The position numbers and the translations under genes were made by a program. A DNA stretch of 64,000 bases, taken from NCBI RefSeq assembly GCF_000001735.4, contig NC_003075.7, positions 1,001-65,000 of the forward strand, given 5' to 3'. Below are positions 1-64,000 of this stretch, one piece after another (within the stretch, counting starts at the first letter, position 1; every line of letters starts with the position of its first letter). Below the pieces are notes generated by a model. That model made no database searches. It saw nothing but the letters and a program-made list of their open reading frames with translations, and was not told where the DNA came from. The stretch is from Arabidopsis thaliana (taxonomy: Eukaryota > Streptophyta > Magnoliopsida > Brassicales > Brassicaceae).

Positions 1-230
1 GGACAGCGGAATCCTCGACCCGGTTGAGGAATGGTCGACGAAAATCTATCGGGTTCGAGGATTCGTCGACCAGGTGTTGGAATCGTCGACCGAGTCTGAG
101 AATTCGTAGACCAGGACGGCGGAATCCTCGACAATGACGAGGTATGGTCGAGGAAAATCTATCGGGTTCGAGGATTCGTCTACCAGGTGATGGAATCCTC
201 GACCAGGACAAAGAATTCGTCGACCAGGGG
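1..230. repeat. About 114-bp tandem duplication at the tail of a PRA1 pseudogene
   Basis: Two imperfect copies follow one another, starting near 1 and near 115. Both contain the same order of words: a GGAATCCTCGAC block, a variable short stretch, GAAAATCTATCGGGTTCGAG and then a GATTCGTC-ACCAGGTG block. On the minus strand the repeat lies where the C-terminal coding part of the PRA1 fragment should be, and it reads as runs of acidic residues and stops rather than as the family C-terminus. The left copy is cut by the window edge, so further copies may lie outside. Confidence 0.7.
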
Positions 231-763
231 TGGAATTGTTGTTATTCCGATCATGAGAGCGGATATCAGTACAGATCCGACGCTGGTGAAAAAGATCACG
301 GCGATCGTGGATAGTATCAAGCCACCGAGAGTCTCGTATTCGGAGAAAGATCGGCCGATGAGGATAAGAGGTCGATCGGATGGACGGAAGAGGTAGAGGA
401 AGAGCCATGAAGCGGCGAGGCATAGGAGGAGGATGAGCGAGAATGGGTGGGCGGGAAGAGAGAAACTGATGATCAGAGCGATGATGCAGACGTAATTCAC
501 CCTGAAATAAGAGGAGTTCTTCCAGAATCGCGTCATGGCCTCGAAGACAGAGTCAAGCTTGGTGAAAAGCAGATCGTTCGAGGAGCTCTGACCACGGCCG
601 GCTACGAGATAGACCACCACGAACCGTCTTGGTCACACTGTTGACAAATGCATGGACGGTTGGAGGTTGTGATTCCACCACATCAGTTACAATCGGAGGC
701 TGATCCGGACTTGGCTGTTGCGGTGGTGGAAATCGGAAGCACAGGGGGATTTGTGGACACCAT
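46..763 (-). pseudogene. PRA1 family (prenylated Rab acceptor) pseudogene
   Basis: PRA1 proteins are small four-helix membrane proteins of the endomembrane system that bind prenylated Rab GTPases. Translation on this strand shows the conserved parts in three frames: an N-terminal piece from the ATG at 763 (MVSTNPPVLPIST), then TVHAFVNSVTKTVRGG and SRPWSELLERSAF, then SSYFRVNYV, the hydrophobic pair of helices and LFRPSDRPLILIGR with SVLISALMIG. Changes of frame near 690 and near 575 separate the pieces. Two or more indels are therefore needed to link them. The usual C-terminal part after the last hydrophobic segment is missing and is replaced by a tandem duplication at 1-230. The position before BRCA2 matches At4g00005 of A. 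thaliana as I know it. A product from the uninterrupted 180-620 stretch is possible but would lack both ends. Confidence 0.75.
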
Positions 764-1085
764 TCGATTTTGTTCTTTAGGGATTTCAAGATTGGAAAAT
801 TTTAGGAGACGATTGATTTGGAAGTCGGTGAAGTTTCGGTAGTGTTATGTATTTATTTTTTTTGTCATAAGCGGTAGCGTTATGTATTTGTAAGATCACA
901 TTAAGCGTCTTTCAACTTTGATTATACGCATTGCTTCATCTGATATCTAATCCATATTTTGATCAAAGTGACATTTGATAAAATAAAATAAAACTAACCT
1001 ATTAATATTATAACTGAGGTTATTTTTTTAGAAAAAAGATAGCTAGCTACACGAATTATACGAGAATACATGGTCACATGCCAAG

Positions 1086-2667
1086 TATATTATTGTATCC
1101 TTAACTACACGAAATTTATGTATTGCATGGCCACATATATGAACTATACTACGTCATGTGGCTAACATCATAGACATATAATTCCGGTATATCGACTGGT
1201 TGACTCTGGCTTTGACTAACATTGACCGGCGTTGACCAACAAAAAATTTCAGAAAAAAACTTTAAAATAGTTTTTAATATTAAAAAATAAGAAACTGTTT
1301 TTAGGTTTTGTATAAGAAAAAAAATTCTATTTTCAGCATAGATAGATTTGTATTTTTATCCATTAAATTTTATAATAATTAGTAAAAAGTCATTATTAAA
1401 TTTTAAAATATTAAAATGGAAAAATATTATTTGAACAATTAAGTAGGAAATTGCTTAAATTTATATTGTCAATTAAAAAACCTTAATTTCTATACTATTT
1501 TTATTATTATTTTGTATTTCTCAACCACAAAAATTATTAGAAGAAAACGTAATACGTATGAATTCTATTTTTATAAAAAAATTTGCTGAAATAAAAATGT
1601 TAGATCAAACAACAAAATTTGTGCCTTTCTGGTTAATGTGGAGAATATGGAAGAGTAGGAATGATCTTGTATTCAACCGGAAAAGGACTGATTTCTATAC
1701 TACAGTAGAATCCGCTCTCACTGACACGAAAGAATGGCTGGGTAATATACCAACGAAAGAAGATGATCAAGGAAATGCATTGTCGCCTACGAAGAGACAC
1801 ACTAAGTGGAGCCCCCCCCCCCCCCCCCCCCAAAAGTGATTGGCTAAAGTGCAATTATGATGCTTCTCACCATACGGGGAATACAATGTCTGGACTAGGG
1901 TGGCTTATCCGCAACTCTCATGGCACGGTTTTGGAATGCGGTATGGGGTAGTTTCAAGGTCGAATGACTCCAGAAGAAGTTGAATGCTCGACACTTATCT
2001 GGGCTATTCAAGCCGCTAGGGCCTATGGGTATACAAAGGTGATCTTTGAAGGTGATAACATAAATATTAATCGACTAATTAACCAGAAGTCTCCAAATCC
2101 CCGACTACAACACTATCTTGATATCATATACAGTTGGATCCCAACTTTTACATCAGTAAAGTTCACCTTCAAGCATCGGGAACAAAATGCACGTGCGGAT
2201 CTTTTAGCTAAGAAAGCTATTTCAGCGGATACTCATTGGTCTCTGTTTCACTCATGTCCATATTTTCTTTATCATCTTGTAAACAACGATATCTCTTAAA
2301 GTTCTAATAAAGTTTTTAGAAGGAAAAAAAAATGTTAGATTTTTTTTCTTTTTATAAAATAAAAGGAAAAATTGCAAGTTTTTTGTTTTATTATATTTTT
2401 AATTTAGTTTTGAAATTGAGAAAAATATATTTATATTGTATATAAAATATTTTTTTATTATACAGCAGGAAAAAATAATTCTTATTTTTTAATAATAAAA
2501 ATAATTTTTAAGATTTTTTTGAATTTTTTGTTGGTCAAAGCCGGAATCAACTACTCAGTTTACCGAAATTGTATGTCTATGGTGTTAACCACATAACATC
2601 GTATAGTTCATATATGTGGTCATGCAATACATCTACTTTGTGTAGCTGAAGATACAATAATATAGTT
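1086..2667. mobile_element. Transposon remnant with long terminal inverted repeats around an RNase H fragment
   Basis: The stretch 1086-1251 reappears inverted at 2522-2667. Shared words include TATATTATTGTATC, TATTGCATG-CCACATATATGAACTATAC and CATAGACATA, followed by CCAACAAAAAATT. The inner AT-rich parts also stay similar, so the arms may reach about 230 bp. The left arm has an extra copy of a short TTGAC-rich word. No clear target duplication is visible next to the arms. Inside lies a broken RNase H reading frame. Long inverted arms are typical of Mutator-like or foldback elements, while the cargo looks like a LINE-derived RNase H exon. The family is therefore uncertain. Confidence 0.65.
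1558..2299 (+). pseudogene. Non-LTR retrotransposon-type RNase H fragment, frameshifted
   Basis: The first part reads WRIWKSRNDLVFNRK, a motif seen in plant LINE reverse transcriptase tails just before the RNase H domain. After a run of 20 C at 1812-1831 the frame changes and continues as WLKCNYDAS, GLGWLIRNSHG, then, after a stop near 1950, MTPEEVECSTLIWAIQAA, VIFEGDNI and EQNARADLLAKKA. These are the four blocks of the RVT_3-type RNase H fold with its acidic residues (D of YDAS, E of EEVE, D of EGDN, and the terminal ARAD). The frame is broken at the poly-C tract and by a stop near 1950, so it is a relic. It lies between the long inverted repeats of the surrounding element. Confidence 0.75.
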
Positions 2668-3106
2668 AGGCAAAGTGCATTTCACCATTACTGTTCCGGT
2701 CATAGGAAGTTTCCCTGATAGAAAAAAAAAATAACACAATGTTGCTCTTTCATAAGGAGTTGTAGACTTGACAATGTCAAATCCTTTTTTCTTTGATAAC
2801 ATTCATCTTCGAATTCTAAACATAATTATATCTAACGAGTAGACAAAAACTACATAACCATTGTTTCCCCTGATAAGTTGTAGCATCATATATAGCATAA
2901 ATGTTATTTCTTAATGCAACTTCATCAAACCTTTAGATATGTTTACAACACAAAATAATTCAAAGTTACTTGATCAATGAGAGTAGATCATACATTTCAA
3001 ATTTCAGAAATTGATGTAGCAAAATGGGCTTTAATAGATACAATCAGCAGAGGGTTAGATAACTTATAAACAAAACTTAAGAGAAGAGGTGGGGTATGAT
3101 TTATCT
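2668..3106. other. Intergenic spacer, nothing recognised
   Basis: This AT-rich stretch lies between the inverted-repeat element and the 3' end of BRCA2. I see no coding exon or RNA gene. The part nearest to 3106 is the probable 3' untranslated region of BRCA2. Confidence 0.5.
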
Positions 3107-6100
3107 TCAGCATGAAGGTGATTTACAAGCACCGATTATAGATAAGACTCTTTGCCGAAGTTCATGAATGACCTGAAAATTGAGCAAACCAAGAAGGCTT
3201 AATACAAAAGACCAATCTTTTTGAACCGAATAATTATAGAAAGAGGAAGTCGACGAGAACGAACGGATTTGGAAGAAGAGAGCTTAGCCCATGTTTGGAT
3301 ATGGGCACTGCTGGTTTTGAGGTGAGAAGAGTAGGCAGCTTCTGCGTTTATGAAGTAGACTGAGTTCTCTGCTGCCTCAGCAACCCAAATTTCGTTTGTC
3401 ACATCCTTTGCTCTTTTAATTAGATTGCAAAATCCGACCTGCCAAAAATTAAGACCCATAACAAGCATATATTTTTCAAAATTTAATCTCTTGGTGCATA
3501 TTCTCTCTGTGTAAAACTAGACAAAGATTAGAATTTGTACATACCACGGATCCAACCAAATTATGGCTGATGTGGGAAACAGAGCTATCATCCATGAATG
3601 AGGTGCTGAAGCTTATAGCAAGAAGACTGTTTGAGATTTCCCCTGAATGTTGTGCGGATCCATCTGTCACAAACACCCACTGCTTCTTTTGTAGAACATC
3701 CGTGTATGCATTTCCAACATATACAACGTACGCAGCGATATCAAATTCACTGAAGGACATAATTAGAGATGACAGGGTATAGATTAGCAAAGTGCGGTAA
3801 AGAGTGTTTCATAAAAAGCTTGGACTACTGAGATTAACCTTGAAAGAGGAATTTCACCAAGATTTGACAAAGAGATTGGTTTACGAGGGTTGAAAAAGGG
3901 CCTGAAAACATCATCAGGGAAATTGAACAAATTAATGAGATAGATTCCAGTGTGTCTACTAAAGAAAACCACTTACTGAAAATTTTCAGAATCTTTAGGA
4001 GACAAAGGCTGCCATCTTGAGCTTGACCCTCTCGCATGTAAGTAAAGTATTTCTGAATCTGAGTTTATTGGTACTAGCCCTTTCATCATGTATATTTTCC
4101 CCTCTGTCAGCTCGGTTCTCTGTCACAGTAGTAGACAATGATAACTGTTTTAAGAATCTACAAGAAAAAAGTTGAACAAGCTAATCGATGATGCTCTTAA
4201 TGCAACAGTACAGTGATGGTAACGATTCTTTGATATGCATTTCAGTCCATTCGAGGTCCACAGCAACTCTGAAAAGCTTATATTTGGAACTCCCCGTTCC
4301 ATATAAGCTCATATGGATAAGGTCCGTGTAAACTTATTAGCCATTAGAAAAATGCCTTGTTTTAAATTGTGCATGAAACATTCAGATTTAGGCATTTGAA
4401 TGTACCTGTCTCTCCGTGGGATCCCAGATTGTTACAATGCCTTCTTTTGGATTGTGCTCTCCTTCATAACTTAAGCTCGTCAGGCCAACAAGCCTAATCC
4501 TCATGAACGGGGTGACGTTCCTTTCACCTAAACCAGCGTCTTCCAGAGTTTCTGCCACTGATTTTTCCTTCCGCATTTGCTGGGCTGCCTGAGGTTCAGA
4601 TTGAAGCAGTTAATTACTGTAATCAATATATCAAGAAAAGGAAATTACTATTCTACCTCAAATTTTGCTTTATATGTAGTGAAAGATCTCAACTGCTCTG
4701 GGCTCATTTCTGCCATAAGAAATTCAGGTTCAGCAGCCGTCTCTAACAGCTTAAAGATCTTGGCTCCTTCTTCGCTGTCAGTGTCGTTCTGGCTGTGAAC
4801 ACCATTAATTCCTCTCTGGTACTCACACATAATACCCTCAACAAGAGCTGAGCGCCTACGGAAAATAGAAAGAAAAAAAAAAGGCAAGTATGAATGAGAA
4901 TAAACCATGACGAACTGCAATCTTTGGCTCTTTTGTTGGGAAAACCATCCATAATCAGAAGGCCAGAAGCTTTTCTAATAAATACAAAGATTGTCTTTTC
5001 TAATAAAAAATTCGAGATTAGCACTCAACATTTAATTATATGTTAGCAAATAGTATAACATTAGCTAGCAAACTTATAAACGATAAATTTGACCAAAACA
5101 ACATAAACCAAGGTCACTTTATCTACTTTTTGTTCTCTGAATTCTGAAAACGAATTTGAATATCGTATTCTAACAGTGAATATTGCATTTATACTAAAAT
5201 TTACGATCATAGCCATAAATAAGTAGTTATGTATAGTCAAACTATATGTAGTTATGCAGTACTTTAAGACGTTTGAACCGCTAAGATTCCCATAATCTGC
5301 ATGATAATATAATGTATGTAAACTGATACATGCACAATTGCACATGATAAATATAACTAAATTGATACATGCCGATTTGCGCATGATAATTATAATTATA
5401 TGCTCTATAACATGTTAGGATTTAAAATGAAAAGAGCAAATGGTTCAAGGCTGCAACTTGGTGACGCCACCAAATTGTTGTATGTAACAAAATGTCTCTA
5501 GCTTTGATGAGTTAATCTGACACTTCTTAGAAAGAGATGCATGTGCTAAATTGATCACATCAATGTTACTAAAAATTGCTCTCTACAGTTATAAGGAAAC
5601 TTGCCTCTGATTATGCAGCTGTATAATTCTACTTTCTATTCTCTCTGATCGAACTATTGACTTCTTTTCACCTAACCTGTATACATCAAGAAAATATAAT
5701 GCTTTGCGAGAAGTATAAAGAAGACCAAAATGCATTAACAGGCACACATTTATATTGACCTTTCCTTGTATAGGATGGGGTATATTCGTTTGATGCCAGC
5801 TAGCGTTTTAGGCACTGGACCCCCATTGCACTTGATACAATTTAAAGCCAGAGGGACACCAATTTCTTTACCTTGAGGAAGGAAGAGATTATAAACGATC
5901 AATGGAAAGATAACAATATGAAAGCAATAAGAACTCAGATGATGTAGTGAGGCCCACAGCATAAAGCTACTTACAGAAGCCTAGTCGGTCCGCCCAGTGA
6001 GCTCTGTATGTCCCATTAATATTCAACAACAAACAGATTGTACTTGAAATCACTGCCTGAAAGTTTGGTTGAATGAAACTCTTATGAACAAACCAACCTG

Positions 6101-9100
6101 AGAAGATATCAGAAAATCTTATAAAATGCAAAGTCTAGGAAACCTCAAGTGGTGATGTTGGGGTAGCCCAGCCAGAAAGTCCTGCCCCGAGGATCTTCAG
6201 ATAAGAGATAAGAACGTAAGCATGCTGCAAGTCAGTGATCTAACCAAAATCTGTGTTGCAAAACAAAGTATATCTTGCATGAAAATAACTTACTCGAAGC
6301 TTCTGCCCGACAAACAATTTGCCAGCATTCAGCTGCTTTGTTAGTACGACATCCAGAGCAGCATTCATCGAGTACCTGTGATTTTTTTAAAAAAAATCAT
6401 ATGGAAATGAGTCAAGAAAACAGGTAACAGAATAGCAGTAGCAATTTCATACCACCCATCAGTGAGTTCTACTTTCACATTGCTGCAACTATCAGAACAA
6501 TGTGCTTCCTGAGAATCATTATCGGTCTTTGGATTAATAGCTGATATGCAGAGCACCATCATTGAAGAAGCTGGAGCATCACCACTCAGAATCCTCTTGA
6601 TTGCAGAGCAATGACCATGATTGACCTCTCTCTCATATCTATTAAGAAAGATTAACCATGTTAGACTTTGCATGAGTTTAAGTAACGAGTTGTGTTGTGA
6701 GACTGGGAAACCTGTATTTTAGTTCCTCAAGAACATTGGTGATTGTCAGAAAGTTTCCTCTGCATTTGGCTGGGTAGTATATGTCGTAGCATGCAAGTTT
6801 CCAGACTATCCACCTATAGTGATTAGTGACCCACCTAGTGCATACGTAGTGATGGATAAGTTAATAGATATAGACATCAATACTCACTGTCTATCTAATA
6901 GAGTGACAATCACATGCAAGCTTCAAAAGAACGGTCACACACTTTTTCTGATATAATAAACAAATAACACGGTTAACATTTCAAGGGACAGAGAAAGTAC
7001 TTTCTGGATGCATGTTGTAAGGAAGCACCAGACTCAGCCAACATTTGAAGAAAAGTTTCAGCTCCAACCTTGTTTGAAGAAGACTCATCACAGAATACAT
7101 ATTTATCTGCATTACTTGATTTGATTCTTCTGACATGGTCTGGCACATAATCCATCTAAAAACCACCTCGTAAGTGTGTTTGAGTGAATGAAGAAAAAAG
7201 CTATGTAACGCAGGAACAGTTGAAAGGGACAAAAAGAATTTACCCTGGTCGTAGCTGTTGGATGCATTCCAAAAAAGTCCTTGATATATACTCTTGGAGA
7301 CTTTTCTGGATACCTTGTAGAAAGCACCTTTTTGGAAGTAAGTGTATCACACGATACAACAGACAAACCTGATAATAGACAGGACACCAAAACTATAAAC
7401 CTGAGAACCAACCAATTAGATTAACATAAAAAATTCTTAAAAAAATTAATCATATATATTACCACTTGAAGCTTGCAGAGCATGTTTCTTTGAAGGAGTT
7501 TTAAAGGATGAAATCCTTGGCCTTTTGAAAGGAGAAACGGAGACTGTCTTTCCCAGCCTTTTCTTTTGGGTACTGTCTTGTTTATTGTATGCATAAGCTG
7601 TATCTCTGCGATTTGTTATATCAACAAGTGGCTGATCAGCAGGCCTTCCAGGTTGCCTACCTCTTGGAATGAAACCGTTTACCTTGGAATTATTCACTGC
7701 CATATCTGATGCCAAAGACCTGTTATTTGATAGTCCATGTGTAGCATTCAGAGCACAATCGGTCTCATCAACAGCCGCATCAAATTTCTTGATCAAATTA
7801 CCCCCTGAAGCTAGGTTCTCCAAGTTGACTGAACTAAATTGCTTTGAAGATGACCAAAGAGGAGATACAAAACTATTTGGCGTATGTTTGTTGCTTGTCT
7901 TTTCTTCATGAGCAATATAACCTCTGTTGGCACTTCCATTGTTTATAGCAATATCACTTAACCTTTCATCTTTCTCTGGTGTAAAAAATTGATCACCTCC
8001 AGCTACATCATCAAAGAAAGACCCTAATTCAGGGTCACCAAGAAGGTTTCTGGCACGTTTTAACGCCTCAGCTGACACTGACAATGATTTTCCACCAGCA
8101 GTCTGAAACTTTGTTGGAGGCACCTTTAAAGATGGATTTAAGACTTCAGATCTCTTCCCAGATACATAATCCTCATATTGTCCTGGAGTTCCTGAATGAT
8201 GCTTAACTACTGTAGCATCAAACTCCTCATGAGTTTTTAATCCGGACCACCCATGTTGCTGGGAGGAAGAAGACGACTGGTTCACATGGTTAAATCCATT
8301 CAAATCATCTTCTTCTAGTCCTAACAATGCCTTGGCCCTTGCTAAACCGGCAGAAGATACATTAACCTTTTTGTTGGAAGCTGTCTGAAAAAGACTGTTG
8401 GAAACTCCAAATCCACTCTCCCTGGGAAGAACGTTGTCTACACAATCAAAAAGAATCTTATTAACAAATAAACTATGAAAAAATGTCACTTCTAATATTC
8501 ATCCTCTAAACGAAGTAAGATGTGTGTTGATTAGTTCTTCACTATTCATCATTTCATCTGATAACAACCAAACTCAAGAACCTGGAAGTTGAACGGAGTA
8601 GCAGCACAAAGAACAAGTTCATATGTAAACGCGCACACAGCTATACTGGAAATAAGACTTTAAAAAAGAGGAGATAAGAACACACCTGAGTCAATAATCT
8701 TATCACTTCCTAGAATAGACATAGCTTTGGCAATTGAAGACTCTTTCAAAGGGACAGATTTCCCCGAGGCCGTCCTGAACATTGGCAAAGTTTCAGCTGT
8801 ATCCACTTGTCTCATTTGGGGAATTGAGCAATTTGTGTTCCGCAAATCTAAAGTGTAGCCAAGAACATGGAACATTCAAAAGATTTTCAGGAAACCATTT
8901 TCACCAACATTAAGTAACAATTCAAGGGAATTCAGAAACAAATGACTAGTCAAGGGAATTCAATACTGTCACATAAAGTACCTGAGTAAGTAACCTTCTC
9001 TGCTAAAATGGATTTGGCTTTAGCAATCGAAGACTCTTTAAGAACTACAGACTTCCCTAGCCCAGTCCTGAACATTGGGATTTCCCCAGGCATCGCTTCT

Positions 9101-9364
9101 TCCCGTGCTATAAGCTTCGAGCATCCTTGAAGCATCAAATAATAATTCAATCTCCTTTGAGTCACATGACAAACACGATTCGACAAAAAAAGGAAGAAAC
9201 GAAGAATCACCTTGGAGCAAGAGATCGGCCATAGAAGGTAGAGGAGCTGTCGATTCGAGCGCCTTGGTTGGCGTAGAATCCGAGACGGACTGAAGAATCC
9301 GGCCAGCGACTTCCCACCGGAAACCATCGCCGCTGGAATCGGGAAATAATTGCCACGTCGACAT
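3107..9364 (-). CDS. BRCA2A: BRCA2 homologue, homologous recombination mediator
   Basis: BRCA2 loads RAD51 and DMC1 on single-stranded DNA in meiotic and somatic recombination. The first exon starts at the ATG at 9364 (MSTWQLFPDSS) and the last exon ends with the TGA at 3107. Four BRC repeats are visible in order: FRTGLGKSV near 9060, FRTASGKSV near 8770, LFQTASNKKV near 8390 and KFQTAGGKSL near 8100, each followed by the A-K/R-A-L helix that contacts RAD51. Downstream exons carry the helical domain (RRIKSSNADKY; WIVWKLACYDIYYP near 6800) and the OB folds (ILGAGLSGWATPTSPLEA near 6170; NPRKPISLSNLGEIPLS near 3870), ending SIIGACKSPSC. All exons I traced join in frame with GT-AG sites. Arabidopsis has two copies, on chromosomes 4 and 5; the neighbours here fit the chromosome 4 copy (At4g00020). 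Confidence 0.95.
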
Positions 9365-10633
9365 TTATTCAGTTCTAGAGTTTCGAATTTTTCCGACTCG
9401 TCGTTCTCTGATTCAGCCGGAGAACTAAACCTCGCGATTCAGAATTGCCTACCACACCAAGAGTCGGGAGTGCGGAAATTTTATTTTTATATTTTCTGTT
9501 TTCTTTCCCCCCAAAACCATCACCAAAAATCTAAAAAGTTAAAAGACGGCGGGAAAGTTGAAAACGATTTGGGCCGAAATTAACTTTGGGCTTGGTTTTA
9601 ACGACATAACGTCTCAAGACAAGTGAGTTAATGCCACGGCCTTTTATTGAGGTAAAAAAGGCACGAATGCTAACCGAAAATCGTTCCAAACAACAATTGC
9701 TTACGTGGACATTTTAAAACATCTGTTCAATGGTCATTGGTGACTGACTTCAATGAAAATTACATTGCAACAATAGCCAAGTATCACAGAAAGTTACATT
9801 GCAACAATTTCCACGTCAAATTTCTAAACATGCAGAACGGTAATTTACACGGGGAAGGCGCTGAGGAGGCGGAGGGTGCTACGGAGGGGATCGCAGGAAC
9901 ACCGATGAATGAGAAGAATCCAGAGGCGGCATGATCTTGCTCGTCGAGGAGAGTGGATGATGCTCTATAAACGGCCAACAATATGGTCGACGTACACCTA
10001 AAATGTCTTGCTACGTGGATGCACCACTAAACCTTTCAACTTTTTTGTGTTTTCTTTTCTTAATTAAACACAAGATTAATTAGGAAATCTTGTGTTTCGT
10101 TCCGTTTCGTTTCGATTTCTGGTTTCTTGTTTCTATTACTCAAATTATTGCTCGAGTGTTAGGTTTGCTTGTATCTATCCTTGTTTTTTCCGTGATTATG
10201 TAATTTGATTGGCCCTTGTAGTCGAGATGTTTGTAGCCTTGATGGCTCGGGGAAACTCAGAGAGAGAGTTGGTCCCGGTTGCATTCTCCGCTGTCTTACT
10301 GATACCATAAACACCGTTTGATCCATGATTGCCTCTATTGTATACTTGATGCTTCATGATATATGCATTCTCCATGTCTCTGTTTCATGTTTACGCATAA
10401 AAATATTATCAAGCCTCAAACTTGAATTCGGTTCAAAATCCTAGACATCCCCAAGAGGATCATAAACACAGTTTAGACTTGTTTTTCAATTAGCAAACAG
10501 TTGCTTGATAAGAAGTCATTCCTACAGCTCATGTGTAACACAATTCTCTCTCTTTTCTCCAACACCCCAACTAAAACAATCTAAGCCGTTTCTGAATGTT
10601 TTCCGGATCTGCTGAGTCATAAATACGAGTGCT
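9365..10633. other. Spacer between BRCA2 and SD3
   Basis: The part next to 9364 is the BRCA2 leader and promoter, and the part near 10633 is the 3' untranslated region of SD3. Between them lie a PRA1-like relic at 9784-9981 and a short imperfect direct repeat (TTACATTGCAACAAT at about 9760 and 9795). I see no intact gene. Confidence 0.5.
9784..9981 (-). pseudogene. C-terminal relic of a PRA1 family gene
   Basis: The minus strand reads AVYRASSTLLDEQD, then HAASGFFSFIGVPAIPSV and a serine/alanine/proline tail. This resembles the C-terminal tail of plant PRA1.B proteins, which runs through a DEQ block, a G-F/L-SFIG block and a small-residue tail. No hydrophobic helices of the family are found around it, and the frame is short. 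It is separate from the PRA1 pseudogene at the window start, which lacks exactly this tail, but it lies on the other side of BRCA2. In A. thaliana the chromosome 5 BRCA2 copy has a PRA1.B gene (At5g01640) beside it, so this may be the decayed counterpart. Confidence 0.5.
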
Positions 10634-12285
10634 TTAGGCAGGCAAATAAGACTCCAGCATCAATTTGGCTGGGGAAGGTGTTAAAATCTCTACGATCAGG
10701 TACGTGTATTTCCATTCCTTCTCTGCCTTGTCTTTAAACATCTCCGTGTACACTTTCCCTGCTCCTTGAGGCCCACGGATGTAGAAGTTTACCTGAAGCA
10801 TATTCAATTTTGATCATGTTAAACCTGCAAAACTCTAGACAATTTATATAGCAAGAATGTGAATCCAAGCGCAATAGAGGTTCTACAATGAAATACCTCA
10901 ACATGCTCCACTCCGTCTTCATCTGTAAATACTCTGTTGGGTATACGTTGACGAGCAGCTCGGTTTCTAGTTTCTTGTCCATAGCCTTTGATGGGGGATC
11001 CAATCCTAACCCTCACCTAGTTAACAAGACAATCACAGTCACAGAAATTGTTTCATTTTATAAACAGATGCTTTTGTTTCATACACCACCCCTCCGCTAT
11101 GATCAATCTGTAGAGTTAGTTTCTAATTACCTGACCATCATCTTGAATTCTCTTCAAGGCTTTGTCAAAGACCTTGTACCTAGAATACATAATGGTGTCT
11201 TTAGATTACTCAAATCCAAGTGTCTGAGCAGATAAATCAAATTAGATTTCTGAAGCCTCACTCTTTTGGTTGAAAAATGAGCTCTTTAAACACACCGTAG
11301 CCAGCAGCTCCAGCGACACCAAGCCCAGCCAGAATAACAAGACTGTAGGACGCACCTTCTGTAAAGGTCACCGGCTTCTCCGGGATGTGGTATGTAGGAG
11401 AATCAAAAGGATCCTCCACAGTCGTCACCTCTTTCTTAGCCTGTAAAACAATTGGCAAAGCAAGCATCATTATTAGATGACAGAAGCTGTCTGTCGCTTT
11501 TGACGGCTTGCGTTGTGATAAATGGCAAACACATAACGTAGACATTAAGTAGAAACTTGTAGGAAGAAACACCTTATTCTGCTGATTCCCAGGTTCTTTT
11601 GAAGTTCTTGATGCAAAAGATCTGGTAAAGTAAGATGAGTTGATGTTCTTTGGACGAGCTTCCGTACATATACTTGCTTGCGGGTTTCGGAAGCGAAACA
11701 ATAGTCCTGTATAACAGACAATTGTCAGAACAACAAGGTACACATCAACACTAGGATTTGAAGTTTGATTACACAATTATCACTGCTGACCATTAGCTCC
11801 AGTAGAGTCCTGCATAAGAAAAACGATGAGAGGTATGAGACTAACATATAAGCCCAAAAGGGTGTAAAGAGCAAAGAAAATGTTGTCGAAGCAAATATTT
11901 AACAAGTAAAGGGAAGAAAATACCTTTGAAAGAAATGAGTTGCTAAAAACCCTCTTGGACTGATATATAACAAAAGTAACACTGTAAGTTTTCCCCAGAT
12001 CAAGGACACTAGAGAGATTCAATTCAAACAGGACTAGAGACACTGAAAAAAACGACCTCAATTTTCACAAGATCCTAAACAATCCGTGTCTATGTAGTAG
12101 AAGAACCAATAGCTTTTAGCCAATATTATATAGAAATGCCGGCAGAGTGAGATGGAATACGAAAGCCTTACCGATTTTGGGATTCCGGAACAAGGTTGTG
12201 TAGCGGAGGAAAACGACGCCAGTTTCGATTTTGATTGGCGGCCGATGGCTATCGCTGATCTCCTTAAAAGATTCATCATCATCAT
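10634..12285 (-). CDS. SD3: TIM21-like mitochondrial import protein SD3
   Basis: TIM21 is an inner-membrane subunit of the TIM23 complex that contacts TOM and the respiratory chain during presequence import. I read eight exons: 12172-12285, 11924-11959, 11791-11809, 11573-11706, 11440-11262, 11179-11131, 11016-10897 and 10792-10634, summing to 810 nt (269 residues) in frame. The start is the first of four ATGs at 12285 (MMMMNLLRR), followed by an Arg/Ser-rich presequence. A single membrane segment reads [19 protein letters not shown], then comes the intermembrane-space domain with [26 protein letters not shown] and the conserved [13 protein letters not shown]. The end is [10 protein letters not shown]. 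Position and sequence fit At4g00026, SEGREGATION DISTORTION 3. It shares its upstream region with the fibrillin gene. Confidence 0.9.
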
Positions 12286-12564
12286 CTCTGAACCACCAAT
12301 ATTACTGATTGAAAAATCGAAGTGGAGACGACGACGACGACGAGCGAGGTTGAATGAGCAAGGCAAAGCCGCTCGCCGTTGCTGGGGTTTTATCGTAGAC
12401 ACGTGACGCGCACGTGCAAGCTATTTCCTTGGGCTTGGGCTTAGACTCATGAGATAAAGCAAATAAAACCCAAATGGGCTTTTTAGAAAAGAAACCCAAA
12501 TAACAGAGTATCTCTTCTTCTTCTTCGTGCAACAACCTAACCATGGAAATTGCAATTTGCAAAC
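12286..12564. promoter_or_regulatory. Bidirectional promoter between SD3 and the fibrillin gene
   Basis: Only 279 bp separate the two start codons, which point away from each other. The spacer holds two CACGTG cores at 12400-12405 and 12411-12416, five bases apart, and several TGGGC words (12430-12480) of the site II kind. G-box cores are bound by bHLH and bZIP factors, and site II words by TCP factors. Both genes make organelle proteins, so shared control is plausible but is an inference. Confidence 0.6.
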
Positions 12565-13366
12565 ATGGCGCTCGCGCTCTCGCTGTCGGCATGTTCTCCT
12601 CCACTCCGCCGCACTCGTCGTGCCGGTTTTCGAACAAGCTGCTCGATCTTCGCGAATCCAGCACAGCGAGCCAAGAGGAAGCTGCTTGAGCTGATCTCCG
12701 AGGAGGATCGAGGTCTGAGAACCCAGAAAGACCCCAAGAAGCGAGATGAAATCGTGAACGCCATCGAATCCATGACGGTTATCGGGCGCAGCTCCATCAC
12801 CACAGACGACTCTCTATCTGCCACGTGGCGGCTCTTGTGGACGACGGAGAAGGAACAGTTGTTCATCATAGAAAAGGCAGGCTTGTTTGGGACGACCGCC
12901 GGAGACGTTTTGCAGGTGATCGATGTGAATAAACGGATCCTCAATAACGTCATCACTTTCCCGCCGGACGGGGTTTTCTTCGTACGCTCCGATATCGATA
13001 TCGCTTCCCCGCAGAGAGTCAATTTCAGGTTCCAAAAACCACTTCTTCTTCGTACGCTCTGATATCGAAATGTGTAGCATCATAGCTTAGTTGATAGCGT
13101 TTTTGATATTCAGATTCAATAGTGCGGTATTGAGAGGGAAGAACTGGGAGCTCCCACTGCCACCATTTGGGAAGGGCTGGTGAGTGACTTCTCTCTGTTT
13201 CCTCTTCGGAGCTACTTGTATAGATAAAGAGAGTGAGTTTGGGTTTTGGTTCCACAGGTTTGAGAATGTGTATATGGACGGTGAGATCAGAGTGGCCAAG
13301 GACATCAGAGGAGACTACTTAATTGTTGATCGTGCTCCTTATAACTGGACTGAATCATTTGTATAA
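12565..13366 (+). CDS. Plastid lipid-associated protein (PAP/fibrillin)
   Basis: Fibrillins are plastid proteins of plastoglobules and thylakoids. Three exons (12565-13028, 13114-13179, 13258-13366) join in frame to 212 residues. The start at 12565 (MALALSLSACSPP) opens a Ser/Arg-rich chloroplast transit peptide. The fibrillin domain begins with KRKLLELISEEDRG and includes IGRSSITTDDSLSATWRLLWTTEK (split view: DDSLSATWRLLW), a loop around ILNNVITFPP and the C-terminal DGEIRVAKDIRGDYLIVDRA, ending WTESFV. It matches At4g00030. No unusual feature is seen. The upstream ATG at 12543 is in another frame and was not used. Confidence 0.9.
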
Positions 13367-13652
13367 TTTGTGATGCTTTTTGCTTCTTGTATAAGTTATA
13401 CACCATTTCTGTCTCTCTCCTTTATCATTGGGCCTCAAATAGATGATGCAGGAATATAGGGAGGAGGAGGAAGAGGAATTTGAAGGATCATTCAAAGTGT
13501 CATCCTTGAGTTTATTTAGGGTTTTTGTCTGTGTTTGTTACAAACACACCACCCACATTTTCTATGCCCTTTTTTAATGTTATTTTCACAATCCATGACT
13601 TAAAAGGCCAACACTAATCCTTTGTCTCTTATTTCATTGTGAACTCACAAAG

Positions 13653-14897
13653 ATGTTGGTGTCCGCAAGGGTAGAGAAACAAAAGCGTGTTGCTTATCAG
13701 GGGAAGGCGACAGTGCTTGCTCTCGGTAAGGCCTTGCCGAGCAATGTTGTTTCCCAGGAGAATCTCGTGGAGGAGTATCTCCGTGAAATCAAATGCGATA
13801 ACCTTTCTATCAAAGACAAGCTGCAACACTTGTGTAACTTCCCTCTACTTTCTTTGACAACTTTTTTTCTTTGAGCACTTGTGCAAAGATAAGCGTGTTT
13901 GTGTGTCTTGGTGATGTTAGGCAAAAGCACAACTGTCAAGACACGCTACACAGTCATGTCACGGGAGACGCTGCACAAATACCCTGAACTAGCAACCGAG
14001 GGTTCCCCAACCATCAAACAGAGGCTTGAGATTGCAAACGATGCGGTTGTGCAGATGGCATATGAAGCGAGCTTGGTTTGCATCAAGGAATGGGGAAGGG
14101 CAGTGGAAGATATCACTCATCTTGTCTACGTTTCCTCCAGTGAGTTCCGTTTGCCCGGAGGTGATCTTTACCTCTCGGCACAGCTGGGCCTTAGCAACGA
14201 GGTTCAGAGAGTGATGCTGTATTTTCTTGGATGCTATGGAGGTTTGAGTGGGCTGCGCGTGGCCAAAGACATTGCTGAGAACAACCCAGGGAGCCGTGTG
14301 TTGCTCACCACCTCTGAGACTACCGTTCTGGGGTTCCGCCCACCCAACAAAGCTCGTCCTTACAACTTAGTCGGGGCTGCACTCTTTGGAGATGGAGCAG
14401 CTGCCCTGATCATCGGAGCAGACCCTACAGAGTCGGAATCTCCTTTCATGGAGCTTCACTGTGCTATGCAGCAGTTCCTGCCCCAAACACAGGGGGTGAT
14501 CGACGGGCGGCTGTCAGAAGAGGGCATAACCTTCAAGCTAGGAAGAGACCTCCCTCAGAAGATCGAAGACAACGTGGAGGAGTTCTGCAAGAAGCTAGTG
14601 GCAAAGGCTGGCTCTGGTGCGTTGGAGTTGAATGACCTTTTCTGGGCAGTTCATCCTGGTGGACCAGCCATCCTGAGCGGGCTGGAGACAAAGCTGAAGC
14701 TGAAGCCGGAAAAGCTGGAATGCAGCAGAAGGGCGTTGATGGATTATGGGAACGTAAGCAGCAACACCATCTTCTACATAATGGACAAAGTCAGAGATGA
14801 GCTTGAGAAGAAAGGCACAGAGGGAGAAGAGTGGGGTCTGGGCTTAGCTTTCGGACCGGGAATCACTTTCGAAGGCTTTCTCATGAGGAACCTCTAA
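13653..14897 (+). CDS. Type III polyketide synthase (chalcone/stilbene synthase family)
   Basis: The enzyme condenses an acyl-CoA starter with malonyl-CoA; relatives LAP5 and LAP6 make alkylpyrones for sporopollenin in the pollen wall. Two exons, 13653-13831 and 13921-14897, join in frame (CKSTTVKTRY) to 384 residues, the usual size. The catalytic triad is visible: Cys in FLGCYGGL, His in HPGGPAIL and Asn in YGNVSSNT. The C-terminal family motif reads GLGLAFGPGITFEG. The sequence is closer to the anther-specific branch than to true chalcone synthase, which has a GFGPG loop and a GVLFGFGPGLTVE tail. This is At4g00040 by position. The substrate is not determined by what can be seen. The donor of the intron must be GTGTAA at 13832 to keep frame. 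Confidence 0.9.
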
Positions 14898-15478
14898 ATG
14901 TATATGAACTGGACATTTCTCAACAAATAAAATATACAGGAACCGATGCTAACACACATACATCATGTAATGGTTGCATTAGTTTTGTTCTTTAATGGTA
15001 AATCACAGAAATACATCAATACAGTAAGTTTATATACATAATTGAAGTATTCTTCAATGGCATCTTACTTCATGCATCCAAAAAGTAATTTCAACCTTAC
15101 ATAATTCAGATGTCGTTTTCTCTGGCTTTCAAAGATTCACTCGATTCTAGCAAAGGAACATACGTAACATAGTGTGACACACTAGTCTATATATACATTT
15201 TTGCAATATTTTTAACAAATAAATCATAGAGTTGAGACTTATTTACAACTCAATGCTATTGACATTTTATTATTATCAATTAATTAATATTCCTAATTAT
15301 TAGGATTTCCTTATCTAATATATCTCCATCAATTCTAATTATTTAAAAAAAGAGAAATTTTAGGACATTATTAATATTATACTTTATTAAACCTTACCAA
15401 TAAAAAATATATACTTTATTAAAGGTAAATATTTTAGTTATTTAAAGTTTATTAAATATTTTCACGGAAAAAACGTTT
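14898..15478. other. Intergenic spacer downstream of the PKS gene
   Basis: The first 150 bp look like the 3' untranslated region of the polyketide synthase gene. The rest is very AT-rich, without a recognised gene. Confidence 0.5.
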
Positions 15479-16135
15479 AGAATATTTATAATATGGAAAA
15501 TCTATAAAATTAAATAAACATTTGAAAGAAAACTTTTTAATTGATTTAAATTATAAATCTTTTAATAAAGTATTATTAAAACAAAAAATAAAAAATAATG
15601 TTTAATTACACCGAACTGGATTAGATGGTATAATGGGTTTAGAATATTATAATATATGAACTTTAGAACAATTAAATAACCATTTGAAAGAAAACTTTTT
15701 AATTGATTTTTGAATTATAAATCTTTTAATAAAAGTATTATTAAAACAAAAAATAAAAAATAATATTTAATTTCACCGAACTGGATTAGATGGTATAATG
15801 GGTTTAGAATATTGTAATATATGAACTTTAGAACAATTAAATAACCATTTGAAAGAAAACTTTTTAATTGATTTTTGAATTATAAATCTTTTAATAAAAG
15901 TATTATTAAAACAAAAAATAAAAAATAATGTTTAATTTCACCGAATGGTATAGATGGTAGGACGGGTTTAGAATATTATAATATATGAACTTTAGAACAA
16001 TTAAATAACCATTTGAAAGAAAACTTTTATATTGATTTGAATTATATATCTTTTCGATTAAAGTATTATTAAACAAAAATGACAAAATAATATTTAATTT
16101 TATTGATCGGGTTTAGATGGTTAGGACGGGTTTGA
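15479..16135. repeat. Tandem array, four copies of a 162-165 bp unit
   Basis: Copies begin with AGAATATTATAATAT-like words at about 15479, 15641, 15806 and 15970. Each goes on through CATTTGAAAGAAAACTTTT, TATTATTAAAACAAAAAATA and a CACCGAACTGGATTAGATGG word. The second and third copies are close to identical, while the outer ones have drifted. A shorter GACGGGTTTGAGTCGATAG repeat follows at about 16126 and 16218. The array lies upstream of a Helitron-like 3' end at 16560. Confidence 0.85.
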
Positions 16136-16560
16136 GTCGATAGAAATACAAGACGATATATCATGGGTGAAATCCATAAGATATGTTTGATATTCACTGA
16201 ACGAGATTAGATTGTAGGACGGGTTTGAGTCGATAGTAATACGAGACGGTATACCACGGGCGAAATCATATATATAACAATCAAAATACAATTATATTAT
16301 CTTAAACACTATACAAAACAAACAATATTAACAAAATAAATATAATTTAAATTTAAATTATTTAGTTATAATCTAAATTTTAACTTAATGGACGGTATGT
16401 TATTGTTCCTATATCTTTAAATAGTAAAAATCAAACAAGTAATTATACAGTAAATAATATATAAAAATAAGAGTTGTACATTTAGAAAATATAAAACATT
16501 AAATCATATATATTTTAATCTACTAAACAAATTAAATTTATACCGCGGGATAAAAACTAG
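16136..16560 (+). mobile_element. Helitron-like 3' terminus
   Basis: The stretch ends with TACCGCGGGATAAAAACTAG at 16541-16560, followed by T. Helitrons end in CTRR preceded by a short GC-rich hairpin and insert between A and T; here CCGCGG is the small palindrome, CTAG the end, and T the next base. I could not fix the 5' TC end, so the extent is unknown and may include the tandem array at 15479-16135. No Rep/helicase coding is present, as expected for a non-autonomous copy. Confidence 0.5.
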
Positions 16561-16862
16561 TATTATATGTTAGCGAATCCTACTAAACTATGACAACAAA
16601 TATACATGCGAGTCGTATACAGAATTGATTCTCACATTTAAGCTGTCAACAAAACATTCAACAAGTCTTAAGCAAGCCATTAAAGAAGGGACCTGAACAA
16701 TTTAATATATATGGTTAACTATTTAAGTATCATGTCCCCACTTGTCCATTACGTGATTACTACAAAAGTTCACATAAAAGTTCCTTTTTATATATATAGG
16801 AAAGGGAAGAAGATCTCAATAACACAAAACCTTTTAAACTAGTAAAATACACAGATTTTAGG
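16561..16862. promoter_or_regulatory. UNE10 upstream region
   Basis: This 302-bp stretch lies between the Helitron-like end and the UNE10 start codon. A TATATATA word at 16790-16797 sits about 70 bp before the ATG and may be the TATA box. No other element is recognised. Confidence 0.4.
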
Positions 16863-18848
16863 ATGAGCCAATGTGTTCCAAACTGTCACATCGATGATAC
16901 TCCGGCAGCAGCCACCACCACCGTCCGCTCCACCACAGCCGCAGACATCCCCATGTACATACCTTAATTTATCATCTTGATAGTATAAGTGGCCACAATA
17001 TAATGATAGCTTTTCTTGTTTGTCTACAGATTAGACTACGAGGTAGCCGAGCTGACGTGGGAGAACGGGCAACTAGGCTTGCACGGCTTAGGTCCACCGC
17101 GAGTGACGGCTTCGTCGACCAAGTACTCCACAGGCGCCGGTGGAACGTTGGAGTCGATAGTGGACCAAGCTACTCGCCTCCCTAACCCTAAGCCCACGGA
17201 TGAGCTCGTCCCGTGGTTCCATCATCGCTCCTCCAGGGCCGCGATGGCAATGGACGCGCTTGTCCCTTGCTCCAACCTAGTACACGAGCAGCAGAGCAAG
17301 CCTGGTGGCGTTGGCTCCACCCGGGTGGGGTCATGTAGCGATGGTCGTACCATGGGCGGTGGAAAACGAGCAAGAGTGGCACCGGAGTGGAGCGGCGGCG
17401 GGAGTCAGCGGCTGACCATGGACACTTACGACGTAGGTTTCACCTCAACATCAATGGGCTCGCACGATAACACAATCGACGATCATGACTCCGTCTGCCA
17501 CAGCCGCCCACAGGCAAGTCATCATATATATTAACTTGTTCTAGTTATTGATGTCTCTAGCTTTATAAGTAAATGATAATAATTAAGGAAAAACGATAGA
17601 TGGAGGACGAAGAAGAGAAGAAAGCCGGAGGAAAATCATCAGTTTCAACCAAGAGAAGCAGAGCTGCTGCTATTCATAACCAATCCGAACGTGTAATGAT
17701 TCACTCAACCATTATTTTATTTTTCAAAAAAAGTTTTATGTTATTCGTCTACTGTTACACATGCATGACCCCCTGCGTTTTATCCTTGGTTGATTTTATT
17801 ACAGAAGAGGAGAGATAAAATCAATCAAAGGATGAAGACTTTGCAAAAACTGGTTCCCAATTCCAGCAAGGTACGCAAGTCGTTTTACATAAACTAGTGT
17901 ACGTGGCTAAATAAAAGTCATATGCGTACGTATAGTAAAAAAATAGATGCTAGCTAGGTATACATGAAAATAGAGGGGATAATATGAAAAAGGGTGGTGG
18001 ACCAAAGTGAAGTGAATGCATCTAAAGAAATGGACCTCATACGATGATTCTACTCCACACACTTATGTTCATCAATCTCTTATTTGCTTGTCCCCTAAAA
18101 ACTTATTTTACATCACTTTATTACTTGGTCCGGTTGGTCCATTCATATACACCTTTAATTATTATATGCCTTGTGGCTGTCGACTCAAAAATCAACACAA
18201 TCTACATTACACACATGCTCCGTAACATTGGTTTGGTTAATTATAGTAGATACCAAAGAGGCTTGATATATAAATCGTTAATTTTGGAACTATAGACGGA
18301 TAAAGCATCTATGTTGGATGAAGTGATAGAGTATTTGAAGCAACTTCAAGCACAAGTGAGCATGATGAGCAGAATGAATATGCCTTCTATGATGCTTCCT
18401 ATGGCCATGCAGCAACAACAACAACTACAAATGTCTCTCATGTCCAATCCCATGGGTTTAGGGATGGGCATGGGGATGCCCGGTCTCGGTCTCCTCGACC
18501 TTAATTCTATGAACCGAGCTGCTGCAAGCGCTCCTAATATCCATGCCAACATGATGCCAAACCCATTTTTGCCCATGAATTGTCCATCGTGGGATGCTTC
18601 TTCCAATGACTCTCGATTTCAGTCTCCTCTCATCCCCGATCCTATGTCTGCCTTTCTTGCATGCTCTACTCAGGTTGACCCTTTTTCTATATATAGATAT
18701 ACAACTTGGGTCTAAACAATGCTTCAGTACCATTTATATTTTTATATATTTGGAATTGCAGCCAACGACGATGGAAGCGTATAGCAGGATGGCTACATTA
18801 TATCAGCAAATGCAACAACAACTTCCTCCTCCTTCGAATCCAAAATGA
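16863..18848 (+). CDS. UNE10: PIF-type bHLH transcription factor UNE10
   Basis: UNE10 (bHLH16, also called PIF8) is a phytochrome-interacting bHLH factor. Six exons (16863-16954, 17030-17513, 17600-17692, 17805-17870, 18296-18673, 18762-18848) sum to 1,200 nt, 399 residues. The start is MSQCVPNCHIDD. The phytochrome B binding motif reads VAELTWENGQL just after the first junction. The bHLH domain begins RSRAAAIHNQSERKRRDKIN with the E-R of the E-box contact, continues through MKTLQKLVPNSSKTDKASML and DEVIEYLKQLQ. A glutamine/methionine-rich tail follows and ends LPPPSNPK. The second intron (17514-17599) needs a GC donor (CAG followed by GCAAGT) to keep frame. The position fits At4g00050. Confidence 0.93.
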
Positions 18849-20436
18849 TTATTACTCAAACACCTCTATATAGTTTACGTCTATATATGTGTTAGTCACA
18901 TACATACATATATATATTCCATCATAATTATTTATTTATATGTATAGGCTTCTCATGAATTATGATATTATACGTATTACGTACTTTAAAAATATGTGGT
19001 CGTAATTGGATAGAGAAAAATAAATAATGGTTATGTTTGAGTGAATTAGTAACATCACTCCACGTCTCCACCACATCCACAAATGAACTCCAAATTTTCT
19101 AGATCAATATACGAACAGTAGATAATCCTTCGTTTTCACGAATTTAATTATGTGACTGAGGATAAGTGAAAAGTGGAAATGGAGTAGACACAATAGCATA
19201 TGCTTTGTCTGCAAAATTCCACAATAATTTGTTGATAATGTTATTGAATTTATTTATAATGCTACAAGAAACAAAAAGAAAGCGAATGTTTATTTTTTAA
19301 AGGTGCTGTAAAATGATTGGGTGTTAACAGGTCAACTTGGCCCCGACCATTACCACACGTTTGTGAGTGAACAAGTCATATTATTATTAATAACGAAAAG
19401 TGACTCGAAAATTCATGAGAAAAATGCCAAACTCAACTACTCAAGTAAGTATAAGTATACTGTTTACACTATATAGTAATCAATCGTCACCACAAATTAA
19501 GCCCTATATTTGTCGTTTTACTAATAAACGAACGTACAAATACAATATATCACTCAACTTTGATTTAGTTTGAGATGTTGTGTGTACTTAATTACATAAA
19601 TGAATTTGTGCATGCGACAAGTATTTTCGGACATATCCATATATATACATTTTCTTGCAATGTATAATACGATACGAAGAGGGAGAAAATGACATAAGAG
19701 GAAAAGAAATCAAATCATATAACTCCAAAGGTCGACACCAGTTGGTTTGACAGTTAAGTATGATATATACACTCCCAAAAATATGAAAACGGTGGTTGCC
19801 ATGTTCGTACAAAAGTTAAGAATAATATATATGCTATTTTTTTTAATCTATTATTCACACATAAATGTATTTTTTTAACACCAAATGTAAACTATTTAAA
19901 TTTCAAAATACATAGTGTGTTGAGCAGATATATTGAAATTTGTAGTGTAAAATGCAAAAAGTTGAAAGCTAAAATTTGCAGATGCATAATGTGTAGTATT
20001 GATTTGTTTTTCGTCAAAACTGAAAAAGAAAAAGTTGAAATTTGAGATGATGTGATACATATGTCACATGCATGTGTGTGTGTGTGATAGGTTTAAAAAG
20101 AAAGTAAAAGTCAAATGTTGGTTAATGCGAGATTCCTTTCACACCAACAAGGCAAATACATGAGATGAGATGGTCACTGTAGCTAAGAGAAATAGAAAAC
20201 GAGTATCGCCGACGCAAAAAAGGCTTGGCCGAGACAAAAAGGCCCAATTTTACTACTGTCTAAGAAGAAGAGCATCGAGAATTTACAATGGGCTCAAGCC
20301 CAGGCCCGTTTTAAATAGACTCCTATTGATTGGTTAGCAAGTAAGACCGGTTCCAATTTCCGGTTGGGTATTGAGTTGGTTTAAGTTATTAGCCGTTCGT
20401 CGTCTTCCTCTGGAGAAAGAAAAAAGAGAGGAAACA
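18849..20436. other. Spacer between UNE10 and MEE44
   Basis: Mostly AT-rich sequence without a gene that I recognise. The last 250 bp form the MEE44 promoter: an AGGCCCA word near 20240, a TGGGCTCAAGCCCAGGCCC cluster at 20288-20308 and a short leader. These site II words are common in housekeeping plant promoters. Confidence 0.5.
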
Positions 20437-23400
20437 ATGGAAAATCGCCATCTCCCTTCCAAATTCTTCTCCTCTGCTTCATCCATGGCTCAGAATCAAC
20501 TTATCGATTCGCTAACATCTCACATATCTCTGTACCACTCCCACTCGTCTTCCTCTTCAATGGCTAATACTATCCCCAATCCTAGGTCGGCGATCCTCCG
20601 ATGGTTCTCTTCTCTCAGCGTCCACCAGCGCCTCTCTCACCTCACCGTCGTTGATCCCAAGTTCGTCCAAATCCTCCTTCAGATGCTTGGTTATATCCGC
20701 ACTAAAGGCCCTTGCTCTTTCATCATCCTCCCAGACCTCCCTTCCTCCTCCGATCTCCCCAGTCTCTGCTTTAAAAAATCTCGTGGCTTAATCTCCAGGG
20801 TTTCCGAGTCCAACGAGTCAGAGCGTTTCGTTTTCGACTCTACTCGGCTCTTTGGTTCTGGAGAAGGGGAAAGGGCTCAAGATTGCTCTTGCTCCGTCAA
20901 TTCCCTCGATTCTGTCGTCATGGCCGAGGAATTTCTTACAAATGTGGATCGTTTCGTGGAGACTATGGACGTCTTATCGGATGGAGCATTTCTGAGAGGA
21001 GAAGAGAGTGATTTGGGGTCCAATTGGGTAGAATTAGAGTGGCTCAAAGCCAAAGGCTATTATAGCATGGAAGCCTTCGTTGCAAATAGGTTAGAGGTAA
21101 GCATGAGATTAGCTTGGCTGAACACAAATAGTGGCAAGAGAAGAGGAATCAAATTGAAAGAGAAATTGAATGCTGCTGCTGCGGCTGCCAATTCGTATTG
21201 GAGGAAGAAGGCCTGTGTTGATTGGTGGCAGAATTTGGATGCTGCAACACACAAGAAAATCTGGACTTGTTTGTTTGGGAAGTCGGCTAAATCTGTGGTA
21301 TGTGTTTTGGAGGGATGTAGTTTATATTACATGGAACTTCATAGATTTGACTATAGCAAATGATGTAGATGTTATTACATGGAACTTCATAGAAATGACT
21401 ATAGCAAATGATGTAGCCAAATCATGGCTATATGCTGTCAAGGGGTATCATTTCGAGCCAACAAAATGATTCACTAGTATAAAGATCTAACTAAATATTC
21501 CCTTATCTAGAGTGTCTATACAAATATTAAATTCCTTGTAGATTTAGGTTGCTTTTGTTTTAGTGTGAACTTGCATTCTGGAAGTCTCTGTCATCATGTG
21601 AGCTCTGCCACTGTTCCATTACATGTTATACAAGTGTGTAGATGCTGTTTGATTTGATCTAAATCTCTGCTGTCACTCAAATCCAGATATATGAGATTCT
21701 TAGAGAAGCAAATCAAGCACAGCAGGGGGAAATGTGGCTCTTCAATTTTGCAAGTGCAAGGAAAGGGCGTACAGACACTTCTGCAGTTTCATTCTGTGAC
21801 ATGATTTTGGAACCGAACTCTGTACCAAGGAAACCAATAACCGTAGCCAGTAATCTAAGTGGCTTATACGTTCTTCAAGAATTTGCTTCACTGCTCATCT
21901 TATGCCAAAATGGCTTAGTTCCAGTACATAGTGTATTTTTCAGCTCAATGGGTACTATCACAACCTTAGTGGATTGCATCTTAAGAAAACTACGAGGTTT
22001 TCTTATGGTAATCTCTATTGATTCTGTTAAAAGTGAACTTCTTGACGACAACACTCACAAGTGTTCTCCAAGCTCATCATCAAATCAGAAGCTTGGTTCG
22101 ACCAACCGTAAACAGAAAGGAAAGACCAGGAACATGAAAAAGCCAACTCCGGAGGCTAAATCTGATAAAAACGTTAATTTGTCCACGAAAAATGGAAAGG
22201 TACATAGATTCTATCCATCCGCAGATTATTTATTTCTGTATGGCAACTTGAATTTGATCTTTGATATCTCCAGAAAGATCAAGCTAAACTGGAATTTAAC
22301 AAAAGCAGAGAAGCGATAGAATGCAAGAAAGTTCCTACAGCTTCGACGATGATCAATGATCCTGAGGCCTCTGCAGCAACTATGGTGAATTATTTTCTTT
22401 CCTCATATTTTGGCTGAATTGAACTCAGGTTGTTTAGAAACTGATAATATTTATCAGGAAGTTGTCCCAGGGTTAGTTGCCAGGAAAGGAAGAACTAAGA
22501 AGAAAAGGAAAGAAAAGAATAAGAGTAAGAAGTGTACAAGTTTGGAAAATAACGGGGAAGTGAATAAGTCTGTAGTGAATAGTTCAGCCATCGTAAAAGC
22601 TTCCAAATGTGATTCAAGTTGTACTTCAGCCAATCAGCATCCTCAGGAATATATCAATGCTCAGATTATTGAAGAGCATGGTTCATTTAGCTGTGAAAGG
22701 AATAGATCAGGTACTTGTGCATCTGTGAATGGTGCAGCTAATTGTGAGTATTCTGGAGAGGAAGAATCGCATAGCAAAGCTGAAACGCATGTGATTTCAT
22801 CCGATTTGAGTTCTGTGGATCCTGCCGGTGGTCCAAGCTGTGAGAACGTGAACCCTCAAAAATCTTGCTGTCGGGGTGATCGTAAAGAAAAGTTGACAAT
22901 GCCTAATGAACGATCCAGAACTTTGGATGAAGGGGAATCCCATCGGATTCACCATCAGAGAAGAGAAGCAGGTTACGGTTTTGCCTCCAGCAGTTCAGAA
23001 TTTGTTTCTTATGAGTGGCCTGCTGTAGCTCCTATGTACTTTTCGCATGTTAGTTCTCACCTTCCAACTGCAACTGACAGACTGCACCTTGATGTTGGTC
23101 ACAATTTGCATCCATACGTACGGCAACCTTTTGTGTCCACTGTGCAACATGCTAGAAATCCTTCAATTGAAGGTTCCCACAAACAAGTTCTCTCTCGACC
23201 CATGCCCATGAGTCTAGATTGGCCTCCCATGGTTCATAGCAATTGCGGCTTGACAACAGCATTCACTTGCAATTATGATTCTGGAATTTTGGTGGACATT
23301 CCTGAACAGAAAAATAAGCACGAGCTGGGGAATGAATGCGAGAATAACTGGATGTTAGAGGAAGATTTTGAGGTGCACACTGTTTCTGGAGTAGACTATA

Positions 23401-26400
23401 ATCAATATTTCGGTGGTGGAGTGATGTATTGGAATCCTTCCGATCATCTCGGGACTGGCTTCTCTCGCCCTCCTTCCCTTAGTTCTGATGATAGCTCTTG
23501 GGCTTGGCATGAAGCTGAAATGAAGAGGTCTGTTGATGACATGGTTGCATTTTCGTCTTCTTACAGCGCAAATGGACTAGATTCTCCAACTGCAGCCTCG
23601 TTCTGTTCCCCTTTTCACCCCTTAGGCCCACCAAATCAGCCTCTCGGTTATGTTGTGCCAGGTAATGAAATATCTACCAAAATACTGCAAGCTCCGCCAA
23701 CAACAATTGAAGGTGCAGGTGAAGAGGAAGTCTCCGGAACTTTGGCTAGTTTATCAGGGGATGTTGAAGGCAATTCAGGAGACTCACTTCCTTATCCAAT
23801 TTTGCGCCCTATAATTATCCCAAATATGTCAAAATCTGAATACAAGCGTAGTTATGATACTAAAAGCCCAAACGTTCCACCTACAAGGCGCGAGCATCCT
23901 CGTATAAAGCGGCCACCGTCACCTGTGGTACTATGTGTTCCACGTGCTCCTCGACCACCACCTCCTTCTCCTGTGAGCAACTCCAGAGCACGGCGAGGTT
24001 TTCCAACTGTGAGGTCAGGAAGTTCAAGCCCAAGACATTGGGGTATGAGAGGCTGGTTTCATGACGGTGTAAACTGGGAAGAACCTCGTGGAGCAGAGAT
24101 TGTTTTGCCCTGGAGAAACAAAAGCCTTGCAGTCAGGCCGATCATTCAGCCGTTACCGGGGGCCCTCCTGCAAGATCACTTAATTGCAATGTCGCAACTA
24201 GGCCGAGACCAAGAGCATGTAAGCAACGTCTTTGATATCTATGTATAGCTAAATTCTGCCTAAATTACGTTTGTCTATAATGCTAATTTACAGCCTGATG
24301 TGGCCTTCCCTCTGCAACCACCCGAGTTATTGAACTGTCCAATGCAAGGGGAATCTCTCTCACTGATCCACGGTATTCTTAATGACGAGATAGATTCTTT
24401 CTGCAAGCAGGTAATCACAATACCTCTTTTTTTTCTCCATATGCTTTAGTAACTGCCTTTAGTTTGCAGAGAACTATATGAGCATCTTTGAAGTGTGTAT
24501 TTACTTTTCTTGGGATGGCGTTTCTTCTAATCCTTTGAATTATATACTGCTCGCGAAGGTTGCTGCAGAGAATATGGCCCGCAAACCTTATATCAATTGG
24601 GCAATCAAGCGGGTTACCCGATCTCTCCAAGTTCTGTGGCCCAGGTCTAGGACGAACATATTTGGTTCATCTGCAACTGGTTTGTCTCTCCCTTCTAGTG
24701 ATGTGGATCTTGTGGTTTGTCTTCCTCCAGTGAGAAATTTAGTAAGCAAACCCAAAATCATTCCTCGTGTGCATTACTTGTTGAACTGGAAGATCTGATA
24801 TATAATACCCGCCTCAGGAACCTATCAAAGAGGCAGGAATTTTGGAGGGTCGCAATGGTATAAAGGAGACTTGCCTTCAGGTATGGTTAGTGGCGCAAGT
24901 CATGTTGCAACTGTTGAATGTCTTTGGGCTTGGCAGATCTTGTTCTTAAAATCTATATTTCGTTACTCTTGAAATGGGTAGTAGTATACAATCAAGATTC
25001 TGTTCTTAAGTTTTACATTTACTTTATTTTGATGATGAATACGTGCTTGTATATTTTTGTATTAGGCGCTAGTCTAATTATTCCATATATGGTTCTATTT
25101 TTCTTAATATGTGGTTGCTCAGGTCATGTTATATATGAGGTAACGAGAATTGCTTTAGTATTGTGTAAGCATTGTAATTTACTAATTTGAATAATGCTTG
25201 AGCCGACATTCAACTCTACTTCTTTTTCTTTCTTAGAACTGTTTTTATCCTGTTAAGTAAATAAGAGTCCTATATCTGACAGTTCACGTGCTGCATTTTA
25301 TAACTGAATCCACTTTGCTACATGTTTTTGCTATTCAGCATGCAGCCAGGTATCTCGCGAATCAAGAGTGGGTAAAAACTGACTCCCTGAAGACAGTTGA
25401 AAACACAGCTGTAATGCGTCACTTATTGATGTTTTTCTTTATCCACGATTGCTAGTACTTATCATGCTTTTGTTGATATGATCCCTTTATGCTTGTGTAG
25501 ATACCAATTATCATGCTTGTTGTGGAAGTCCCTTGTGATCTGATATGCAGTATACAGTCACCAAAAGATGGTCCAGACTGTATCACCGTTGACCAGGATA
25601 GCAATGGTAACACTGAAATGGTTGGATTTGAAGACTCTGCAGCAGCAAACTCTTTGCCAACAAACACTGGAAACTTGGCAATTGCAAAATCTGTCCGTCT
25701 TGACATCAGTTTCAAAACTCCATCCCATACGGGTCTTCAAACCACGCAGCTGGTATTTATTTTATTCTGTTTTCCAAATCCAGATTTCTTTTTTCCTTAC
25801 ATTATACTCTCTTCGTGTGTATGTATCTCTGTAACCTTTTTCCTTCTTTTGGCTCTTGTTTCCTAAAGTGTTCTTTTCTGCAGGTCAAAGATCTGACTGA
25901 GCAATTTCCAGCTGCCACACCACTTGCTCTGGTGTTAAAGCAGTTTTTGGCTGATCGTACCCTGGATCAATCATACTCTGGCGGATTAAGCTCTTACTGC
26001 CTGGTGAGGTGTATTCTTTTACTTAAGTAATATGTTCTTTTCTTTTGGATTTTAGGCGGCCTGTCTCTGTATGTTTAATGCATATCCTGGTAATTGGTAC
26101 TTGTCTTATTTAACACTGCGACGTTCTTGGACAGAAATATCTATCCACACTTTTTAATCTAATCCACTGAAACATGTTCCAATATTTGTTTGTAAATCTT
26201 AGAGTATAATTATTGCAGGTCTTACTGATTACACGTTTTCTTCAGCATGAGCATCATTTGGGGCGCTCTATCAACCAAGTACGTAATTTTCTTGTTTGCT
26301 TATTCTTTGTCACAGGAGCTATCTTGTTTAGGTTTCCTTTTTATATTCATTCAATTACTAATTGAAAAGAAGTATTTTGCAGAACCTTGGGGGGCTTCTA

Positions 26401-26996
26401 ATGGATTTTCTTTACTTTTTTGGGTCAGTCAAAATGGTTACTGATAATTTACAGTGACTGGTATCTCTCACAAGAGGGTCATATGACGATAATTGGTAAT
26501 GTGGGCTTGCTTGTTTTGCAGTAATGTGTTTGATCCTCGCCAGATGCGTGTATCAGTGCAAGGAAGTGGTATCTATAGGAATCGGGAGAGGGGTTATAGG
26601 TAAATATCGCAGTCCTGTCAAACTTCAAGTGAAATACTAACTTTTATTCCTTATGTTATCCTCATGTTTTTGGTTATCTACATATAGTATTGATCCGATA
26701 CACATTGATGATCCTCTTTTCCCAACAAATAATGTGGGTAGAAATTGCTTCCGTATACATCAATGTATTAAGGTGAGTTGGATCTTATATGCATTTATCA
26801 ATGCTTTTATCTAAAAAATACAACGATGAAGAAGTTTTATGATAGTAAAGATGATTTATTTGTGCAGGCATTTTCTGAAGCTTACTCTGTTCTGGAAAAT
26901 GAGCTTACATGCATTACTAGTACCAGTGATTCGTGTGGGAAGCAGCAGCTGCACAATTTGCTTCCAAAAATCATCCCAAGTATCATTTCATCTTAG
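20437..26996 (+). CDS. MEE44: Nucleotidyltransferase, non-canonical poly(A) polymerase type (MEE44)
   Basis: I read 15 exons that keep frame and give about 1,481 residues: 20437-21297, 21687-22199, 22274-22384, 22458-24218, 24294-24410, 24559-24741, 24818-24880, 25339-25410, 25501-25752, 25884-26003, 26219-26278, 26383-26423, 26522-26599, 26688-26772 and 26868-26996. The N-terminal two thirds are low in known domains, with lysine-rich stretches (RKGRTKKKRKEKNKSKK). The catalytic part lies in exon 6: FGSSATGLSLPSSDVDLVV, the G-S-S and D-x-D of the polymerase beta fold. The third acidic residue is probably in IIMLVVEVPCD or KSVRLDISF. The PAP-associated domain follows with LVLKQFLADRTLDQSYSGG, SSYCLVLLITRF and NLGGLLMDFLYFFGNVFDP. 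This matches At4g00060, MATERNAL EFFECT EMBRYO ARREST 44. RNA substrate is unknown. The start at 20437 (MENRHLPSKFF) is the first ATG. Confidence 0.9.
21326..21416. repeat. 48-bp period tandem duplication in MEE44 intron 1
   Basis: ATTACATGGAACTTCATAGA starts at 21326 and again at 21374. Each copy ends in CTATAGCAAATGATGTAG, with few differences. It lies just after the exon 1 donor, so it does not affect coding. Confidence 0.9.
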
Positions 26997-27982
26997 GAAC
27001 CAACCGAGATGTCTTTCCTGTACGTGTTGCTTCACAGAACTATTTTGTTGCGTATTTAGTATGAAGAATTGGATAGGTAGATTAATGCAACTCTGATTTC
27101 CCTTTAGAAGCTGCCTTCTTTAACCACTGACCTCATCATTCTGTACGAAATGAAGGTGGAGTTGTGATAACTCTGGAAGGTAGAAGCTGCTGATGATGAT
27201 GATGTTTGCAACTGCCGTGGTGGTTATTGCGAAGATAGGCTTCCGCAACTAATACCTGAGTTGCATATAATCCCTCCCATGGTATTTGCAGATAATCCTC
27301 AGAAACCCTTGTTTTTTTGTGTTGAACATTAGTTTGGTTACTTAACTTGCTAGGTTGTTGGTGTGTTTGAAGCACAAGTAGGAAAAATGATTATATAGGT
27401 GACGGTGCTTAAAGAGGAAGAGCAAGTGTGGAGACTGGGGGACATTAGAGAGGTGTGTTGTTGTTAGTCAACAACAATGACTAGCTAATTTGAAAGAGAA
27501 TTGCAGAAGTAAACTAATTTTGAAGAAGACTTTTTGCATTGTTTACTAGGCATGGGACGGCAGTGATATTCGAGGTATGTACAAATTATCTCTATTTTGC
27601 AAGTTTCAGAAAACTTAAAAACTAATATGTATTATTTGATCAGGAATGATGATGTTGGCGTGTAAGTGGGATTGAGAAAGGCAATAGAATGATCTCTTCT
27701 TCTTTTTCATCCCCACAGTTGGGAATCCGAATCTCTCCATATGTTTCCATGCACTTTAGAAGAAATAACAACAACTTTTCCACAGGTTAAGTTTATATAT
27801 ACAGTAGTAACAAGTTAATGAAAACGAATAATGATGTACATATGCGTTTCCGATATAAATTATTGTCTGCCAAAGTATTGGGATAATCTGAGTGTGGGCT
27901 GAAAGTAACAGAACATAGTATTTCTATAGATTAGAAGAACCGGAACAAGCCCATTGGCAACAGTATCCGGTATGATTATAAC
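26997..27982. other. Downstream region of MEE44
   Basis: The first part is the probable MEE44 3' untranslated region. The remaining sequence has no reading frame or RNA that I recognise. Confidence 0.45.
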
Positions 27983-28336
27983 ATTGCAGTAGTGGTATGT
28001 CTTGGAGAATCGAGGAGACACTCATCGAGTTTAAATGTGTGGTGGAGAGAATAAAAGTGTGCAGATTTACTTAAAGAGTGAAGGGAAGGTGCTATAAAAA
28101 AGGATCTTGTTGGCCACGAGCTTCTTCCTTTTCGTCTTCTCCGCCGCACCCTTTGGGTCAACAGTTAAACCCTCTCCATTACGCGTGTGAGTATACACAT
28201 ATAATATTCACATTATATAAGATTATGTTTCATATAACGTAGATCCTGCCTGTTCTATATACAACAGATTAAATGGTTTTGATATGAGACGTTAGATACT
28301 TTATTTCATCTGGTCAACTGCCTTAGCTAGAATAAT
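27983..28336 (+). repeat. Direct repeat R1 flanking the RING gene segment
   Basis: This 354-bp stretch is nearly identical to 31298-31642 in the same orientation. Both run from AGTGGTATGTCTTGGAGAAT through GTGCTATAAAAAAGGATC, GGGTCAACAGTTAAACCC and CCTGCCTGTTCTATATAC to CTAGCTAGAATAA or a close variant. The copies differ by few substitutions and small indels. The second copy lies about 300 bp upstream of UNE11. It has no LTR-type ends. Confidence 0.9.
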
Positions 28337-28365
28337 TTAATGAGTAACAAAAGCAAAATGGTCCT

Positions 28366-29128
28366 TTATGTTAGAATTGTGGTGAGTAACACAGCAGTTT
28401 CGATGCTCTCACCCATCATCCATACTTTCAAATTTGGGAAGCCATCAAAGTACCCCTGATCCCACCACTTCCTCAGACTCGTGAGAGAGAATGGTCCGTG
28501 TGTTCTTCCTTTAGGGATTTCATAGAACAACAACAGTTGCTCTGGATCATACTGTTGGTGATCGCGACTGTTCATGTCCTCTTCATCATCATCGCTCAGT
28601 TCAATTGTCTCTACTTGATATGATTGAGTTTGATGTTCATCATCGTCTGCTGTTTTCTGACACACCGGACACTATTTCTTTGTCAATATCCATGGTTTCA
28701 CGCAGTTGACATGGAAGTTGTGCCCACAGTTCAATTTTCCAACCCCAGCTCTCTTCTGAAACCCATCCTGTAATCAATTGACAGTGAGGATATGAACGCA
28801 TCTCATTTCTATAATAATCTTTCTGAAAGACTCAATCTGGACTTTAACCTGACAGATGCAACATATTTTATCGGCAAGAGATTGAAATTCGGAGGGTTTG
28901 GTGTTTCGAAGACAACGGTCTATGTTGCTTGCTTTTACACCAGAGTTCTCATAGCCCATATTGTTACACAGCTGTAGAAGTTGCTGTGCAGAGCCAAAAA
29001 AACACACTCAATGAAGATGATAAGATAAATTTATAATGTTTTGTCTGCTCTTGCGATATTGACAAACATACCTCGTATGTCATATGATCAGTATCCATCC
29101 TTAATTCTTGGTAGGGATCAGTATCCAT
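28366..29128 (-). pseudogene. RING-H2/GYF-like protein gene with an in-frame TAG
   Basis: Three exons on this strand (29072-29128, 28849-28983, 28366-28767) join in frame. They read MDTDPYQELRMDTDHM, then LQLCNNMGYENSG and KICCICQ, then DGFQKRAGVGKLNCGHNFHV and NCVKPWILTKK. The C3H2C3 RING pattern is complete up to the last pair: C-x-x-C, L-N-C-G-H, F-H-x-x-C and CPVCQKTA. However a TAG codon (28672-28674) stands directly before CPVC, so translation would end one residue short of the last two zinc ligands. The reading frame stays open after it for about 100 codons, with an acidic linker and a GYF-like motif (EIPKGRTHGPFSL, WWDQGYFDGFPNL). That conserved tail suggests a recent nonsense change or a single-base error. 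By order it is At4g00070. The first ATG has been chosen at 29128; more 5' exons are possible. Confidence 0.7.
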
Positions 29129-31297
29129 CCTCAAACCCTATATCAATACCAAACATACAGAAACTCAGGATCAAACAAGCATAAACCCAATTCAAATCCA
29201 GAAATAAGAAGGAAGATGCTCTTAGTACGACTGCAATAAAAATTTATATCATATTAACAACAATTTAGCTATGGTTTAATTCACAGCATATAAAAATATG
29301 AAAAACCTCTCATTTCTTGTACATAATTTTTAGAATCAAACCTATAATATATTAGGAAAATTTAAACTAAAAATGTGGATAGTTTGGTCAACAAGAGAGG
29401 AGCCAGGCGAATATATTAACAAGTGCGCAATGTGCATACATTCCAAAAGAGTTGGGTATCAGATCCTTTTTCTATGAATAACTTCATTCATGTCCCGTTA
29501 CTTTTCCCTTACCCTTGTTTCTTTCGAGAGAGGGGAACTACAAGAAGCAAAGAAAAAATCGAATTTTCCCGGAAATAAAAACAAAATTTCTGACGATAGA
29601 ATGAAAAGGAGATTACTTTTTCTATGTGCTTGACAAAATAAGAAGCTAAGAAATTAGGTAGTTTAAGAATCAACGAAGAAGAAGTGAACAAGCCAGTGAA
29701 ATCTTGTTCCCTTATATCGATATCCAACCTTGAGAAACTCAGAATCAAACAAGCATAAACTCAAGTCAAACCCAAAAATATACAAAAACCCTATTCTATT
29801 CGAGTAAACCCTTATTAGAAAACAAAAACTAAATCGATATGAAACCCTAATCTATTCGGAAAAAAAACTGAACAAAAACTAGCAAAAAACCCTAAATACC
29901 TTTGGTCGCTTCCGGAGCTTTTTTTTTCGTTTTGTGGCTTGATTACGTCGATGGAGGTGGTCTGTATAACCTTCTGCCGATTTGACTTCTTTGATTGACA
30001 TATCGAAAATAAATGGAAAGTAATTATTACAATCATACATGCATGTCAAATAAAAAAATAAAATAAAAATTCCATTTATTTAATATAATGTTCGTTTGTT
30101 TTCGAGATGTAATACGAACGTGAACTAGTCAATGGGAGCTAATTGAGAAAAAATAGGAACTAAAAATTAATCACTAACAAACTTCATTTTAATTATGCAA
30201 AAAGAAAATTTAAAGTGTCCATGATTTATTTTCCTAGAAAAGGCATAGCTTAATACAAAAAACAAATACCTGCAAAATCTTCATCGCTACTGTTAACAGT
30301 TTCTTCTCTTGGTGGGATTTTATTTAAATCAAACAAAAATTCATCTCCATCATCACTATAAACAGTTTTTTCTGGAATTTCATTTAAATCAAACAAAAAT
30401 TCATTCTCTTCACTTAGAAGTGACATACTCAAATAAAAATTTGGAATTGTGAAGAAAATTAGAAATCATTTTTTTTTAAAAACTTACATAAACATGAATG
30501 ATTCAGAAAAGTTTTAGTTTGGCTCCGATGTAAAATTTTTGAAATTTTTTGTTTAAAATTAATTATGTAATGGTTGCACAAAAAAAATAATCAATTATGT
30601 AAAAAGTTGCTCCATTTTTTCAAGTAATTTGGGTTGTTTGAGAGTTTAATGCGTAACGTTTAATATTACTCTTTAATTGTTTTAATTACTTTACTTGATT
30701 GTTTTTATTAAATAATAGTTTTGTTAATTACTGTGCTAAACCTCAAAACATCTGATATATTGAGTAATTTATATATCCAAATAACCTAGGAGACCAAAAG
30801 TCTATTAGGTTAAATGAAGACGAGTTCTAGAACTCTCATAAAACCTTTGAAAAAAGCTATTAAAAAAAATCTTTTTTTTTTTGAGTTATATATCTTGATA
30901 CTGTCTAGCCTAATTATCAATGCTTAATTTTCGTACTTAAATACTATCATCAATTCATCATGGATTTCAGAGCGGATACTCCAATCTTCTTTGCATTTTA
31001 TCTTTTTTTTACCGTTTAAGGTTAACATAAAAAAAAATATATTCTAAATTTTTTTTTTACTGAAAAAAGATTCTATTAGAAATCTAAGTGCAAAAAAAAA
31101 TGTTGATTGATGGAGGTTAAGATCAAAATATGAATTTTGTCTTCTTGCATATTAAAAATCTAACCTATATTTTACATGAACGTAAATAGATGATTTTATG
31201 AGTGGCAAAAACGAACTCACCATAAAACCATTAGTAACACATGTAGTACAAACCCAATATTGAATAGGAACCGTACTACTTTTCTAATTATTTAAAA
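29129..31297. other. Upstream region of the RING gene, with short direct repeats
   Basis: Very AT-rich. A stretch at about 29150-29200 (ATCAAACAAGCATAAAC word) is repeated in the same orientation at about 29735-29790, so the leader region of the RING gene is partly duplicated. A small minus-strand reading frame with two DLNxxP motifs lies at 30270-30426. From 30440 to 31297 I see only homopolymer runs and AT-rich DNA. Confidence 0.45.
30270..30426 (-). CDS. Small acidic exon with two DLNxxP (EAR-type) motifs
   Basis: The frame starts at the ATG at 30426 (MSLLSEENEFLFDLNEIP) and repeats the same module 20 residues later (DEFLFDLNKIPP), then ends in SSDEDFAG at a good donor (CAG followed by GTATTT, 30269). 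Each copy has the order acidic stretch, F-L-F-D-L-N-x-I-P. DLNxxP is one of the two EAR repression motif types that recruit TOPLESS co-repressors. The exon ends in phase 1 and does not join in frame directly to the ATG exon of the RING gene at 29128, so an unseen exon would be needed. It may be the first exon of that gene, an independent small gene, or a relic. Confidence 0.4.
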
Positions 31298-31642
31298 TTG
31301 CAGGAGTGGTATGTCTTGGAGAATCGAGGAGACACGCATCGAGTTTAAATGTGTGGTCGGAGAGAATAAAAGTGTGTGCAGATTTGCTTAAAGAGTGAAG
31401 GGAAGGTGCTATAAAAAAGGATCTTGTTGGCCACGAGCTTCTTCCTTTTCGTCTTCTCCGCCGCACCCTTTGGGTCAACAGTTAAACCCTCTCCATTACG
31501 CGTGTGAATATACACATATAATATTCACATTATATAAGATTATGTTTCATAACGTAGATCCTGCCTGTTCTATATACAACAGGTTTTGGTATGAGACGTT
31601 AGATACTTTAATTCATCTGGTCAAATGCCTAGCTAGAATAAA
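31298..31642 (+). repeat. Direct repeat R2, upstream of UNE11
   Basis: This is the second copy of the repeat at 27983-28336. Compared with the first copy it has a short deletion after TATACAACAG near 31582 and several substitutions. It contains a CTATAAAAAAGG word at about 31410 that could be a TATA box, with a GTGTGA-type donor about 95 bp downstream, so a transcript could start here. That is an inference. Confidence 0.85.
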
Positions 31643-31945
31643 TATCTTTAATCACGTTCAAAATTGATTTTATACGAATACACTTATAATTAATTTAATT
31701 ATGATATATGGTACTTGCTTTACCGGCCTTCTTGTAACCTTCCTTCAAACTCTAGCTGCTCATCAATTGAATTAACAAACAAAAACAAATCCAAGTCAAG
31801 TGATCTTAAATCCAGCTCATTCTTATTCACGTGCCATGCAAAATGATGCATACAGTATATATAAGGGACACACACAAAGACATGTAAATATTATACCATC
31901 CACCGATTAAGCTACATATCCTCTCAGTTAATTCTCTAATTCGCC
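31643..31945. promoter_or_regulatory. UNE11 upstream region
   Basis: This 303-bp spacer holds a CACGTG word at 31830-31835 and a TATATATAAG word at about 31855-31864, placed well as a TATA box for UNE11. Confidence 0.5.
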
Positions 31946-32575
31946 ATGGCGGCTAACAACAAATTGTTCTTTGTATTACTCTCCCTGTTCCCTCTCATCA
32001 TCTTCTCGGCAACCGCCACGTCATCAAAAGACTACGACACGAAGGCTTACGTGCACTCATGGTGCCGAACAACCTTATACCCGAAACTATGCGTCCGGTC
32101 GATGTCTCGTTACGTGCGTTCACGCGCGGTGCAAAATCCACGGGATCTGGCCCGATTTGCGCTCAAAGCCAGCCTATATAGAGCTAAGTACACAAAGGCG
32201 TTCTTGTTAAAAGAGGTTAAGAACTTGGAGACGACGTTGAGGCCCCAATACTACGCGTCGGTTCACGACTGCTTGGACCAAATAAGAGACAGCGTGAACC
32301 AGTTGAGTCTAGCCATAGCGGAGCTAGACAGAGTCAGCAGGAGACAGGGAAAGAGCCAAGGGGATCTACACTGGCATATAAATAACCTGCAGACGTGGAC
32401 AAGCACAGCTCTTACAGACGCCGAGACTTGCGTGAGCCAGTTCCCGGGACGTAGGATGAGCAAACTTAAGGCTACGATTAAAGGAAAAGTGAAGAATGTG
32501 GAGGAAACAACTAGTAATGCCCTTGCCTTCATCGAGCACTACGCTGCTGCTAGGTACCGAGCCAGACGTCCTTAA
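31946..32575 (+). CDS. UNE11: Pectin methylesterase/invertase inhibitor family protein UNE11
   Basis: The intronless frame gives 209 residues. A signal peptide is clear (KLFFVLLSLFPLIIFSATATS), so the protein goes to the apoplast or vacuole. The PMEI domain starts with the conserved pair of cysteines in WCRTTLYPKLCVRSM, has the VHDCLDQIRD helix with the third cysteine, and the fourth in LTDAETCVSQF (T-x-A-L-T-D-x-x-T-C motif). The C-terminal helix reads VEETTSNALAFI and the tail is rich in arginine. Members form a four-helix bundle that blocks pectin methylesterase or invertase; which one is inhibited here cannot be told. Position fits At4g00080, UNFERTILIZED EMBRYO SAC 11. Confidence 0.92.
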   Translation: MAANNKLFFVLLSLFPLIIFSATATSSKDYDTKAYVHSWCRTTLYPKLCVRSMSRYVRSRAVQNPRDLARFALKASLYRAKYTKAFLLKEVKNLETTLRPQYYASVHDCLDQIRDSVNQLSLAIAELDRVSRRQGKSQGDLHWHINNLQTWTSTALTDAETCVSQFPGRRMSKLKATIKGKVKNVEETTSNALAFIEHYAAARYRARRP

Positions 32576-32799
32576 GCTGAGCCTGTGTGTGTGTTTTGAT
32601 CATTTTGCCTTAAATTTCTTCTTACTTCTTGATATTTGTGTGTGTAATTGTTAACCAGTCGTGTAAATCCAAAAGTTCATATATGACCGTAAATTGATAT
32701 AATTCAATAACAAGGAAAGTTCTAAGCCTAAAACAAGCAAGAAAATACCTTTGCCGTATACAAAGATTATTACCATTATTATCGACATCACAGAATGTA

Positions 32800-32872
32800 G
32801 CCCGTCTAGCTCAGTTGGTAGAGCGCAAGGCTCTTAACCTTGTGGTCGTGGGTTCGAGCCCCACGGTGGGCG
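32800..32872 (+). tRNA. tRNA-Lys (anticodon CTT)
   Basis: The 73-nt sequence folds as a cloverleaf. The acceptor stem GCCCGTC pairs with the 3' strand near GGTGGGC, the A box reads TAGCTCAGTTGG, the anticodon loop is CTCTTAA with CTT as the anticodon, and the B box is GGTTCGAGCC. No intron is present. A run of six T follows at 32879. CTT decodes AAG. Confidence 0.97.
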
Positions 32873-33015
32873 ATAGTGTTTTTTCTGTTGTTTTTGTAAA
32901 GAGCTGAAGTTATAAATGGGCTTTGAAATTAATGGGTTCGAACACCAACGGTGGGCCTTTTTTTCTTTCTATTTTTGTAAAGAGCTGAATTTTAAAATGG
33001 GCTTTGAAATTAATG
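32850..33015 (+). repeat. 84-bp tandem duplication that copies the 3' end of the tRNA
   Basis: Unit one (32850-32933) begins inside the tRNA at GGGTTCGAGCC and runs through its end, the T-run and TAAAGAGCTGAA to GGGCTTTGAAATTAAT. Unit two (32934-33015) repeats this order: GGGTTCGAACACCAACGGTG, a T-run, TAAAGAGCTGAA and GGGCTTTGAAATTAAT. The second unit therefore carries a decayed copy of the T arm and acceptor 3' strand but no 5' half, and cannot form a tRNA. Confidence 0.85.
32879..32884 (+). terminator. RNA polymerase III terminator of tRNA-Lys
   Basis: Six T residues lie six bases after the tRNA 3' end, which is the usual place and length for a polymerase III stop. Confidence 0.85.
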
Positions 33016-33233
33016 GATCAGTGAGGTTAAGGCCCATATTTCTAATAAAATTAGAAGTAGTTACAAACCCGACCCGACCCGGTTACGTGTATGCGGAGAT
33101 CACTCTCCTCTCCATAAGCTAAGCTCTAGAAACACCGCCTTTAACGTCTCGCTGCACCATTTTTCATCGTTGATCAGTCGTCGATCCTCTTGAGTGATTT
33201 GATTTTAGACTTTCTAGTTATCAAACTCGAAAG

Positions 33234-35594
33234 ATGGATTCTGTCCTTGTAGTGGGCATTGCATCGGTTATTCTCGGTGCGTTGATCGCTGTACTCTTCT
33301 TCGGTAGCTACTTCCGGAAGCGGACATCGGAGGTGCAATCCATGGCCAAAGCGGAGCCTCAGGATCCGATCCGGAATCCAAAGTCGAATCATCCTGCTCC
33401 GAAGAAGAATCATCCCAAATCTCAAGCGTCCGATAAGGTAAGGTTTTAACTCCATTTTGTTCCGAGTTTAGGGATTTCAGATTTGGATATGAGTTGACTT
33501 TAAAGCTTTCTCTTCTTCGTTTCTAAATTGCTTGTGGAATGCAGAATCAGAACAAACGGCATCATCCTTTAGATTTAAACACGTTGAAAGGCCACGGTGA
33601 TGCTGTTACTGGACTCTGTTTCTCGTCCGATGGAAAGAGCTTGGCCACAGGTTAGAACCTATAAACACTCCTACTTAGCTAATCCCTGTCAAGAAGATAT
33701 TTTTGCTATTTTACAATTCTGATCACATTTGTTCCTGTTTTTGATAGCTTGCGCTGATGGAGTAATCAGGGTGTTCAAGCTAGATGATGCATCAAGCAAA
33801 AGCTTCAAGTATTTCTTCCTATATATAATCTTTCAATAGACAATGTTAGCCGGTGGGAGTTTACTTTGCAAGCCCATTTTCATGATCTAACTGTTTTTTT
33901 TGTTTGCTTTCTAAAATTCAGATTTTTAAGGATAAATCTTCCTGCTGGAGGACATCCAACCGCCGTGGCATTTGCTGACGATGCCTCATCTATTGTTGTG
34001 GCTTGTCATCATATGTCTGGTTCATCTTTGTACATGTACGGTGAAGATAAGCAAAAGGATCAGCAAGGGAAGCTTCCTCTTCCTAGTATCAAATGGGACC
34101 ACCATCATATTCATGAGAAGAGATCAGTGCTTACCATCTCTGGAGCTACTGCAACTTACGGTACTGCTGATGGAAGTGTTGTCATTGCCTCTTGTTCTGA
34201 AGGTATGTTTTTCCATGGCTAGTGTCACTGTCATAGCGATGTTAAATTGGTTTCAGAATCTCTAGTTTAAAACTTGTGTATAAATTGCTAAAGGGTGATT
34301 TCAATTTGTGAATACCCTTATGTTCAATATAAGTTCTTGTATTGCTGTTCAAAATGTACTGCTCTGGTGAAATATCCCTTGTTTTTTCCTTAAACCTTGT
34401 TATTCGCCAGGGACTGATATCGTCCTTTGGCATGGGAAAACTGGGAGGAATTTGGGACATGTTGATACAAACCAGTTGAAGAACCACATGGCAGCTGTAT
34501 CACCAAATGGACGTTTTTTGGCAGCTGCAGCATTTACTGCAGATGTGAAAGTAAGTTTTTGTATAAATTCAAACCATCATGAGTGTATGTGTGACCGTAT
34601 CTCATGTCTTAGCAAGTGCTTTGTAGGTGTGGGAAATTGTGTATCAGAAAGATGGTTCTGTGAAAGAGGTTTCAAGAGTTATGCAACTTAAAGGCCACAA
34701 GGTATTATTCCACTACCTATAGCATGATAATCCATCTCCAACGATATAGATTTTTTCTCACTTTTTGTCTTGTAATCGTTTCATGTTTAAACCAATGCTA
34801 TGGTATCCAGAGTGCAGTGACTTGGTTATGCTTTTCTCCAAACTCAGAGCAAATCATCACCGCTTCAAAAGATGGTTCAATAAGAGTCTGGAACATCAAT
34901 GGTTAGTAGAATTGTTTTTAAATGTCTGCATCATTCTGATTATTGCCAAATGCAAAACAGATCCCTGGTAACATAAGGGGATCTGTTCTGGAATTTATAA
35001 TAGATGGAATGATTTTGATTTATTAAACAAATAACCTGAAAGGCATTGTGTTGTGTAATCTGGTTGCAGTCCGTTATCATCTTGATGAGGATCCAAAGAC
35101 TTTGAAGGTGTTCCCGATTCCACTTTGCGACTCAGGAGGCAATCCGTTGCACTATGATCGTCTCAGCTTATGCCCAGAGGGAAAGATATTGGCAGCAAGC
35201 CATGGTTCCACATTGCAGTGGTTATGTGCTGAAACTGGAAATGTCTTGGACACAGCTGAGAAAGCCCACGAAGGTGATAGATAGCTCTCAACATTTCTCT
35301 TTGCAACCTATTCAAAACCTTAACATATACCTCAAAACTATTCAAACAAGTGATAGTAAATTTACCACGGTTGGTTGTATGTGCAGGGGATATCACATGC
35401 ATATCTTGGGCACCCAAGGCTATTACAGTTGGTATGTGCCTGTCTGATTCTTTCTTGTATGTAAAGTTGTATGTGATCTGAATCTCATGTGGTGTTGTTG
35501 GTTCTCAGGGGAAAGACATGCCATGGTTTTGGGGACATCAGGCGATGACAAGAAAGTGAAGCTGTGGGAAGCTCCAAAGTCGCAATCTTTGTAG
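33234..35594 (+). CDS. WD40 repeat protein, TBL2-like membrane-anchored transducin
   Basis: The ATG at 33234 opens a membrane anchor (VVGIASVILGALIAVLFFG), after which a basic linker and WD repeats follow. Exon one ends at 33437 and exon two is 33545-33650; later exons join in frame and end at the TAG at 35592-35594. Visible repeats are LKGHGDAVTGLCFSSDGKSL followed by TACADGVIRVFKL, GATATYGTADGSVVIAS, NHMAAVSPNGRFLAAAAF with DVKVWEIVY, LKGHKSAVTWLCFSPNSEQI with ASKDGSIRVWN, and GTSGDDKKVKLWEAP near the end. Human TBL2 has the same anchor-plus-WD layout and sits in the ER membrane; the plant role is not established. By order this is At4g00090. Confidence 0.9.
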
Positions 35595-36000
35595 GCTCTC
35601 GCATACACGTAGTCCCTTGATGACATGAGGCGTATTTAAACGGTACAACTTGCGAGGAAAAAAACTCTAATAGGTTTTGTTTCGAGTCCCAAGTTGGGAT
35701 CAAATGAAGGGTGGTTTAAAGTCCTTCTTGTTACCAAGTGTCTTTTAACTTCTGAAGTTTTGAATTTTGCTCATAGGACTAGTACAACACTCACAGTCTT
35801 CTATGTTTTCCAAATTAAGGAAATTTAAAAAGCACACAACAACACTAAGAAATATGAATCGATTAAAATTATTATACGCATTTTGTTTTCTTTGTATCAG
35901 AAAAATGATAGTCTACATACATATGGTAATTTGGTAAATAATACAAAAAGAATCTACACAACCAAGTGAAAAATCAAAAATGTGTCTGGTCGTGGACTCC
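35595..36000. other. Spacer after the WD40 gene
   Basis: Mostly the 3' untranslated region of the WD40 gene and AT-rich spacer; no other gene is seen. Confidence 0.5.
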
Positions 36001-36171
36001 GATGGGCTTTTTGAGGCAAATTGAAAACTGGGCCAGAAATATGAAAGGCCCACGTAAGTCCCGAATATAACCTAAAAAGCACACTCTCTAATAACAGCCA
36101 GAATTAGGGTTTCTCTTTGTCTTCAGCAGTCAGTGCGCATCCGTAGGAGAAAAGTGTGAGAATCTGCCACC
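36001..36171 (+). promoter_or_regulatory. RPS13A promoter with telo-box and site II words
   Basis: The stretch holds ATGGGC at 36002, CTGGGCC at about 36029, AGGCCCACG at about 36047 and a TTAGGGTTT telo-box at 36104-36112 close to the expected start of transcription. This pairing of site II and telo-box is characteristic of plant ribosomal protein genes. The leader then has TTC-rich sequence before the start codon at 36172. Confidence 0.8.
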
Positions 36172-37123
<952 letters not shown>

Positions 37124-37404
37124 GCTGGAGTCTGGAGGAGGATTCTACTAGTCTGTTGCTTCCCTTTTGTTTTGATGAATTCTCAACTTTAGTCTTAATG
37201 TGTCAGCAGGATTTTTGTGTTTGCCTCTCTTTTTTTTCCGGAATCTTATGCTCCCTTGTTTAAGAGAATCGTATGATCTTGAATTTACTATTGAATATGC
37301 TTTTGCATCCTTATACTCTTTTCCTTAAGATAACCACATGATCATGAAATCACTATTGGAACCATCATCCCCTTTTAAGCATTCGCATAGCGTTACTATA
37401 GTGT

Positions 37405-37502
37405 AATGAACTGAGAGACAAGAGATTAGGAATGAACTGAGAGACAAGAGATTAGGAATGAACTGAGAGACAAGAGATTTGGAATGAACTGAGAGACAAG
37501 AG
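37405..37502. repeat. 26-bp minisatellite between RPS13A and GAE3
   Basis: The unit AATGAACTGAGAGACAAGAG plus ATTAGG is repeated from 37405, 37431, 37457 and 37483, the last one incomplete. It lies in the spacer of two convergent genes and may be part of their 3' untranslated regions. Confidence 0.93.
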
Positions 37503-37701
37503 TGACAAAGAATGTAATCCCGAAATAATGGTTCTTATGGAGTATAAATGGTTTTGAGTAAAAACATATACGGCAAAGACAGGGTATGAGCCGGCCAAAG
37601 AACCAACAAAAAGAGCAAGTGTTAAAGAGTGAAACAATCACAAGAATCTCAGAATCAAAAAAAAAAAGAGAGGCTACAAACTCATTGCAGATAGTCAATC
37701 A

Positions 37702-38994
37702 TCAGCTTGCAGCTTTCTTTCCGCCATTGTAGTAACCCAAATACCATCTCGCAAACTTCTTGAGACCCGTCTGAAGATCGGTGGTGGGTTTGTAGCCGAG
37801 CTCTCTCTGCGCAGAACTGATATTAGCATGAGTGAACTGCACATCCCCGTTCCTCGGCAACTTCATAATGTTCCTCTTGGCCTTGACTTTGAGAAGTCTC
37901 TCAAGAATGGTGACAAGATCAGTCACTGGAACGGGCGAAGTGTTGCCGAGATTGAAAACCCGTAACTGAGCCGCACCGCGCTTCTTACCACCACTACCAG
38001 TGCTCTTCTCAGCCGTGTCCAAAGCCCCTAAACACCCCTTGACAATGTCATCAATGTAAGTGAAGTCCCTAGCCACGGTTCCATGGTTGACCCCCTCAAA
38101 GATTGAAATGGCTTTCCCTTTGAGAATGTCTCTGGTGAAGAAGAAATAGGCCATGTCAGGCCTTCCCCAAGGACCATAGACGGTGAAAAACCTCAAGCCA
38201 GTAAGAGAGAGTCCATAGATGTGATTGTAAGTGTGAGCAATCTCTTCACCAGCCTTCTTAGTAGCAGCATAGAGACTAGCTGGTTGGTCAGTTCTGTCTT
38301 TCTCGGAGAAGGGGACCTTAGTGTTGAGCCCGTAGACAGAGCTAGAGGAAGCCCAGACAATGGCGGGTTGGGGATTGGCAGATTTGCAAACCTCAAGGAG
38401 ATTGACGAAGCCAGCGATGTTACTGTGAACATAAGAGCTAGGATTTTCCATGGCGTACCTGACACCAGCTTGAGCAGCCAAATGCATAACGTGGGTAAAG
38501 GGAACAACTTCAAAGAGCTTCTTCAAGAGAGCAGCGTCATTGATGTCTCCTTCAACAACAAACACTCCGCTTCTCTCCAAAAGGGCTTGCCTTGCTCTCT
38601 TGAGCGATGGATCGTAGTAATCGTTGAAGTTGTCAAGCCCCAGAACGCCATCTCCGCGGCGTTTGAGAGCGGCGGAGACATGGGTACCGACGAAACCGGC
38701 GGCTCCGGTGACGAGAACAGAGAAACCGCGGCGGGTACGGAGACGGGCGGAGGATCTGACCCGTTTCTCCCAAGCGGGTCCACCCCAGGAGTAGGTACGA
38801 AGAGAACGGCGAGAAGGATCGGCGGGATTGGAGGAAACGGGAGATCGGTAGAAGAAGATGAAGATCAAACCAACGAAGACGAGAGACCAAAAGGCGAGCT
38901 TGGCGACGGAGGATTGCCACCGCGTACGGTGGAAGTAGGGCTTGAACTTGCCAGGCGTCGAAGGAATATCATCAAGATGCGACATTTGCTTCAT
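37702..38994 (-). CDS. GAE3: UDP-D-glucuronate 4-epimerase GAE3
   Basis: The enzyme converts UDP-glucuronate to UDP-galacturonate, the precursor of pectin, in the Golgi. The intronless frame has 430 residues, the family size, and begins MKQMSHLDDIPSTPGKFK. A type II membrane anchor follows at about residues 35-56 (AFWSLVFVGLIFIFFY). The NAD-binding motif is VLVTGAAGFVGTHV at about residue 92, and the short-chain dehydrogenase catalytic residues are in ASSSSVYG and YAATKKAGE (Y-x-x-x-K). Further epimerase motifs are HLAAQAGVRYAMENP, GLRFFTVYGPWGRPDMA and RDFTYIDDIVKG. It is complete. The leader on the minus strand is rich in GAA/CTT repeats (39008-39035). By position and sequence it is At4g00110. 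Confidence 0.96.
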   Translation of the reverse strand: MKQMSHLDDIPSTPGKFKPYFHRTRWQSSVAKLAFWSLVFVGLIFIFFYRSPVSSNPADPSRRSLRTYSWGGPAWEKRVRSSARLRTRRGFSVLVTGAAGFVGTHVSAALKRRGDGVLGLDNFNDYYDPSLKRARQALLERSGVFVVEGDINDAALLKKLFEVVPFTHVMHLAAQAGVRYAMENPSSYVHSNIAGFVNLLEVCKSANPQPAIVWASSSSVYGLNTKVPFSEKDRTDQPASLYAATKKAGEEIAHTYNHIYGLSLTGLRFFTVYGPWGRPDMAYFFFTRDILKGKAISIFEGVNHGTVARDFTYIDDIVKGCLGALDTAEKSTGSGGKKRGAAQLRVFNLGNTSPVPVTDLVTILERLLKVKAKRNIMKLPRNGDVQFTHANISSAQRELGYKPTTDLQTGLKKFARWYLGYYNGGKKAAS

Positions 38995-39861
38995 ATTTAC
39001 CTCGACAGAGAGAATCTTCTTCTTCTTCTTCTTTGAGGTTTCTTTTTTTTCTTGGATTGGTTTTGGTTTTGGTTTGTTTGGTGAGAGCGTTTATAGGCTC
39101 TCCGAATAATAAGGGAAGATCATCAAATTGAAAAGATTTTTGTTTCTCTATTTTTGGGCCTTCTTTATTTCTTTTTCTCTCGAAAATGCACACACACAGA
39201 GAAGAAGAAGATGGTCAAAGAGCAAGAAGAGATTATGAGGATTTAAGGGATAGTCAAAGCTTAATTAATCACTCTAGTCTCTATCTCTTACATTTAATTT
39301 TCTACAGATTTAGTTTCACTCTTGATTAATTTAGTTATTATAGGTAGATTAACTTTACTTTTATTATTAATGAAGCTTTCATCATCCTTATGGATCTTAC
39401 TTTAGGGTTCTTATGGCAACAAATGTACTTTCATCGAATTATCATTCAAATACTGATTCATCAAACTCGATGCACTTACTTATTACAAAATTACGCACAC
39501 AAATACATGTTTAGGTGCTGCCCAAGATCGTCACGTGCAAACTCTAACTAGTAACATGTTTAGGGATTAATTAAATCAAATTTGCAACTTAATACCAAGG
39601 CACATTTATCCATGGGGTACAAAAAAGCAAAGAGTAATCTTCAAGGAATAATATAATAACAACACGCATCTACTAGACCGCATATATAATAGTAATATCC
39701 ATCAAAGCTCTATTTTATTCTTCAAATTCACTTATTGTAAGATAAAAACATAACGATATTGATTTATAGTGACTAGTGAGTGAGTCCGGGTAAATGTATG
39801 TGGAAAGGCACACTTGAACAACGTAGAAAATGTCTTTATGATGTGTAAAAGAGAGCTTAGC
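38995..39861. other. GAE3 upstream region
   Basis: The first 200 bp hold the GAE3 leader with a CTT/GAA microsatellite at 39018-39035 and an ACACACAC run near 39190. The remainder is AT-rich. No gene is seen until the transketolase relic at 39862. Confidence 0.45.
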
Positions 39862-40350
39862 TTAACAAAAGTCTTTAGCGGCTGCAATAACCGTATCCAC
39901 GGTGAGTCCAAATTTCCTGTAGAGCACATTGGCTGGTGCACTTGCTCCAAACTGTCTACACCGATGGCTTTTCTTTTGGAGCCAACCATCTTCTCCCACC
40001 CAAAGGTCGACCCTGCTTCAATGCTCAGTCTTGCTGAAACCTCTCAAGGTAACACACTTTCTTTGTATTCTTCTCTTTGTTCATCAAACAGCTCCCAACT
40101 CACCAATGACACTACTCTCACTGCTTTTCTTTCTTCTCTTAGCTTCTCTCCAGCCTTTGCAGCTATCTCTAGCTCCGACCCTGTCCCCATTAGGATTACG
40201 TCTAGTTTTGTCACCTGTGGAGTTGTCTGAGATTACATATCCCCCCTTCACCACTACCTCGACCGAAGTTCCAGGTAGATGAGGCAGCTTTTGTCTGGAC
40301 AAAGCCAGGATCGAAGGCCTCTTTCTGTTCTCTACAGCAACTTTGGAGGC
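39862..40350 (-). pseudogene. C-terminal fragment of a transketolase, frameshifted
   Basis: Transketolase is the thiamine-diphosphate enzyme of the Calvin cycle and pentose phosphate pathway. The minus strand begins with [20 protein letters not shown] and [20 protein letters not shown], then changes frame through SWELFDEQ-like sequence, reads [15 protein letters not shown] (with one frame change) and, after a missing base near 39955, [17 protein letters not shown] to a TAA at 39862. These are the last 165 or so residues of the family. The region has at least three frame changes and lacks the N-terminal two thirds, so it cannot make an enzyme. A short piece near 39990-40070 may include a former intron. 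Confidence 0.8.
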
Positions 40351-40646
40351 ACGCGCAGTCAAAGATATCGGAAGGAGACCCATATCACTATGGGCCCAAA
40401 AGCCCATATTGGAAATGTCCGTTTAATCACGAGTTATTTGTTAGCTTTATATGACACCGTTGGAGGAAAAAGGAAATGGAAGTAAAAAATCACAAGAACA
40501 ATGGTATTTGTATGGTTTGAGATTTATCTATATGTATAAACTTAAGACTGGATATGCATGGGTTGCATGTTTTTTATTTACGTACTATTTAGGAATATTA
40601 TGATAAATGTAGAGGTTTAATTTCAAAGATCATTATTATAAACATC
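40351..40646. other. Spacer
   Basis: AT-rich sequence between the transketolase relic and a SINE-like element. The part near 40370-40410 has TGGGCC words. I see no gene. Confidence 0.4.
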
Positions 40647-40795
40647 TTTTTTTTTTTTTTTTTTGAATATCAGGAGGTTCTGGGCCGAAGCCCGTAATTC
40701 CTTTAGGCCCGAAACCACATCATGTAATATTAGTTTCGTTCCAAGTGTCACTCGAACTTGCGATCTCTCAGCTTCGCCTAGGGTCTTTTTGGATA
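40647..40795 (-). mobile_element. SINE-like relic with poly(A) tail
   Basis: On the minus strand the element ends in a run of 18 A (T run at 40647-40664). Upstream of it are GGCGAAGCTGAGAGATC, similar to a polymerase III A box, and AAGTTCGAGTGAC, similar to a B box, about 20 bases further. The body is GC-richer than the surroundings (GGGCCTAAAGG, GGGCTTCGGCCC). This order of boxes, body and poly(A) is that of tRNA-derived SINEs. I could not find a clear target duplication. Confidence 0.5.
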
Positions 40796-41600
40796 TGCTT
40801 AATTCAAAATAACTACCACATCTCTTGATTGTTCATCTTCCTTTCAATTTAACTTGGCGAAATATAGTGGACGTGTGGTGTTTGAAACGGATACACTCCT
40901 CGATTGACCTTATCAAGATGGTAACCAAAATCACGATGATCACTTCTGGCCGGCGTTCCATTGAGACAGAGAGTTATCTCAGTTTGCTTCTTTTTAATTT
41001 TTAGTTTAATTTTCTTTCTAAATTTCTCTAAAATATGTTTGTAATAATCAGAATGCTTGTCCGTCGAAATCTCGACCCTTTTCTTCTTAAATTTTTCATT
41101 ATTCTCCAATATGGGAACCCTCTTGAGGATGGTTTCTTCTTTGGTGGATGATTTTTAATGTAGGTGCGTAATAATGGTTGTTTTCTTTTTTGCTAATCCA
41201 TATATAACCTACACTCATCAGATTCAGATAATTGATACAAATTATAGTCAAATTAAAAAAGTATTTGATATATATTCTCCATATATATATATATATATCG
41301 AAAATTAATTTGCAGGCCAAAGCTTTCATACAGAATGATCAAACCCTAATTAACAATCAATATCTTCTTTTTTTTGTTTACAATCAATATCTTCTTTTTA
41401 TTCACCAATTATTTATGCATATGATATCAAGATAAAGAAACTTGGTACACAATTGTACATCATATATCTTAGAATAATAATATTAAAACACCCATACAAT
41501 CTTGGATCGAATCTTTATGCATCTATATATAATATATCAACATGAAAAAGGTTGAGAGGATGACACCAAATGTCTAGCTAGCGAGCTTCTGTGTAGTTCA
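40796..41600. other. Downstream region of IND
   Basis: AT-rich sequence with a (TA) run at 41281-41298. The stretch next to 41600 is the probable 3' untranslated region of IND. No gene is seen. Confidence 0.45.
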
Positions 41601-42203
41601 TCAGGGTTGGGAGTTGTGGTAATAACAAAGGTAAGAGGGGTTAGCCATAGGAGCTCCAATCTGAGAGTGAGGCTGAAGAATCCTCACCTGCCGTTTCAAG
41701 AACTTGGTGTAACGTATGGCTTCGTCGAGCATGGAAGCTGTGTCCATCTTCGCACCACCAGGCACGATCCTCTTGAGAATTCGGATCTTCTCGCTGATCC
41801 TTTCCCGACGCCGACGAGCAACCACCGTCTGAGGATCGTCGCTTATCCTTACGTTACGGCGGTTCGGCTTAGGGACCGTGGCAGGGTCGATGTCTACGGG
41901 CTGCATGACGGCGATCATGTACTGCATCTCCTTCATCGCATCCATGTCTTCATCGTACTCTTCGTCTTCGTCCAAGTGAATTAGGGTTTCGGGAGGTGGA
42001 TCTAACATGAGATGGTGAGGATCATTGAGAAAAGCTGCGTGTTCTTGTGTGAGAAGATCATTAGCTTTGTTCCAATCCATGAGGAGATGGTGAGGCTGAG
42101 GCTCCATCATGCTTCTTTTGGGGCTGTGGTTGGATCTGCTTTTGGACGAGACACAAGAGTCGCACACTCCTTTCTTTTTATACATACCATTTTCCATTTT
42201 CAT
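41601..42203 (-). CDS. IND: Atypical bHLH transcription factor INDEHISCENT
   Basis: IND specifies the valve margin and opening of the fruit in Arabidopsis and controls auxin distribution there. The intronless frame has 200 residues from the ATG at 42203 ([11 protein letters not shown]); the described start is the second Met, giving 198. An acidic middle reads [16 protein letters not shown]. The bHLH domain begins [19 protein letters not shown], with an Ala in place of the Glu of canonical E-box binders, as in the HEC/IND branch, continues [20 protein letters not shown] and ends [12 protein letters not shown]. The tail is [10 protein letters not shown]. Position is that of At4g00120. It shows no damage. 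Confidence 0.97.
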
Positions 42204-44987
42204 CTTTTCTTATTTCTCAATATATATATTCTTTTTCCAGAAATATACACATATGTATTTACTGATATATATCTTTGACTCGATTAATTAACCGAATGCT
42301 TACATGCATGTCTCTTATTATTTACTTCATATGCCTCATTTTTTTTTTATAGGATATATGTCTCATTTTATGATATATTTTACCTTTTCCTTTCTGTTTC
42401 AATTAATTAGATGTTTTGTAAATTTATATGTAAATTTTAAGTGTATTTAATATTTTGTGATTATTTATATTCTTTAATAGTATTGTTTTATGAATGGTTG
42501 CATGGTTTTAAATTAATTGATATTTGGTAGTGAAAAAAAACTAACTTCTTAATATGTGCGTTTTAATCAAAAAAAAAACCTTACAAAATAACCATTATTT
42601 TTTATGACTCAACTTATTTCCTATGTAAAATGTCCTTGAATTTAAAAAATGGAACTTTTGAAAAGGCTTTTGAACCCAACCAGAACATTAGTATTTATAT
42701 AGGTTATGTATACAAAATTTTCCAAGATTCAAACCTGCTTATATGTTGTCGTGTCCCGTCGTCTGTATTTTTCGGGACTAAATTATAATTTTGCAAATAG
42801 TTAAATCTTCAAGTATTTCCAGAAGTATAGTTACCCAAGCTAATATACTGATTCCCCAATATACATCAACATTACAGTTCTTATTTATGTAAAAAATTAC
42901 TAAATTTAACCCACATTATACGATCAAAGAAATTGATTAGATTCATAATATCAGATTTTTTACACAAACATTAGTAGAACTACCACCAGTATTTTTTCAT
43001 TTTTTTTATCAACTAGACATATATTAAAAGATAACTATATGATTGACTGTCTAATTGGGAGGAGATGAGTTTACAAAAGTAACTTTAGAAAACAAGAAAA
43101 GAGAGAAACGACCTAAACAATCCGTCTTAAAATTCCATAAATAAAAAACATAAGAAATCAAGAAAAAGAAAAATAAAGAAGAGAACATTCCAAACTAGTT
43201 TAGTAGGTTGGAGAAAGCTGACCACCAAAAAAAATTTAATCTGACAAAACTATTTTTTTGAATATATATTAGTTATTGTGAAAATAAAAACGTGATGACA
43301 TCATAGTGACATGGGCCTGCATGAACAATTTAATCAGATATGTTTTTTTTTACCGCAATCAGATATGTTATTACATACATATCAATATTACTTCATTTTA
43401 TCTTAAATTATATAGCTCATGTTTAATTCTGGAATTGTTTTCATAACTAAATTTTTTTCGATAAAGTTGTCATTTTAAAATATTTCCTAGAGTTCTAATT
43501 AAGTTTAGTGTTGTGTGAATGGAAGAATTCGACACATAACTTGCCAAAAATCCGTGCATGTGATTAATTTGGCAAAGGAAATTAAAGAAAATATCATTAG
43601 ATCATGATTAAAGCTAAGTTTTGCAGCAAAATTATATATATTGCCGTTTAAAGACTCAATATATTTCTACCTTTTTCGCTAACAAATTTCATGGACTCAT
43701 TTGTGCTAGTTTATATAAACCTTGTTATAACCATTTAAATTCGTATACGTACGTACGGAGCAATACAAGAAACACATATAAAGCAAAATCCTATAGACCA
43801 CAAAAGATAGAAGAAATAGTGTGTGGTCAAAATCATGGTTACTCAAAAAGCAAGATCAAGAACAAGGGATTAAATTTCTAGGGTTTTTCCTAAGGACGAA
43901 GAAGGAGAGAGACTTTACGAAATTAGGGCAAAAAAGGAGCGTTGCACTTTGGTTTGGATATCATTGCCATAAGGAAGCATAAGTCGCTCTTGTAATAGTT
44001 ACTCAACACATGTCTCCATTTTTAGTGCTCATTATTTTGACCTAATTTTCTTCTCTCTCTCCTCTTTTGACAACTCCTATACACCAAAATAGGCAATTTA
44101 ACATCATTGTTCTTCTATTTCTTGTCTTTCTTCTAAACCCCACGGTTTCTTCGACATTTTCTTACAAGCCCTTTCAACGGCCTTGATTTGATCTTAGCTA
44201 GGAAATATGAGCTGGATACGATAAATGACTTCTTCAACGTTCTCTTTATGATTTTTGGTGTCAATTTCTAGTTCTTAAGTTGTTTTATTTGACGATTTAA
44301 CAGGATCTCTCCCCCATAACTCATTACACGAAGTGGGGACGGCTTCTTTCGACATTAAGGTATTGCCCATTGTTTAAATTCTCAAGTGGATAAGTAAACT
44401 TATAATCACCACTAATTATATATATAAGTATATTACTAATTAATCGGTCTAATTAAGATACCGTCTAAATGTCGTTGTCCACATGAAATTTCTATATGTT
44501 GCGTTCATTTCATAGATTTAAAATCGACAAAGCTAGAAGATAAATTTTCAAAATGAGACCTCACATCTTCTTTTCACATTGCCTTTAATGAGTTCAAGAC
44601 AAAATACCCCGTTTCATGCATTAATGTTCATACTTGTTATATTCATCAACAATATACCAGTACTATGCAACATCAATTAATTATAAGCTTCCTACTTTCG
44701 TCCTTTTTATTAGTTAATACAACACTTGCAATTGGAGTAACTCTTACAACGAGAGAATGTATAATCTTATAATAAAAATTTAATATGATGAGATATTTTT
44801 TTTGCCTACGGTGATATTAACATAAGGTTTTTTCTTTTACAAAATTAGAATGTTCAGTTCAAACAAAAGAAAAGGATGGATATGGACATATGGTATTTGC
44901 ATTATTCTAGTAGTCTTCAAAAGCTTTAAGGGTCAACAACCGGATAGTAGATGGATATGTATTTGATACAAAGAAATAATATATTAC
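42204..44987. other. Long AT-rich region upstream of IND
   Basis: The stretch next to 42204 should contain the IND promoter; a known enhancer of fruit margin expression lies within several hundred bases in A. thaliana, but I cannot mark it here by sequence. The region 43840-44260 is somewhat less AT-rich and lacks a long open frame. I see no coding gene or RNA. Confidence 0.4.
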
Positions 44988-45360
44988 TATGACGATTTCC
45001 CAAATCTTCTATTTTCAAAAGAATGAGGATGAGACTTTTCTTTTTGGAAATAACATATATTCCGTTAATAATATTTAACTTTGCTCACTAATTATCATTT
45101 TGTTACTTCTAAAGCAAAAATCTTCGGCGAGAAAATCGAAACAACCAAACGATTTGGATTCCAAATTTCCAAACAGAATCATGCGTGTATTTTTACTCGC
45201 TCGCAACGATTTGGATTACACACTTTCCAAAACGATAATTTTTTAATTGAATTAACCCCTAATTAAAATTAATAACCAATCAGATTAAGATACCATTTAC
45301 AACCAAATCTTCTATTTTCCAAAATTTTAGTATGATTTTTTTTTGGAAATAAATAAATAT

Positions 45361-45835
45361 TCCCTATCCCATTAGTGGCCATCAGTTGTCATTTTTTGTT
45401 TCTCCAAAATCATAATCTTCGGCGACAAACAATGATTAGATCTTCATTTTTACGATCATGTTAGTGATTTAATGGACTTGTTAGTGATTTTGTCTTCATT
45501 TTATATTATGTTAGTGATTTTTATCGACTTGTTAGTGATATTTTTTTTCCATTTTTACGTGCATGTTAGTACTTTTTGAGGGGACGGGTAGAAATCACTA
45601 ACATAAACGAAAAATGAAAAAAAGTTTACTAACAAGTCGGTTAAAATCACTAACATAAACGTAAAATACAGACACAATTACTAATAAGTCGATTAAAATT
45701 ACTAACTTTAACGTAATAATGAATAAATAACTGTTTTTTGTTTCGATTTTTGTCATCAGAAATTATGATTTTCTATTCGATTTTTGTCGTCGGAGATTAT
45801 GATTTTGTAGACGCAAAAATGAAAACTGATATACA
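45361..45835. repeat. Foldback (hairpin) element nested in the TIR segment
   Basis: The two halves are complementary. CAAAATCATAATCTTCGGCG at 45405 pairs with the block at 45783-45807, and the inner parts consist of repeated GTTAGTGATTT on the left and AAATCACTAAC on the right, meeting near 45580 at AGGGGACGGGTAG. The inner words recur about every 35-50 bases in each arm. The outer arms are related to the terminal repeat of the surrounding element, since they share the TCTTCGGCGA word with 45121. Confidence 0.7.
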
Positions 45836-45944
45836 CTAAGCTACTAACAAGATTATAAAATTGTTTATATAATAATTTCCTTAAAACAAATCTAACTCAA
45901 AATAATGCATATTATAATTTTTAATAGTTATTTAAAGTATATAT

Positions 45945-46760
45945 ATAACTAACCGGAAAAATAACCGTATATAGTTTTACGGAAATTTACGATAAAAGAT
46001 ACAACCGAAGAAAATCAACCGCCAATATTAATGAAAAGTCACGACAAAAAGTAACCATTAATATTTTAATAAAAAATTGTGCTAAAAAATACAACGGATA
46101 GATAACAGTCAATAAGATAACAGAAAATAACGATAAAAAGACACTAACAAAAAAAGTGTCAATTAATATTTTAACGAAAAGTTGCGATGAAAAGACTCAA
46201 CAAAAAAAATAACCATCAATATTATAACCGAAAGTTGCAATGAAGAGACACAACCGAGGAAAAATAACCATCAATATTATAACCGAAAGTTGCAATGAAG
46301 AGACACAACCGAGGAAAAATAACCATCAATATTTTTACAAAAAGTTGTGATAACAACACAAACAAAAAATAACCGATAATATTAACGAAACATTACGATG
46401 ATAAACACGAAAAAAAAAAACCCCATCAATATTTTAATGGAAATTTGCGATAAAAAGATAAAAAAAAACAAAAATAATCGTCAATATTATAACGTAAAGT
46501 TGCAATAAAGAGACAACCGAGGAAAGTAATCATCAATATTTTTATGAAATTTGTGATCAAAAGATACTAACAGAAAAAATAACCATAGATGTTAACGAAA
46601 AGTTATTATGAAAATAGAAAAATGAAAAGTTACGATAAAAAACACTAACAAAAAATAACCGTAAATGTTTACAGAAAGTTACGATGAAAAGACATGAATG
46701 AAAAAAATAACCGTCAATATTTTTTACGGAAAATTGCGATTAAATACACAACCTTTCAGA
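45945..46760. repeat. Degenerate tandem array with a 50-55 bp unit
   Basis: The unit is roughly AACCATCAATATTWTAACGA followed by AAAGTTGCGATGAAAAGACA and CAAC-AAAAA. About 15 copies can be counted. Most have drifted, but two neighbours at 46211-46265 and 46266-46320 are identical over 55 bases, showing recent duplication. Confidence 0.85.
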
Positions 46761-47121
46761 GTACAAAATGCATTTATTGAGATTGTTATTTATTATATTT
46801 TTTTTGTAAACTAGCGAGATTGTTATTATTAGTCGAATCAATATTGTAGGAAGAAGACCTAAAGACAAATTCGGAGGTCAATTAATAACGCGTTAAAGTA
46901 TGTGAGGCACGTTCGAGTGGAATAGCGCGTTGGACAGCCCAACATGAATGAATGATCGACTTTTATTGAAAAAGCAAAACTAGGGCAAGAAAACGAAACG
47001 TCCACATTAGCCTATAAAATCACTAAACCTAAGAGCAAAGCACATTCACGGCGACTGGAAAGTAGAAAACCTTATTGCTTCCCGCAGATCTCTCTCTCTC
47101 TCTCTCGTAACTGTTTGTTCG

Positions 47122-48068
47122 ATGGCACTGAAGAAGGCGGAAGAAGTGATCGAGAGCCCTCCTACTTCAAGTGAAGAAGAGGAATCTGGCTCATAATCTG
47201 AGTCTGAAGGCGAAACTGAATCGGAGCCCGAGCCCGAGTCCGAGCCTGCTAAGACGATCAAGCCGATGCCTGTCGTGACCAAACCAATTCCAGAGACGTC
47301 CGCGAATGTACCTGAGACTTCAACGGCTAAGCGTCCTTTGAAGGAAGCTGCTCCTGAAGCTATTAAGAAGCAGAAGACATCGGAAGTTGAGCATGTGAAG
47401 AAGCCGACAACTAATGATGAGGTTAAGAAGATTGCTGGAGAGGATGCTAAGAAGATGTTGTTTCAGAGATTGTTCAGTGAGGCTGACGAAATCGCTTTGC
47501 TTCAAGGTTTAATCGATTTCACATCTACCAAAGGAGATCCTTATGAGATATTGATGCTTTTTGCATTTATGTGAAGAAACTGATCGAGTTCGATGCTACC
47601 AAAAACCAAATTGTTACTAAACTTCAGAGGTTGAAGAAGAAGTTTAATAACGCTGTGAAGAATGCGCGTAAGAAGGGTCAGACAGAAGATGAGGTCGAGT
47701 ATGCTAAAGAGAGTGAGAAAAAACGTTTTGACTTGTCCATAATGATTTGGGGGAGCAACGGTGTTTTGGTTGCTGGTAAATCATCAAAGAAGAAAGTTGC
47801 ACCCAAAGAGATGAAACCTGAAGAAACAGACGCAAAGGTTGTGAACGAAGGTCTCTCCATTGGTAGAGAGATGGTGCCGTTCGGGAGTTCTTGTGGTTTG
47901 GATGAATCTAAATTAACTACGGGTTGGGAAAATGTTGAGGATGGAGCTGAGAAGAGAGAAGTGGAGGAAAAATGGAAGAAGTTTAAGGATAAGCTGTTTG
48001 AGCTACTTTACGAGAGGTCTGTGCTTATGAACAAAACTGAAGCGATGATGTTCAAAGCTGAATCTTGA
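47122..48068 (+). pseudogene. Storekeeper/GeBP-like DNA-binding gene with a stop and a frameshift
   Basis: GeBP/STK proteins are plant-specific nuclear factors with a leucine-zipper-like tail. The frame starts at 47122 (MALKKAEEVIESPPTSSEE), and the acidic head has a TAA at 47194-47196 where a Glu codon would fit. The frame reopens (KRPLKEAAPEAIKKQK) and enters the DNA-binding domain with KKMLFQRLFSEADEIALLQG and IDFTSTKGDPYE, then loses frame near 47545. The other frame resumes with KKLIEFDATKNQIVTKLQRL, KKKFNNAVKNARKKG and ends in the C-terminal motif WKKFKDKLFELLYERSVLM. Thus one nonsense change and one indel separate three good blocks. A shorter product from an internal Met is possible. 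By order it is At4g00130. It lies inside a TIR-bounded segment. The leader has a TC microsatellite at 47091-47106. Confidence 0.8.
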
Positions 48069-48783
48069 GCGGTTTGTCTTTTTATTTCTTATTATGCATT
48101 TTGAGTCTTTTTGTTAGCTTGTGGAACTAAATCCTTATCTAAGTCTTTTTCGTATTTTCTTTATGCCCCTATATAATGTTGGATGTTTGGTTTGGGTATA
48201 AAACCCTTTTATTTATTATTCTTGTTCGGTTTCTATGATATTAGACAGAAGATGGATTAGCCCTATTAGTTCTTCGACTTGTCAATGTGTGTTATCATAT
48301 GCATACCTTGTGAAGTTCAGCTGGTGTTGGACTGCACTGTTAAGAGGCAAAATTCATAATCATATGTGTTAGCAATTTACATATCGATAAGATACCAGAA
48401 TGGTACATGTCCCGAGACCCGAGTTAATGTTCTGCTTGATCGAGTTTCTACTGCTCTCCATGTCGTGGAGACATAACAGCGTTTTGTCACATTTTTTCCA
48501 CAACCTGTTACAGTGTTCTGTGAGCTTTGATCTCCAGTCGAACATGAAAAAAACAACGTACTAAATAGTTGAGGCATGACTGTATTAAAAGGTCATAGTT
48601 CTCCTTATCCAAATCTTTTGTTTGTTTCGATTTTCTAGCCGGACATTTTTGCTTAGGAGTAGCAAAATGATAACTAATGAGCAAAGTTAAATATATTACT
48701 AAAGGAATAGAAGATATTTATTACTTACAAAAAAATCTCATCCTCATTCTTTTGAAAATGGAAGATTTGGGAAATCGTCATAG

Positions 48784-49241
48784 GTTTGGGAAACACTAGA
48801 CAGAGCGTACTTCCCGAGAACTCTACGAAGCTTAAATCAAGAAAATTGGGAAAATGGTATAGAAAATATATGATGTATTTAACATGTCTCTATGTAGAAT
48901 ATGAATCTATGGGAGAGAGAATGAAGTTTTCGAATGTCATGTGTTGGGTTGTGATACACTTGCTCTTTTGCCTACTCCCCTTGACTATGAGATGGTTCAG
49001 GAACATGCTTAAAGGGTAGTTTTGTGCCTCTGCCCTCTGTATAATAGAGTCAAGTCCCCTATGCAGGCTTTCGTCGGCTGCAATCAACCTATTCTAGTTC
49101 TACTTTGTAGTTTAGACATCCAATTTACAGTTTAAACATTATTAATGTTCGGCTTCTAAGTTCTCACAAGTAGAGAGAAAACAAGAGTCATCATTAAACA
49201 AGTAGTCACCCAAAATCACAGCCTAACTTATAGATTGCCAA
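48784..49241. other. Spacer before EDA34
   Basis: On the minus strand a short open stretch near 48960-49085 (IAADESLHRGLDSIIQRAE) looks more protein-like than chance, but I do not recognise it and it has no splice context. The stretch just below 49242 was the 3' untranslated region of EDA34. Confidence 0.35.
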
Positions 49242-49300
49242 TCAAGAATCTTTCAACATGCGACATCGCGACACTATCTTCCTGAACTCATCCAAGCTTA

Positions 49301-51320
49301 TGTAACGCCCGTGTCCCGAGTTAGGGAGTAAGCAAGATCTTACACACGCCGAATTCGAGGACGAATTCAGTTTAAGGGGGGTAGACTTGTAACGACCGCG
49401 TCCTGCGTTCATAAAGAGGCCAGGTTGTTTTAGGAGAAAACTAGACCATGGTCAAGAAACGGACTAAAATACTTAGTCAGAAGAACGAGAAAGTTCAAGC
49501 TGAACCAGCTAGGTGAGCTGGACAAGCTAGGATGAACTAGCTAGCTAAGTTAGGTGAGCTAAACCAGCTGGAAGACTAGCTAGCTCAGCTAGGTGAGCTG
49601 ACCGACAGCTCGACTGAGCTCGGTGAGCTGATCGTGTACTGACCCAGCTGGGTGGTCATTCTAAGTAAGATCTTGCTTACTCCATTCGTTAAACGACTCG
49701 TCATCGGTTGTGAATTGATGAACCAATCCCTATCGTTACTTAACCATACAACCAACCAACCCCACTGGTCTAAGTACAACGATAGAGATTGGGGATCGTA
49801 CGATTCCCTTGGTTCACGATGACCGAATCAAACTCTTGGCTTATTGGTCCATCCGTCCTCTAAACGTACTCCCCTTCGGTTCCATGGTGGACGATTGAGC
49901 CCTTGGCTTATCGAACCATCCATGTTTCCGATCCGGTCATTTACTACGACCGCCCACGGTTTACTAACCGTTTATCCGTCCGGTCTATGGTGGTCGATAA
50001 AGCTTTCGGCTTATTGATCCATCCATACGATCCGAACTATATCCTTATCACACCCAAGGGTCCGTGGATTCATCCACTGGATCATCTTCGGCTAGCCCAT
50101 GAAATCCTTCTTCCGTCGGCCTTAGGTTTGCTCGTGGGTCCAATATCCGTTTTGTCCATCGGTTCTCACCGTGGACTTTCCCGTTGGTTATCCATCGAGT
50201 CACCCTTTGGTCTTACCGATCTTTGATCGGTTTCACCATGGCTGAGGAGATAGATACATGAAGGCGGCCGCGATGTTGATCCTATATGGTGAATCACGTT
50301 CCTTACCCATTCTTGGTGCTTTCTCCCTTTACCGGTAAGATTGCATCCATGGGCGACCCTTGGGTGTGTTCGGATGCACTTATCCTTGTGCTTCCTCGAA
50401 CACTTTTCTCGATCCATCCCATCCGACGATCGGTCTGTCCGACCCGTTCCGTCAGACGATCGGCCTGTCCCATCCGACCCGTCCGACGATCGGTCTGTCC
50501 GATCCGTCTGGCCGATCCGATCTGTCTGACGATCGGTCTGGCCGATCCGATCCAACGATCGGTCTACCAGATCCGATTCGTCTCTAAGACGAACGGTCTA
50601 CCCTCTCCATCCTCTACACTCCATCGAACCGTTGGACCGGGAGGTAGTTAGCGCATCAGTTCGGTCGAGTTATACTCGCCGAGCCGCACCCCCTTTCCGA
50701 CCAACAACTCTAGGATGTGTTGGGACTCCTTTAAGAATGTTTTATGGTGTTTGGATGTTGTGAGATGATGAGAGATTATTGTGAGATTGTGAGATTATTC
50801 CAAATGCCTTGGGCGTCCTCCCTTATATAGGGGGCGAATGGATGCTTCCCGAAGCATCACATCCGTTCCTTGCACTCCTCCGAAAGGTCACATCCGTTCT
50901 TTGCATCCTTTCGAAAGGTCACATCCGTTCTTTGCATCTATTGGGCGATGCAACCGTTCGTTGGTACCCACTCGACCTTACACCTTTTGGTCGAGACACC
51001 TCTTCACCCGTGAGCTACCACAGTCCCCCAGCTCGAGTATCAGCTGACCGGACCACCCAACTGGGTCAGTACACGATCAGCTCACCGAGCTCAGTCGAGC
51101 TGTCGGTCAGCTCACCTAGCTGAGCTAGCTAGTCTTCCAGCTGGTTTAGCTCACCTAGCTTAGCTAGCTAGTTCATCTTAGCTTGTCCAGCTTACCTATC
51201 TGGTTCAGCTTGAACATTCTCGTTCTTCTGACTAAGTATTTTAGTCCGTTTCCTGACCATGGTCTAGTTTTCTCCTAAAACAACCTGGCCTCTTTATGAA
51301 CGTGGGACGCGGTCGTTACA
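49301..51320 (-). mobile_element. LTR-type retroelement insertion, 2,020 bp, with 5-bp target duplication
   Basis: The insertion starts TGTAACG and ends CGTTACA, and GCTTA stands directly outside both ends (49296-49300 and 51321-51325). This is a perfect 5-bp target duplication with TG..CA ends, the signature of LTR element integration. A CTATATAAGG word on the minus strand (50821-50830) is placed as the LTR promoter, so the element most likely reads on the minus strand. Inside, 270-bp arms at 49388-49657 and 51051-51320 are inverted copies of each other, rich in AGCT words. A polypurine tract and a second LTR start (AAGGGGGGTAG, then TGTAACGACCGC) lie at 49373-49399. No gag or pol frame is present. 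It is a solo-LTR-like, rearranged copy, probably Ty3/gypsy. Confidence 0.85.
50420..50580. repeat. GATCGGTCTG-type minisatellite inside the LTR insertion
   Basis: The word GACGATCGGTCTGTCCGATC and variants occur about six times between 50425 and 50580. Nearby, CACATCCGTTCTTTGCATC occurs three times at about 50860, 50889 and 50920. Both are internal repeats of the LTR. Confidence 0.85.
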
Positions 51321-52449
51321 GCTTAGCTGCCCAAAATTAAAGATGTTTAGCAATAATGTTTCTCTAATAAACGTGAATACCTTCAACTTAGTACCCACCT
51401 TTCCGTCCTTGTCCATGTCAAAGGAACGAATCATGTCTTGTAATTCCTCTTCTGTCCATGTGAAGTCATGCACCGTTGCCATTTTCGCCACATCTCTCCG
51501 AGTAATGAACCCTTTTCCACCTTCTGACAAAAATCGCAGAGACTCAATGGAGTTAAAAACCATTCAAACACAAAAGATAGAAATTGCACAATCGATATAT
51601 TACCATCAAACTGACAGAAGTACATGACCAATTCATCTTGTGTCATCTGCATCTTGCTCATCAATTCCTACGAATGAGACAAGACAAATGCACATCAAGG
51701 ACATCCTCCTAGACTGTTAAGTAACAGTAATACACTAATACTTGATGTAAAAAAAAAACCCTGTCTTTTCTTCTTCATAGTTGCAGCCTCTTTATCGCTT
51801 CTCGTATTTTTCGTACGAGAGCCTCCTGCAACAGAGCCCTGTAGAGAAAGCGCTATTGCCTGCAAGCACTAAAACCAGTACCTTGTTCATGTCTATGTCA
51901 ATTCTGAAGCTATCGAATTTGCAGCATTACAATGTGAATACCTTGTCTAAGTCATCATCATCCTCACCAAGGAAAACTGATGTATTCAAAATCTTCCTAG
52001 ATGAGACTCTTCTCTTGGATGCAGAGGACTGGTTCTTAAATACAAGTCACAAGAAACCAGAGTAAAGATCAAATGGCACATTAACATTAAACACAATTAC
52101 AAATTGCCTTCAAGCCAGAGAGTAACCATCATTCACTGCTTCATTCATCGGATACAAGTTGACACAAGCAAAATTGTTACCTTTCTTTTACGAGTTGAAT
52201 TACACAGAAACTCCTCGTCTTCGTCCTCATCACCATCACCATCGGCGATTACGGGTGTATAATCATCGTCTTCTTCACCGGAATTCCGAGTGCATCCAAT
52301 CTCGCTTTGTTCTCAGCGATCCTTGACAACCTCTGCTTCTCATATTCCGAGATTTTCCCCTTTATCGGCTCCGATTCGTTGCCGGAACTCGAGCTCGAAC
52401 TCTCTCGTTCACTTCCTGAGCTCTCTCCCTCCGATTCTCCCCTCGCCAT

Positions 52450-52741
52450 TGTTAGCTAATTAGGAATTTGATTCTCCAGAGTTTGGGATTTGTTTATTTT
52501 GCCGCCTCCAACAATCGTTTAAGTTGGGTTTAACTTGGGCTCATATTAAGACCAATTACTTGGGCCCATATTAAGACCAATTACTTGGGCCCTCATTGAA
52601 CACTTCTATAATGAGAGAATTTAGAATACCCAATAGCCGATTGATTATGTTGGGCTTTACCTTGGGCCCATATTGATATTACAGCCCAAATACTTGGACT
52701 CTCATTGAACACTCTGCTGATAAATCATTGAAAACCCAATA
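52450..52741 (-). promoter_or_regulatory. EDA34 promoter with duplicated site II words
   Basis: The stretch upstream of the start codon carries many TGGGC/GGCCC words. CATATTAAGACCAATTACTT is present twice in tandem at 52542 and 52569, each followed by GGGCCC. A larger unit ending ACCCAATAGC recurs at about 52640 and 52735. Site II words bind TCP factors and favour expression in dividing cells. Confidence 0.65.
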
Positions 52742-52925
52742 GCTCATGATGATCATTATTTTTATTTTTTTTAATATTTGAAAGTTTAAGTCGAGAGGCC
52801 CTATATTTCCTAGAATTCACATCAAATTAAATTTATTTCCTTAGGAGAAAAAATCCCTTACAACATAACTCGAACTAAACACCTCTGCTTGGGAGATTTA
52901 TCATTAGGCTAACAGTACGTTGGTA
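52742..52925 (-). mobile_element. SINE-like relic with A and B boxes
   Basis: On the minus strand, TTAGCCTAATGATAAATCTC (52913 downward) resembles a polymerase III A box, and TTTAGTTCGAGTTATG about 33 bases later a B box. The element ends in an A-rich run (52760-52775 on the plus strand as T-rich). The layout is that of tRNA-derived SINEs. The sequence is degenerate. Confidence 0.5.
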
Positions 52926-55900
52926 TTTTATGATCATAATTGTGATGGGTCAAGTTGTTTTTACATATCGAGTGTGGACATATTTAATTCAAAGGATTGA
53001 AAACACATCCGAAAAAGGATTCGTATATGTGATATTTTCCGTGTTTACCGCATTATTTTTTTTATAGTTTGCTTTGTTTCTTGTGGGATATTTCATGTAT
53101 TTTGTTTGAAACAGATTAGTTTTGTCCAACCATATTGCGTATACGATCCATACAAAATAAGAAAGTTTCCACCTTTCGTTCTATATGATCATATGAAGGA
53201 AGGAGAGAGCGCAATGCGAATGGTGTGAAACGTGTTATTGGTAAGATAATGCATGGCCTACACCCACTTTCTCTTTCTTTTTTTTTCTTAATTTATTTAT
53301 TTTGTCGTCAGTATAGTTTGATATGTATATATATATAAAAGTAGCCATAAGAAGATTTTGTGGGGATGGAAATACCGCGTTGTTAATAAGCTGACTTGAC
53401 TTGTAAATAGATAAAGGAAGAAAAAAGGCCAAAAGAGAAAACACAAAAGACTAAAGATAAGAACAAAAGAAACATGTAACTGATTTTCAAGGACATGAGT
53501 ATGGTCTATGTATATAAATTCATAAATATATAGCGTAATATGGAACTAGATAATAAGAGTAGTGAAGTGTATATGTACGTGTATACAACTTAAGCAATAT
53601 AAAGGCATGCATAGAGATGGAAATAAACATGTGTAGAGTTTGATGATCTAACATTAATAAAGGATTCCACTGTTACGAATCTTGATGAACTTGAGTAGAG
53701 TTTGTTTATTGAAATAAATAGACTAACTAAGAAAATAAATGAAGTACTTGTAAAGTGAGAGGTTGAGGAGCAGATATGGTGGGCAAGCTTGGCATCTACA
53801 AAAGTTGAGATGGAGATTGAAAGAGAGTAAAAATTGTATCAAAAGCTTCTCTCATTAAATTATTTATTTAACTAATAAATAAACACAAGTAAGAAAAGAA
53901 TTTTAAAATTAAAAATAATATAAATACATTTTTAACTTTTGTTATGCACACAAAAACACACCCATCAATTTCAGATCCCTCGCTCTCCACCTTATTATAT
54001 ATCTTTTTAGGGGGTCGGAATTATATTACGTACAACCTTTTGTTGGTATACTCCTCTTCTTCTTCTTCTTTTGTGCAACCGTATACTCATTTTCTCAAAT
54101 TCAATGTTTCTAAATTATATATATTAAACACACATTTGGTAGTAGCAAACTTGTCGCTTTGGATTTTATCATTTTAATTACAGTTCGTATAAATATCTGT
54201 TGACCCTTATTAATATGATTGAACAAACAACTAATTTGACTAAAATGCGTCATCATAGCAAATGTATGTTATGTTGAAATAATGATCTCTTACATACCAC
54301 TTTGAAAAGGGATCGAGGATGCATGATGCGTGATGCGTTCCACCATCCGGTGCCTTTCGTTGTATCACAATATATGAGGTTATGTTAGTGCCATCGTTTA
54401 TAAACCAATTGTTGGAAATTTGGAATTATATACATATACATTTAACGCACAATATCAACATTGCAATACTCGTAGTGATTGAGATTTTGGACGTAGAAGT
54501 TTTTAACAACTAATAATAAAATACTTGAAAAACAGTGGGATGATGGAAGACAGATGTGAGTTAAAGTCTGATTATAACAAAATCAAAATCTTCCTAACTC
54601 CTAGGAGAGTCTTCTTTGAGACAAAAGTACATATGCGGTGTCTAAAAGGAGTAAAAGAAAAATGATAACTCAATTAGTTGAAGGACAAATAACACCAAAA
54701 GCTGCGTATTTTATCATCATTTTACTTTTTGTAAGCAATGAATAGAAAAAAGCAATGAATAGCCTGTTGTTATTCATTTCTTAATGACATGTCACACATA
54801 CAATATAGTGAAAGATGAAACCCAGCAAACAAAAAAAAAAGGAAGAGAAAGTTTGATAGCTTTCTAATATGTATTTCCCTGTCCATATATTATCAAGAGT
54901 ATGCTTCGATGTGTGATCAGTCCCGTCTACCCCATGGCAACATAGGCATTTGCTATGGGTTAAAAGCTATTTTCAAAAATAAATTGTGAAGAAATACTTT
55001 ACACTCACGTATGTATATTAAATGATGGAATACGTGAGTGTAAAGTAGAGTAGTTCTAATAGTATTTATCAGTGATTGATTACATCAATTTTAATTCTAA
55101 TAGTATTTGCTAGACCTCGCCTGGACCGGTCAATGTTTCTACTTACTGCGCTCATCAAACGGTTACCATTTGAATCTAGACATGTGATATATGATGAGTG
55201 ACTACGTCGGCGCGTCTTAGTGGAGCCGAGCCTGCGTGACCCAGGCCTTGCTTGTTGCGTGACTAGCTTATGTTCACGTAGGCATGTTACAAATCAATAC
55301 ACACATTAGTTGACAAAAACTGACCGTTGATTTGGTTGATCATCTCTCACAGGGAAACGACACATGTGTTTCTGCCGTACACGTGTAGATTGACCGATCA
55401 CGACCGGTCTTCTGCTTGAGGACACGGCTTATGATCTGTCAAAACTAAACTATTCACATTCAATCAAATGTGTCTGTATCCAACCAACGTTTATTGCACA
55501 AGAGACAATAACTTGCGGCATATTGTCATTTTTCACTCACAAATTTTAGTCGTCTTTCTCCATTTAATCAACTCTTGATATGTTTCTAAAACGGAAATCT
55601 TTTGTAATGCTTAATTAGGACCTTAGATGTTTGAATATATATTTTAAATAATTATCCTAAATGATGTTTTAATATAAAGAGTAAACCAAAATATGTTGGT
55701 TTGTATTACTTAGATTAGCTTGTAATCTTTTTATTGAAATGAAATCTTCACATTAAAACCCCAAAAAAAACATGTTGATGTATTGTATACACTTGGTTTG
55801 TTTCTGAAATATTTCTATAGAGAAATGCAGTTAATGCGTAAAGCAAATGGGCGCATTATATATGTAATGCGTATGGACCATTTAAAGGAGAAAAAGCAAA

Positions 55901-56428
55901 CCTTTGTTTCGTCGGAGAAAAAAAAAGGTTAGAAACGGCGCACACAAAAATGTATTGTGGTCCAAATAAATAAAATAATACAAGACCCATGTGACATCAT
56001 GGAGACATATGTTTATAAATTAAAAATAGACCCCTCGCAAAGACACAAACCACAACAAACTCTAACCATTATATAATCATATAATCACAATAATGAGCAG
56101 TAGCTTTCTGCCTCGCATCAAAATCAACACCCCATTCATTTTTAATTAGAAAAATATAGTATTGAGCTAATCCAAGCATTATTCTATCACGTTATTTAGT
56201 CGATCAAAAATAATCCCCACAATTAATATATATTGAATGTGTTATACAATAAGTGTTTGATAATCAGACAATTAATTAACTTCTCACAAAAATTTATATA
56301 TTTGTGTGAAACTTAAATTTAAAAATCCATCGCACTGAGCAAAATAAAATCAGAAACTAAAAATTTGTCATTTAAGATAAATTGAATTAAGGAAAATATT
56401 TTTTTAATAATTGAAACTCCGGTGGAAA
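52926..56428. other. Long spacer between EDA34 and SCL6
   Basis: AT-rich sequence. It holds a short perfect hairpin at 54995-55047 and a less AT-rich stretch at 55100-55440. I see no gene with family features. The part next to 56428 is the SCL6 3' untranslated region. Confidence 0.45.
54995..55047. repeat. Perfect 18-bp inverted repeat (hairpin)
   Basis: TACTTTACACTCACGTAT at 54995-55012 is followed, after a 17-nt loop, by ATACGTGAGTGTAAAGTA at 55030-55047, its exact complement. The stem contains an ACGT core. No gene directly adjoins it. Confidence 0.9.
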
Positions 56429-58105
56429 TCAGGAGGAGCGACATCTCCATGCTGAAACTCCGACGAGTTCTGTCCTTTGCCAACATAGGAGAAGTGAGTT
56501 ATGTTTCTTCTCGACGTGAAAGCCTCTCACTGGCGTCCGTTGGACTAAACACTCGGCTTGAGACTCCGTGAAGTTACTGTGCGTCACCGGTGAGAAACCC
56601 ATCTGTAGAAACATCGCTTGCCACGTCATCATCGGCCTTTCTATCGGACGGCTACGATCCAACACCAGCTTCTCTATCTCCGGCTGTATAAGAAACCTCT
56701 CGATCTTCTGCATTGCGTCGAGGTTGGCGTTGACGGCGTCGAGGGATTCGAAGAGAGCGGTGTGTGAGTGCAGCGAGTGGGCGAGCTGTTGAGAGAAGGG
56801 CAGATCCGTCCTCTCGCATCCTCTGTCGGAGCAGACGATGATCGTCGGAGATAGATGCTTCACGAAACGGAGGACCAAAGGGAGGTGCGAGAAGGACGCG
56901 GCGGAGATGTTAACGGCGACAGCTTCTTTCTCCGACGAGTTAGGCCACGAGATGGAGCCGAGGAGGTCTAAGCTCAAAACTTGGATGTCAAGGGAGATGT
57001 TGATCTCAGAGGCGAAGTGCTTGAGGTTGTCTTGAGTGAAGCCAAGTTCGAGCTGGTCGTGGTTCGCCGGAGAAGCGAAAACGGTGATCTTGAGGGAGAG
57101 AGGAGCGGCGTTGTCGCGGAGAACAAGCTCTTGCATGAGGGAAGCCCATTGGCCACCGTAGCCGATATCGAAGTCGATGATGTGGAGACGGTGGAAGCCA
57201 TGGAAGGACTCTAAGAGGGCTTGGTTGGAGGTAAAGTTGGCGAACTGAAGAACGGGAGAGATCTCTGAGAAGGATTTGTAAGCAGCGATCTTGAAGATGA
57301 GGGAATAAGGGTTTAGGGTTTGGGAGACGTTGTGAAGGAGATTATTGAGAGCTTCTTTGAAGTAAAAAGCTGCTCTTTCTAATGGCTTCCCGACGGGAGA
57401 AGAGAGCTGTTGATTGAGCCGCGCCAATATCCCCTGAGCTAGACACGTGTCGCTCTCTATGACCTCTGCTGCCTTAACCAGCTGCTCTGTTATCCCCACG
57501 GGACCAGGGTTGAGCCGCTTTGCCGGCGGAGGTGTATGGTGGTGGTGGCCGTAGAAGATAGCCGCAGGATTCTGTGTGTAGTGGGTTTGACTTTGGTTGA
57601 TCAGAAGACCGGAAACATGTGACGGCGGAACAGAGTGGTGGTCTAAACCGAAGCCGGTGTCGACGACTCCGAAACCGGGTGATGAGTAGTCAGAGTCGTG
57701 GAAGGTGGGAGATGTTTGGAGAATGCTGTTGAGTTCAAGAGAGGGATCTGTGGAATCTCCCATGATGAGTCCGAGAATGCTCTGTTCGTGGTCATGAGGA
57801 ACTTGCTCCTCCCAATCACCCAACCCAATGGCTCCGCATTGCTCATCGGTGGTGGCGTCGCCGCCGCCTCCGACGGCGCTGTTTCCGCCGTGAGAGGAAG
57901 ACACCGTGGAGGAAGAGGTTGGGCTTATGAGGGAGTCCAGAACAGAGGTAGGCTCCGCCGCGGGAACTTCTTCCTCTTCTTCTTCGCCGCCTCTTGCTTT
58001 GCGGTGGCTCAAAAGCGGAGACGACGGTGGTTGGGGGAAGGAAGACGAGAAAGAAGAGAAACAAGAAATCCCCTTCCCTTGAAACTCTTCAAAGGGTAAG
58101 GGCAT
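56429..58105 (-). CDS. SCL6: GRAS transcription factor SCL6 / HAIRY MERISTEM 3
   Basis: HAM proteins keep shoot and root meristems undifferentiated and act with WUSCHEL-type factors. The intronless frame from the ATG at 58105 (MPLPFEEFQGKGISCF) has 558 residues, the described size. The N-terminal part is low complexity (Gly, Ser, acidic runs). The GRAS domain follows: LHR I with TEQLVKAAEVIESDTC and GILARLNQQL, the VHIID motif as LHIIDFDIGYGGQW, LHR II around LGSISW, the PFYRE-like region and the SAW motif TELVGVSAWRCRSS at the end. LHR I contains the miR171 target. The frame stays open upstream of this ATG, but no ATG occurs there. By position it is At4g00150 (HAM3, LOM3). Confidence 0.96.
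   Translation of the reverse strand: MPLPFEEFQGKGISCFSSFSSSFPQPPSSPLLSHRKARGGEEEEEEVPAAEPTSVLDSLISPTSSSTVSSSHGGNSAVGGGGDATTDEQCGAIGLGDWEEQVPHDHEQSILGLIMGDSTDPSLELNSILQTSPTFHDSDYSSPGFGVVDTGFGLDHHSVPPSHVSGLLINQSQTHYTQNPAAIFYGHHHHTPPPAKRLNPGPVGITEQLVKAAEVIESDTCLAQGILARLNQQLSSPVGKPLERAAFYFKEALNNLLHNVSQTLNPYSLIFKIAAYKSFSEISPVLQFANFTSNQALLESFHGFHRLHIIDFDIGYGGQWASLMQELVLRDNAAPLSLKITVFASPANHDQLELGFTQDNLKHFASEINISLDIQVLSLDLLGSISWPNSSEKEAVAVNISAASFSHLPLVLRFVKHLSPTIIVCSDRGCERTDLPFSQQLAHSLHSHTALFESLDAVNANLDAMQKIERFLIQPEIEKLVLDRSRPIERPMMTWQAMFLQMGFSPVTHSNFTESQAECLVQRTPVRGFHVEKKHNSLLLCWQRTELVGVSAWRCRSS
57411..57431 (-). promoter_or_regulatory. miR171 target site in SCL6
   Basis: The plus strand at 57411-57431 starts TGATTGAGCCGCGCC and has the same 21 bases as mature miR171a as I know it, so the SCL6 messenger is complementary over the full length. 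The site encodes ILARLNQ in LHR I of the GRAS domain. Cleavage of SCL6 transcripts by miR171 is well established in Arabidopsis. Confidence 0.95.
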
Positions 58106-60529
58106 TGCAGACGATAAAAAATAGTGTATTTGTCTTCTTGAAGCTCTTCTTCTTCTTCTTCTTCTTCGTTGTTGTGATGTGGTGTGGTGAGGTATATTGG
58201 ATGCGTGCAAGATATTAAAGTGGCAAAGTGGGCTTCCTCCTTTCTTTTTCTCTCTTATTTCCGTTTCCTATCATTTTGCCTTTGTCATTAACTTAGCTGA
58301 TTAAACAATTCATCAGCTTCTCTTACACAACATTTTGTTAATCTTTGCTTTCTAATCTTAACTATGTCTTCTATTACAACCCCACTCTTACATCACGCGC
58401 GTGGCTTGCAAACTCCTTTCAGTGACATGAACATGATGGTAAACAAAAATACTAAATGTTATGATATATTTTTAAATATTGTATTTGTCTTCTTGAATTA
58501 CTAGAAACTATTAAAAAAAAAAAACATTTTCCCCATATTTTTGATGTTGTACTGTATATTTAGATGTCATAATACTTGCCCAAAAAAAAAAAAGGATGTC
58601 ATAATATATTGGGAATGTTTTTGTTTTCTTATAATTTATTTTCATGATTAAAACTTTGTGGCTTGCAAACTATATTTGGGATATTGTTTTGTTTTGTTTT
58701 ATCTCAAAGGTGCTGTCGTTATTTCCTTTTGTGTGATCTTTGTCCCCAATAGTTTGTTTTAGGGTTTGGACAAGCTTTTGGATCATCTTTATCAAATTAA
58801 CCACTCAAATCACCCAATCCATTGTACGAGCTAAACCACATATTGCAGTGCTTATATTAATTTGTGTTTCCTTTTTTTTTTTTTTTTTGCTACGGACATA
58901 ATCTAAATTTATAAATCTAAACAAAGTGGAAACAAAAACTATGTATATATTGGAGTTACATCAAAAATATCTGTTTTGTTTTTCTTGTTTTAACTTAACG
59001 AGATACGAATGATCGTCATTATCTGAAACATTCATGTACTACTTATAACAAAGAAGGAGTTATATATATATTTACGTGTATATAAAAACATACTTTCTTT
59101 GGTACATCTTTTCGTTTGAAGGAAAAAAGTGATTGAAGATCTGTGAATGATGTTTCTTCTGTGACAAGTTAAATGCACGAGAGATTGAGAAAGAACGAGT
59201 GGTAGTCCTTTATTGAGCAGACAATGGAAGTCACCAATCACCATATATATACATATATAAATATATCTACCAATGGAAAACCCTATAATAAATAAATGAA
59301 TAAAGCAATCAGAAAAAACAACAAGAAAGAGAGGTGGGTAATTGATGAAGACAGATTAAAATCGGACCAATTTTGCAATGAATGGCGACAGTTTCATTAT
59401 CATGTATTCATGATAATGAAAAAGCATTTACTTTTCTATGCAAACCAATTCATTAGTATAAACAATATCAAAGAAAAAAAAAAAAGTATAAACAATATCA
59501 GATTCTGAATCTATCTTTTATATGCGAATTATGACCGCACAAAAAAACACAGAGTTCAGTTTCTTGTATAGTAATTTTTAGTCCCATATTATAATACTTG
59601 TTAAGTACCATAAATATTTGATGATTATTGATAGTTAACTTACTTTATATAACAACAAAAAGTTAAAATGTTCATTTTTAAGATTTAATTAGTTTATATG
59701 TTCCCATGTGATTTGCTAACAACTACTTCTCACACTTTTCTTTCTTATACAAAATTATTATAAATCTTGAAATGATCGCGAAACTGTATTAATATTATTT
59801 CTTATTGACATACATAATACACCAACACATTTTCAAGTTTCATGATATATTAATATAATATTTGGTATATTGGAATACTAAATATATGTGTGTGTTAACT
59901 TCGTGAGGGTGAAGTAAGTTACGTGGTGAAAACATGTTCTTTTCTCTCGTCTCAAGGCACCCTTCATCACAAGCAACACACCCAACCCCACTCAATCGGA
60001 TAGTTCGTATGATGAACAGAATCGTGCTTTGCCATAATTAGAGGAAGAAACAAGTCAGCTAAATATATTAATCTTGTCAAACAATAATTTATATTGAAGG
60101 ATAACGTGTTAGAGTTTGTATGCATGTAACCATATATAAATGATTGCGTCGTTCATTTTGTATTAGATTTTAGGATGATGATTAGTTAGATTAGACAAAA
60201 ATTGATCAATTATTATTAGGAGATCACATGGGACTGATAAGGATAAAGAAAAATAGAGAAGATTTCTTCATCTCATTAGAGCCAAAGTAATAATAATTAT
60301 GATTAAAAAAAAAAAACCAAGATCGGCGGGAAGTAATTAACAATTACCACAATATAAAGTTGGTAAAGGAATTTCCTTATTTCTTTAATCATATACATTT
60401 CCTTAAACATAATCTAACTCTCATTTGATCATTGACAACACATTACTATGATTCGACAACAACAACAAAAAAAAAAAAAAAAATTACTATGATCGAATGA
60501 CACTCCAAAATACAGAAGTCTCTTAGAGC
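58106..60529. other. SCL6 upstream region and spacer
   Basis: The SCL6 leader holds a CTT/GAA microsatellite at 58144-58166. Beyond 58300 the DNA is AT-rich with poly-T (58870-58888) and poly-A runs. I see no gene. Confidence 0.45.
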
Positions 60530-61567
60530 ATTTCTAACGGAGAAAGTCCCTCCATGGGTGATGCAACGCATCTTTGCTTTGTTCACGCCTTCGATGGGCC
60601 TCGTCGTGACCAAACCTCTTTATTGTTTCTCATTCATGATTTAGTAGTTTATGGATTTTATTAAAGAGATAGGCTTTACCTATTGGGCTTTTAACTTCTT
60701 TTAAGAATTAAGGTTTTGTTTATGATTCTTACCTTACGTTGTAGAATGAATTAGCTATTGATTATTGAATAAAGAGTTTTAAGAGAGCTTTGTATAAAGC
60801 CTAGAGAGGAGGACTCTCAACCTTAAAAGCTTGTGTTCAAACCTTGCAAGGATGACTTTTTAAACCTCGTCGATATCGCTACCGATCTCGACCCTATCCT
60901 ATTGCCTCTTTGTCAAGTTTTGACGTTCTAAAAAAGATCCGTTCGTGAATCTGAATTTTCCTGAAAATCTTGCGTTTTTGTCTGTTATTTAGCTTCCGCT
61001 TTCTATCAGTTGGTATCAGAGCCACGTCGTTCCTAGTGGTTTGATTCCCTTGCAGCGATGTCTGTGAAAGACATGAGATGAGCGACCAATTTTAAGTTTG
61101 ATATTCCCAAGCTCCATGGTGGAATCTCTAGTGATTCGTTACTAGATTGGCTTGTGAAGATTGAAGAAATTTTGGAGTTTCAAAACGTTTCGGATGATCT
61201 ATTTGTTTCGCTTGTGATTAAGAAATTTTGAGGGCAAGCCGCATCATGGTGGCAACAAAAGCAGAAAACACGCAAGCGAGCTGGCAAGAATCCTATTAAA
61301 TCATGGGATAAACTTAAGGAGAAGCTATGCAAAACTTTTTTACCTCCTCATTACACGAGTTCGGTGTCTAATCGTTTGAAGAATGTGAAACAAAGAGCCG
61401 GATTTGGGGATGATTTCACGAGGAATTGTCACGTTCATGTCAACAATTTCGTGGAGAAGCCTACTTATGATCGAGATTGTTACGTTCAAGACAACGACTT
61501 TGTCGATAAACCTGTCCATGTTATCTACGATGATGAGAATAATGATTTGTCTCCTATATGCATATGA
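60530..61567 (+). mobile_element. Ty3/gypsy-type retrotransposon relic: LTR end, primer-binding site and gag part
   Basis: TTGGTATCAGAGCCACG at 61010-61026 is the initiator-Met tRNA primer-binding site of many plant LTR elements, directly after LTR-like sequence that seems to begin after 60530. Downstream, the plus strand reads FKFDIPKLHGGISSDSLLDW, KIEEILEFQNVSDDLFVSL, GQAASWWQQKQKTRKRAGKN and SWDKLKEKLCKTFLPPHYTS, the retrotransposon gag domain. Two in-frame stops (about 61079 and 61231) interrupt it, and no pol region follows. The element is a truncated, inactive relic. The left limit is uncertain. Confidence 0.75.
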
Positions 61568-62874
61568 TTCTTCTTTAATTGTCTGTTATTGTTATACTCT
61601 TACTTAAACCAAGTGTTTTCTCTTTGATTCTTCTTGGCAACATTGTACTTAAAATTGTTTTCTTTAATCCACTGAACCATCAATAGCCAAAAAAAAAAAA
61701 AAAAAAGTCAAGAAAGCTGAAAAGTACAATGGTTCATTGGAGTAAAGAAAAGAATGAGAAAATAATTTCATAAAGCAGAGAATAAACTTAGCAAATAATA
61801 AACAAGACCGACGGATTCTCTATGTTTGTAGAATAATCTATAAGACTTACTAGTTTCTATGGAGATTAATTATATATCACCAGTGGATCCTCTGACTCAC
61901 GACCATAGCAAGTCTTATAAATTCACAGTGAGTCTTGTTTACGTCGGGGTTGTAAAAATGTTTTTCCAAATAACGATTTACATCGGTTTTGGTTATCGGG
62001 GATGGTTTTACATGATATTGAAAATTTCTCTATATTTTATCTATCTCTAATCTCTATGATGAATTCATGAATGGTGATACAATGAGACTAAATGAGAATG
62101 AAAAAGTTTATAGTTGTATGTAAACACTGATCATCTTTGTAATAGGGTTATGCATAATATTGTGAGTAAAAGGCAACAGAGAATCTTCAAGTACATCGGG
62201 AACTAGGTCGATCATCGGATTAGGTCATTCATCGGATTAGGTCATTTAGGGGTTTACTTCTTAGAGATGGTTAACATTTTGGTATTAATAAGTAAACCGA
62301 TCGGATTCGGTTCGAATTTAAACAAAACCGAGATATTGAATGAGAAGCCCTAGTCTTATCACATTCTTCTACTCGTTGAAATGCGAATAGTCATTAGGGA
62401 TTCAGTTTTGTTGAAATGCGATTTTAGCACTGGAAAAACATAAGCCTGAAGGATTTCACCGACAATGGAACAAGGGTAAGTTTCTTTGTTTCGTTTGTGT
62501 TTTTTTGTCTCCGTTTAATGGGTCTGGACTCCGGCGCATTCTCTGTTTCGTTTGTGTTTGTGTTTCTTTGTCTCCTTTTCAAGTCTCTTGATAGACAGAT
62601 CCGTGATTCCATTCTTGCAAAGAGGAAACGAAAGGTTTTCAATTCCCTCATGCGATTATGGCTGAAGTATGACTAGACAACTTTTCTACTCATATATTTC
62701 TTCTCGTAGATTCTTAGCTTCCTTGTTTTTATCTTTTTTGCCAAGGATGAATCTGTTGTATTACAAACTTTGTAGCTTCTTTCTACAAGCAAAACAAAAA
62801 AAAACTCGAAACCCTAATTTTAACTCTTGTCTTCTTTTGGTTTTGCTAGTGAAAGTTTGCGAATTAGAGTTGTT
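61568..62874. other. Spacer upstream of the F-box gene
   Basis: It contains a poly-A run at 61689-61706 and a direct repeat ATCGGATTAGGTCATT at about 62213 and 62232. The final part is the promoter and leader of the F-box gene. I see no other gene. Confidence 0.45.
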
Positions 62875-63935
62875 ATGGGTAAAGACAGGATCAGTGAGTT
62901 GCCTGATGCTTTGCTTATAAAGATACTGTCTTTTCTTCCAACAAAGATTGTCGTAGCCACGAGTGTTTTTTCTAAACAATGGAGGCCTCTTTGGAAGTTG
63001 GTGCCAAATCTCGAGTTCGATTCTGAGGATTACGACGACAAAGAACAGTATACATTTTCAGAGATAGTTTGCAAATCTTTCCTTTCACATAAAGCCCCGG
63101 TTCTAGAGAGCTTTCGTCTTGAGTTTGAATCAGAAAAAGTTGATCCTGTAGATATTGGACTTTGGGTTGGAATTGCGTTTTCTAGACATCTGCGTGAATT
63201 GGTGCTCGTTGCTGCTGATACCGGGACGGGGACGGCTTTCAAATTTCCGAGTAGCTTGTGTACTTGCAACACACTTGAGACTTTGAGACTCGTACTTTTG
63301 ATTCTTGTTGATATCTCTTCTCCGGTAGTAATGAAGTCTCTTAGGACTCTCCATCTTGAGCTTGTGAGCTACAAAGACGAATCATCTATCCGTAACCTTT
63401 TATCAGGCTGCCCTATTCTTGAAGAATTGCTTGTGATTCGAGGTGAAGATTCTGATATTGAGGTTTTCACTATTGATGAGGTCCCTTCTTTGAAGAGATT
63501 AACGATTAATGACGACCATGATGGACAAGAGTTTTGGGGATATGTGATAAATGCTCCTTCTTTGAAATACTTACTGATTGAAGACTTAAGATGTCCCGGG
63601 TTTTGTCTGAATGCGCCGGAGCTAATGGAGGCAAATATTTTTGATGGTACATCTATAACCAATGACAACTTTCTTGGATATCTCACTTCAGTCAAACGGT
63701 TGTTGTTGAATTTATCACCTTGGAAGGTAATTTTTCAATCGTCAATTGACTTCTTTGTTCGTTGTCTTTATACGCTAATAATATTTGGTCTCATGAATAG
63801 ATTACATATCCTACTGGAAGTATCTTCTATCAGCTGGTATCTCTAGAGATGTATACACGTGAAATAGATTGGTGGGATCTACTTACGCTCATGCTCGAAC
63901 ATTCTCCTAAACTACAAGTTCTCAAGCTCACTGAT
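62875..63935 (+). CDS. F-box/LRR (FBD-type) protein, 3' part beyond the window
   Basis: F-box proteins are substrate receptors of SCF ubiquitin ligases. Two exons are visible, 62875-63726 and 63801-63935, joined in frame; a donor (GTAAG) follows at 63936, so the gene goes on past the window. The F-box is at residues 4-45: DRISELPDALLIKILSFLPT and ATSVFSKQWRPLWKLVPNLE. Leucine-rich segments follow, such as LRTLHLELVSYKDESSIRNL, LLSGCPILEELLVIRG, VPSLKRLTIN and SPKLQVLKLTD. This is the large Arabidopsis F-box/RNI/FBD-like family, and an FBD domain is expected next. Position fits At4g00160. Confidence 0.9.
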
Positions 63936-64000
63936 GTAAGACATTTTATTATTAGTCAGCTATGTATTTTTGTATGATCTCTCGTTTATGATATACATTG

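Follow-up and report, generated by a model that had tools for sequence, protein, structure and literature searches.

A rearranged LTR insertion in the last exon of an Arabidopsis EF-hand gene whose intronless copy on chromosome 1 keeps an open reading frame

Introduction

The decay of an intron-bearing parent gene after retroposition is a known kind of event. In decayed-parent retrogenes and in the L1-like retrocopies of Arabidopsis described in passages of PMC4838847, as at the locus reported here, an intronless copy with a poly(A) tract and a target-site duplication has an intron-bearing parent elsewhere in the genome; the target start found here is A-rich, whereas TTAAAA is described there. 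As in decayed-parent retrogenes, the copy is open here and the parent is broken. Unlike them, the parent is named from a mutant phenotype, and it carries a retrotransposon in its last exon.

That retrotransposon invites comparison with Arabidopsis elements whose LTRs are about 2 kb long. Like these, it has TG..CA ends, a 5-bp duplication and related LTRs at dozens of places in the genome; in the elements fetched a purine tract precedes the 3' LTR, and in two that were viewed TGGTATCAGAGC follows the 5' LTR. Unlike these, the insert has two inverted LTR-start ends, and both the normal LTR end and almost all of the internal region are missing from it. From the tract and primer-site sequences we take the family to be of the Ty3/gypsy type. 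Mu killer of maize is an inverted-repeat source of small RNAs that silences a transposon family in trans. The present locus resembles Mu killer and other endogenous inverted repeats in having a transposon-derived inverted repeat downstream of a plant gene promoter; the repeat described here is seen at the level of DNA sequence.

Here we describe the locus in a window of 64,000 nucleotides from Arabidopsis thaliana (NC_003075.7, positions 1,001 to 65,000), in which all coordinates are given unless another contig is named.

Results

The exon map of the parental gene

The minus-strand EF-hand gene is presumably EDA34 (AT4G00140), a gene named for an embryo-sac mutant phenotype. Seven neighbouring frames were run against Pfam and six gave domains (bHLH, GeBP-like, GRAS, PMEI, epimerase and chalcone synthase), which fit the start of chromosome 4 and so make these names compatible with the position. 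The string AT4G00140 was found nowhere in the main texts of the searched literature (supplementary lists of retrogenes, outside that scope, may name the pair), and the search for EDA34 returned only papers unrelated by title. Alignment with an intronless copy on chromosome 1, described below, together with Pfam matches and reading of the sequence, gave the following map.

52181..52449, minus strand: exon 1, from the ATG at 52449, of the gene taken to be EDA34/AT4G00140 (retrocopy alignment, frame reading)
51942..52034, minus strand: exon 2 (retrocopy alignment)
51761..51859, minus strand: exon 3, with a UIM-like motif in frame that scores below the Pfam cut-off (Pfam, retrocopy alignment)
51604..51667, minus strand: exon 4, in which the first EF-hand begins (Pfam, retrocopy alignment)
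51399..51523, minus strand: exon 5, running through DMDKDGK of the second EF-hand loop (Pfam, retrocopy alignment)
51321..51326, minus strand: first six bases of exon 6, CTAAGC, adjoining the 3' splice site and containing the target-site duplication copy at 51321-51325 (sequence reading)
49296..49300, plus strand: second target-site duplication copy, GCTTA (sequence reading)
49242..49295, minus strand: displaced remaining coding sequence of exon 6, LDEFRKIVSRCRMLKDS followed by TGA (sequence reading, retrocopy)
49174..49241, minus strand: ancestral 3' UTR, its end set by the poly(A) junction of the retrocopy (retrocopy alignment)

On the minus strand the intron before exon 6 is 72 nt long, follows ..GGAAAG and ends in the acceptor TTGGGCAG directly before CTAAGC.

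An insertion cuts the second EF-hand loop

A sequence-only reading of the window had reported a TG..CA insertion flanked by GCTTA in the last exon of this gene. Copies of GCTTA do lie at 49296-49300 and 51321-51325, around a segment of 2,020 bp (49301-51320) that begins TGTAACGCCC and ends GGTCGTTACA, and the insertion point is six bases into exon 6 as counted from the 3' splice site. The 5-bp duplication and the TG..CA ends are those of an LTR-retrotransposon insertion. As GCTTA is common in the window (96 matches, against 112 expected by chance), the repeat alone is weak evidence, and a chance repeat was considered as an explanation; it was dropped because in the chromosome 1 relative CTAAGC runs straight into TTGGATGAG. 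The flanks therefore once formed one exon, and the possibility that they do so in no relative, which had been named beforehand as fatal to the reading, is excluded by that intronless, uninterrupted copy.

Across the junction on the minus strand, CTAAGC is followed by TGTAACGACC.. and the frame closes with LSCNDRVPRS* (frame end GKLSCNDRVPRS), in agreement with the protein end read earlier. When the insert and one GCTTA are removed, the flanks join as FDMDKDGKLSLDEFRKIVSRCRMLKDS, in which the last base of TGA is 49242, and encode LSLDEFRKIVSRCRMLKDS (in a longer reading, GKLSLDEFRKIVSRCRMLKDS, ending at 49242), so that the in-frame EF-hand loop and stop that had been claimed are seen directly in the joined flanks. 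The canonical EF-hand loop follows D-x-D-x-D-G-...-E over 12 residues; this pattern is present in the joined flanks and in the chromosome 1 copy (DMDKDGKLSLDE) and absent with the insert. The Pfam EF-hand_1 match falls from 41.3 bits in the joined sequence (profile positions 1-28 of 29) to 27.4 bits with the insert (1-19 of 29), which still just passes the cut-off of 25.4 bits. The loop Glu and the C-terminal exit helix are lost with the insert, as the sequence-only reading had stated. EF-hand_7 scores 38.3 bits with the insert against a cut-off of 30. Compared with solved structures, the joined EF-hand peptide matched calmodulins and nothing more specific.

The insert is a rearranged LTR derivative

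Comparison of the insert with itself and with elements of its family resolved it into the following parts.

49301..51320, minus strand: LTR-retrotransposon-derived insertion of 2,020 bp, its main LTR part oriented like the gene (sequence comparison)
49676..51320, minus strand: LTR nt 1 to about nt 1645 (comparison with family elements)
49658..49675, no strand assigned: junction filler of 18 bp (comparison with the 87-bp unit)
49388..49657, plus strand: inverted second copy of LTR nt 1-270, with 9 differences from the arm at 51051-51320 (arm comparison)
49301..49387, plus strand: 87-bp pre-LTR unit, an internal-region end with the purine stretch AAGGGGGG, which begins with a second LTR-start-like TGTAACGCCC (family elements)

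Read along the minus strand, the order is LTR 1 to about 1645, the 18-bp junction, LTR 270 to 1 inverted, and the inverted 87-bp unit. Within the filler and its neighbouring bases, 19 nt repeat part of the unit at 49301-49387 exactly and in inverted orientation. Both ends of the insert are of the LTR-start type, the left end being the duplicate start, and the normal LTR end, TCTCACA, is at neither end.

Searching the insert against its own genome (seven contigs; 40 of 72 candidates scored) gave at least 98 matching pieces, the insert itself and its own arms included, many of them 85-95% identical over insert positions 376-2020, which places it in a dispersed LTR family. The two elements measured (L037 and L038) have LTRs of 2,021-2,022 bp that start TGTAACGAC and end TCTCACA, with the 5' LTR followed by AGTTGGTATCAGAGC. 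In the five elements viewed, AAGGGGGGTAGACT stands before the 3' LTR or the LTR examined. Ahead of it comes an 87-bp unit in which the purine tract recurs together with an LTR-start-like sequence that is TGTAACGCCC or closely similar to it. All five (L035-L039) have this second purine tract and second LTR-start-like sequence within about 190 bp before the LTR start, and the repeated unit might possibly permit alternative plus-strand starts. In one of them, L035 (C5:10107300-10116000), LTR and internal parts of the same family are arranged in tandem and recur every 3,062 bp; the long repeats are 99.8% identical, pointing to recent unequal exchange.

The term LTR element, used in the sequence-only reading, was right about the origin of the insert and wrong if taken to mean a solo LTR or a complete element: either of these would have an entire LTR that runs in one direction from its proper start to its proper end, and no such LTR is found. 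Sequence comparison shows an LTR derivative that is rearranged and in part palindromic. We regard it as very improbable that the insert is an ordinary solo LTR, or stems from two nested insertions in place of one rearranged insertion, even though a solo LTR would give the TG..CA ends and 5-bp duplication seen here and the family LTR is nearly as long as the 2,020 bp of the insert. Only LTR nt 1 to about 1645 is accounted for in the main part, the remainder being an inverted LTR start and an 87-bp internal piece; a single target duplication encloses the entire insert; and among the matches listed, with 40 of 72 candidates scored, no other one extends over the full length of the query. The ordinary solo LTR was rejected on the missing LTR end and on the presence of the LTR start twice in inverted orientation. 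One rearranged insertion could have arisen by template switching in the course of reverse transcription, the additional purine tract serving as a second plus-strand start, and the clean 5-bp duplication suggests that integration then proceeded normally.

Transcripts of the parent would run into the LTR, which is oriented like the gene. On its gene-sense strand the insert contains none of three polyadenylation hexamers sought, a result that lends no support to transcript ends within the LTR.

An intronless copy on chromosome 1

A genome search with the joined peptide returned, as its best match, a single open frame at C1:27611934-27612179 that covers all 82 residues at 95% identity and ranks above the parent's own exons; with an N-terminal peptide the same frame came second, after the parent. 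The copy has an uninterrupted frame of 254 aa (nt 1519-2283 of the fetched locus, L034), with all 254 codons open. Each of the six parental exons has its match in the copy, and the five introns are all precisely absent, with exon-wise identities of 94-100% except for an exon-3 piece at 75%, in which a 24-nt gap is counted. Copy and parent share the 3' UTR as far as base 49174 of the window; in the copy a poly(A) run follows, and a 14-bp target duplication, ATATTGAAAAGAAA, lies at both ends of the copy (L034 1462 and 3481). Including both duplications and a later LINE insertion, it extends over C1:27611361-27613393. On this sequence evidence, the copy is a retrocopy of the parental mRNA, and it contains the uninterrupted last exon; the template transcript therefore had no insert, and the copy may be read as its fossil cDNA.

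Within the 3' UTR of the retrocopy lies a LINE fragment in minus orientation (L034 2328-3425), with an A-rich end and coding sequence that, judged by eye, is RNase-H-like. It is flanked on both sides by GGGTGACTACTTGTTT, a 16-bp target duplication.

The locus is presumably AT1G73440, with which the copy agrees in length and motif. The UIM match found here scores 15.4 bits, below the Pfam cut-off of 21. PMC9400066 gives AT1G73440 as a calmodulin-like protein of 254 aa with a UIM, and elsewhere the gene appears among the interactors of CaM8 and CaM9. Its expression is reported as analysed by real-time PCR in leaves (PMC4632659), a PCR that may not tell two such similar copies apart.

Further lesions in the parent

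Alignment with the retrocopy shows 67 bases missing from parental exon 1; the difference has CGG at either end, and its site in the parent is the CGG at 52288-52286. With this deletion the ATG-led frame stops within exon 1, ending ALGIPVKKTMIIHP* after 66 codons at a TAA at 52251-52249. That the parent lost these bases, and the copy did not gain them, is argued by the open frame of the copy. Two distant relatives, one on C5 and one on C3, lend weak support, in that their similarity continues through the segment missing in the parent (E 0.05 and 0.35, both weak). These two loci (L042, C5:17122189; L044, C3:6637573), otherwise different genes that we take to be B3-domain genes, have the motif YE..RL.R..ENK.R...L...K....L in common with the N-terminus of the EF-hand family, at the same weak E-values.

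At the end of exon 3 the parent reads AGACAG and then GGTTTT. Measured by the junction in the retrocopy, this is one G too many ahead of the intron-3 donor GT, and the donor is apparently shifted by one base, as judged from one base and one relative. Other length differences leave the frame intact: the parent is without 24 nt of exon 1, and the copy is without 24 nt of exon 3 and 12 nt where exon 1 ends. Measured against this one relative, the parental frame carries the disabling lesions of a pseudogene (67-bp deletion, donor shift, LTR insertion), and the LTR insertion is apparently one of three. It is presumably the parent, and not the copy, that changed at each of them. The earlier interpretation is in this respect partly supported, as the insertion is a real break in the gene but not the sole one.

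Exons 4 and 5 and the EF-hand region before the insert stay open, and a 71-aa EF-hand peptide can be read from an ATG in exon 4 to LSCNDRVPRS, so a short peptide from the parent is possible. It could be argued on these grounds, and from the EF-hand_1 and EF-hand_7 matches that pass their cut-offs with the insert in place, that the insertion is a tolerated C-terminal truncation which leaves a working shortened EF-hand protein, the exon-1 anomaly being avoided by a small intron or a downstream start. We consider this quite unlikely, given that the parental ATG-led frame terminates in exon 1, that the intron-3 donor is shifted, and that the second EF-hand is left without its 12th-position Glu and exit helix. 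In the reading we prefer, a multiply lesioned parent, full-length protein would no longer be made at this locus.

Divergence and timing

The two arms of the insert differ at 9 of 270 positions, seven of these being transitions. At eight of the nine, the base in one arm is found in none of 20 other copies (two in one arm, six in the other), giving 8 arm-private differences in 540 arm bases. Parent and retrocopy differ by 6 synonymous and 12 nonsynonymous changes (135.5 synonymous sites; dS 0.046, dN 0.023) over 224 of 254 codons, 30 being left out for gaps. At a mutation rate of 7e-9 per site per year, on which both ages depend, the insertion is about 2.1 My old (0.9-4.2) and the retrocopy about 3.2 My (1.2-6.9), with date ranges that overlap widely; methylated cytosines would make the insertion age too old. 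Independently of the dates, the uninterrupted exon of the retrocopy supports retroposition before insertion: as read from the sequence, the insert entered exon 6 of the parent after retroposition, or at least was absent from the copied allele.

The dN/dS ratio of 0.50 is not significantly below 1 (12 of 18 differences nonsynonymous; P = 0.14 for 12 or fewer, by sites alone), and it therefore does not demonstrate constraint on the retrocopy. This ratio, and the LINE fragment in its 3' UTR, speak for the alternative that the chromosome 1 copy is a processed pseudogene that happens still to be open, with neither copy functional. This we hold to be doubtful, though it is the alternative to which we give most weight: 254 of 254 codons are open, the gaps of 24 and 12 nt relative to the parent preserve the frame, and an expression analysis of AT1G73440 is reported (PMC4632659).

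Discussion

We consider it highly probable that the locus is an intron-bearing, multiply lesioned parent whose intronless retrocopy on C1 keeps a 254-aa open frame. In the proposed course of events, a spliced, polyadenylated parental transcript would have been copied into chromosome 1, probably by LINE-type target-primed reverse transcription; the LTR composite would then have hit exon 6 of the parent, which would also have taken the frame-shifting 67-bp deletion in exon 1 and the one-base shift at the intron-3 donor. Decay of the parent with survival of the retrocopied frame is our best reading of the pair, and the retrocopy would presumably now carry the function of the gene, perhaps with the embryo-sac role.

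A further role for the parent can be imagined from the palindromic part of the insert. In the predicted fold of the gene-sense strand, calculated with no shuffle control, pairing between the two arms takes in 263 of the 270 bases of one of them, and among the matches listed at least 38 other places repeat most of the arm sequence. The inverted LTR starts might be transcribed from the old gene promoter as a hairpin, and the dead gene might serve as a source of small RNAs that silence the LTR family in trans; we put this forward as a long shot.

If the Col-0 parent is multiply broken and an unlinked retrocopy holds the open frame, Col-0 knock-outs, expression profiles and orthologue tables for EDA34 may point to the wrong locus, and it becomes crucial in which genetic background the mutant line was made. 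The functional question would move from whether the last loop is cut to whether the retrocopy has taken over. With a fossil cDNA, a retrotransposon in the parent and a LINE in the copy, the parent-copy pair would form a compact record of gene relocation.
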